From Ruminococcus sp. (GTDB lineage: Bacteria > Bacillota > Clostridia > Oscillospirales > Ruminococcaceae), in contig JAFZRF010000059.1 of the NCBI GenBank assembly GCA_017620025.1, positions 1 through 34,419 of the forward strand: DNA of 34,419 nucleotides, in the 5' to 3' direction. Under the pieces are notes generated by a model. The model ran no database searches. It had not been told where the DNA came from and saw only the letters and a list, made by a program, of their open reading frames with translations. Shown here in pieces: positions 1-34,419 of the stretch. Each line of letters starts with the position of its first letter. Within the stretch, counting starts at the first letter, position 1. Position numbers and translations under genes: made by a program.

Positions 1-3
1 ATA

Positions 4-80
4 TGCGGGACTCTGTCCCGCACCCTGCCAGAGGCTCTGCCTCTGGACTCCGCTAAAGGGACACAGTCCCTTTAGAATCC
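4..80. repeat. Multi-hairpin dispersed repeat, copy 1
   Basis: Three adjacent perfect hairpins: arms 5-11/15-21, 28-35/39-46 and 53-62/66-75, each with a 3-base loop. The same 77-78 bases recur at 23661-23738 with only four differences. Two are in loops, and the other two (A61 and T67) form one base pair that is G-C in the second copy. The element may begin upstream of the window, because copy 2 carries two more hairpins on its left. It lies just beyond the folD terminator. It has no coding potential. It resembles REP-type repeats, but its class is not known to me. Confidence 0.85.
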
Positions 81-101
81 CATTTTCCTGACTACTCGGC
101 A

Positions 102-139
102 GAATAAAATGAGAGCGATAAAGAATCTTTATCGCCCTC
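102..139 (-). terminator. Rho-independent terminator of lgt-folD
   Basis: Arms 111-123 and 127-139 form a 13-bp stem with a 3-base loop. It starts 8 bases past the folD stop and is followed on the minus strand by an ATTTTATT tract. The single imperfect pair is A-C in plus-strand RNA but a G-U wobble in minus-strand RNA, which fits minus-strand function. Confidence 0.8.
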
Positions 140-147
140 ACATTTTT

Positions 148-1005
148 TTATTCGAGACCCGCCTGCTGCTTTGCAGCTGTAAGAGTATTCTTCATGAGCA
201 TAGCAATTGTCATGGGTCCTACGCCGCCAGGTACGGGTGTTATGTAGCCTGCCTTCTTCTCTGCTGACTCGAAATCAACATCGCCGCAGAGCTTTCCGTT
301 CTCATCACGGTCCATACCTACATCGATTACAACAGCACCCTCCTTGATCATATCGCCTGTAACGAACTTAGCACGTCCGATAGCTACTACAAGGATATCA
401 GCACCGAGACATACCTCCTTGAGGTCCTTTGTCTTGGAGTGGCAGATAGTAACTGTGCCGTTCTGCTGGAGAAGGAGCATTGCCATAGGCTTGCCTACGA
501 TGTTGCTTCTGCCGATAACTACGCACTGCTTGCCTGTGATATCAACGCCTGTTGAAGCGATAAGACGCATTACTCCGGCGGGAGTACAGGGCAGGAAGGC
601 ATAGTCGCCTATCATGATCCTGCCGACATTTACGGGGTGGAATGCGTCAACGTCCTTCTCGGGTGAGATGGCGTTGATGACTGCCTTCTCGTCGATGTGT
701 GACGGGAGAGGAAGCTGTACAAGGATACCGTTTACTCTTGCATCACGGTTGAGTACGTTTACAAGGTCAAGGAGCTGCTCCTGTGTGGTGTCCTCGTCCA
801 TTGCATACTCGAATGACTGGAAGCCTACTGCCTCACAGGCCTTCTTCTTGTTGTTTACGTATACTCTTGAAGCGGGGTTGTTACCTACGATAACTACCGC
901 AAGGCCTACCTTGAGTCCCTTTTCCTCCTTGAGCTTTGCGGTCTCCTGTGCGACCTCTTCCTTAACGGCAGCTGATACTGCCTTTCCGTCTATGATCTGT
1001 GCCAT
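148..1005 (-). CDS. folD: Bifunctional methylenetetrahydrofolate dehydrogenase / methenyltetrahydrofolate cyclohydrolase FolD
   Basis: Cytosolic enzyme that interconverts 5,10-methylene-, 5,10-methenyl- and 10-formyl-tetrahydrofolate with NADP, supplying one-carbon units for purine synthesis. The 285 residues are full family length. Visible motifs are the catalytic-lysine motif YVNNKKK at residues 49-55, the substrate-side PLPSHIDE and [12 protein letters not shown], the nucleotide-binding [11 protein letters not shown], and [14 protein letters not shown] near the C-terminus. ATG start with an AGGAGGT ribosome binding site 7 bases upstream. Only 6 bases separate it from the stop of lgt, so it is the second gene of an lgt-folD operon, followed by a terminator. 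Identification is secure from the motifs. Confidence 0.97.
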
Positions 1006-1011
1006 ATATAT

Positions 1012-2727
1012 TTACCTCCTGCGTTTTTTCTTCTTGCTGTTTTTCTTGCCGGAACCTCCGGTGAGCTTTTCATCATGTTTTTCAGCAAGGTGATCATATT
1101 TATCCTCAGTATTGTCCCTGATATCTTCTGCCTTTTCCTTTACCGCATCGGCTGTCTTTTCAGCCTCCTCTGCGATATCCTCAGCCTTTTCTGCCGCTTC
1201 TTCTGCTGCGTCCTCAGCCTTGTCCTTTATGTCTTCTGCCTTGTCGGCGATTTCCTCCGCCTCTTCTTCAACGGCGGTCACAGCATCTCCGATATCCTCT
1301 GAGAATTCCTCTATCCTGTCCTCGGCATCCTCAATAACGCCTTCAACGACTCCGGTAAGTACTTCTCCGGCATCTTCTGCTGTATCCTGTACGGCTTCAA
1401 CAGCATCCTTTGCCTTGTCCCTGACTGCTTCTGCAGCGTTCTCGGCCTTGTCCTTGACTGCCTCAGCAGCGTCCTCAGCCTTGTCCCTGACTGCCTCAGC
1501 AGCATCCTTTGCCTTGTCCTTGGCTGCTTCGACAGCGTCCTTGACCTTATCCTTGACTGCCTCAGCAGTGTCCTCAGCCTTGTCCTTGACTGCCTCAGCA
1601 GCGTCCTTTACCTTGTCCCTGATCTCCTCAGCCTTCTCTTCAATCTCTTCATCGGCATCATCAATGATGCTGCTTACGGGCTCTTCATCCTCGTCGGGAA
1701 GTATGCCTATCTCATCGAAGCCGCCGTCAAGCACTGCGCTGTCAGCGGGAGAGATAACGACCTTCTTGCGGCGTGTCTGTTCAAGCTGGAGACGTGCCTC
1801 GCCGGTATTCGCATAGAGCTTGTATCTGTCCGGATCACGGCGTACACGGAAGAACATTATGATCTGGAGTATGACGGATGTGATAACGAGAAGTGCGGAA
1901 AGCGCCTGTGAGATACGGATATTACCGAGCATAAGGCTGTCTGTGCGGAGCCCTTCAACTATAAAGCGCTCCATGCCGTACCATGCAAGATACATAAGAA
2001 GGAGCTGTCCGTCGTACTTCCTGTGCTTTGCCCAGAGAGATAGGAGAACAAATCCGAGCAGACACCATGCCGACTCATAGAGGAAGCAGGGATGTACCGC
2101 ATATTTCTCCGAGAGCTCTATGCCCTTCTGTGCAAGCGTTCCGTCCAGGTAGGAGGAGCTGTTGATGATAGCGTACTGTATCCTGCCGCCTGTCATACCG
2201 AAGATGCTGTCCGTATTCGTTCCGAATGCCTCCTGATTGACGAGGTTGCCCCAGCGGCCTATGCCCTGTCCGAGAAGGAATCCGATAACCACAACATCGA
2301 GCATCGGGAGCTTTCTTATGTCCTTGATATGACATATTATCAGTCCGACCAGTACCGCTCCGATAAGTCCGCCGTATATCGCAAGTCCGCCCTCACGGGT
2401 GTTCACCATCGCCTTGATGGTCTGACCGAAGCTTTCCTTCTTGTATTCGTCAAAGTTAAATGCGATATAGTATATTCTCGCTCCGATTATTCCTCCGATA
2501 ACGCCTCCGATGACTGCATCTATCGCTTTGTCGGAGTCAATACCGAATCTCTTCATCCTCGGTACACAGTAGATGACCGCAAGGAGCAGTCCTACTACTA
2601 TTATAATACCGTACCACTGAATGGTGAGGCTGCCTATTGAAAATGCTGTGGGATCGATATGGAAGTCGATGCCCAGTTTCGGGAATTGTATTCTGTTTAT
2701 GTCCGTGATCCTTTCAACTTCTGTCAC
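1012..2727 (-). CDS. lgt: Prolipoprotein diacylglyceryl transferase Lgt with a long LEA-like repeat tail
   Basis: Membrane enzyme that moves diacylglycerol from phosphatidylglycerol to the lipobox Cys of prolipoproteins. Residues 1-300 are a normal Lgt: GLAIYGGLIGA at 115-124, the signature GRWGNLVNQEAFG at 157-169, HPCFLYES at 212-219, RFIVEGLRTDSL at 254-265, and several membrane helices. The rest (about 270 residues) is not part of the usual enzyme. It has an acidic linker, then eight 11-residue units of type DKAEDAAEAVK from 371 to 458, a second Ala/Glu/Lys-rich helical stretch at 470-550, and a very basic end (KKNSKKKKRRR). The start is GTG with GGAGG 10 bases upstream. It heads the operon with folD. 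The tail is probably a long amphipathic cytoplasmic helix; its role is unknown. Confidence 0.95.
   Translation of the reverse strand: MTEVERITDINRIQFPKLGIDFHIDPTAFSIGSLTIQWYGIIIVVGLLLAVIYCVPRMKRFGIDSDKAIDAVIGGVIGGIIGARIYYIAFNFDEYKKESFGQTIKAMVNTREGGLAIYGGLIGAVLVGLIICHIKDIRKLPMLDVVVIGFLLGQGIGRWGNLVNQEAFGTNTDSIFGMTGGRIQYAIINSSSYLDGTLAQKGIELSEKYAVHPCFLYESAWCLLGFVLLSLWAKHRKYDGQLLLMYLAWYGMERFIVEGLRTDSLMLGNIRISQALSALLVITSVILQIIMFFRVRRDPDRYKLYANTGEARLQLEQTRRKKVVISPADSAVLDGGFDEIGILPDEDEEPVSSIIDDADEEIEEKAEEIRDKVKDAAEAVKDKAEDTAEAVKDKVKDAVEAAKDKAKDAAEAVRDKAEDAAEAVKDKAENAAEAVRDKAKDAVEAVQDTAEDAGEVLTGVVEGVIEDAEDRIEEFSEDIGDAVTAVEEEAEEIADKAEDIKDKAEDAAEEAAEKAEDIAEEAEKTADAVKEKAEDIRDNTEDKYDHLAEKHDEKLTGGSGKKNSKKKKRRR
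1354..1617 (-). repeat. 33-bp coding repeats in the lgt tail
   Basis: Eight consecutive 33-base units encode the 11-residue repeats DKxxDAxEAVK (residues 371-458 of Lgt). The sixth position is mostly Ala, and charged residues alternate with alanines as in group-3 LEA proteins and apolipoprotein-like helices. The units are similar but not identical in DNA, so this is an older amplification, not a fresh tandem expansion. Confidence 0.85.
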
Positions 2728-2778
2728 AGCTTGTCCACCTCCGTTTTAATTATTTTGCGGGAGAATATTGATAGGCTT

Positions 2779-2807
2779 ATTATATCACATCTGTGAAAAA
2801 AATACCA
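2779..2807 (-). promoter_or_regulatory. Promoter of lgt-folD
   Basis: Minus-strand TATAAT (2779-2784) is preceded by TGTGA, giving an extended -10. The -35 at 2802-2807 (TGGTAT) is poor, so the extended -10 probably carries the promoter. It lies about 50 bases upstream of the lgt start. Confidence 0.6.
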
Positions 2808-2837
2808 TAGGATTGCGAAATAATTTATTTTTTTACC

Positions 2838-3809
2838 TTACTTACTGCTGCCGAGTCCTTCTATAAAGCTGCTTATCTCCTCCGCCACATAGTCCGGTGC
2901 TTCATTATGGAGATAATGGCCGTAGTCAACATCGATGTACTTCGCCTTGTTGTCGGTGTAGTTCCTTGCAAGCATCAGGTACTTCTGCGGGTCGGAGGGG
3001 AAGGCCAGCGCTGCCATCTGCTTCGAGGTGAAGAACAGCATCGGCACATCCGGTGCCGGGCGTGAGGATACGGTATCCATATTTGCTTTACAATTCTCTG
3101 CCTCATAGATCATGGTGGAGGAGCCTCTTCGGGCGTACAGCAGCGCCTTGTACTGTTCCTTTTCCGCCTCGGTCAGGTAATCCGTATTGAAGGCAAAGCC
3201 CTCAAACATACCGGGGACAAGGCGTGCCATGCCGGAATTAACCATAAATCCGGCGACCCTGTCCTGGAATATCGAATCGCCCTGCTCCTCATGATAGCCG
3301 GGTATAGCGATATCGAGTGCGGTTATGCCTTCTATCTCGTCAGGGTAGGTCTGAGCCCAGTACAGCGCCTCCATACCGGATGCGGAATGGGGGCAGAGTA
3401 TGTATGGTGCCTCGACTCCTGCTCCCTTTAACGCTTCCCGTGTCTGCCGGAGCATGGTGTCAACATCACGGGAAGTATCTGTCTCGTCGCTGAATCCGTA
3501 ACCGAACTTCTCAACGACGGCGATGCGGTATCTGTCACTCAGGCGGCTGTAGAGAGGCTTGAAATCGAGTATCGGGGAGGGAGTGCCGTAGCCGGACATG
3601 AATACGATGGTGTGCTCGCCGCTGCCCTCGGTATACACGCACATCTTACCGCCGTCCACCTCGATCATCTCCCCTATGGGTCCGGAGATAATGCTCTTCT
3701 CCCTGCCGAGCATTATCCTGTGATACACGAACAAACCGAGCATGAACAGCAGTATCAGCAGGAAAAGCCCAAGCAGCAGCCTTGTGAATATCTTTATCGC
3801 TTTCTTCAT
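2838..3809 (-). CDS. Membrane-anchored alpha/beta hydrolase
   Basis: Predicted 323-residue protein with one N-terminal membrane helix (residues 8-29) and an extracytoplasmic alpha/beta-hydrolase fold. Visible elements are strand plus oxyanion-hole segment TIVFMSGYGTPS (67-78), EKFGYGFSD (100-108), nucleophile segment CPHSASGMEAL with Ser142, and a candidate catalytic His in DYGHYLH near the end. The usual GxSxG elbow reads PxSxS here, which is unusual, so activity is not certain. I chose the ATG at 3809 because GGAG lies 10 bases upstream; an in-frame start 33 bases earlier lacks a good site. It follows purL after a 15-bp hairpin. Substrate unknown; esterase, lipase or peptidase are possible. 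Confidence 0.8.
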   Translation of the reverse strand: MKKAIKIFTRLLLGLFLLILLFMLGLFVYHRIMLGREKSIISGPIGEMIEVDGGKMCVYTEGSGEHTIVFMSGYGTPSPILDFKPLYSRLSDRYRIAVVEKFGYGFSDETDTSRDVDTMLRQTREALKGAGVEAPYILCPHSASGMEALYWAQTYPDEIEGITALDIAIPGYHEEQGDSIFQDRVAGFMVNSGMARLVPGMFEGFAFNTDYLTEAEKEQYKALLYARRGSSTMIYEAENCKANMDTVSSRPAPDVPMLFFTSKQMAALAFPSDPQKYLMLARNYTDNKAKYIDVDYGHYLHNEAPDYVAEEISSFIEGLGSSK

Positions 3810-3835
3810 TATATCATCGCTCCTTATCAGTACAA

Positions 3836-3878
3836 ACGCCACAGCATCTCCGCCGGAGTGGCAGAGACGCTATGGCGT
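3836..3878 (-). terminator. Hairpin between purL and the hydrolase gene
   Basis: Arms 3836-3850 and 3864-3878 pair over 15 bases on the minus strand (two G-U wobbles) around a 13-base loop, followed by TTTGTACT. The U-run is short, so it may be a partial terminator or an RNA-processing/stabilising hairpin separating purL from the downstream hydrolase. Confidence 0.6.
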
Positions 3879-3912
3879 GCAGTTTTATAAAATGCCGTCT
3901 GCGGAGCAATAC

Positions 3913-6900
3913 TTACTTGAAGTACTTTACGCCGCTCTCGAAGATCTTCTGATCCTTCTCACCTTCAACGTTCTTGCAGATGAATCCGCCCTTACGCTCG
4001 GAGTGACCCATCTTTCCGAGGACTCTTCCGTCAGGTGAAGTGATGCCCTCGATAGCCTCGATGGAGGTATTCGGATTGTAGCGGATATCCATTGAGGGCT
4101 TGCCGCTGAGATCAACGTACTGTGTTGCGATCTGTCCGTTTGCAGCCAGCTTGCCGATAAGTCCGGGAGAAGCTACGAAGCGTCCCTCGCCGTGTGAGAT
4201 CGGTACGCAGTGTATATCGTCCACCTCGCAGCCGTAGAGCCAGGGTGACTTTGTGGAGCAGATACGTGTATTTACCATCATGGACTGGTGACGGTTGATG
4301 GTGTTGAATGTAAGTGTGGGTGACTCCTCTGTCATATCAACGATTTCGCCGTAGGGTACAAGGCCGAGCTTGATAAGAGCCTGGAAGCCGTTGCAGATAC
4401 CGAGCATAAGACCGTCACGGTTCTTGAGGAGGTCGTGTACAGCGTCCTTGATTCTGGGATTGCGGAAGAATGCTGTGATGAACTTACCGCTTCCCTCGGG
4501 CTCGTCACCGCCGCTGAAACCGCCGGGGATCATGATGATCTGGCTCTTTCTGATAGCGGACTCGAAGTAGTCAACAGACTGCTCGATATCGCCTGCGGAG
4601 AGGTTGCGGATAACGACTGTCTCCACCTCTGCGCCTGCCTTGCGGAATGCTCTCTCAGTATCGTATTCGCAGTTCGTACCCGGGAATACAGGGATGAGCA
4701 CCTTGGGTGAAGCGACCTTTATAGCTGCGGAGAGCTCCTTCTTTCCTGAGAAGGAATAAGCCTCCGGTACGGAATTCGTTGTCTTTATGCGGCAGGGGAA
4801 TACGGGCTCGAGCTTGCCCTCCCATACCTTCTGGAGGTTCTCGAGGTTTACTGTATAATCCGGTGTGGTGATGAGGTACTCGGATGAAGTTGCACCGATG
4901 AGTGTCTCACCTTCAGCCGGCTCACCGCTGAGTTCGATGATGAAGCTGCCGTAGCAGGGCTTGTAGAGCTGCTCGGGAGCAAGCTTCTCCTTGAACTCGA
5001 AGCCGAGCTTGTTGCCGAAGCACATCTTTGCGATACCCTCTGCAACGCCACCGTAGCCGAGCGTCCATACAGCCTTTGCTCTGCCGTCAGCGATTATCTT
5101 CTCTACCTGATCAAATACAGCCTTGATGCTGTCGAATACCGGCAGGCCGTTCTCGTCGTACTCGGGAGTGATGAGTATAACGCTGTCACCGGCGCTCTTG
5201 AACTCTGTGGAGATGATCTTGCCTGCGCTTGCTGTGGATACTGCGAAGGATACCAGTGTGGGCGGTACGTCGATGTCCTCAAAGGTACCGGACATGGAGT
5301 CCTTGCCGCCGATAGAGCCGCAGCCCAGCTCGAGCTGTGCTTTGAATGCGCCGAGGAGAGCAGCCATAGGCTTGCCCCAGCGCTTCGGATCATTCTGTGT
5401 GCGCTCGAAATACTCCTGGAAGGTCAGCCAGCACTTCTTATATGTACCGCCTGCTGCAACTACCTTTGCGATAGACTCGATAACTGCGAGCATAGCACCG
5501 TGATAGGGTGACTTCTCGGATACATCAGGATTGTAGCCCCAGCCCATGAGTGAGCAGGTATTTGTCTCGCCCCTGAGTACCGGAATCTTGGCTGCCATTG
5601 CCTGTGAAGGTGTCATCTGGTATACACCGCCGAAGGGCATGAGTACTGTGCCTGCGCCGATTGTGGAATCGAACTTCTCGATAAGGCCCTTCTGTGAGCA
5701 TACATTCAGGCTGCCCATGAGCTCTGTCCATGTATCGGGATCGTCGCTGAGAGACTCAGAGCGTCTGTCTGCGGGTGCCTCAACTGTGATGTCGGTATAC
5801 TTTGGAGCACCGTTGGAGTTGAGGAAGTCACGGGAGAGGTCAACGATGGTGTTGCCGTTCCAGTTCATCTTCAGTCTGGGCTCTGCCACTACATCGGCAA
5901 CGAGAGTAGCCTCAAGGTTCTCCTTCTTTGCCTCTGCCATGAATTTATCAACGTCCTCGGGAGCGATGACAACTGCCATTCTCTCCTGTGACTCGGATAT
6001 AGCGATCTCTGTGCCGTCAAGTCCGTCGTACTTCTTCGGAACGGCATTGAGGTTGATGATAAGGCCGTCTGTCAGCTCGCCGATAGCAACTGATACGCCG
6101 CCTGCGCCGAAGTCGTTGCAGCGCTTGATGAGCTTTGTAACATCGGGATTGCGGAACAGTCTCTGGAGCTTTCTCTCCTCGGGCGGATTACCCTTCTGTA
6201 CCTCTGCGCCGCAGGACTCGAGTGACTCGAGTGTATGGGACTTGGATGAGCCTGTAGCTCCGCCGCAGCCGTCACGGCCTGTCTTTCCTCCGAGGAGGAT
6301 TACAACATCGCCGGGCTCGGGTCTTTCACGGCGTATATTGGAAGCGGGAGCAGCGCCGAGAACTGCGCCGATCTCCATTCTCTTTGCGATGTAGCCGGGG
6401 TGGTATACCTCAGCAACGTGGCCTGTTGCAAGACCTATCTGGTTACCGTAGGAGCTGTAGCCGTTTGCAGCGCCGACAGTGATCTTTCTCTGCGGCAGCT
6501 TGCCTGCGATAGTATCCTCAACGGGTACGAGCGGATTGGCAGCACCTGTAACACGCATAGCCTGATATACGTATGAACGTCCTGACAGCGGGTCACGGAT
6601 AGCACCGCCGAGACAGGTAGCAGCACCGCCGAAGGGCTCGATCTCTGTCGGGTGGTTGTGTGTCTCGTTTTTGAACATGAGGATCCAGTCCTCTGTCTCG
6701 CCGTCGATATCCACCTTGATCTTTACAGAGCAGGCATTGATCTCCTCGCTCTCGTCAAGGTCGGGGAGAAGTCCGTCAGCCTTGAGCTTCTTTGCAGCGA
6801 TAGTACCGAGATCCATGAGGGTAACAGGCTTGTCTGTCCTGCCGAGCTCCTCACGGACATTGATGTACATATCATATGTGTCCTTTATATAAGGAGTCTT

Positions 6901-7614
6901 GATGTCAACATTCTTTATATTGGTAAGGAAGGTAGTGTGACGGCAGTGATCCGACCAGTAGGTATCGATCATGCGGATCTCTGTGATGGTGGGGTCACGC
7001 TCCTCGCTTCTGAAATAATCCTGACAGAACTTGATATCATCGAAGTCCATGGCAAGGCCGTGGCTGTTGATGAATTCCTGGAGACCTGCTGCGCTGAGCT
7101 TTGTGAAGCCCTCGAGTGTCTCGACTGTCGTGGGTATCTCATAGTTGGTATCAAGTGTATCAACAGTATCCAGCGAAGCCTCACGGCTCTCAACAGGGTT
7201 GATGATGTAGCTCTTGAGCTTCTTGAACTCTTCCTCCGAGATAGCTCCGCTTACGATATATACCCTTGCATTCCTTACACGGCAGCGCTCGCCCTGACGG
7301 AGTATCTGGATACACTGCTCACAGCTGTCCGCACGCTGGTCGAACTGGCCGGGCAGGTACTCGACTGCAAATACTCTCTCGCCGGGGTTCAGCTTCGGGA
7401 GCTCGTCATAGACAACGTCTACGGCAGGCTCTGAGAATACAGTGCTTATCGCAGCCTTGAAGTCCTCTTCGCTGAGCTTGTCGGCATCGTATCTGTTGAG
7501 GATGCGAAGTCCGGTGATGTCCAGTCTCAGGGCGGTCTTTATGTCGCTGAGGACTGACTGTGCCTCAACTGCGAATTCCGCCTTCTTTTCTGCATAGATT
7601 CTGAATACTGACAT
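3913..7614 (-). CDS. purL: Phosphoribosylformylglycinamidine synthase, single-chain form
   Basis: Step 4 of purine synthesis: FGAR + glutamine + ATP give FGAM. The 1233-residue chain fuses the parts that in Bacillus are PurS, PurL and PurQ. The N-terminal PurS-like region comes first. The FGAM synthetase domain follows, with DTYWSDHCRHTTF, the ATP-site segment FKNETHNHPTEIEPFGGAAT, and GSIGGKDSMSGTF in the second half. The class-I glutaminase domain comes last, with PGTNCEYDTERAF, nucleophile Cys1074 in GICNGFQAL, and SHGEGRF. The start is the ATG at 7614, with AAAGGAGAG 7 bases upstream; a start 39 bases earlier lacks such a site. It lies 49 bases after mtaB and probably shares its promoter. 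No purine riboswitch or PurR-like box was seen. Confidence 0.97.
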   Translation of the reverse strand: MSVFRIYAEKKAEFAVEAQSVLSDIKTALRLDITGLRILNRYDADKLSEEDFKAAISTVFSEPAVDVVYDELPKLNPGERVFAVEYLPGQFDQRADSCEQCIQILRQGERCRVRNARVYIVSGAISEEEFKKLKSYIINPVESREASLDTVDTLDTNYEIPTTVETLEGFTKLSAAGLQEFINSHGLAMDFDDIKFCQDYFRSEERDPTITEIRMIDTYWSDHCRHTTFLTNIKNVDIKTPYIKDTYDMYINVREELGRTDKPVTLMDLGTIAAKKLKADGLLPDLDESEEINACSVKIKVDIDGETEDWILMFKNETHNHPTEIEPFGGAATCLGGAIRDPLSGRSYVYQAMRVTGAANPLVPVEDTIAGKLPQRKITVGAANGYSSYGNQIGLATGHVAEVYHPGYIAKRMEIGAVLGAAPASNIRRERPEPGDVVILLGGKTGRDGCGGATGSSKSHTLESLESCGAEVQKGNPPEERKLQRLFRNPDVTKLIKRCNDFGAGGVSVAIGELTDGLIINLNAVPKKYDGLDGTEIAISESQERMAVVIAPEDVDKFMAEAKKENLEATLVADVVAEPRLKMNWNGNTIVDLSRDFLNSNGAPKYTDITVEAPADRRSESLSDDPDTWTELMGSLNVCSQKGLIEKFDSTIGAGTVLMPFGGVYQMTPSQAMAAKIPVLRGETNTCSLMGWGYNPDVSEKSPYHGAMLAVIESIAKVVAAGGTYKKCWLTFQEYFERTQNDPKRWGKPMAALLGAFKAQLELGCGSIGGKDSMSGTFEDIDVPPTLVSFAVSTASAGKIISTEFKSAGDSVILITPEYDENGLPVFDSIKAVFDQVEKIIADGRAKAVWTLGYGGVAEGIAKMCFGNKLGFEFKEKLAPEQLYKPCYGSFIIELSGEPAEGETLIGATSSEYLITTPDYTVNLENLQKVWEGKLEPVFPCRIKTTNSVPEAYSFSGKKELSAAIKVASPKVLIPVFPGTNCEYDTERAFRKAGAEVETVVIRNLSAGDIEQSVDYFESAIRKSQIIMIPGGFSGGDEPEGSGKFITAFFRNPRIKDAVHDLLKNRDGLMLGICNGFQALIKLGLVPYGEIVDMTEESPTLTFNTINRHQSMMVNTRICSTKSPWLYGCEVDDIHCVPISHGEGRFVASPGLIGKLAANGQIATQYVDLSGKPSMDIRYNPNTSIEAIEGITSPDGRVLGKMGHSERKGGFICKNVEGEKDQKIFESGVKYFK

Positions 7615-7663
7615 AGAATTACTCTCCTTTGATAGTCCGGAGCCTTGCTGCATATATATGCGC

Positions 7664-9061
7664 TCAGAGCTCCGTTATTATTCTTCCGGTGCAGTGATCG
7701 AAACTGCTTTCTTCTATTGTAACATAAAATATGGAATTACGCAAACTTTTTTTTTCTTTTTTTCCGGGAATTTTTACGAGCGTCATATCCGGTGCATATC
7801 CGTGGCCGTATTCCCCGCTGTCCTCACGCTCAAACAGCACGGGCACTGTCTTTCCGACCTGCTTTTCAAGGTATCTCCTGCGCAGCTCTGCGGCAAGAGC
7901 CTTCATGCGGTCAGCCCTCTCCTTCTTCACGCTCTCCGGCACCTGCTCCATATCCGCTGCGGAAGTACCCTTTCTCGGAGAGTACTGGAAGACGTGTATC
8001 TTTGCAAAGCCGACCTTTTCGGCAAAGGCGAGTGACTCTGCAAAATCCTCCTCAGTCTCTCCGGGGAAGCCGACCATTATATCCGTAGTGAAGGCGGCTT
8101 CGGGGAAGTAACGGAGTATCAGACGGGTGAGCGAGTAATACTCCTCGGGGGTATATCTTCGCCGCATAGCCTTAAGAGTGCGTCCGCAGCCGGACTGCAG
8201 GGAAAGGTGGAACTGCGGGCAGAACTCCGGCAGCTCCGAAAGTCGGCGGATATCCTCCTCCGGCAGCATCTCGGGCTCTATGGAACCGAGACGCACACGG
8301 TCTATACCCTCAGTACGGCAGCACATCTCCACGGCATCGACAAGGCGCAGGCCGTACTCTGAGCCGTAGAAGGCGATATTTATACCCGTCAAGACTATCT
8401 CACGGCAACCCTCCGCCGCTATCCTCCGCGCTTCCTCACGTAGCACCTCCGGCGGCTTCGAGCGGCATCTTCCGCGGGCATATGGTATTATACAATAGGA
8501 GCAGAAGCAGTTGCAGCCGTCCTGTATCTTCACGAATGCACGGGTATGCCCGCCGCCCTCGGAAAGCTCGCTGCGGTATTCCATTACCTCAAAGTCATCA
8601 CTGCCGCCGTATTCCGGTATCTCAACGATACGCCTGCGCTCCTTAAGAGCCGCCTCCGCAAGCTCCGGTATGCGCTTTCTCTCCTTCGTGCCGGTTATGA
8701 TATCGGCCTCAGGCAGCTCTGCCTGTATCTCCGGAGCTGCCTGAGGAAGACAGCCTGTAAGCACAATGACCGAATCCGGGAAGTCCCTCCGCAGCTTTCT
8801 GACCGCATACAGCGACTTGCTGTCGCCGTAGCCTGTTACCGTGCAGGAGTTTATGACAATGACGTCAGGCACCTCCTCCGGCGAAGCTGTCACAAAGCCC
8901 TTTTCGCTGAATGCAGTCTCGATGCAACGTGTCTCATACTGGTTGACCTTACAGCCGAAGGTAACGTATCTCGCTTTATATTTACAATTTATGGTGATCA
9001 CCTCTTCAGCGTTCTGCTGTAACCTTTCTGTAACTTTTAATGATGATTCTCCTTGTTTCAT
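7664..9061 (-). CDS. mtaB: tRNA t6A37 methylthiotransferase MtaB
   Basis: Radical-SAM enzyme that inserts a methylthio group at C2 of N6-threonylcarbamoyladenosine-37 in ANN-decoding tRNAs. The N-terminal UPF0004 domain supplies one 4Fe-4S cluster through the Cys of TFGCKVNQYETR, NSCTVT and LTGCLPQ. The radical-SAM motif is CNCFCSYC, followed by IIPYARGRCRS. SIEPEMLPEE, FHLSLQSGC, MRRRYTPEEY and DIMVGFPGETEEDF are all typical of MtaB. A TRAM-like domain ends the protein. The start is uncertain: ATG 9061 is used here, a TTG at 9076 has AGGA close by, and a GTG at 9001 fits the family's usual short N-terminus better. First gene of the mtaB-purL transcript. Confidence 0.93.
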   Translation of the reverse strand: MKQGESSLKVTERLQQNAEEVITINCKYKARYVTFGCKVNQYETRCIETAFSEKGFVTASPEEVPDVIVINSCTVTGYGDSKSLYAVRKLRRDFPDSVIVLTGCLPQAAPEIQAELPEADIITGTKERKRIPELAEAALKERRRIVEIPEYGGSDDFEVMEYRSELSEGGGHTRAFVKIQDGCNCFCSYCIIPYARGRCRSKPPEVLREEARRIAAEGCREIVLTGINIAFYGSEYGLRLVDAVEMCCRTEGIDRVRLGSIEPEMLPEEDIRRLSELPEFCPQFHLSLQSGCGRTLKAMRRRYTPEEYYSLTRLILRYFPEAAFTTDIMVGFPGETEEDFAESLAFAEKVGFAKIHVFQYSPRKGTSAADMEQVPESVKKERADRMKALAAELRRRYLEKQVGKTVPVLFEREDSGEYGHGYAPDMTLVKIPGKKEKKSLRNSIFYVTIEESSFDHCTGRIITEL

Positions 9062-9157
9062 GTGCACACTATACAAAATCCTGTCACATCATTTGTGCAG
9101 TGTGACATATAAAAATCCGTTTTTCTGAATAAATTGTCCGGTAACCGGAATACTTTT

Positions 9158-9186
9158 ATTATACTAAATTTACGAATTTTTTTCAA
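9158..9186 (-). promoter_or_regulatory. Promoter of mtaB-purL
   Basis: Minus-strand TTGAAA (9181-9186), 17-base spacer, TATAAT (9158-9163). Its -35 box is four bases from the -35 of the divergent HPr-like gene, so the two polymerases cannot easily bind together. Confidence 0.8.
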
Positions 9187-9190
9187 GTCC

Positions 9191-9219
9191 TTGACAGTGG
9201 GAATCGTAAGTGATATTAT
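9191..9219 (+). promoter_or_regulatory. Promoter of the HPr-like gene
   Basis: Perfect TTGACA at 9191-9196, 17-base spacer, TATTAT at 9214-9219. Leaves a leader of about 80 bases before the ATG at 9305. Confidence 0.8.
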
Positions 9220-9304
9220 ATAGTTGCAGCAAGGAAGCGGCTGCAAGAAAAAGAAATAAACGATAAAAAACAACACACCAATTCGTAAACAGGAGGTAAT
9301 AATC

Positions 9305-9550
9305 ATGACCAAGACTACAGTTTCACTTCAGGCGATCAACGATGTCAAGGATTTCGTAAACATTGTTATGAGATACGAATTCGATATAGACCTCGTTTCA
9401 GGCAGATACGCAGTAGATGCAAAGTCCATCATGGGTATCTTCAGTCTTGACCTCTCCAAGCCCATCGAGCTGAACGCTCACACTGATGAAGCAGAGGACT
9501 CCCTTAAAGAGGCCTTCCTCAAGGAGATCAGCAAATACATCGTTAAGTGA
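9305..9550 (+). CDS. HPr-like (Crh-like) protein lacking the phosphocarrier histidine
   Basis: 81-residue HPr-fold protein. The regulatory-serine segment is well preserved: GRYAVDAKSIMGIFSLDL (33-50), with Ser41 at the position of HPr Ser46. The active-site loop normally reading GLHARPA is replaced by LQAINDV. When the following Phe-Val is aligned, Ala10 stands where His15 should be and the Arg and Pro are lost. It therefore cannot pass phosphate in the PTS as HPr does. Bacillus Crh has the same logic (no His15, Ser46 kept) and acts only as a CcpA corepressor after HPr-kinase phosphorylation. A comparable regulatory role is inferred here. AGGAGG lies 8 bases before the ATG. Own promoter and terminator, so a single-gene unit. 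Confidence 0.85.
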   Translation: MTKTTVSLQAINDVKDFVNIVMRYEFDIDLVSGRYAVDAKSIMGIFSLDLSKPIELNAHTDEAEDSLKEAFLKEISKYIVK

Positions 9551-9561
9551 AGGTAAAGAAC

Positions 9562-9591
9562 GCCGCTGTTCGCATGAACGGCGGCTTTTTT
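9562..9591 (+). terminator. Terminator of the HPr-like gene
   Basis: 10-bp stem (9562-9571 with 9576-9585), GCAT loop, then six T. Starts 11 bases past the stop codon. Confidence 0.92.
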
Positions 9592-9645
9592 ATTTGCTGT
9601 ATATTTCCCTGTCCCCCGGAGATACTACCTGTGGGAGATGATAAG

Positions 9646-9828
9646 ATGAAAAAGAAGAAAACGCCGTCATCCGGACGTGATGAAGCGGTTTACCTCTGCC
9701 CCTCCGCATCCTGGGGCGACATGACGGGGCTCATACCTGCCGAACCGGACCAGGCCGATGCCGCGGAAAACTATGAAGAGCTCTACCCCTACCGTGCCGG
9801 ACAGACAGAGACTGCGGACAGGGTATGA
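9646..9828 (+). CDS. Small hypothetical protein (60 residues)
   Basis: I do not recognise a characterised family. GGGAG lies 8 bases before the ATG, and the frame closes after 60 codons. The N-terminus is basic (MKKKKTPS), the middle is CPSASWGDMTGLIPAEP, and the remainder is acidic with NYEELYPYR. The central CxxSxxGDMTGLIP segment looks like a defined motif, not random read-through. No membrane segment or signal peptide is seen. It lies just after the HPr-like gene's terminator and has no obvious promoter of its own, so expression may rely on read-through. It ends 5 bases before a small palindromic hairpin. Confidence 0.6.
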   Translation: MKKKKTPSSGRDEAVYLCPSASWGDMTGLIPAEPDQADAAENYEELYPYRAGQTETADRV

Positions 9829-9833
9829 CCTGC

Positions 9834-9852
9834 GGGCGGAATGATTCCGCCC
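9834..9852. repeat. GC-rich palindrome, possible terminator or REP-like unit
   Basis: Arms 9834-9841 and 9845-9852 form an 8-bp stem with a TGA loop, flanked by TGC and CCTAC. It follows the 60-residue ORF directly and has no T-run. It may be a dispersed palindromic unit; no second copy was found in this window. Confidence 0.5.
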
Positions 9853-10034
9853 CTACATAGAATAATGCTGTACATGAGTATATTGCGGGCGCTGTCAGGG
9901 CGTCTGTTTTCATGTTAATGTCCTGTAAGCTGCATCTGTCTGCACCTGCCACAGAACAGCCCGTCCGTTTCCGTAATTATGTTCAATCCCGACACCCGAA
10001 ATTTGTAACATCCTACAAAGTTTTATAAAAGGAC

Positions 10035-10063
10035 TTTAATTATTAATTAAACTATGGTATAAT
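10035..10063 (+). promoter_or_regulatory. Promoter of the LacI-type regulator
   Basis: TATAAT at 10058-10063 in an AT-rich tract. The 17-base-spaced -35 position (10035-10040) reads TTTAAT, three of six matches. The leader is about 110 bases. Confidence 0.6.
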
Positions 10064-10084
10064 GATTATTAATTTCAAAGGCTT

Positions 10085-10139
10085 CCACGGTCTCTGCCTG
10101 ACCGGTCAGAACGCATCAGATATATGGGATGAACCGTGG
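10085..10139 (+). promoter_or_regulatory. Folded leader of the LacI-type gene
   Basis: CCACGGT (10085-10091) pairs with ACCGTGG (10133-10139). Inside lie a hairpin at 10098-10109 (CTGA/TCAG around CCGG) and a possible third helix, CATC 10114-10117 with GATG 10128-10131. Together they would form a three-way junction ending 40 bases before the start codon. The inner 12 bases are also a perfect DNA palindrome and could be an operator. No known riboswitch class recognised. Confidence 0.5.
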
Positions 10140-10178
10140 CAAAAATAGAATGAACCTATACCATACTAAGGAGAGAAT

Positions 10179-11219
10179 ATGAAAAACGGAGTTAAAATGC
10201 TTGACATTGCCAAGAAGCTCGGAGTCAGCGTGGTCACTGTATCCAATGCGCTCGCCGGACGTGACGGCGTAAGTGCTGAGCTCAGGCAGAAGATCTGTGA
10301 TACCGCAGATGAGATGGGCTACCGTCCCTCAAACACCAAGAGCAACAAGAAGAAGCCGCTGCTGTCAAAGGCGGGCAGCAATATCGGCATCCTCACCTCA
10401 GAGAGATTCGTCGGTCCCAAGGGCACTTTCTACTGGGAGCTCACTGCTCTTATCTCAAACAAGCTCTCTGCCATGAACGTCAGTACCCTCTATGAGTGCA
10501 TTTCCGCCGAGAGCGAAAAGAACGGCACCCTCCCGAATATGGTCACTGAGCACAAGGTGGACGGCGTTATAGTCATCGGTCAGATACACCGCAGCTACAC
10601 CCGTGCCATCAGCCAGATAGACCTCCCGCTCATATTCGTTGATTTCTACGACAACCGCTTCAACGTGGATTCAGTCAACTCCGACAGCTACCACGGCGGT
10701 TACGTACTCACCGATTACCTCGTTGAGATGGGACACACCAAGATCGGTTTCTTCGGCAAGATCAACGCGACGAGCAGCATCAACGACCGTTTCCTCGGCT
10801 ACATGAAGTGCCTTATCGAGAATCACCTCGACTACCGCCCGGACTGGACTATCTCCGACCGCAACGACAGAGGCATTCTCTACGACAAGATAGATTTCCC
10901 CGAGGAGATGCCCACCGCATTCGTATGCAACAGCGACGAGACCGCTTTCAGAGTGATAAATGCGCTCAAGTCAAAGGGTGTGAGAGTACCGGAGGATATC
11001 TCAGTTGTAGGATATGACAACTACACCGTATCAAACATCTGCATCCCGACTATCACCACGATAGAGGTCAACCTCGACAAGATGGCTGCTGCCTCTGTCG
11101 GCCTTATCATGCGGAAGCTCGAGAATCCCGGCTATTCCGGCGGCCGCCGCATCATCAGCGGAAGCCTTATCGTCAAGGACAGCGTCCTCGACCTCCGCAG
11201 CCGCAATTCTCATGAATAA
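10179..11219 (+). CDS. LacI-family transcriptional regulator
   Basis: 346 residues, full family length. The N-terminal LacI helix-turn-helix and hinge helix run about 7-55: MLDIAKKLGVSVVTVSNALA, then DEMGYRPS. The periplasmic-binding-protein-like effector domain follows from about 70, with NIGILTSERFVG, KVDGVIVIGQ, LPLIFVDFYDNRFNVDSVNSD, PTAFVCNSDETAF, VPEDISVVGYDNY and IPTITTIEVN. The effector is probably a sugar, but the sequence does not say which. AAGGAG lies 7 bases before the ATG. It is followed at 12 bases by the DUF5662-like gene and then by a GH3 gene, so glycan-related control of those genes, or autoregulation through the leader palindrome, is plausible. Confidence 0.93.
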   Translation: MKNGVKMLDIAKKLGVSVVTVSNALAGRDGVSAELRQKICDTADEMGYRPSNTKSNKKKPLLSKAGSNIGILTSERFVGPKGTFYWELTALISNKLSAMNVSTLYECISAESEKNGTLPNMVTEHKVDGVIVIGQIHRSYTRAISQIDLPLIFVDFYDNRFNVDSVNSDSYHGGYVLTDYLVEMGHTKIGFFGKINATSSINDRFLGYMKCLIENHLDYRPDWTISDRNDRGILYDKIDFPEEMPTAFVCNSDETAFRVINALKSKGVRVPEDISVVGYDNYTVSNICIPTITTIEVNLDKMAAASVGLIMRKLENPGYSGGRRIISGSLIVKDSVLDLRSRNSHE

Positions 11220-11231
11220 GCAGGTGTGACG

Positions 11232-11801
11232 ATGCAGACAAAAGACCTCCTCAGCAACCTCATCGGACACACGAAAACAATTCTCCGCCACCGCCACAAG
11301 GTCATGCTGCACTGCTTCAAGGCAGGCATCCCCGTAAGAGGACTGCTGCACGACCTGTCGAAGTTCTCCCCCACCGAGTTCATCCCCGGCGTGCTCTGCT
11401 TCCAGGGCACACGCAGCCCGAACGAGCAGGAGAGGGAGCAGTACGGCTATTCAAAGGCATGGATGCACCACAAGGGCCGGAACAAGCACCACTTTGAGTA
11501 CTGGACGGACTACAGCCCCGAGACCGGCACTCTCGACCCGGTAAAGATGCCGGATATATACATATTTGAAATGTTCTGCGACCGTGTGGCAGCATCGAAG
11601 ACCTATAACGGCGAGAACTACAACGACTCCTGTCCCCTCACCTATTTTCTGAGAGCAAAGAACAAGAGAGTCATCGAAGAGACTACAAAGCGCAAGCTGG
11701 AATTCCTTCTGCGTATGCTCAACGACAAGGGAGAGGACTACACCTTCCGCTATATAAGAAAACAGGTAAGGAAATGCAGAAAGAAACACAGATGCAGCTG
11801 A
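11232..11801 (+). CDS. DUF5662-like family protein
   Basis: 189-residue soluble protein resembling the DUF5662 family, whose biochemical function is not established. Conserved polar residues are arranged as in a metal-binding helical protein: HTKTILRHRHKVM (13-25), LLHDLSKFSPTEF with His40, Asp41 and Lys44, AWMHHKGRNKHHFEYW in the middle, and FCDRVAASKTYNG further on. The C-terminus is strongly basic (RKQVRKCRKKHRCS). The HD pair recalls HD-domain phosphohydrolases, but that is only a resemblance. The ATG at 11232 is preferred (AGGTG 6-8 bases upstream); a GTG at 11226 is possible. It sits in the LacI-GH3 cluster. Confidence 0.75.
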   Translation: MQTKDLLSNLIGHTKTILRHRHKVMLHCFKAGIPVRGLLHDLSKFSPTEFIPGVLCFQGTRSPNEQEREQYGYSKAWMHHKGRNKHHFEYWTDYSPETGTLDPVKMPDIYIFEMFCDRVAASKTYNGENYNDSCPLTYFLRAKNKRVIEETTKRKLEFLLRMLNDKGEDYTFRYIRKQVRKCRKKHRCS

Positions 11802-11828
11802 CCGCCTGATGAAAGTATAAGGATGAAT

Positions 11829-13049
11829 ATGAAGAAGCTTGCCGCAGCCGCACTTATGGCTGCACTTATGACGAATACAGGCTGTGCAGTAATAGAGACG
11901 GCACCTGAGCAGTCAGGAACGTCCGAAGAACAGACCGAAGCTGTGACAGAACAGCCGACCGGGGCGCCGACAGAGCCTCCGACCGAACCTCCTACAGAGC
12001 CTCCGCCGTCTCCGGCAGAGGAAAAGCTCGCCGCTATGGACCTTCACAGCAAGATATGCCAGATGTTCATAGTGACTCCGGAACAGCTCTCCGGCTACGG
12101 CGTTGTGACCTACAGCGACGAATGGATACAGAGCTGCTATGACGCCTATCCCGTAGGCGGATTCATACTCTTCGACCAGAACGTAGTTGACGCAGAGCAG
12201 CTGAAGACGCTCAACAAAGGGCTAATGGAGCTTACGGAAGGCTCCGGCGTCGGCGCATTCATCTCCGTTGACGAAGAGGGCGGCTCCATATCCCGTGTAC
12301 AGTGGAAGCTGAGCAGCGAGCCTGTCGGGGATATGGCAGTATACGGCGAAAAGAACGACTTTGACGAGGCATTCAAGGCAGGCGCCGATATCGGCAGCGA
12401 CCTTAAAAGCTACGGCTTCAACCTTGACTTTGCTCCGGTAGCAGACGTCAATATCAACCCGAACAACGAACTCGGCTCACGTATATTCAGCACCGACCCG
12501 GAGATAGTATCAAGGATGTCGGCGGCCGTATCGGACGGACTGCACTCGGCAGGGATATTATCCACCCTCAAGCACTTCCCCGGTCTCGGCGCAGGCGGTG
12601 CAAATACCCATTACGGCTCGGTACGGATGGAGCGCAGCCTTGATGAGCTGAGGGAGACCGAATTCAAGGCATTCGAGGGCGGCATAGAAGCCGGCGCAGA
12701 CTTCATGCTCATCGGACATCAGATAGTCTCCGGTGCAGAAGACGAACTCCCGGCTGACCTCTCACACAAGGTGACGACCGACTGGCTCCGTGACGAGCTC
12801 GGCTTCAGGGGGCTTGCAATAACGGACTCACACAGTATGGGTGCTATAACTGACAACTATACCTCCGGTGAAGCTGCTGTCATGGCGGTCGAGGCGGGAA
12901 TAGACGTGATACTCATGCCGTATGATACTGCCGATGCTGTAAACGGCATCGAGGAGGCTGTCCAGAGCGGCCGGATCAGCGAAGAGCGCATCGATGAGAG
13001 CGTGCTCAGGATACTCGAGAAGAAGGCCTCCAAGGGAATGCTCGGATGA
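11829..13049 (+). CDS. Glycoside hydrolase family 3 lipoprotein (beta-N-acetylhexosaminidase-like)
   Basis: Probable cell-surface beta-glycosidase, NagZ-like. A short signal peptide ends at Cys19 (LMTNTGC, an imperfect lipobox), followed by a Glu/Thr/Pro linker (TEPPTEPPTEPP) and then the GH3 TIM barrel. Visible motifs are GGFILFDQNVV, FISVDEEGG, NLDFAPVADVNINP, STLKHFPGLG, the catalytic-loop His in ANTHYG, and the nucleophile Asp in LAITDSHSMGAI. NagZ enzymes usually read KHFPGHG with an Asp-Ser-His dyad. Here the second Gly is followed by Leu-Gly-Ala and the dyad region by Asn-Thr-His, so specificity may differ. AAGG lies before the ATG at 11829; ATG 11823 is an alternative. A terminator follows immediately. 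Confidence 0.9.
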   Translation: MKKLAAAALMAALMTNTGCAVIETAPEQSGTSEEQTEAVTEQPTGAPTEPPTEPPTEPPPSPAEEKLAAMDLHSKICQMFIVTPEQLSGYGVVTYSDEWIQSCYDAYPVGGFILFDQNVVDAEQLKTLNKGLMELTEGSGVGAFISVDEEGGSISRVQWKLSSEPVGDMAVYGEKNDFDEAFKAGADIGSDLKSYGFNLDFAPVADVNINPNNELGSRIFSTDPEIVSRMSAAVSDGLHSAGILSTLKHFPGLGAGGANTHYGSVRMERSLDELRETEFKAFEGGIEAGADFMLIGHQIVSGAEDELPADLSHKVTTDWLRDELGFRGLAITDSHSMGAITDNYTSGEAAVMAVEAGIDVILMPYDTADAVNGIEEAVQSGRISEERIDESVLRILEKKASKGMLG

Positions 13050-13056
13050 TACTAAC

Positions 13057-13094
13057 AGTCCTCACAGTTTTATGCCGTGAGGACTGAGTTTTTT
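13057..13094 (+). terminator. Terminator of the LacI-GH3 cluster
   Basis: 9-bp stem (13057-13065 with 13077-13085), 11-base loop, then GAG and six T. Begins 7 bases after the GH3 stop. Confidence 0.9.
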
Positions 13095-13109
13095 ATACTC
13101 CCGGCAGCG

Positions 13110-13138
13110 TTGACACTCCGGAGTATTTGTGATATAAT
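13110..13138 (+). promoter_or_regulatory. Promoter of the MATE gene
   Basis: Perfect consensus: TTGACA (13110-13115), 17 bases, TATAAT (13133-13138). The predicted leader is about 100 bases and contains the attenuator. Confidence 0.92.
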
Positions 13139-13143
13139 GGACA

Positions 13144-13230
13144 GGCCGGATAAAAGCCGGCCGTTCGTCACAGATGTGATGACGGATAAGACTCCGGGCA
13201 GCTTTGCCCGCTGTTTTGTCCGTCTTTTTT
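13144..13230 (+). promoter_or_regulatory. Transcription attenuator in the MATE leader
   Basis: Three elements in order. First, a 6-bp hairpin (13144-13149 with 13157-13162). Second, a hairpin pairing CGTCA (13166-13170) with TGACG (13180-13184). Third, a strong terminator: a 12-bp outer stem (13181-13192 with 13213-13224), an inner GGGCA/TGCCC stem, then TTTTTT (13225-13230). The second and third share bases 13181-13184 and cannot form together, which is the logic of a riboswitch or attenuator. The T-run ends directly at the GGAGG of the MATE gene. The ligand or factor is unknown; it matches no riboswitch consensus I can recall. Confidence 0.75.
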
Positions 13231-13242
13231 ATGGAGGTAACA

Positions 13243-14598
13243 ATGAAAAACAATGATTTCACAAACGGACCGATACTGCCGAAGCTGCTGCGGTTCATGC
13301 TGCCGGTGCTGTTTGCCATGTTCCTGCAGGCGATGTACGGTGCAGTCGATCTGCTCGTCGTCGGGCAGTTCGGAACAACAGCGGATGTATCAGCCGTATC
13401 GACCGGCTCACAGATAATCATGACTCTTACGAACCTCATCGTCAGCTTCTCTATGGGAATAACCGTAGCCGTCGGTCAGAGGATAGGTCAGAAGCGGCCG
13501 GATGAAGCGGCAAAGACCATAGGCACCGGTCTTGTGATGTTTGCTGCTGCCGGTATTGTATTCACGCTTATGAGCGTGCCCGGAGCCCCTCTGCTCGCAA
13601 AGCTGATGCAGGCACCCGAAGAGGCATTCTCACTCACCGCCGGATATATCAGGATATGCGGCGGAGGCTTCATCATAATAACCGCATACAATCTCCTCGG
13701 CAGCATATTCCGCGGGCTCGGTGACTCAAAGACTCCTCTCATTGCCGTCGGCATAGCCTGTCTGTTCAATATCATCGGCGACCTGCTGTTCGTTGCCGGC
13801 TTCGGGCTCGGAGCATCAGGTGCGGCACTGGCGACCGTCATGGCACAGCTGATAAGCGTAGTGGTATCGTTTATAATGATACGCCATGCAAAGCTGCCGT
13901 TTGAGTTCCACAGAGAGCATATCCGGCTTCAGAAGAACTATGCAAACATAATAGTCCGCATCGGCACTCCTATCGCCCTGCAGGATCTCCTTGTGGGTGC
14001 TTCCTTCCTTGTAATACTCGCTATCGTGAACCGTCTCGGCGTGACTGCCTCTGCGGGCGTCGGCGTAGCGCAGAAGGTCTGCGTATTCATCATGCTCGTG
14101 CCGCTTGCCTTCATGCAGTCCATGACCGCATTCGTCGCACAAAACCACGGCGCAGGAAAGCCGGAAAGAGCACAGAAGGCTCTCAGGACTGGTATAGCAG
14201 TATCATTCATCTTCGGCGTGGCGATGTTCCTGCTTGCCTTCTTCCGCGGTGATCTGCTTGCAGGCATATTCTCCGACGAGGCAGATACAGTCGCTGCCGC
14301 CTGGGATTATCTTAAGGCCTATGCAATAGACTGTCTCAGCACCTGCTTCCTCTTCTGCTTCATCGGCTACTTCAACGGTATCGAGAAGACCGGATTCGTC
14401 ATGCTGCAGGGACTCTGCGGCGCCTTCCTTGTAAGGATACCCGTTGCCTTCCTGATGCAGAAGATCGGCGGAGGTTCTCTTTTCCTTATCGGCATATCCA
14501 TCCCCTGCTCAACGCTGCTGCAGATAATCATGTGCTTTGCCGCCTACTTCATCTTCAAAAGGCAGAAGAGGGAAACGACTCTACGGAACGTGGATTGA
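13243..14598 (+). CDS. MATE-family multidrug efflux transporter
   Basis: 451-residue integral membrane protein with about 12 hydrophobic helices in two six-helix halves. It is a Na+- or H+-coupled exporter of cationic drugs or metabolites. The first half has PKLLRFMLPVLFAMFLQAMYGAVD, VSTGSQI, FRGLGDSKTPL and a helix ending GLGASGAALATV. The second half repeats the pattern, with GASFLVILAIVNRLG, GVGVAQKV and FVAQNHGAGKPERA. All are typical MATE landmarks. The ATG at 13243 follows GGAGG by 6 bases; a longer frame from 13204 would run through the terminator. Expression is probably gated by the leader attenuator. Substrate cannot be read from sequence. Confidence 0.93.
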   Translation: MKNNDFTNGPILPKLLRFMLPVLFAMFLQAMYGAVDLLVVGQFGTTADVSAVSTGSQIIMTLTNLIVSFSMGITVAVGQRIGQKRPDEAAKTIGTGLVMFAAAGIVFTLMSVPGAPLLAKLMQAPEEAFSLTAGYIRICGGGFIIITAYNLLGSIFRGLGDSKTPLIAVGIACLFNIIGDLLFVAGFGLGASGAALATVMAQLISVVVSFIMIRHAKLPFEFHREHIRLQKNYANIIVRIGTPIALQDLLVGASFLVILAIVNRLGVTASAGVGVAQKVCVFIMLVPLAFMQSMTAFVAQNHGAGKPERAQKALRTGIAVSFIFGVAMFLLAFFRGDLLAGIFSDEADTVAAAWDYLKAYAIDCLSTCFLFCFIGYFNGIEKTGFVMLQGLCGAFLVRIPVAFLMQKIGGGSLFLIGISIPCSTLLQIIMCFAAYFIFKRQKRETTLRNVD

Positions 14599-14623
14599 CG
14601 GCTGCTGATATTTCGCTTATAAT
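14595..14623 (+). promoter_or_regulatory. Promoter of the XRE regulator gene
   Basis: TTGACG (14595-14600), 17 bases, TATAAT (14618-14623). The -35 box overlaps the stop codon of the MATE gene. Confidence 0.85.
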
Positions 14624-14644
14624 AGATACAAAGGGAGGGATCGT

Positions 14645-15253
14645 ATGGATCAGGTCAAGACCGGCGAGCTGATAAGGCAGCTCAGGAAAGAAAAAAAACT
14701 CACGCAGAAGGAGCTTGCGGAGCGTATAAACGTGAGCGACAAGGCAGTATCAAAATGGGAGTGCGGAAACGGCTGCCCGGATGTTTCTCTGCTGCCGGCA
14801 CTTGCAGAGGCACTTGGTACGGATGTACAGATCCTGCTCTCGGGTGAGATCGAAAAAAACGAAAGCGAGAAGGGCGATATGAAAAAGATAAAGTACTATG
14901 TATGCAGGGAATGCGGAAATATCATCACTGCTGCATCTGAGGCCACTGTCACCTGCTGCGGCAATAAACTTACTTCTCTTGAGCCGAGAAGGGCTGCAGA
15001 GGAAGAGATGCTGAAAACAGAGGATATCGGCGGAGAATGGTATGTATCCTCGGATCACGAAATGACAAAGGAGCATTATATATCCTTCGTTGCCTATGTC
15101 AGCGACAGCATCTTCATGATGTTCAGGCAGTACCCCGAATGGAACCTCCAGTTCACCATGCCGATGTTCCGCACAGGCAGGCTCGTATGGTACTGCAACA
15201 GATGCGGGCTTCTGTATCAGGATATAAATCCCCGCCGCAGGAACGGACAATGA
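14645..15253 (+). CDS. XRE-family regulator with a Cys-rich C-terminal domain
   Basis: 202 residues. An N-terminal Cro/C1-type helix-turn-helix (about 6-62) has IRQLRKEKKLTQKELAERIN, VSDKAVSKWECGNGCPD and LPALAEALGTDVQILLSGE. From about 80 a second domain carries Cys pairs suggesting metal sites: YVCRECGNII, TCCGNKL and, near the end, WYCNRCGLLY. The first two resemble a rubredoxin/desulfoferrodoxin-like zinc ribbon. A DNA-binding protein that senses metal or redox state is a reasonable guess, not shown. GGAGGG lies 6 bases before the ATG. It has its own promoter and a shared bidirectional terminator, and it lies next to the exporter and the peptide genes, which are possible targets. Confidence 0.85.
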   Translation: MDQVKTGELIRQLRKEKKLTQKELAERINVSDKAVSKWECGNGCPDVSLLPALAEALGTDVQILLSGEIEKNESEKGDMKKIKYYVCRECGNIITAASEATVTCCGNKLTSLEPRRAAEEEMLKTEDIGGEWYVSSDHEMTKEHYISFVAYVSDSIFMMFRQYPEWNLQFTMPMFRTGRLVWYCNRCGLLYQDINPRRRNGQ

Positions 15254-15257
15254 AAAA

Positions 15258-15294
15258 GAAAGCAGTCCGTGCTTTTAATCAACGGACTGCTTTT
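15258..15294. terminator. Bidirectional terminator, XRE gene / peptide gene A
   Basis: 10-bp stem (15261-15270 with 15282-15291). The plus strand is followed by TTTTCTTTTA, and the minus strand by TTTCTTTTTC. It lies 4 bases past the XRE stop and 4 bases from the stop of peptide A, serving both convergent genes. Confidence 0.88.
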
Positions 15295-15297
15295 CTT

Positions 15298-15381
15298 TTA
15301 TTCTTCTGCATCAGATGCATCGATAACATCCTCAACCTCGAATGCGATAACCTGGAGCTCAGGTGTCTCATACTTCTGCAT
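15298..15381 (-). CDS. Micro-peptide A, paralogue of peptide B
   Basis: 27 residues beginning MQKYETPELQ and ending EDVIDASDAEE. AAAGGAGAA lies 9 bases before the ATG. It has its own consensus promoter, a two-hairpin leader and a terminator. The first 23 residues are identical to peptide B at 15741-15830. The four base differences in that block are all synonymous, which is strong evidence that it is translated and under selection. The tail is DAEE instead of VESTER. Acidic, no Cys, no signal peptide or membrane helix. A conserved front and variable tail recall RiPP precursors, but no modifying enzyme lies nearby and the tail is very short. Function unknown. Confidence 0.85.
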   Translation of the reverse strand: MQKYETPELQVIAFEVEDVIDASDAEE

Positions 15382-15494
15382 GGTAATTCATTCTCCTTTC
15401 ATAGATTTTATACGACAGCTGAATGCAGCAGCTGAACATACAGTATAATCGATGTAAACAGTCTTTCCAGACTGATAATTCTTTTTGATTTTGC
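15382..15494 (-). promoter_or_regulatory. Two-hairpin leader of peptide gene A
   Basis: Predicted 5' leader of about 113 bases. Hairpin 1 at 15459-15474 has a 6-bp stem closed by GGAA. Hairpin 2 at 15416-15434 is CAGCTG paired with CAGCTG. The end carries CTATGAAAGGAGAA. The same arrangement occurs before peptide gene B. Confidence 0.6.
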
Positions 15495-15500
15495 GATTTT

Positions 15501-15529
15501 ATTATATCACATTATACGCTCTCAGTCAA
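15501..15529 (-). promoter_or_regulatory. Promoter of peptide gene A
   Basis: Minus-strand TTGACT (15524-15529), 17 bases, TATAAT (15501-15506). The last ten spacer bases are TATAATGTGA, and AAAATCGCAAAA follows the -10; both are repeated at promoter B. Confidence 0.92.
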
Positions 15530-15703
15530 CCTTATGTTTTTACTATTTTGAATACATATTTATAATATTTTTCGCGTACAATTTATTATTTTGTGCTGTA
15601 CATTTCAGAAAAATGCTGCATCATTATCTATAAATTAAAAAGCATTACCGCCAAAAGGAAGCAATGCATCAATTTACGAAAAAGCCGGAAATGCTCATTC
15701 TAT

Positions 15704-15737
15704 AAAAACAGCCCGTTTTGTAGAACGGGCTGTTTTT
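15704..15737 (-). terminator. Terminator of peptide gene B
   Basis: 14-bp stem (15704-15717 with 15724-15737) including A/T flanks, 6-base loop, with TTTTT on the minus-strand exit side. Starts 4 bases from the stop of peptide B. Confidence 0.9.
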
Positions 15738-15740
15738 TCT

Positions 15741-15830
15741 TTAGCGCTCGGTAGACTCAACAGATGCATCAATTACATCCTCAACCTCGAAAGCGATTAC
15801 CTGGAGCTCAGGTGTCTCATACTTCTGCAT
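15741..15830 (-). CDS. Micro-peptide B, paralogue of peptide A
   Basis: 29 residues sharing residues 1-23 exactly with peptide A (MQKYETPELQ to EDVIDAS), then VESTER. AAAGGAGAAAG lies upstream at the usual distance. It is an independent transcription unit with promoter, leader and terminator, so the two genes are a duplicated cassette and not an operon. The shared block is amphipathic and acidic with the pattern PELQVIAFEVEDVI. Short Firmicute proteins of this general type (Tyr-x-x-Pro-x-Leu then Glu-Asp-hydrophobic-Ile) are familiar to me, but I know of no assigned function. The lack of Cys argues against lanthipeptide or sactipeptide cores. Confidence 0.85.
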   Translation of the reverse strand: MQKYETPELQVIAFEVEDVIDASVESTER

Positions 15831-15942
15831 GGTGATTCTTTCTCCTTTCATAGATTATATAAATCAGCCGACTGGAGGGCTGATCATATCATACAAGAGA
15901 GTGTGACAGCTCAGACTGTCTGAAAAGCTGTTTTTGTTTTGC
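15831..15942 (-). promoter_or_regulatory. Two-hairpin leader of peptide gene B
   Basis: About 112 bases. Hairpin 1 at 15906-15931 pairs ACAGCT with AGCTGT and encloses a CAGA/TCTG stem. Hairpin 2 at 15863-15884 pairs ATCAGCC with GGCTGAT. The terminal CTATGAAAGGAGAA is identical to leader A. The hairpin order and positions match leader A although much of the sequence differs. Confidence 0.6.
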
Positions 15943-15948
15943 GATTTT

Positions 15949-15977
15949 ATTATATCACATTATATTCTTAAAGTCAA
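15949..15977 (-). promoter_or_regulatory. Promoter of peptide gene B
   Basis: Minus-strand TTGACT (15972-15977), 17 bases, TATAAT (15949-15954), with the same TATAATGTGA spacer end and AAAATCGCAAAA downstream as promoter A. Confidence 0.92.
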
Positions 15978-16063
15978 CAATAGATTTATGCTATTTCTGA
16001 TCCGCACCACGTTATTTAGTGCTCTGTCTCAGAACACAAGCCTTATTCCTGTTTATTGATCAT

Positions 16064-16102
16064 ACAGAAAAACGCATTACACCCATCAGAGTGTAATGCG
16101 TT
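16064..16102 (-). terminator. Terminator of the GGDEF gene
   Basis: 12-bp stem (16071-16082 with 16091-16102), 8-base loop, followed on the minus strand by TTTCTG after the stem's own TT. Lies about 60 bases past the stop codon. Confidence 0.85.
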
Positions 16103-16163
16103 CTATTTCTGTTTCAGAAGTGTGTCAGATAACGGGAATCAGTCCTTGATCACGGAACGGCTG

Positions 16164-17333
16164 TCACTGATTTCCGGCGATCCGTGCCATCATTGCTCTT
16201 TCCTCTGCTTCCCTGCGCTCGTGTTTGGCCTTCTTCTCCTCATACATATCCTGATCCATACGGTGGAGGAAAGCCTCGGTCGTTTCGTCGTTGCCGTTGT
16301 ATACTCCTATACCGGTAGAGAAGGAAAGCTCATACTTGTGTCCGCCGGTGCGGTTGAAAATACCGGCGCCGCGGTATATTTTTTCTATGGTCTGCTCGGC
16401 CTGCTGCTTGCCGCCGCCGCGTATCAGCACTATGAACTCATCGCCGGCATAGCGCACGGTGATGGAGTGCTCGGGAGCTGCAGAGCGTATTATAGAAGCT
16501 GCCTCTATAAGAGCTACGTCTCCGGTGTTGTGGCCGTAGGTATCATTGATCGACTTGAAGTAGTCAAGGTCTATCATGATGCCGGAAGAAGGGATATTCC
16601 TACGGTAAACATCACTCAGTATCATATTAAGGTAGTTGCGGTTATAAAGGCCTGTGAGCGCATCAATATACGAAAGCTCGTTCTGAAGGCTCATATATAT
16701 GCCCATAAGTCCGATAGCAACAGAGCACCACACTACGGATACTCCGTAGAACATACACTGCACTGCCGTACCGATGATGATCGGGACAAGGAAAATGAAC
16801 ATCGGGAAGAATTTGATCTTTCCGTATTCCGAATAGTACCTGCGCCTAAGTATCACGGATGCAGCAAGGTATATGAACGTGATGACATAGTAAGCGTATC
16901 CCGCTGTTTCACGGTGGTATACCATATTCTCGTCAATGCTGAAGATGAACTCATACTTCAGATTTGCTATCAGACCGATGAGGCCGATGACCACCAGCAC
17001 TATCCTCCAGGGTAAGCTGCGTTTGATCCTCTCTTCCTTGCGGTAAAGCCTCAGGTCAGTATATTCAAGCCACAGGAAGGATGTTGTGATATTAGTAAGA
17101 TAAAGCAGGCTGTTGAGTGCAAGATCTGTTGTTTTCGCTCCGGAAAACTGCTTCCCGTCGAGAATGAATGTCAGAGCCTCAGTCACACACGCTTCTGCGG
17201 TAAGAAGTATTATCGCAGTGAACAGCTTGTCTGCGGAGTTTTTTCTCTGCCGGACGAGTTTACTGCTCACAAGAAGCATGATCAGAATAGCACAGCCAAT
17301 ACCGTTTGTTACAATTATTGCTTGCAGATTCAT
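16164..17333 (-). CDS. Membrane GGDEF protein, probable diguanylate cyclase
   Basis: 389 residues. About six or seven hydrophobic helices fill residues 1-215, and a GGDEF domain follows from about 222: DALTGLYNRNYLNMIL, IDLDYFKSINDTYGHNTGD, the active-site loop RYAGDEF near 295-300, and FSTGIGVYNG. The domain would make c-di-GMP from two GTP at the membrane. The signature is AGDEF instead of GGDEF, a change that many active cyclases tolerate. The inhibitory-site RxxD that usually precedes the loop reads RSAA, so product inhibition is probably absent. The metal-binding Asp and the nucleotide-binding Lys/Asn/Asp of the KSINDTYGH segment are present. GGAGGAG lies 5 bases before the ATG. Single-gene unit; the signal sensed is unknown. 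Confidence 0.9.
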   Translation of the reverse strand: MNLQAIIVTNGIGCAILIMLLVSSKLVRQRKNSADKLFTAIILLTAEACVTEALTFILDGKQFSGAKTTDLALNSLLYLTNITTSFLWLEYTDLRLYRKEERIKRSLPWRIVLVVIGLIGLIANLKYEFIFSIDENMVYHRETAGYAYYVITFIYLAASVILRRRYYSEYGKIKFFPMFIFLVPIIIGTAVQCMFYGVSVVWCSVAIGLMGIYMSLQNELSYIDALTGLYNRNYLNMILSDVYRRNIPSSGIMIDLDYFKSINDTYGHNTGDVALIEAASIIRSAAPEHSITVRYAGDEFIVLIRGGGKQQAEQTIEKIYRGAGIFNRTGGHKYELSFSTGIGVYNGNDETTEAFLHRMDQDMYEEKKAKHERREAEERAMMARIAGNQ

Positions 17334-17364
17334 GGATCTCCTCCGAATGGAAATACTTTATAGT

Positions 17365-17393
17365 ATTATACCACACTCTATACAAGGATGCAA
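17365..17393 (-). promoter_or_regulatory. Promoter of the GGDEF gene
   Basis: Minus-strand TTGCAT (17388-17393), 17 bases, TATAAT (17365-17370), about 30 bases upstream of the start codon. Confidence 0.78.
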
Positions 17394-17557
17394 GTTTTTT
17401 AATAATATGTTCACAATTTTGTGCCGGTTGTATATCGGGACAGAGGAAACGACACTCACGGACGGAAAGAGGTTTAGATATCAGACGTTAATTATAATTC
17501 GGATTTCGGAATTAATCCAACGACGAAACCGCTTCTGTTCACTCCGCACTGCGAAGA

Positions 17558-17588
17558 GAGCCCGCTGTACAGGCTGTACAGCGGGCTC
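17558..17588 (-). terminator. Hairpin terminator after the histidine kinase gene
   Basis: Perfect 14-bp GC-rich stem (17558-17571 with 17575-17588) with a 3-base loop, 28 bases past the kinase stop. The T-run on the minus strand is weak (TCTCTTCG). The stretch from 17394 to 17557 shows nothing else definite. Confidence 0.65.
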
Positions 17589-17615
17589 CGTCCGTCTTAT
17601 CACCGAATAGTAGGA

Positions 17616-19658
17616 TTATGGCATGGTTATGATGAAGTTGATACTCTTGCCCTCGGCGTTGTCGACATAGATCTTGAATTTGTGCTTCTCTATTATCGAA
17701 CGTGCTATCGCAAGTCCGAGACCGTAGCCGCCGGTCGAGCGTGCTCTTGAGCTGTCGCTGCGGTAGAATCTCTCGAAGATCTTGTCCTTCTCCTCTTCCT
17801 TGACTCCGGTACCGGTATTGTATACCGAGAGCACCTTTCTCTCGCCGTCACGGCGAAGTGATACTCTTACTGTACCGCCATCCTTGGAGTACTTGAGAGC
17901 GTTGTCGATGAATATTGCCGCCATCTGCTTGACGTGCATCTCACTTCCGCTGACATAGAGGTTGTCCTCGATGTTTATCTCAAAGTTCTTGTTTGCTTCA
18001 AATGCCTGTGTCTCAAACGGGAGAGCAGTATTCGTTATCGCCTTGCTCAGGTCAAAATCAGTGACTATGAACTGCGATGTGTTGTTCTCGAGCCTTGTAA
18101 GGCTGAGAAGATCGTTTACAAGCACGCTCATCCTGTCCACCTGTGAATGGATGTAGTTCAGCCATCTGTTCTGTCCTATCTCGCCCTCAAGCACATCAGC
18201 ATTTGCTGCGATGACTGTGAGAGGAGTCTTGAGCTCATGGCTCGCATCGGATACGAACTGCTTCTGCTTGTCGAAGGCCTCCTGTATCGGACGCACTATC
18301 AGTCCGCTGAGGAAGAATGCTACAACTGAGAGAAGCATTATGCTGATAAGACCGATTATCCAGGTAATACGTGTAAGCTTGTGGAGCATATCTATAGTCT
18401 GTGTCTTGTCGGTAAGAGCTATAAGCGTTCCGTTCTGCTTCTTTTCCGTTACGTACTGGAAGCTGTCAGCCATTCCGCTCTTGCTTCCTGTGGCAAGTAT
18501 CTCAGTTATGTAGAGCTGTCCGGTCTCTGCGTCGAAGTCGTCATTGTTATAGGTATCGAGGTATACACCATTCTTATCTGCCATAAGAATGAATATCTCT
18601 GTCTCGTCATAGCGCTTCGGGGGCTGGTCGTGCTGTTTGCCGTCTGCTGCACCTGCCTGATTCTTGGCTTCCGTGGCCTCTTCCTTGTCCGGCTTGACAT
18701 TCAGACCGGGCTGCTCAGATTTGTCTGCGCTCTTGTCTGTGAGCTGGATTATGTTGCCGAAAAGGCCGTCAAGCTGCGAGGACTGTGCCATTCCGCCGTT
18801 CCAGCCGCCCTGATTCCAGTACTGATTCCAGTCACCGTTCTGGCCGCCGTTCTGTCCGCCGTTCTGTCCGCCGTTCTGGTCACCGCCCTGGTTCCAGCCC
18901 TGATTCCAGTCACCGTTCTGACCGCCGTTCTGGCCGCCGTTCTGGTCACCGCCCTGATTCCAGCCTTGGTTCCAGTCACCGTTCTGACCGCCGTTCTGGC
19001 CGGCATTCGGATCCTGCCACTGATACATCCAGGGATTCAACCACGGGTTCCACCACATATACGGATTGGCCCACGGGTCATATCCTGCGGTAGGAGCTTC
19101 TGTAGGTGCTTCTGTAGGCTGCGGCTGTTCCGGCTGCTGCTGTTCCGGCTGCTGATGATCATGCCTCGGCTGCTCTGTATGCGGCTGTTCCTGCTGCTGA
19201 TGATCATGCCTCGGCTGCGTCTGTTCCTGCTGCGGCTGCTCAGGCTGAGGCTGCTCGGGCTGAGGCTGCTCCGGCTGATCCTCCGGAGGCTGTTCCGGCT
19301 GCTCTGTCGGCGGAGCCACTGTCTCGGGCACAGTCTCAGGATTTGTCTCAGGAACAGTTACCTCAGGCTCTGTCTGCTCCGGCTCTGTCTCCGGAGGCGC
19401 TTCCGTCGGAATCTCCTCAGGTTTCGGCGGAGGAGGATCCTGATCCTTCCTGGGCTTTTTCTCCACTTCGTGGAATACGAAATCCTTGATCGAATTGTCA
19501 TACTCTACACTGTAGGCCATCTGCTGGAGAACTTCCTTTGACTGATGGTCCATGATATAATTCATAATAAGGTTGATAGATCCGAGAACTGCGATGAATA
19601 CAGCGATGAGAATGGCAAGTATGATCGAAAAGAATTTCAGCTGTACTTTTCTGAACAA
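17616..19658 (-). CDS. Sensor histidine kinase with an extreme low-complexity extracellular loop
   Basis: 680 residues. Helix 1 (10-33) and helix 2 (431-455) enclose an unusually long external region. Residues 75-190 are almost only Pro, Glu, Gln and Thr. 194-215 are Trp/Asn/Pro-rich (WANPYMWWNPWLNPW). 219-289 are tandem Gly/Gln/Asn/Trp repeats (NGGQNGDWNQGWNQGGDQ). About 295-425 look like a small folded sensor (FILMADKNGVYLDTY). The cytoplasmic part is an intact kinase: phospho-His474 in SHELKTPL, N box FIDNALKYS and G2 box GGYGLGLA. The start is TTG, with AGGTG upstream, one base after the stop of the response regulator, so the pair is translationally coupled. Wall or surface sensing is plausible; the stimulus is unknown. 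Confidence 0.93.
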   Translation of the reverse strand: MFRKVQLKFFSIILAILIAVFIAVLGSINLIMNYIMDHQSKEVLQQMAYSVEYDNSIKDFVFHEVEKKPRKDQDPPPPKPEEIPTEAPPETEPEQTEPEVTVPETNPETVPETVAPPTEQPEQPPEDQPEQPQPEQPQPEQPQQEQTQPRHDHQQQEQPHTEQPRHDHQQPEQQQPEQPQPTEAPTEAPTAGYDPWANPYMWWNPWLNPWMYQWQDPNAGQNGGQNGDWNQGWNQGGDQNGGQNGGQNGDWNQGWNQGGDQNGGQNGGQNGGQNGDWNQYWNQGGWNGGMAQSSQLDGLFGNIIQLTDKSADKSEQPGLNVKPDKEEATEAKNQAGAADGKQHDQPPKRYDETEIFILMADKNGVYLDTYNNDDFDAETGQLYITEILATGSKSGMADSFQYVTEKKQNGTLIALTDKTQTIDMLHKLTRITWIIGLISIMLLSVVAFFLSGLIVRPIQEAFDKQKQFVSDASHELKTPLTVIAANADVLEGEIGQNRWLNYIHSQVDRMSVLVNDLLSLTRLENNTSQFIVTDFDLSKAITNTALPFETQAFEANKNFEINIEDNLYVSGSEMHVKQMAAIFIDNALKYSKDGGTVRVSLRRDGERKVLSVYNTGTGVKEEEKDKIFERFYRSDSSRARSTGGYGLGLAIARSIIEKHKFKIYVDNAEGKSINFIITMP
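18792..19004 (-). repeat. Coding tandem repeats, Gly/Gln/Asn/Trp-rich
   Basis: About three imperfect units of roughly 24-27 codons encode NGDWNQGWNQGGDQ plus a variable number of GGQN quads (kinase residues 219-289). The DNA units are nearly identical, so the array is recent and likely variable in length between strains. Confidence 0.88.
19089..19436 (-). repeat. Coding low-complexity tract, Pro/Glu/Gln-rich
   Basis: Kinase residues 75-190. Short units such as EQPQP and two copies of PRHDHQQ recur. The composition resembles cell-wall-spanning linkers of Firmicute surface proteins. Confidence 0.8.
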
Positions 19659-19659
19659 A

Positions 19660-20340
19660 TCATTTCACCTCTTCTACAAGCGAATATCCTATTCCTCTGG
19701 CTGTCTTTATCTGAGCAGGCGCCGAGATGGCTGACAGCTTCTTTCTGAGGAAGGATATATATACCTCGATGTTGTTGTACTCAACATCACTTTCATAGCC
19801 CCAGATCTTCTCGATTATACGCTCCTTCGGCAATATCTGGTTCGGATTGCCGATGAGCAGCTCCATTATCTGATACTCCTTGAGAGAGAGCTTGACATCG
19901 CTGCCCTCCCATGTAAGAGAGCAGGTGTTCTTGTTCAGGGTGAGTCCGTTGAAATCCATACGGCTCTCATCGATTATCTCGCCCTTGCGCCTTGTGAGCG
20001 CACGCACCCTCGCAAGCAGTTCGCCGGTGACGAACGGCTTTGTAAGATAGTCGTCAGCTCCGCAGTCAAGTCCGTTGATCTTGTCATCGACCTCACTGCG
20101 TGCGGTGAGGAGCAGCACAGGCGTGCTTATCTTCTCCTGACGCATCTTTCTGAGTATCTCGAGTCCGTTCATGCCGGGAAGATTTATGTCAAGTATTATA
20201 CCGTCATACAGACCCGTCATTGCATTATCACAGCCCTCGATACCGTCATAGCTGGTATCAACGGAGTACATATTTCTCCTCAGGATCTCAGACAGGGCAT
20301 CGGCAAGCTGCATTTCGTCTTCAACTACAAGCAGTTTCAT
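19660..20340 (-). CDS. OmpR-family response regulator
   Basis: 226 residues. The receiver domain (1-115) has the acidic pocket VVEDE, the phospho-acceptor Asp in GIILDINLPGMNGLE, Thr in LLLTARS and Lys in DDYLTKPF. A winged-helix DNA-binding domain follows (about 128-222), with LSLKEYQIMELLIGNPNQILPKE and NNIEVYISFLRKKL. It is the first gene of a two-gene unit with the histidine kinase; its stop is one base from the kinase TTG start. GAGGG lies 7 bases before the ATG. Target genes are not evident; autoregulation is common for this family. Confidence 0.96.
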   Translation of the reverse strand: MKLLVVEDEMQLADALSEILRRNMYSVDTSYDGIEGCDNAMTGLYDGIILDINLPGMNGLEILRKMRQEKISTPVLLLTARSEVDDKINGLDCGADDYLTKPFVTGELLARVRALTRRKGEIIDESRMDFNGLTLNKNTCSLTWEGSDVKLSLKEYQIMELLIGNPNQILPKERIIEKIWGYESDVEYNNIEVYISFLRKKLSAISAPAQIKTARGIGYSLVEEVK

Positions 20341-20425
20341 TTTTCATCCCTCATTTCCCGTAAATTATGTCATTCCCCGGAAGAGCCTTCTGGGCGGCGG
20401 ACAGACCTATCCCATCCTACATACT

Positions 20426-20431
20426 ATTATA
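20426..20431 (-). promoter_or_regulatory. Extended -10 promoter of the two-component operon
   Basis: Minus-strand TATAAT preceded by TGTGG, an extended -10. No good -35 at 17 bases; a TTAAGA lies about two bases too far. The leader is about 80 bases. Confidence 0.6.
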
Positions 20432-20546
20432 CCACATATTATTGAAATAGTCTTAAACCATCTAAAGATTGATATTTTAATTAGGAGAAAAAACGCTTGT
20501 CTTTTTGTGCATTTCAACAGTTTTATCGAATCATGTACCATAGATA

Positions 20547-20575
20547 TTGACTAAACAGAAGTATTATGTTAAAAT
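20547..20575 (+). promoter_or_regulatory. Promoter of the 20,777 gene
   Basis: TTGACT (20547-20552), 17 bases, TAAAAT (20570-20575). It would give a long leader of about 195 bases. Confidence 0.8.
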
Positions 20576-20581
20576 ACAAAG

Positions 20582-20776
20582 TATAGATATATCGTTAAAT
20601 TACCGGCAGTAAAACAATAATTTTTACTGCTTAAATTATCATATCTTTATCATCGCTGCCGGTGTCCCGGTTATGGGACAGAGCATATCTGAAAGAGCGC
20701 CGGAAAAAGAGAACGGCTGTCCTTCAGACACGCTCCGCCTGTCAGTGACAGGATCCAACAGAAGGGAGAATCAGAA
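20582..20776 (+). promoter_or_regulatory. Long structured leader with alternative pairings
   Basis: ACCGGCAG (20602-20609) pairs with CTGCCGGT (20656-20663), but GCAGTAAAA (20606-20614) also pairs with TTTTACTGC (20622-20630), and both use 20606-20609. Likewise TGTCCC/GGGACA (20663-20680) competes with GGACAG/CTGTCC (20676-20681 with 20717-20722). A last hairpin, CCTGTC/GACAGG (20738-20752), sits 11 bases before the ribosome binding site. No terminator, so any control would be on translation or stability. No riboswitch class recognised. Confidence 0.5.
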
Positions 20777-21484
20777 ATGCGTAAACCACAGGACAGGAAA
20801 CTGAGCAAACCGAAAAGCCTGCTGCCGGCCTATGCCGCAGAGCAGCGCAAATATGAAGAGCTCTATCTCCAGTTCAACCGTGAGGGTTATACAAGGGAAC
20901 TCTGCGAAGCCTACGCTGACGCATTCGTAAATGATGTTAAAAAGCCCTCCCCGGAGGATATAATACAGCTTGTAAGACTGTATGACCATATACACGATCT
21001 TTCAAACGCAGAATTCTACCTTGGTATGCTCGCTGACAAGAAGCTCAGCGGAGAGGATAAATTCGGCTACTGCCTCGAGAGCCTCAAGATAAAAAGCAAG
21101 CTCGGTCACTGGCGTGACGCAGAGGATTTCCGCACGGAGAACATCAACTTCATGCAGAGGTACTCCGAAAAGATCTCCATGGACCGTCTCGCTGAAATGT
21201 ATATCTCACTCGCCCTCGCAGACTGCGCAGCACGAAAGTACAATCAGGCCGGAAAGCTTCTCACAGCATTCGGATACAAGCCGCAGGGCAGCAACGACCC
21301 AACCCTGCTCGAGATGATGATCACGGCTGTCTATATATCGGCTAAATCAGGCAGTCAGGAGCTGCTTGTTGTCTCCATCAGGAACGCTCAGACCTGTCTC
21401 AATCTGTTCAACAGCTTCGAGCATCCGTGGAGCAAGGACTACTATATACAGCGCATTGAGGACGCTGCAAACGGCATCCTCTGA
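20777..21484 (+). CDS. Hypothetical helical-repeat (TPR-like) protein
   Basis: I do not recognise a named family. The 235-residue soluble protein is nearly all alpha-helical, with paired helices of about 34-residue spacing: PEDIIQLVRLYDHIHDLSNAEFYLG, then RLAEMYISLALADCAARKYNQAGKLL. This is the texture of tetratricopeptide-type repeats, which suggests a scaffold or protein-binding role. The N-terminus is basic (MRKPQDRKLSKPKSLL). No signal peptide or membrane segment. GGGAG lies 9 bases before the ATG. It is a single-gene unit with its own promoter, an elaborate leader and a terminator, which implies specific regulation. Confidence 0.8.
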   Translation: MRKPQDRKLSKPKSLLPAYAAEQRKYEELYLQFNREGYTRELCEAYADAFVNDVKKPSPEDIIQLVRLYDHIHDLSNAEFYLGMLADKKLSGEDKFGYCLESLKIKSKLGHWRDAEDFRTENINFMQRYSEKISMDRLAEMYISLALADCAARKYNQAGKLLTAFGYKPQGSNDPTLLEMMITAVYISAKSGSQELLVVSIRNAQTCLNLFNSFEHPWSKDYYIQRIEDAANGIL

Positions 21485-21504
21485 TCAATTAAATAATGAA
21501 CGGC

Positions 21505-21535
21505 AGCGGGAGTTTTTACTCCCGCTTTCATTTTT
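21505..21535 (+). terminator. Terminator of the 20,777 gene
   Basis: 8-bp stem (21505-21512 with 21519-21526), 6-base loop, then TTCATTTTT. Begins 20 bases past the stop. Confidence 0.88.
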
Positions 21536-21887
21536 GTGTTAAGTAACATTTTTGTGCTAAGTTGTACTTTTGTAAAGAGATTTTAATTTTATGCTATGTT
21601 TTATGTTTTTACAATAATTATTCTACTCTTTGACATGATGAACACGAATGATACAAATTGTATTATACCAGCCCGGCAGCCGCAGCGGCACACTGTAGCA
21701 CAAATGCCTAATTTATGCCGTTTCAGTTGATTTTGCTGTTAACAATGACGATAGTCAGACTTTCAATAAAATACTAACTATTTCAAGCAATTTATTCGGA
21801 TATTGATTTTATTTATTTATAATTCGTCAATATAAATATTTTTGCAATAACAGGCAATATCGTACTAAATGTGTGCAATATTATCAA

Positions 21888-21916
21888 TTGTAATTCTTTC
21901 GCAATTATTCTATAAT
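21888..21916 (+). promoter_or_regulatory. Candidate promoter of an RNA gene
   Basis: TTGTAA (21888-21893), 17 bases, TATAAT (21911-21916). Embedded in AT-rich sequence, so a chance match is possible. Confidence 0.5.
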
Positions 21917-22241
21917 ACAAGTGTCGGAGGCGGAAAATACCGAATTTTCGGGAGCCGCTGCCGAACGCAATAACAAAGAATTTGCCAAAGTTCATTATTA
22001 TTGTGTCCTGTGATTCATCGGTTTTCATAGTACAAATCTGCTATCCGGTTTAAACTCCGCCGGTATCAGTCCCACTACTTAAACGAACTAAGAGACGCAC
22101 TATCCAAGCTGTTATTAAACATTAATGCCTATAATATGTTTAATCGCCTAAAGCAGCTTCCGATCCATGCAGCCGACATTCTAAAAGTTTACTAAGCAGA
22201 TCTATGACAGCGCCTGATCGTGAAATTGGTGCTGGCCGATA

Positions 22242-22281
22242 TGACGAACGCATATAGAGGGTGTGCATTCGTCAGCTTTTT
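22242..22281 (+). terminator. First of two tandem terminators
   Basis: 13-base arms (22242-22254 with 22262-22274), one C-A mismatch and one wobble, followed by GC and five T. No upstream protein gene explains it. Confidence 0.75.
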
Positions 22282-22284
22282 AAG

Positions 22285-22338
22285 ATAACGTTCTTCACCG
22301 GCGATTTGAGAGGGTGTCGGTGAAGGGCGTTATTTTTT
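22285..22338 (+). terminator. Second of two tandem terminators
   Basis: 16-base arms (22285-22300 with 22318-22333) fully paired if two central U-G wobbles are allowed, 17-base loop, then TTTTT. It lies about 30 bases upstream of the next promoter, insulating it. Confidence 0.88.
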
Positions 22339-22367
22339 ATTATCCGGTGACACAGCACAAGCGTTTA

Positions 22368-22396
22368 TTGACTTTGCAGTCATCATGTGGTATAAT
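22368..22396 (+). promoter_or_regulatory. Promoter of the SseB-domain gene
   Basis: TTGACT (22368-22373), 17 bases, TATAAT (22391-22396) with an extended TGTGG. Only about 20 bases of leader. Confidence 0.9.
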
Positions 22397-22423
22397 GAAT
22401 CAACACTTTAAGGAGGTGCTGAC

Positions 22424-23497
22424 ATGAAATGTAAAGAACTCGGATTCCGTGGACTTGAAGGAAAATTTGCCGCCTTCCCTGTTACGGATAGGATAAAGAG
22501 CAGTATCGCAGGCTTCCCCGGCGCAGACGGAGCAGACTGTATACTGACATACGGATATATCGACCATGAAGCAGGATTCACATTTGAGATAATCGCTGCC
22601 GGAGAAAAGAAGGGTGCTATGTACCGCTTCTCCGATAACTCCCCAGAGAAAAGCATCAAGATACGCATCGACGCACTGATGGATGAGGAGGTCACTGTAT
22701 TCAGCGACAGCAGCCTCAGCAAGAGGTACGCAGACAAGCTCAGCGCCCTCGATCAGTACAAGGCTTCCGACGAGATACTTCAGTCAAGGACTCTGACAGC
22801 CATTGACGACTCGAGAAACGAGGTATTCCCCGATGACGTTACAGTATACCTTATGAAGGACGGCTTCAAGCCGGAGGACTGCTGGGTGCGCATATGCGGT
22901 CTCAGGAACAGACGTCTCATCGGCACACTCCTGAATGAACCGTATCAGGATCTCGGCTGCCATGCCGGAGATACCATTTCCGTACAGGTGGGCGAGACCA
23001 CTGACAAGAAGATAGTATGCTTCTCCGATCTCCTGCCGGGCAAGACTCTTACTCCGAAGGACCTCGAGGACGGCTCTCTTCTGAAGCAGGCTGTAGCCTT
23101 ATTTGACGGCGACAGGACAGAAGAAAACTTCGTAAGGGTAATGCAATTCCTGAGGGACAGCAATGTATGGGTGCCGTGTGTTGCGCTGTCAAAGGACGAT
23201 ACCGCCGTTGAACTGAGGGAGGATCAGGCGCTTAGATCAGAGGGCGGAGTATTCCTGATACCGGAGATACTGAAAAACGATGAAAGCCGTTTCCTGCCGG
23301 TATTCTCCTCCATGAAGGAAATGGAAAAGCACAAGGGCAGCTTTACAAAGGTGCTCTGCCCCTTCCTTGATATCCTTCCGCTTGCTGAGAACAGCGAGCT
23401 GAGCGTTGAGGGCATCGTGCTCGATCCTTACGGCGAGATGTTCATACTTGAGAAGAAGGTCTTCGATTTTGTAAAGGGACTGAGCTCTCAGCTCTGA
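22424..23497 (+). CDS. SseB-domain-containing hypothetical protein
   Basis: 357-residue soluble acidic protein of unknown function. The C-terminal part (about 215-350) matches the SseB N-terminal domain pattern: a helix-strand opening with FLRDSNVWVPCVAL, then FLIPEILKNDESRFLPVFSSMKEME, and VEGIVLDPYGEMFIL at the end. The middle (about 130-190) has VYLMKDGFKPEDCWVRICGL, GTLLNEPYQDLGCHAGDTI, which resembles DUF2314-type beta domains in proteins that often accompany SseB. The first 120 residues are not recognised. AAGGAGG lies 8 bases before the ATG. Single-gene unit with promoter and terminator. Confidence 0.78.
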   Translation: MKCKELGFRGLEGKFAAFPVTDRIKSSIAGFPGADGADCILTYGYIDHEAGFTFEIIAAGEKKGAMYRFSDNSPEKSIKIRIDALMDEEVTVFSDSSLSKRYADKLSALDQYKASDEILQSRTLTAIDDSRNEVFPDDVTVYLMKDGFKPEDCWVRICGLRNRRLIGTLLNEPYQDLGCHAGDTISVQVGETTDKKIVCFSDLLPGKTLTPKDLEDGSLLKQAVALFDGDRTEENFVRVMQFLRDSNVWVPCVALSKDDTAVELREDQALRSEGGVFLIPEILKNDESRFLPVFSSMKEMEKHKGSFTKVLCPFLDILPLAENSELSVEGIVLDPYGEMFILEKKVFDFVKGLSSQL

Positions 23498-23507
23498 CAT
23501 ACGTATT

Positions 23508-23542
23508 AAAAGGCTGTGCAGTCAGGTTCTGCACAGCCTTTT
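23508..23542 (+). terminator. Terminator of the SseB-domain gene
   Basis: 14-bp stem (23508-23521 with 23529-23542), 7-base loop, the 3' arm ending TTTT. The stem is almost identical to the terminator at 23776-23808. Confidence 0.88.
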
Positions 23543-23567
23543 GTCATTTGAAAACAACGCATAATCA

Positions 23568-23738
23568 GGGGACGCCTTCACTTGCAAGGCGTCCCCTCTT
23601 CCAAAACAGTCCCCCGGACTGTTTTGGAATTCACCCCTTGCGAAGCGCCCTGCGGAAAAATGCGGGACTCTGTCCCGCACCCTGCCAGAGGCGCTGCCTC
23701 TGGACTCCGCTAAAGGGGCGCAGCCCCTTTAGAATCCC
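23568..23738. repeat. Multi-hairpin dispersed repeat, copy 2 (longer)
   Basis: Five hairpins in a row: 23568-23596 (11-bp stem), 23601-23627 (12-bp stem, CCC loop), then the three also present in copy 1, within 23661-23738. Relative to copy 1 the third shared hairpin has G-C where copy 1 has A-T, a compensatory change. The element sits between two convergent genes and their terminators, with no ORF. It looks like a REP/MITE-type element maintained for its folding. Confidence 0.85.
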
Positions 23739-23771
23739 AAGCCGATCGGAATAACGCTTTTCCGCCGACAT

Positions 23772-23808
23772 GACAAAAAGGCTGTGCAGCGAATACTGCA
23801 CAGCCTTT
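23772..23808 (-). terminator. Terminator of the pseudokinase gene
   Basis: 14-base arms (23776-23789 with 23796-23808/9), 6-base loop, exit side TTTTTGTC on the minus strand. Ten bases past the stop codon. Confidence 0.88.
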
Positions 23809-23818
23809 ATCATTTTTA

Positions 23819-26020
23819 TTACCAGTAAGCGAACTCGCCGCCTTCGCCTGCGCCGTTGTCGCCGCCCTCGCTCCAGTTTCCGGGATCGGGGTTGACCGGA
23901 TCGGGTACTACCGGATCGGGTACTACCGGATCGGGTGTCACAGGTGTATCGCCGCCGCCCTGCCAGTTTCCGCCGCCGGGATTGCTGCCCGCACCGCCGG
24001 GATTATTTCCGGCGCCGCCCGGATTGCTGCCGCTTCCGCCGTTGCCGGAATACATGGTAGCAGCCTGAGTTCCGGTGCTTATCGGAGGATCGGTTATCGG
24101 GCTTGCAGTAACTGCCTGAGTCGCTGTATAGTTGTTATAGCTTTCCGTCTCAGAGGGACAGTAGTAAACTATCAGCTTGCTGTTGCTCTTGTTGCTGAAG
24201 AAATCGCCGGGGAAGACCTCGTCGTTGTCTATCATCAGCTTTGTGACTGTATTCGGTATCGACCAGTCATTTGCCGATGCTATAAGCGAGTAGCTTGAGA
24301 TACCTGCTTCCTTGAGGCGGTTCTCATACTGCATTACGGTAAATCCTTCGTATGCCGGGATTATAGCAGATTCCTTGCCCTTGCTGACCCATACTCTTAC
24401 GGTGCAGCCCTGGGCTACCATCTCGCCGGGTTCGATATCCTGCTTGTAGATGACATCCGCCTCTTCATCGTCGTTGTACTCGTAGATAGCCTCGATAGTG
24501 AAGAAATCCTTGTACTTCTCAAGTGTAAGATCGTAGAACTTTCCGACAAGCTTCGGCATCTCGGTATCGAGCTTGACTGTTGCCGCTTCCGTCGTTGCCT
24601 GCTGATCCTCGATCATATCATCAGTCAGGGAGGAATTGTTATCCCCCGAGATCGGATTCCTGCCCGGATCAACGAGCTTGAGGAAGATCAGTGCGATTAT
24701 CATAAGTATCAGGAAGAGAAGTATGGCAACTATTACCGGGACCTTGAGGCGGTCTACGGTGTTTACCCTCTCATACCTGTAATCATCGTCGTAGTCATCA
24801 TCCTGCTCATAGCCGTAACCGTAAGGTACCTGATTATTGTACTGCGGGTAAGCCGGCTGTTCATACGGCATCTGCTGCATCGGCTGAACAGGCTGCGGCT
24901 GCGGATATACCGGCTGCTGCGGAGGCTGCTGAGGAAGCACCTGCATATTGGGATCGGTGAACTGTACCGGCGGAACACTGCCGGAATTGGCGATAGAGGT
25001 ATTCTTCGTCGCCTCGTTCCCGGCGCTTGCGTCATGCTTTATCGGCTTGACCGGTCCGGGAGCTTCAAAAAGCCTTGTTACAAGCTCTGTGATCGTGTTT
25101 ATCCTCTGTCTGCTCTTCAGGCGCATACCCTCCATGATGACGTTGGAAACGTGCTGGGGGATAGTGCTGTTGAGGCTCTTGGGTTCGATGAGATCGTCCT
25201 TTGTGAGCCTGTCCTTTGAATCGGTCGGCATACATCCCGTGAGAACACGGTAGAGCAGTGCGCATATGCCGTATACATCCGTCCATGTGCCCTGGTGACT
25301 GCTGCTGCTCGGAGAATACTGCTCCGGAGCTGCATAGCCCCTGAACAGCTCGTACTCAAGTCCGGCATTGACCGTCCTTACGGAGGATACACTGAATCCT
25401 GCGAGCCTGAGCTCGTTCTTGGGGGTGATATATACCGTATCCGGGCTGATGGCACGGTGGATTATAGCGTTGTTATGAAGAAGGCTGATGGCTGTGAGAA
25501 GCGGCGGGAACAGCTTGGAGGCCTTGTCCCAGCTCAGCTCGCCGGCATTGTCCTTGAGGTAATCCATCAGCTTGACACCGTCGAAATGATCGAAGATCGT
25601 GTAGGTGGTATTGTTCTCCGAGAACATATCGAGAACGGTCGGAAGGCTCGGGTTGTTGCGGAGCTTCACAAGTGACTTGTTGAGCTCTGTATATTCAGCC
25701 ATGAAGGCCTTGTACTTTGCAAGATTGTTGTAGTTCACGCTTATCGTGGCCTTGTTCCTTACTCTTGTGCAGAGGTTCACAGGCATATATTCCCGTATTA
25801 TCACTCTGCCGCCGGTGGAGATATCGTAACCGGTATAGGTCACGCCCTCACCGTTGCTGTCCATAAGGATGCCAACGAGATATCTGTCACGGAGTATAGT
25901 ACCCGGGGTTATATACATGGGGTTGTTCGGCGTGGTATCATCATATCCGCATGAAGGGCAGATGTGCTTGTCCATGTCGAATTTTTCCATGCACTTGTAA
26001 CAGAATTTGCGCTCTCCCAA
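23819..26020 (-). CDS. PASTA-domain Ser/Thr pseudokinase with zinc ribbon
   Basis: 733 residues from a TTG start with AAAGGAGG 7 bases upstream. In order: a zinc ribbon (Cys7, 10, 21, 24); a kinase fold (about 36-315); a Gln/Pro/Tyr-rich linker; one membrane helix (PVIVAILLFLILMIIALIFL); two PASTA-like repeats outside the cell; and a Gly/Pro tail with repeated DPVVP units. PASTA kinases sense peptidoglycan or lipid II and phosphorylate division and wall proteins. Here catalytic residues are replaced. The beta-3 Lys reads REYMP (Arg76), HRD reads HRAISPDT (Ala190, with Thr at the Asn position), and DFG reads GFS (Gly208). The GxG loop and APEQY are kept. A scaffold or receptor role is inferred. 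Own promoter, single gene. Confidence 0.9.
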   Translation of the reverse strand: MGERKFCYKCMEKFDMDKHICPSCGYDDTTPNNPMYITPGTILRDRYLVGILMDSNGEGVTYTGYDISTGGRVIIREYMPVNLCTRVRNKATISVNYNNLAKYKAFMAEYTELNKSLVKLRNNPSLPTVLDMFSENNTTYTIFDHFDGVKLMDYLKDNAGELSWDKASKLFPPLLTAISLLHNNAIIHRAISPDTVYITPKNELRLAGFSVSSVRTVNAGLEYELFRGYAAPEQYSPSSSSHQGTWTDVYGICALLYRVLTGCMPTDSKDRLTKDDLIEPKSLNSTIPQHVSNVIMEGMRLKSRQRINTITELVTRLFEAPGPVKPIKHDASAGNEATKNTSIANSGSVPPVQFTDPNMQVLPQQPPQQPVYPQPQPVQPMQQMPYEQPAYPQYNNQVPYGYGYEQDDDYDDDYRYERVNTVDRLKVPVIVAILLFLILMIIALIFLKLVDPGRNPISGDNNSSLTDDMIEDQQATTEAATVKLDTEMPKLVGKFYDLTLEKYKDFFTIEAIYEYNDDEEADVIYKQDIEPGEMVAQGCTVRVWVSKGKESAIIPAYEGFTVMQYENRLKEAGISSYSLIASANDWSIPNTVTKLMIDNDEVFPGDFFSNKSNSKLIVYYCPSETESYNNYTATQAVTASPITDPPISTGTQAATMYSGNGGSGSNPGGAGNNPGGAGSNPGGGNWQGGGDTPVTPDPVVPDPVVPDPVNPDPGNWSEGGDNGAGEGGEFAYW

Positions 26021-26090
26021 AGCAGTTCCTCCTTTCTCTCTGTATTTATCTTCATGAGGACGCAGTAACAAATACTACTGTATCATATCT

Positions 26091-26119
26091 ATTTTATCAG
26101 CATTCTTATAAAATGTCAA
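26091..26119 (-). promoter_or_regulatory. Promoter of the pseudokinase gene
   Basis: Minus-strand TTGACA (26114-26119), 17 bases, TAAAAT (26091-26096). The leader is about 65 bases. Confidence 0.85.
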
Positions 26120-26281
26120 CCACTTATCATATGATATTTTACTTTCGTCGAATTTGTATTTTTTTTGTAATTTTTAATTCTCTATTTGGTACACTTTTGT
26201 AATAATTCTATCCAATCAATCCATGTCGCCTTTTTTGCTCCGGATGAATAATTAATTATAAAATAAAACAATAAATAAGTC

Positions 26282-26310
26282 TTTTCAAAGCCATACGGAT
26301 ATGGTATAAT
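26282..26310 (+). promoter_or_regulatory. Promoter of pcrA
   Basis: TATAAT at 26305-26310 with a weak -35 (TTTTCA, 26282-26287) at 17 bases. Confidence 0.65.
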
Positions 26311-26327
26311 AAATATAACGTCATTAA

Positions 26328-26369
26328 ACGGCGGGGTGTTCCCGGGTATTCCAGACCCGCGGCCGCCGT
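26328..26369 (+). promoter_or_regulatory. Structured leader of pcrA
   Basis: ACGGCGG (26328-26334) pairs with CCGCCGT (26363-26369), enclosing CGGGT/ACCCG (26343-26347 with 26355-26359). It is a compact GC-rich hairpin in an otherwise AT-rich leader, and it ends 37 bases before the ribosome binding site. No T-run. Function unknown. Confidence 0.5.
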
Positions 26370-26415
26370 GAGTATTTACATCACTACAGCTACACTTTAA
26401 CAATGGAGAGATATT

Positions 26416-28779
26416 ATGGACTCAATTACCTTTAAAGCAGCCAGACAGGCAGCGCTGAAAAAGTATTTCAGCCGGATGAATGATATGCAGCAGGAGGCTG
26501 TATTCAGTATAAACGGTCCTGTGCTTGTGCTTGCGGGCGCAGGCAGCGGCAAGACCACTGTGATAGTAAACAGGATCGCCAATATGATAAATTTCGGCAA
26601 TGCCTTCCACGATGACCGTGAAGGCAGCCCGGCAGATATAAAATTCCTTACGGATTATGCAGCAGGCAAGGAGGATGATCCCGATACCCTCAGGGACATT
26701 GCTGCCTGTGACCCGATAAAGCCCTGGAATATCCTTGCCATCACCTTCACCAACAAGGCAGCTGCCGAGCTTAAGGAGCGTCTTTCAAATATGCTCGGTG
26801 AGGATGCGGGCGGCGTGAACGCCTCCACATTCCATTCAGCCTGTATGCGCATCCTCCGCAGCGAGATCGGCGCTATCGGCTTCAGGAGCGATTTCACCAT
26901 ATACGATTCTGATGACAGCCAGCGCATGATAAAGAACTGCATGGCTGAGCTCGATATCTCCGAGAAGCAGTTCGCACCCCGTGCGGCACTCAGCGAGATA
27001 AGCTTCGCAAAGGACAGGATGATAAGTCCGGAGGAGCTTCTTGAGGAGGCAGGACAGGACTACAGGAAGAAGGCTGTCGCAAAGCTCTACGCACACTACA
27101 TGAACCGTATGCGTGCGGCAAATGCGCTTGACTTTGATGATATCCTCTGCTATACCGTACAGATCTTCGAGCAGTTCCCAGAGGTGCTCGAAAAATACCG
27201 CAAGAGATACAAGTACATCCTCGTTGACGAGTATCAGGATACCAACCATGTGCAGTTCCGCTTCGTCTCCCTTCTCTCGCAGGAGCATAAGAACATCTGC
27301 GTAGTGGGTGACGACGATCAGAGCATATACAAATTCAGAGGCGCCAATATCGAGAATATCCTCGGCTTTGAGGATCAGTTCGAGGGCGCAAAGGTCATCC
27401 GCCTCGAACAGAACTACCGCTCGACCCAGACCGTCCTCGACGCTGCAAACGCAGTTATATCCCACAACAACGGCCGCAAGGAGAAGAAGCTCTGGACAGC
27501 CGGCGAAAAGGGCGACAAGGTGCTGTGGTACAAGGCCTTCGACGAAAACGACGAGGCTCAGTTCATAGCCGATACCATAAAGAAGAACTACAGCGAGACA
27601 GGCTGCTATGCCGACAACGCCGTGCTCTACCGCATGAACGCACAGTCGAATACCATCGAGCGTGCGCTCACAAGGGCTCAGATACCCTACCGCATCTACG
27701 GCGGTCTCCGCTTCTTCGACCGCAAGGAGATAAAGGACGTTACCTCCTACCTTGCCTTCATAAACAACCACAGCGATATGCTCAGGTTCAGACGTATCAT
27801 CAACGAGCCCAAGAGAGGCATCGGCGATTCCACCCTCGCTCTTATTGAGGATATCAGCCGTGACCTCGGCATATCCCCCTTCGAGGTCATCAGCACCTGC
27901 GATGACTTCGCTCCGCTTGCAAAGAAGACATCTGCCCTCAAGAGCGCTGCTTCGATGTTCGCCATGCTGACAGAGAAGTCAGAGGAGCTCCCGCTTGATG
28001 AGTTTCTTGACCTTCTGCTCGACAAGACAGGATATCTTGAATACCTCGGCACTCTCGAGAACGCAGAGACCAAGATAGAGAACGTACAGGAGCTCCGCAG
28101 TTCCATAGTTCAGTACATGGAGTCGGCAGAAGAGCCGTCTCTCAGCGGTTTCCTTGAGGAGGTAGCCCTCTACACGGAGGCCGACCGTGACAACACCACC
28201 GACGACAGAGTAACTCTCCTGACCATGCACGCCGCAAAGGGTCTTGAATTCACGAACGTATTCGTTACCGGCATGGAGGAAGGCATCTTCCCCGGCACAC
28301 GTTCTCAGGACAGTGAGGAGGACATGGAAGAGGAGCGCCGTCTTGCGTATGTTGCCCTGACCCGTGCAAAGAAGCGCATCTTCCTCACGAGCGCAAGCCA
28401 GAGAATGTTATTCGGACAGACTCAGCGCAACATCACCTCACGCTTCATCAAGGAGATCGGCAAGGAGCTCTACGACAAGCATGACAATGCCGCAGCTGTA
28501 CGCAGTAGGATAGAGGCTGACGCCGACAAGGCCGTTACAGAGGTACATTCCTCCTCTCTCCAGCAGCAGCTCGCACGAAACAAGATGCACGCCGGAGCTG
28601 CCCCGAAGGATACCAATACCTACGCTCAGGGAGAGAGAGTCGCCCACAACATCTTCGGTGAGGGCACTATCATATCCGTCAAGCCCATGGGCGGCGATTC
28701 CATGCTGGAGATCGCATTCGACGGCCCCGCAGGCACCAAGAAGGTAATGGCCAACTTCGCAAGACTCAAAAAGCTCTGA
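26416..28779 (+). CDS. pcrA: ATP-dependent DNA helicase PcrA/UvrD
   Basis: Superfamily 1A 3'-5' helicase acting in nucleotide-excision repair, recombination control and rolling-circle replication. 787 residues. Motif I is LAGAGSGKTTVI (about 39), Ia is AITFTNKAAAELKERL, II is YILVDEYQDTN, III is VVGDDDQSIYKFRGA, IV is LEQNYRST, V is TMHAAKGLEFTNVFV, VI is RRLAYVALTRAKKR. The C-terminus (GERVAHNIFGEGTIISV to FARLKKL) is the PcrA tail that contacts RNA polymerase. Between motifs I and Ia an acidic insert (about 56-95, containing KEDDPDTLRDIAACDP) makes the region roughly 30 residues longer than in Bacillus PcrA. GGAGAG lies before the ATG. First gene of a run with pyk. Confidence 0.96.
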   Translation: MDSITFKAARQAALKKYFSRMNDMQQEAVFSINGPVLVLAGAGSGKTTVIVNRIANMINFGNAFHDDREGSPADIKFLTDYAAGKEDDPDTLRDIAACDPIKPWNILAITFTNKAAAELKERLSNMLGEDAGGVNASTFHSACMRILRSEIGAIGFRSDFTIYDSDDSQRMIKNCMAELDISEKQFAPRAALSEISFAKDRMISPEELLEEAGQDYRKKAVAKLYAHYMNRMRAANALDFDDILCYTVQIFEQFPEVLEKYRKRYKYILVDEYQDTNHVQFRFVSLLSQEHKNICVVGDDDQSIYKFRGANIENILGFEDQFEGAKVIRLEQNYRSTQTVLDAANAVISHNNGRKEKKLWTAGEKGDKVLWYKAFDENDEAQFIADTIKKNYSETGCYADNAVLYRMNAQSNTIERALTRAQIPYRIYGGLRFFDRKEIKDVTSYLAFINNHSDMLRFRRIINEPKRGIGDSTLALIEDISRDLGISPFEVISTCDDFAPLAKKTSALKSAASMFAMLTEKSEELPLDEFLDLLLDKTGYLEYLGTLENAETKIENVQELRSSIVQYMESAEEPSLSGFLEEVALYTEADRDNTTDDRVTLLTMHAAKGLEFTNVFVTGMEEGIFPGTRSQDSEEDMEEERRLAYVALTRAKKRIFLTSASQRMLFGQTQRNITSRFIKEIGKELYDKHDNAAAVRSRIEADADKAVTEVHSSSLQQQLARNKMHAGAAPKDTNTYAQGERVAHNIFGEGTIISVKPMGGDSMLEIAFDGPAGTKKVMANFARLKKL

Positions 28780-28799
28780 TCCGGAAGGAGATATTCATC

Positions 28800-30224
28800 A
28801 TGAGAAAGACCAAGATCGTTTGCACCATAGGACCCGCTACAGATGACGAGAACATCATGCGTGAGCTGATGCTCGCAGGCATGAACGTTGCCCGCTTCAA
28901 CTTCTCCCACGGCGACTACGAGACACATGAAAAGAGATTCCGTGCCGTTGAAAAGCTGAGACAGGAGCTCGATCTTCCGATCGCTACCCTGCTCGATACC
29001 AAGGGTCCGGAGATACGCCTCGGCAGATTCGTTGACGACAAGCCCGTTGAGATACATGACGGCGATACCTACACACTCACCACGGAGGATATCCCCTGCA
29101 CCGCAGAAAAGGGATGCGTCAGCTTCAAGAAGCTGCCCCGTGACGTGAGCAGAGGCACACGCATCCTCATCAACGACGGCGTCATCGAGCTTATCGCAGA
29201 GAAGGTAACCACTACAGATATCGTCTGCAGGGTTATACACGGCGGAAAGCTCTCCAACAACAAGGGCATAAACGTTCCCGGGGTAAAGCTATCCATGCCC
29301 TACCTCAGCGAGAACGACATGAACGATCTTGAGTTCGGCGCAAAGATGGGCTTCGACTTCATAGCCGCAAGCTTCGTACGCTCTGCCGCCGACATAAACT
29401 ACCTCAGAAAATTCACACAGAGCCTCGGCTGGTTCGATGTGCGCATCATCGCAAAGATCGAGAACACCGACGGCGTTGAGAACATAGACGAGATACTCGA
29501 GGCTGCCGACGGAATCATGGTAGCCCGCGGAGATATGGGCGTTGAAATCCCCTTCGAGCAGATACCGGCGATACAGAAATCCCTCATCAAGAAGGGATAC
29601 AATGCCGGAAAGCAGGTAATAACCGCTACTCAGATGCTCGAATCCATGATCACAAATCCCCGTCCTACCCGTGCAGAGATAACCGACGTTGCGAATGCTC
29701 TCTACGACGGAACGAGCGCTATCATGCTCTCCGGCGAGACCGCAGCAGGCGCTTATCCTGTCGAGACCGTAAAGACCATGGCTCTCATTGCAGAGACCAC
29801 TGAGAACAATATCAACTACAAGGCACGCTTCTCGTCAAGAAGAGCCGAGCAGAACGGCAGCGTTGCTGAGGCTATCGCTCATGCGACGGTTACTACCGCC
29901 CATGACCTCAATGCGAAGGCGATAATCACGGTATCGCTCGGCGGACAGACTGCACGTCTGATATCCAAGTACCGTCCGGACTGTCCTATCATCGGCTGTA
30001 CGATGAGTGAAGTGGTATGCAGACAGATGAACATGAGCTGGGGCGTTATCCCCTTCATTATAGATGAAAAGACAAGCACCGATGAGCTCTTCGCCGCAGC
30101 TGTAGAGGCTGCCGAGGATCACAGGCTCGTTGAGGACGGTGACCTTGTGGCTATAACCGCAGGAGTACCGCTTGGTGTATCGGGTACCACGAATCTTATG
30201 AAGGTTGAGAGGATAGGAAAATGA
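28800..30224 (+). CDS. pyk: Pyruvate kinase
   Basis: Last step of glycolysis: phosphoenolpyruvate + ADP to pyruvate + ATP. 474 residues, the short form without the extra C-terminal PEP-utiliser-like domain of Bacillus Pyk. Landmarks are TKIVCTIGPATDDE, MNVARFNFSHGDYETH, LLDTKGPEIRLG, the catalytic-Lys segment IIAKIENTDGVENIDEI, GIMVARGDMGVEIPFEQIP, TQMLESMITNPRPTRAEITDVANA and SGETAAGAYPVE. AAGGAG lies 10 bases before the ATG. It starts 20 bases after pcrA, and its stop overlaps the start of the next gene by four bases (ATGA), so both neighbours are probably co-transcribed. Confidence 0.97.
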   Translation: MRKTKIVCTIGPATDDENIMRELMLAGMNVARFNFSHGDYETHEKRFRAVEKLRQELDLPIATLLDTKGPEIRLGRFVDDKPVEIHDGDTYTLTTEDIPCTAEKGCVSFKKLPRDVSRGTRILINDGVIELIAEKVTTTDIVCRVIHGGKLSNNKGINVPGVKLSMPYLSENDMNDLEFGAKMGFDFIAASFVRSAADINYLRKFTQSLGWFDVRIIAKIENTDGVENIDEILEAADGIMVARGDMGVEIPFEQIPAIQKSLIKKGYNAGKQVITATQMLESMITNPRPTRAEITDVANALYDGTSAIMLSGETAAGAYPVETVKTMALIAETTENNINYKARFSSRRAEQNGSVAEAIAHATVTTAHDLNAKAIITVSLGGQTARLISKYRPDCPIIGCTMSEVVCRQMNMSWGVIPFIIDEKTSTDELFAAAVEAAEDHRLVEDGDLVAITAGVPLGVSGTTNLMKVERIGK

Positions 30225-31024
30225 AACTGACAGTTCCGCTGCGCAACAGGATAACAGAGACAGCTGCCGGAATACTGCTCATTATCCTGACACTTCAAGG
30301 TGCCTATTCGACCCTGCAGGTCTATTCTCCCGGTAATTCCGTCATTAATTCGTTTTCCGAAGCAGACGGACAGACATTAAGGATCATGGTGTTATTCCTG
30401 ATCGCTTCACTGTTTTTCGCAGTACTCGGAGTCATGCTCATATTCAGGGCCTACCGTTTTCTGCCGCTGAAGATACTCTACTGCATCACTGCTGTCGCCG
30501 TACTTGCAAACACCGGCGGCGGTATGCTGATAAGAGGCCTTTGCGGTGAGGAGCTGCTGAGTGATGCAAAGGAGATGCCCGCCTCATACATGACAAGGTA
30601 TATGGCAGAGACTCTGGTGATATGTGCAGTTATCGTTATCGGTCTTCTGTCGGTCAGCCGAAAGATCACCTGGAGATCCCGTGAGGCGCTGCTTGCATAC
30701 GCTTTCATAGCTTTGGTTTTACTGGCGCTCTTCAAGACGCTCGACCGTACTTACCTCATCGTAGTGCTTCTCCCCTTCTTCATACAGGACAGCACCAATG
30801 AAAAGGATCCAAAGGGCGTTATCGGAAATGCTGCTCTTCTGATATCATTTATCCTGCCGTATATCATGTCTCTGATCTTCAGATTTACCGGCTACCCAGA
30901 TACTGTTATAAAGGTACTGAACGTGATACTCATGATCCTTTGCTTCGTGGCTCCTCTTATGGTATTTGAAAGGGATCCGAGAGAGATCATAACCAACGTC
31001 AAGGAAAAGGCAGTAAAAAAATAA
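30221..31024 (+). CDS. Multi-pass membrane protein of unknown function
   Basis: 267 residues with about seven hydrophobic helices: AAGILLIILTLQGAYSTL, IMVLFLIASLFFAVLGVMLI, ILYCITAVAVLAN, LVICAVIVIGLLSV, LLAYAFIALVLLALF, ALLISFILPYIMSLIF and VILMILCFVAPLMVF. No enzymatic motif or transporter signature seen. The loop after helix 3 carries GGGMLIRGLCGEELL, and the C-terminus is basic and cytoplasmic. Its ATG overlaps the pyk stop codon (ATGA), implying translational coupling to pyk, but nothing in the sequence shows a metabolic link. Confidence 0.8.
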   Translation: MKLTVPLRNRITETAAGILLIILTLQGAYSTLQVYSPGNSVINSFSEADGQTLRIMVLFLIASLFFAVLGVMLIFRAYRFLPLKILYCITAVAVLANTGGGMLIRGLCGEELLSDAKEMPASYMTRYMAETLVICAVIVIGLLSVSRKITWRSREALLAYAFIALVLLALFKTLDRTYLIVVLLPFFIQDSTNEKDPKGVIGNAALLISFILPYIMSLIFRFTGYPDTVIKVLNVILMILCFVAPLMVFERDPREIITNVKEKAVKK

Positions 31025-31050
31025 TCCCCGTCACCGGAAAGAGGTGCTAT

Positions 31051-31569
31051 ATGACAGCGACCATAACAACAGAACGCCTTATACTCCGCCCGCTGACGCT
31101 CGATGACGCAGACGCCGCCTTTGAGTGGACAAGCGATGAGAGAGTAACGAAGTTCATGCCGTACGCACCGCATGAAAATACGGAAGTCACAAAGGAATGG
31201 CTGAGAAGCATCCCCGACATTGACAACGTATTTGATTTCGGCTTTGTCAGGAAAAGCGACAACAAGCTCATCGGATCTGGCGGCATCAGGCTCAAGGATG
31301 ACGGCTTCTGGGACTTCGGCTACAACTTCCGTTATGACTGCTGGAACATGGGATATGCTACAGAAGCCTCAGCGGCTATGATAGACTACGTCCGCAGGAA
31401 GTTCGGAGCAGAATGCTTCAGGGCTGAATGTGCAGTTGAAAACACCGGCTCTGCAAGAGTAATGGAAAAGTGCGGACTGCATTTTGTCAGGAACGGTGAA
31501 TACTCCACCTTTGACGGCACGAAAACATTCCGCTCAAAGATATATGAACTGAAAGAAGGTAATCAATAA
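31051..31569 (+). CDS. GNAT acetyltransferase, RimJ/RimL type
   Basis: 172 residues. Opens with TERLILRPLTLDDADAAFEW, the standard beginning of the RimJ/RimL/Acetyltransf_3 group, followed by strands with KLIGSGGIRLKD. The acetyl-CoA loop is NMGYATEAS (the Q/RxxGxG/A motif as NMGYAT), and the family ending is AVENTGSARVMEKCGLHFVRNGEY. It transfers acetyl from acetyl-CoA to an amine: ribosomal protein N-termini or small molecules in relatives. The substrate here is unknown. AGAGGTG lies upstream of the ATG. The stop overlaps the next ATG (TAATG). Confidence 0.9.
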   Translation: MTATITTERLILRPLTLDDADAAFEWTSDERVTKFMPYAPHENTEVTKEWLRSIPDIDNVFDFGFVRKSDNKLIGSGGIRLKDDGFWDFGYNFRYDCWNMGYATEASAAMIDYVRRKFGAECFRAECAVENTGSARVMEKCGLHFVRNGEYSTFDGTKTFRSKIYELKEGNQ

Positions 31570-31871
31570 TGATAAAGCACATAGTAATGTTCAAGCTGAA
31601 GGAGGCCGACGGCAGAAGTGAATACGAAAACGCTCTCGAGGCTCAGAAGCGCTTTGACAATGTCATCGCCAACGTTAAGGAGCTTAAGAAGGGTGAGGTA
31701 GTCATCAACTCCAAGGACGCCCCCGAGAGCAACTACACGATCTCGCTCCTCTGCGACTTCGATACCATCGAAGACCTCAACGCCTATCAGGTGCATCCGG
31801 CTCACCTTGAGTTCGGCAAGTTCATCGGCAGCGTAAAGACTGACCGTGCCTGCATAGACTACGAATACTGA
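31569..31871 (+). CDS. Stress-responsive alpha/beta-barrel (Dabb) protein
   Basis: 100 residues, full length for a dimeric alpha+beta barrel domain protein. The family opening MIKHIVMFKLKEAD and the closing element VHPAHLEFGKFI with the conserved His (HPAHLEF) are present. Members are small cytosolic proteins, some with enzymatic roles in plants; bacterial roles are mostly unknown. Start and stop overlap with the GNAT gene (TAATG) suggests coupled translation. A hairpin terminator follows. Confidence 0.9.
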   Translation: MIKHIVMFKLKEADGRSEYENALEAQKRFDNVIANVKELKKGEVVINSKDAPESNYTISLLCDFDTIEDLNAYQVHPAHLEFGKFIGSVKTDRACIDYEY

Positions 31872-31877
31872 TATCAT

Positions 31878-31908
31878 CAGCCCTCGCCTGTGACGGGGGC
31901 TGTTTCTT
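31878..31908 (+). terminator. Terminator-like hairpin after the Dabb gene
   Basis: 9-bp stem (31878-31886 with 31894-31902, one wobble), 7-base loop, then TTTCTTAA. The weak U-run may allow read-through into folC, for which no separate promoter was seen. Confidence 0.65.
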
Positions 31909-31921
31909 AAAGGTGATAGCA

Positions 31922-33175
31922 ATGGATATTAAAGAATGTATGGAGTTCATAAACTCCTACAGCAAATCGGGCGGCAGGATAACAGACCTCTCACGGGCAC
32001 AGGAGCTCATGGAGCGCATCGGCAGCCCTGAAAAGAAGCTGCGGTTCGTTCATATCGCTGGCACAAACGGAAAGGGCTCGACTGTCGAATACATCTCCGG
32101 CATACTCATGAACGCCGGATACCGGACAGGACAGTTCACCTCACCGTTCATACACCGCTACAATGACCGCATACGCATAAACGGTGAAGAGATAAGCGAC
32201 AGCAAGCTGTGCAGCATCGCCGCATACGTCAGGGAGCGTGTCTCCGACCGCCCCTATTCTCAGTTCGAGATAACCATGGCAATAGCCATGCTGTGGTACG
32301 TGCAGGAAAAGTGTGATGTGGTGGTGCTCGAGACCGGCATAGGCGGTCTGCTTGACTCGACCAACGTGATACCCCCTCCCCTGCTGTCAGTCATTACCTC
32401 TGTCTCGCTCGACCATACTTCGATACTCGGAAATACCGTCGAAGAGATAGCCGCGCAGAAGGCAGGCATCATCAAGCCCGGCTCGGCAGTGCTCCTCTCT
32501 GCTGACAATCCGGAGAGCGTAAGGCATGTGGTGCGTGAGACCGCAGAGAAAACCGGTGCTGAATACATCTTCCCCGACGAGAAGCTGAGTATCATATGCA
32601 GTGAGCCCGACGGAGTATCCTTTGATTATAAAGGCGGTTTCTTCCGGACGGCCATGCCGGGAGTGCATCAGGCATACAACGCCGTAAGTGCGATAGAGAC
32701 CTGCCGGTATCTGAAGACGAAAGGATTCACAATAACGGAGGACGATATCGCTGCCGGTATTTCCGGCGCACGCATCGCCGCGCGCCAGCAGTTCATACAG
32801 GGAAAGCCGCCTGTACTCGTTGACGGCGGACACAATCCCGGCGGAGTTGAGTCGCTCGCCGCAACGCTGAGAGCCATACATCAGAAGAAGAGCATCTTCG
32901 CCGTGCTCGGCATGGTGGATTCAAAGGACTACCGCAGCTGCGCCGCTGTGATAGCAGAGCTTGCCGACCGGATATACACGGTGGACGGCTTCGCTTACAA
33001 CTCAGTCCCCGCCGGCGAGCTTGCAGAATGCCTCGGCAGCCATGCGGAGGCCTGCACTTCCCTGAGTGAAGCAGTCCGGAAAGCCTCAGAAAAAGCCCTT
33101 GAAGATGACGGCATGGTCGTTGTCTGCGGCTCGCTGTATCTTGCGAGCGAATATCTTAACAACATACGAAAGTGA
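31922..33175 (+). CDS. folC: Folylpolyglutamate synthase / dihydrofolate synthase
   Basis: ATP-dependent addition of glutamate to folates (and to dihydropteroate in bifunctional members), keeping them in the cell. 417 residues. Mur-ligase-type fold with P-loop HIAGTNGKGSTVEYI (about 40-55), GQFTSPFIHRYNDRIRINGE, VVVLETGIGGLLDSTNV, SLDHTSILGNTVEEIAAQKAGIIK with the carbamylated-Lys segment, and VDGGHNPGGVESLA in the C-terminal domain. The ATG at 31922 is used (AAGGTG 9 bases upstream) in preference to an in-frame GTG at 31913. It complements folD at the left end of the window. Confidence 0.95.
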   Translation: MDIKECMEFINSYSKSGGRITDLSRAQELMERIGSPEKKLRFVHIAGTNGKGSTVEYISGILMNAGYRTGQFTSPFIHRYNDRIRINGEEISDSKLCSIAAYVRERVSDRPYSQFEITMAIAMLWYVQEKCDVVVLETGIGGLLDSTNVIPPPLLSVITSVSLDHTSILGNTVEEIAAQKAGIIKPGSAVLLSADNPESVRHVVRETAEKTGAEYIFPDEKLSIICSEPDGVSFDYKGGFFRTAMPGVHQAYNAVSAIETCRYLKTKGFTITEDDIAAGISGARIAARQQFIQGKPPVLVDGGHNPGGVESLAATLRAIHQKKSIFAVLGMVDSKDYRSCAAVIAELADRIYTVDGFAYNSVPAGELAECLGSHAEACTSLSEAVRKASEKALEDDGMVVVCGSLYLASEYLNNIRK

Positions 33176-33185
33176 GGAAATAATC

Positions 33186-33626
33186 ATGGCAATAGTAAGA
33201 ACGAGAGGAAAATCAAGCCCCTGGGCACTTGTTATCGCAGGAATACTCCTGCTTATATTCAGCTGCAGTCAGTTTGCGGTAAATGCCCGCAACAAGAAGG
33301 TGTGCACAGCAACAACCATGGGCACTGTCACAGATGTAACAAGTACTTATTCAAGACGAAACGGAAGGAAGTACAGGGCAACGGTATCCTACCAGGTCGA
33401 TAATATGTCATATTCCGTCCGCACTCCCGCAAGATCACATCAGTTTACCAAGGGAGAGAATTTTACGGTGAATTATAATCCGAGTGAGCCTTCCAAGGCC
33501 TACTGCCCGGACTATACCTCCTCCCCGTTGATCTCACTTATCTGCTCGCTCGTCGTTCTTGCTGCCGGAGCCTTCGGATTAGTAAAAAAGTATCTGATAG
33601 ACGGTGTAGGCACCTCGGGATACTGA
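33186..33626 (+). CDS. DUF3592-like membrane protein
   Basis: 146 residues with two membrane helices (WALVIAGILLLIFSCSQFAV and PLISLICSLVVLAAGAFGLV) flanking a beta-rich external domain: GTVTDVTSTYSRRNGRKYRATVSYQVDN, then GENFTVNYNPSEPSKAYCP. This arrangement matches DUF3592-type proteins (variable strand region, NPxxP turn before the second helix). Function unknown. GAGGA lies 8 bases before the ATG. It starts 10 bases after folC, so it is co-transcribed. The region 33627-33718 downstream shows nothing definite. Confidence 0.8.
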   Translation: MAIVRTRGKSSPWALVIAGILLLIFSCSQFAVNARNKKVCTATTMGTVTDVTSTYSRRNGRKYRATVSYQVDNMSYSVRTPARSHQFTKGENFTVNYNPSEPSKAYCPDYTSSPLISLICSLVVLAAGAFGLVKKYLIDGVGTSGY

Positions 33627-33718
33627 TGTCGCCGACAGAAACTTAGATATAATGGAAGATGCTCCGGTGCATAAAACTGTACCGAATGACGAAAGTAAAG
33701 ATTTAACGCAATAAAGTA

Positions 33719-33747
33719 TTGCAAATTCAATTTCGGGGTGTTATAAT
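33719..33747 (+). promoter_or_regulatory. Promoter of gdhA
   Basis: TTGCAA (33719-33724), 17 bases, TATAAT (33742-33747). The leader of about 45 bases contains GCTGCGAAAGCAG, a small hairpin, before AAAGGAGG. Confidence 0.82.
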
Positions 33748-33772
33748 TTAAATTGAGCTGCGAAAGCAGTAA

Positions 33773-34419
<647 letters not shown>

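Follow-up and report, generated by a model that had tools for sequence, protein, structure and literature searches.

Two very short minus-strand genes are arranged head to tail in a 34,419-nucleotide stretch of Ruminococcus sp. DNA (the window), between an XRE-type regulator (14645-15253, plus strand) and a GGDEF protein (16164-17333, minus strand). A sequence-only reading of this locus had described genes of 27 and 29 codons with identical fronts and unrelated tails, possibly leader-core precursors, with no modification enzyme at their side. The locus raises the question of what a duplicated micro-peptide with a fixed front and a different tail is made for, and which proteins would process it.

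The window pair and its conserved leader

Micro-gene 1 (15298..15381, minus strand) encodes a 27-residue peptide, MQKYETPELQVIAFEVEDVIDASDAEE, and micro-gene 2 (15741..15830, minus strand) a 29-residue peptide, MQKYETPELQVIAFEVEDVIDASVESTER. Alignment of the two copies confirmed that residues 1-23, located at 15313..15381 in micro-gene 1 and 15762..15830 in micro-gene 2 (both minus strand), are identical. The same alignment delimited the tails, DAEE with its stop codon (15298..15312, minus strand) and VESTER with its stop codon (15741..15761, minus strand). The 69-nt leader blocks agree at 65 positions, and the four differences, in codons 11, 13, 19, and 20, are all third-position and all silent, as had been claimed. 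Random changes are expected to be silent in approximately 21% of cases (42 of the 198 possible changes), so that four silent changes out of four give p ~0.002. The 23-residue leader of the window pair is under purifying constraint; the proposed selection on the front was thus borne out, both by these silent-only changes and by retention of the leader across the family described below. An alternative in-frame ATG located upstream would make copy 2 36 codons long, but in copy 1 a stop follows that ATG, and MQKY is therefore likely the start of both window peptides.

The expression signals of the two genes were also retained. A ribosome-binding site, AAAGGAG, was read from the sequence in each copy (15393..15399 and 15842..15848, minus strand) and is conserved between them. 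A sigma-70-type core promoter, TTGACT-17-TATAAT, with the same hexamers, the same spacing, and a TG before the second hexamer, is common to both (15501..15529 for micro-gene 1 and 15949..15977 for micro-gene 2, minus strand; 11/12 consensus matches each). The stop codons are followed by strong terminator hairpins and then T's, evaluated as −21.5 kcal/mol (z −6.6) for micro-gene 1 (15254..15299, minus strand) and −20.8 kcal/mol (z −6.3) for micro-gene 2 (15704..15737, minus strand). The 5' leader between promoter and ribosome-binding site diverged between the copies, as did the tails, which indicates that the duplication is old enough to reveal the parts that were retained, i.e., the promoter core, the ribosome site, and the leader.

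The window peptides gave no match to Pfam and NCBIfam models. Rfam candidates in the region all fell below the gathering score and were rejected, as was a regulatory-RNA reading of the region, for which the terminators are the sole support. The XRE and GGDEF neighbours have no demonstrated link to the peptide pair. The former adjoins a MATE exporter, and its C-terminal part resembles a zinc ribbon or desulfoferrodoxin (weak matches, below cut-offs). A hairpin of 12 pairs with a T-rich tail is located at 16071-16102, in the gap that separates the GGDEF gene from the peptide pair. In another genome (locus L097 of G020), a protein homologous to the GGDEF protein of the window was recognized by eye approximately 3 kb from a kinase-PqqD pair, and a shared neighbourhood is possible.

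The peptide family and its putative maturation machinery

When the 27-residue peptide was used as a query against the same assembly, 11 matches were obtained, comprising the window pair, eight others (E 3.3e-5 to 0.67), and L011, which had an E of only 1.7, lies within a radical-SAM gene in antisense orientation, and was dropped as spurious. That gene, 687 residues long, is followed by a second one in locus L055 (8316-11055, G000:C70), and both show radical-SAM-like CxxxCxxC motifs by eye. With a 20-row family model, this genome gave 11 matches at E<=1e-5, including the window peptides (E 6.2e-13 for micro-gene 1 and 1.9e-12 for micro-gene 2). The homologous frames in related genomes on which the sequence-only reading depended were present: the same model found matches in 70 of the 125 genomes of the genus that includes R. 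flavefaciens, up to 14 per genome, so the family is widespread. An eight-row model gave matches in 23 of 40 genus genomes and, in the wider family, in 15 of 197 genomes and 10 of 125 genera. One match, in G032, is doubtful for a stop inside the open frame and the lack of a kinase, and is kept in these counts. The further matches in the same assembly exclude chance for the window pair, whose peptides are members of a large, apparently undescribed family. Among the matches listed by a search of the open-access literature (bioRxiv excluded) there was no recognizable description of the family, which is not proof of absence; those listed for the leader strings were all unrelated, which again is not proof of absence from print.

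The family leader has the motif YxxPE[LM]EIIxFxxEDVIxxS, with the consensus Y-x-x-P-E-x-E-I-I-x-F-E-x-E-D-V-I-T-T-S, and is followed by a variable tail. Y4, F14, E17, D18, I20, and S23 are invariant or near-invariant in the family alignment. A fixed leader with differing tails is the conserved-leader/variable-core arrangement of an RRE-dependent RiPP precursor. In a family member from outside the genus (L123), two peptides of the same leader style lie approximately 450 nt apart and bear Cys in their tails (SNCQNCDGWTYE and SCTPDTCTCDHQDNNEPDW).

The idea of a leader-core precursor gained support from the genes that adjoin the peptides in relatives. One common operon consists of a secreted protein with a shared C-terminal domain (CTD), the peptide, a lipoprotein or radical-SAM maturase, an HPr-kinase-like protein, a PqqD-type protein, an S24/S26-type protease, an ABC exporter, and a nucleotidyltransferase; in an alternative order, PqqD and nucleotidyltransferase stand ahead of the kinase. 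In this genome, genes for a PqqD protein (PF05402, 4.8e-14) and a nucleotidyltransferase of the NTP_transf_5 type (PF14907, 1.4e-41) come directly after that of a paralogous peptide (L042), and a second PqqD-nucleotidyltransferase pair is located on contig C57; the two PqqD proteins here are those of C51 and C57. A precursor beside an RRE was hence found in relatives and in the paralogue L042. No modification enzyme, RRE protein, or radical-SAM maturase was seen in the neighbourhood of the window pair, so the earlier statement about modification enzymes holds beside the pair, but not genome-wide, since these two enzyme pairs are encoded elsewhere. PqqD was detected in 17 of the 40 sampled genus genomes, all 17 of them peptide-bearing.

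The kinase retains the H, GxGKS, and DD motif residues, and 7/8 of the BsfK motif residues were recognized by eye using the motif list in an excerpt of PMC10368454; both kinase and protease gave weak Pfam and NCBIfam scores, below cut-offs. Across the 125 genomes, peptide and kinase were both present in 58 and both lacking in 54, while 12 (including this genome) had the peptide only and one the kinase only (Fisher p 2.5e-22, kinship of the genomes ignored). A weak kinase fragment (E 8.2e-14) in G009, a genome without the peptide, was not counted as a kinase. Among the 80 named loci of 556 confirmed ones gathered through the kinase, a leader peptide was counted from the locus map within 7 kb of the kinase in 36; the 44 others showed none and include some at contig ends and some with 9 kb on both sides. 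Profile searches of this genome, whose assembly is 76% complete, gave no match for the kinase or the S26 protease, and the last maturation steps here thus remain putative.

In some relatives, a radical-SAM/SPASM protein is placed next to the precursor, and several of these precursors have Cys in the tail, which most clearly points to a leader of the RiPP type. Such proteins were located directly behind YxEAELEI-type precursors with Cys-containing tails in L086 (8366-9745), L087 (8139-9503), and L092 (310-1689). The L086 maturase, the only one scanned, scored far below the curated NCBIfam cut-offs for all 25 families shown.

Tails, surface-protein domains, and lipoproteins

A total of 224 profile matches was reduced to 132 distinct peptide-plus-upstream records by skipping rows without a recognizable leader end or upstream stop and merging duplicates; a few peptides are still present twice, in different loci, and the search profile was trained on 26 of the peptides. 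Loci L284-L307 lie outside this set and entered only the 24-locus CTD set and the 20-pair lipoprotein test. A gene for a CTD protein precedes the peptide in 69 records and another long frame in 37, no such frame precedes it in 17, and 9 records are truncated. The gap from CTD gene to peptide has a median of 16 nt and is 60 nt or less in 67 of the 69. The CTD is one shared C-terminal domain (alignment A8), and its proteins were taken to be secreted because signal sequences were recognized by eye at their N-termini in the gene maps. Scans of some of them gave DUF285/BspA-type repeats, a dockerin protein, and one protein of transglutaminase-like type. The CTD profile gave no match to solved structures, the domain region of L270 scanned alone gave none in Pfam, and a weak FlgD Ig-like match, below cut-off, was obtained within the CTD of L285. 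The domain was found in 19 of the 40 sampled genomes, all among the 23 peptide-bearing ones, the match in G019 being weak and partial.

Similarity of the tails was correlated with that of the CTDs, giving a Mantel r of 0.53 that was reached in 0/5000 permutations, for 65 pairs in which close relatives are included. The leader-CTD value for the same 65 pairs was lower (r 0.31). With diverged CTDs (normalized score <0.3), r was 0.27 for the tail (0/5000) and 0.18 for the leader (p 0.004). Part of the tail-CTD correlation simply reflects that adjacent genes are inherited together. Other upstream domain classes, as judged by eye, are each accompanied by a tail style of their own. Hence, DAEE and VESTER do look unlike each other, as first described, but family-wide the tails are conserved by subtype; the implication that they are free to vary was not supported, as they track the type of partner protein and some recur at the ends of neighbouring lipoproteins.

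Such recurrence was observed for some small lipoproteins near the peptides, which pair, for example, INIDENEWA with LNLDENEWA in L165, DDGLNWSPLTPI with DDGLEWSPLTPIN in L226, and PPEGEEVEI with PPEGEEIDPFQ in L136. For 20 lipoprotein-peptide pairs, a mean score of 20.7 was evaluated against 14.1 (sd 1.2) after shuffling, and 0/20000 permutations reached the observed mean; the true partner ranked first or second in 8 of the 20 pairs and did not in the other 12. These 20 pairs remained after similar lipoproteins were collapsed from 27, and at least two frames (L019 and L020) look spurious. The strict filter had given 12 pairs and a loosened one 18 (0/20000), before the 27 that were collapsed to 20; the loosening came after the example matches were known, so the test was not blind. 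The leader motif itself was found in the same frame as a lipoprotein in L041/L046, which are one gene, and in L134. These lipoproteins (9511-9891, minus strand, in L041/L046) are Thr-rich, and the motif precedes the tail (YTTPEVEIVEF..EDVITTS in L046); L046 may also have an internal GTG start, preceded or accompanied by a stretch that resembles a ribosome site.

The nearest homologue of the window pair in the 125 genomes is MQKYESPELEIISFDVEDVITTSEEITTPER of G313, which ends in EEITTPER and is located behind a CTD protein. A window-type peptide (E<=1e-6) was found in 2 of the 125 genomes, this one (G000) and G313. This genome encodes two CTDs without an adjacent peptide, at the protein ends G000:C43:38909-39700 and C51:21913-22722, and the peptide-adjacent CTD of G313 shares 54-55% identity with them over 229-230 residues. 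Against nine peptide-accompanied CTDs, its alignment extended over 110 residues at most, and several of these nine could be aligned to the C43 and C51 CTDs at 23-28% identity. The close CTD subtype (E<=1e-74) occurs only in G000 and G313, the same two genomes as the window-type peptide, with a cut-off that was chosen after the wide gap to the next best match (5.5e-46) was known and with the kinship of G313 and G000 ignored. The next nearest CTDs in a wider set are 36-40% identical, and several of their accompanying peptides end in TTPEVG-like tails. A subtype-2 CTD fragment, an apparently broken copy in a 76-codon frame, was also noted in this genome (L272/L300, G000:C57:154579-154797).

In the loci examined, G313 had eight full-length subtype CTD matches and one split copy together with one window-type peptide, adjacent to a CTD. 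This suggests that one peptide may act at a distance for more than one surface protein, as would suit the free-standing window pair. CTD proteins without a nearby peptide are numerous (L270, L271, L273, and L276; 16 of the 24 loci of the wider CTD set, some overlapping), and multiple CTDs per peptide can also be read against strict pairing.

Candidate function and relation to known systems

Taking gene neighbourhoods and profile matches together, we consider the window pair to be, on balance, probable RiPP-like leader-tail precursors that act in trans for surface proteins. The PqqD-type protein (RRE) would bind the leader MQKYETPELQVIAFEVEDVIDAS (YxxPxL, EDVIxxS) in trans, and the kinase followed by the nucleotidyltransferase would act on Ser/Thr residues of the tail or of its junction with the leader. 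By analogy with pseudomycoidin, as given in an excerpt of PMC8498205, we infer that this putative step near the junction is phosphorylation or phosphoglycosylation. The protease and exporter would then release the tail outside the cell, where it may serve as a subtype-specific key for the CTD of large secreted surface proteins; binding between tail and domain is suggested by covariation alone. Small lipoproteins would display the same key at their ends. The window pair would be free-standing copies that serve the C43:38909-39700 and C51:21913-22722 proteins of the matching subtype. Several observations speak against this explanation: the window tails have only 4 and 6 residues and DAEE contains no Ser/Thr, kinase and S26 protease gave no match in this genome, no enzyme adjoins the pair, 44 of the 80 kinase loci showed no peptide within 7 kb, and CTD proteins without a nearby peptide are numerous.

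More tentatively, a RiPP-type machine of leader, RRE, kinase, nucleotidyltransferase, protease, and exporter may make exported peptide keys for the CTD locks of the cell's own large surface proteins, and not antibiotics. With the same keys on membrane lipoproteins, peptide and lipoprotein could jointly determine the holding, assembly, or release of particular surface proteins; the genomic patterns allow this extension, though we would not rely on it. Fibre degradation is a habit of these gut bacteria, and a tail-domain match, if true, would link peptide post-translational chemistry to surface-protein display in them and provide a testable lock-and-key prediction.

Three other explanations were weighed. 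The peptides could be RiPP precursors of an ordinary antimicrobial or signalling kind whose maturation takes place in trans; the cell would secrete the tail as a bioactive core, for which the surface protein or lipoprotein would be an immunity or receptor partner and not the target. The RRE, the exporter, the protease, and the radical-SAM variants with Cys-bearing tails would all suit such precursors; RiPP clusters commonly encode lipoproteins that confer immunity, and in prochlorosins, too, a single machinery is shared by many dispersed precursors. For an antimicrobial, however, 4-7 residues would make a very short tail, tail type follows the domain of the surface protein with possibly many domain proteins per peptide, and some lipoproteins bear the same tail, not a recognizable tail-binding domain, all of which makes this explanation unlikely. 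Unmodified peptides, i.e., small PqqD-binding adaptors or translationally coupled regulators of surface-protein synthesis or export with the tail as a cytosolic contact, would agree with the 16-nt median gap to the CTD gene, suggestive of translational coupling, and with a 76%-complete genome in which PqqD and nucleotidyltransferase were found and kinase and protease were not. This is harder still to credit, as the fuller operon has a kinase, a protease, an exporter, and in some cases a radical-SAM maturase, the tail recurs on some of the lipoproteins, whose place of action is outside the cell, and the window pair has its own promoters without a coupled gene. It is most improbable that a duplicated precursor lost its surface-protein gene and that the window pair are its decaying remains, since the leader changes are silent only, both promoters and both terminators are intact, and the matching CTD subtype occurs twice elsewhere in the genome, even though no surface protein adjoins the pair, kinase and protease were not found in the assembly, and the window tails are shorter than most of the family tails listed, with IDAS in place of ITTS.

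The preferred reading of trans-acting leader-tail precursors invites comparison with lasso precursors that have a kinase and nucleotidyltransferase (paeninodin, pseudomycoidin, and BsfA). Both groups have a YxxPxL leader, a separate PqqD-type protein (B1 in the lasso group), an HPr-kinase homologue, a nucleotidyltransferase, and an ABC exporter. YxxPxL is named as the lasso leader motif in an excerpt of PMC10368454, and Y4, P7, and L9 are present in both window peptides. In the excerpts of the same two papers, kinase and nucleotidyltransferase give a phosphoglycosylated peptide for pseudomycoidin (PMC8498205), and phosphorylation of BsfA is boosted by the RRE (PMC10368454). Unlike this group, operons of the relatives contain an S24/S26-type protease in place of the B2 leader peptidase, and the precursors are many and scattered, over half of the records being located directly behind a CTD protein. 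The B2 peptidase (PF13471) gave no match in this 76%-complete genome, and in the genus sample 3 of 40 genomes had one at E<=0.001, of which one exceeded the cut-off and two were weak. No lasso cyclase of the Asn synthase type was recognized by eye beside the peptides, and the window tails DAEE and VESTER lack a ring-length core that starts with G or A and has Asp or Glu at 7-9. Lasso identity was not assigned, as B2 is without a match here and the window tails are unable to form the ring.

Radical-SAM RiPPs (ranthipeptides and sactipeptides) resemble those relatives that have a radical-SAM/SPASM maturase, several with Cys tails; a Cys core with a maturase in the cluster was found in some relatives and not in the window pair. 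The SynChlorMet cassette is alike in that ScmC is the best NCBIfam match of the kinase-like protein of L045 (E 6.2e-5), though at 22.5 bits far below the 125-bit cut-off. The window peptides appear to function in the manner of RRE-guided RiPP precursors, with tailoring partners of the lasso type.
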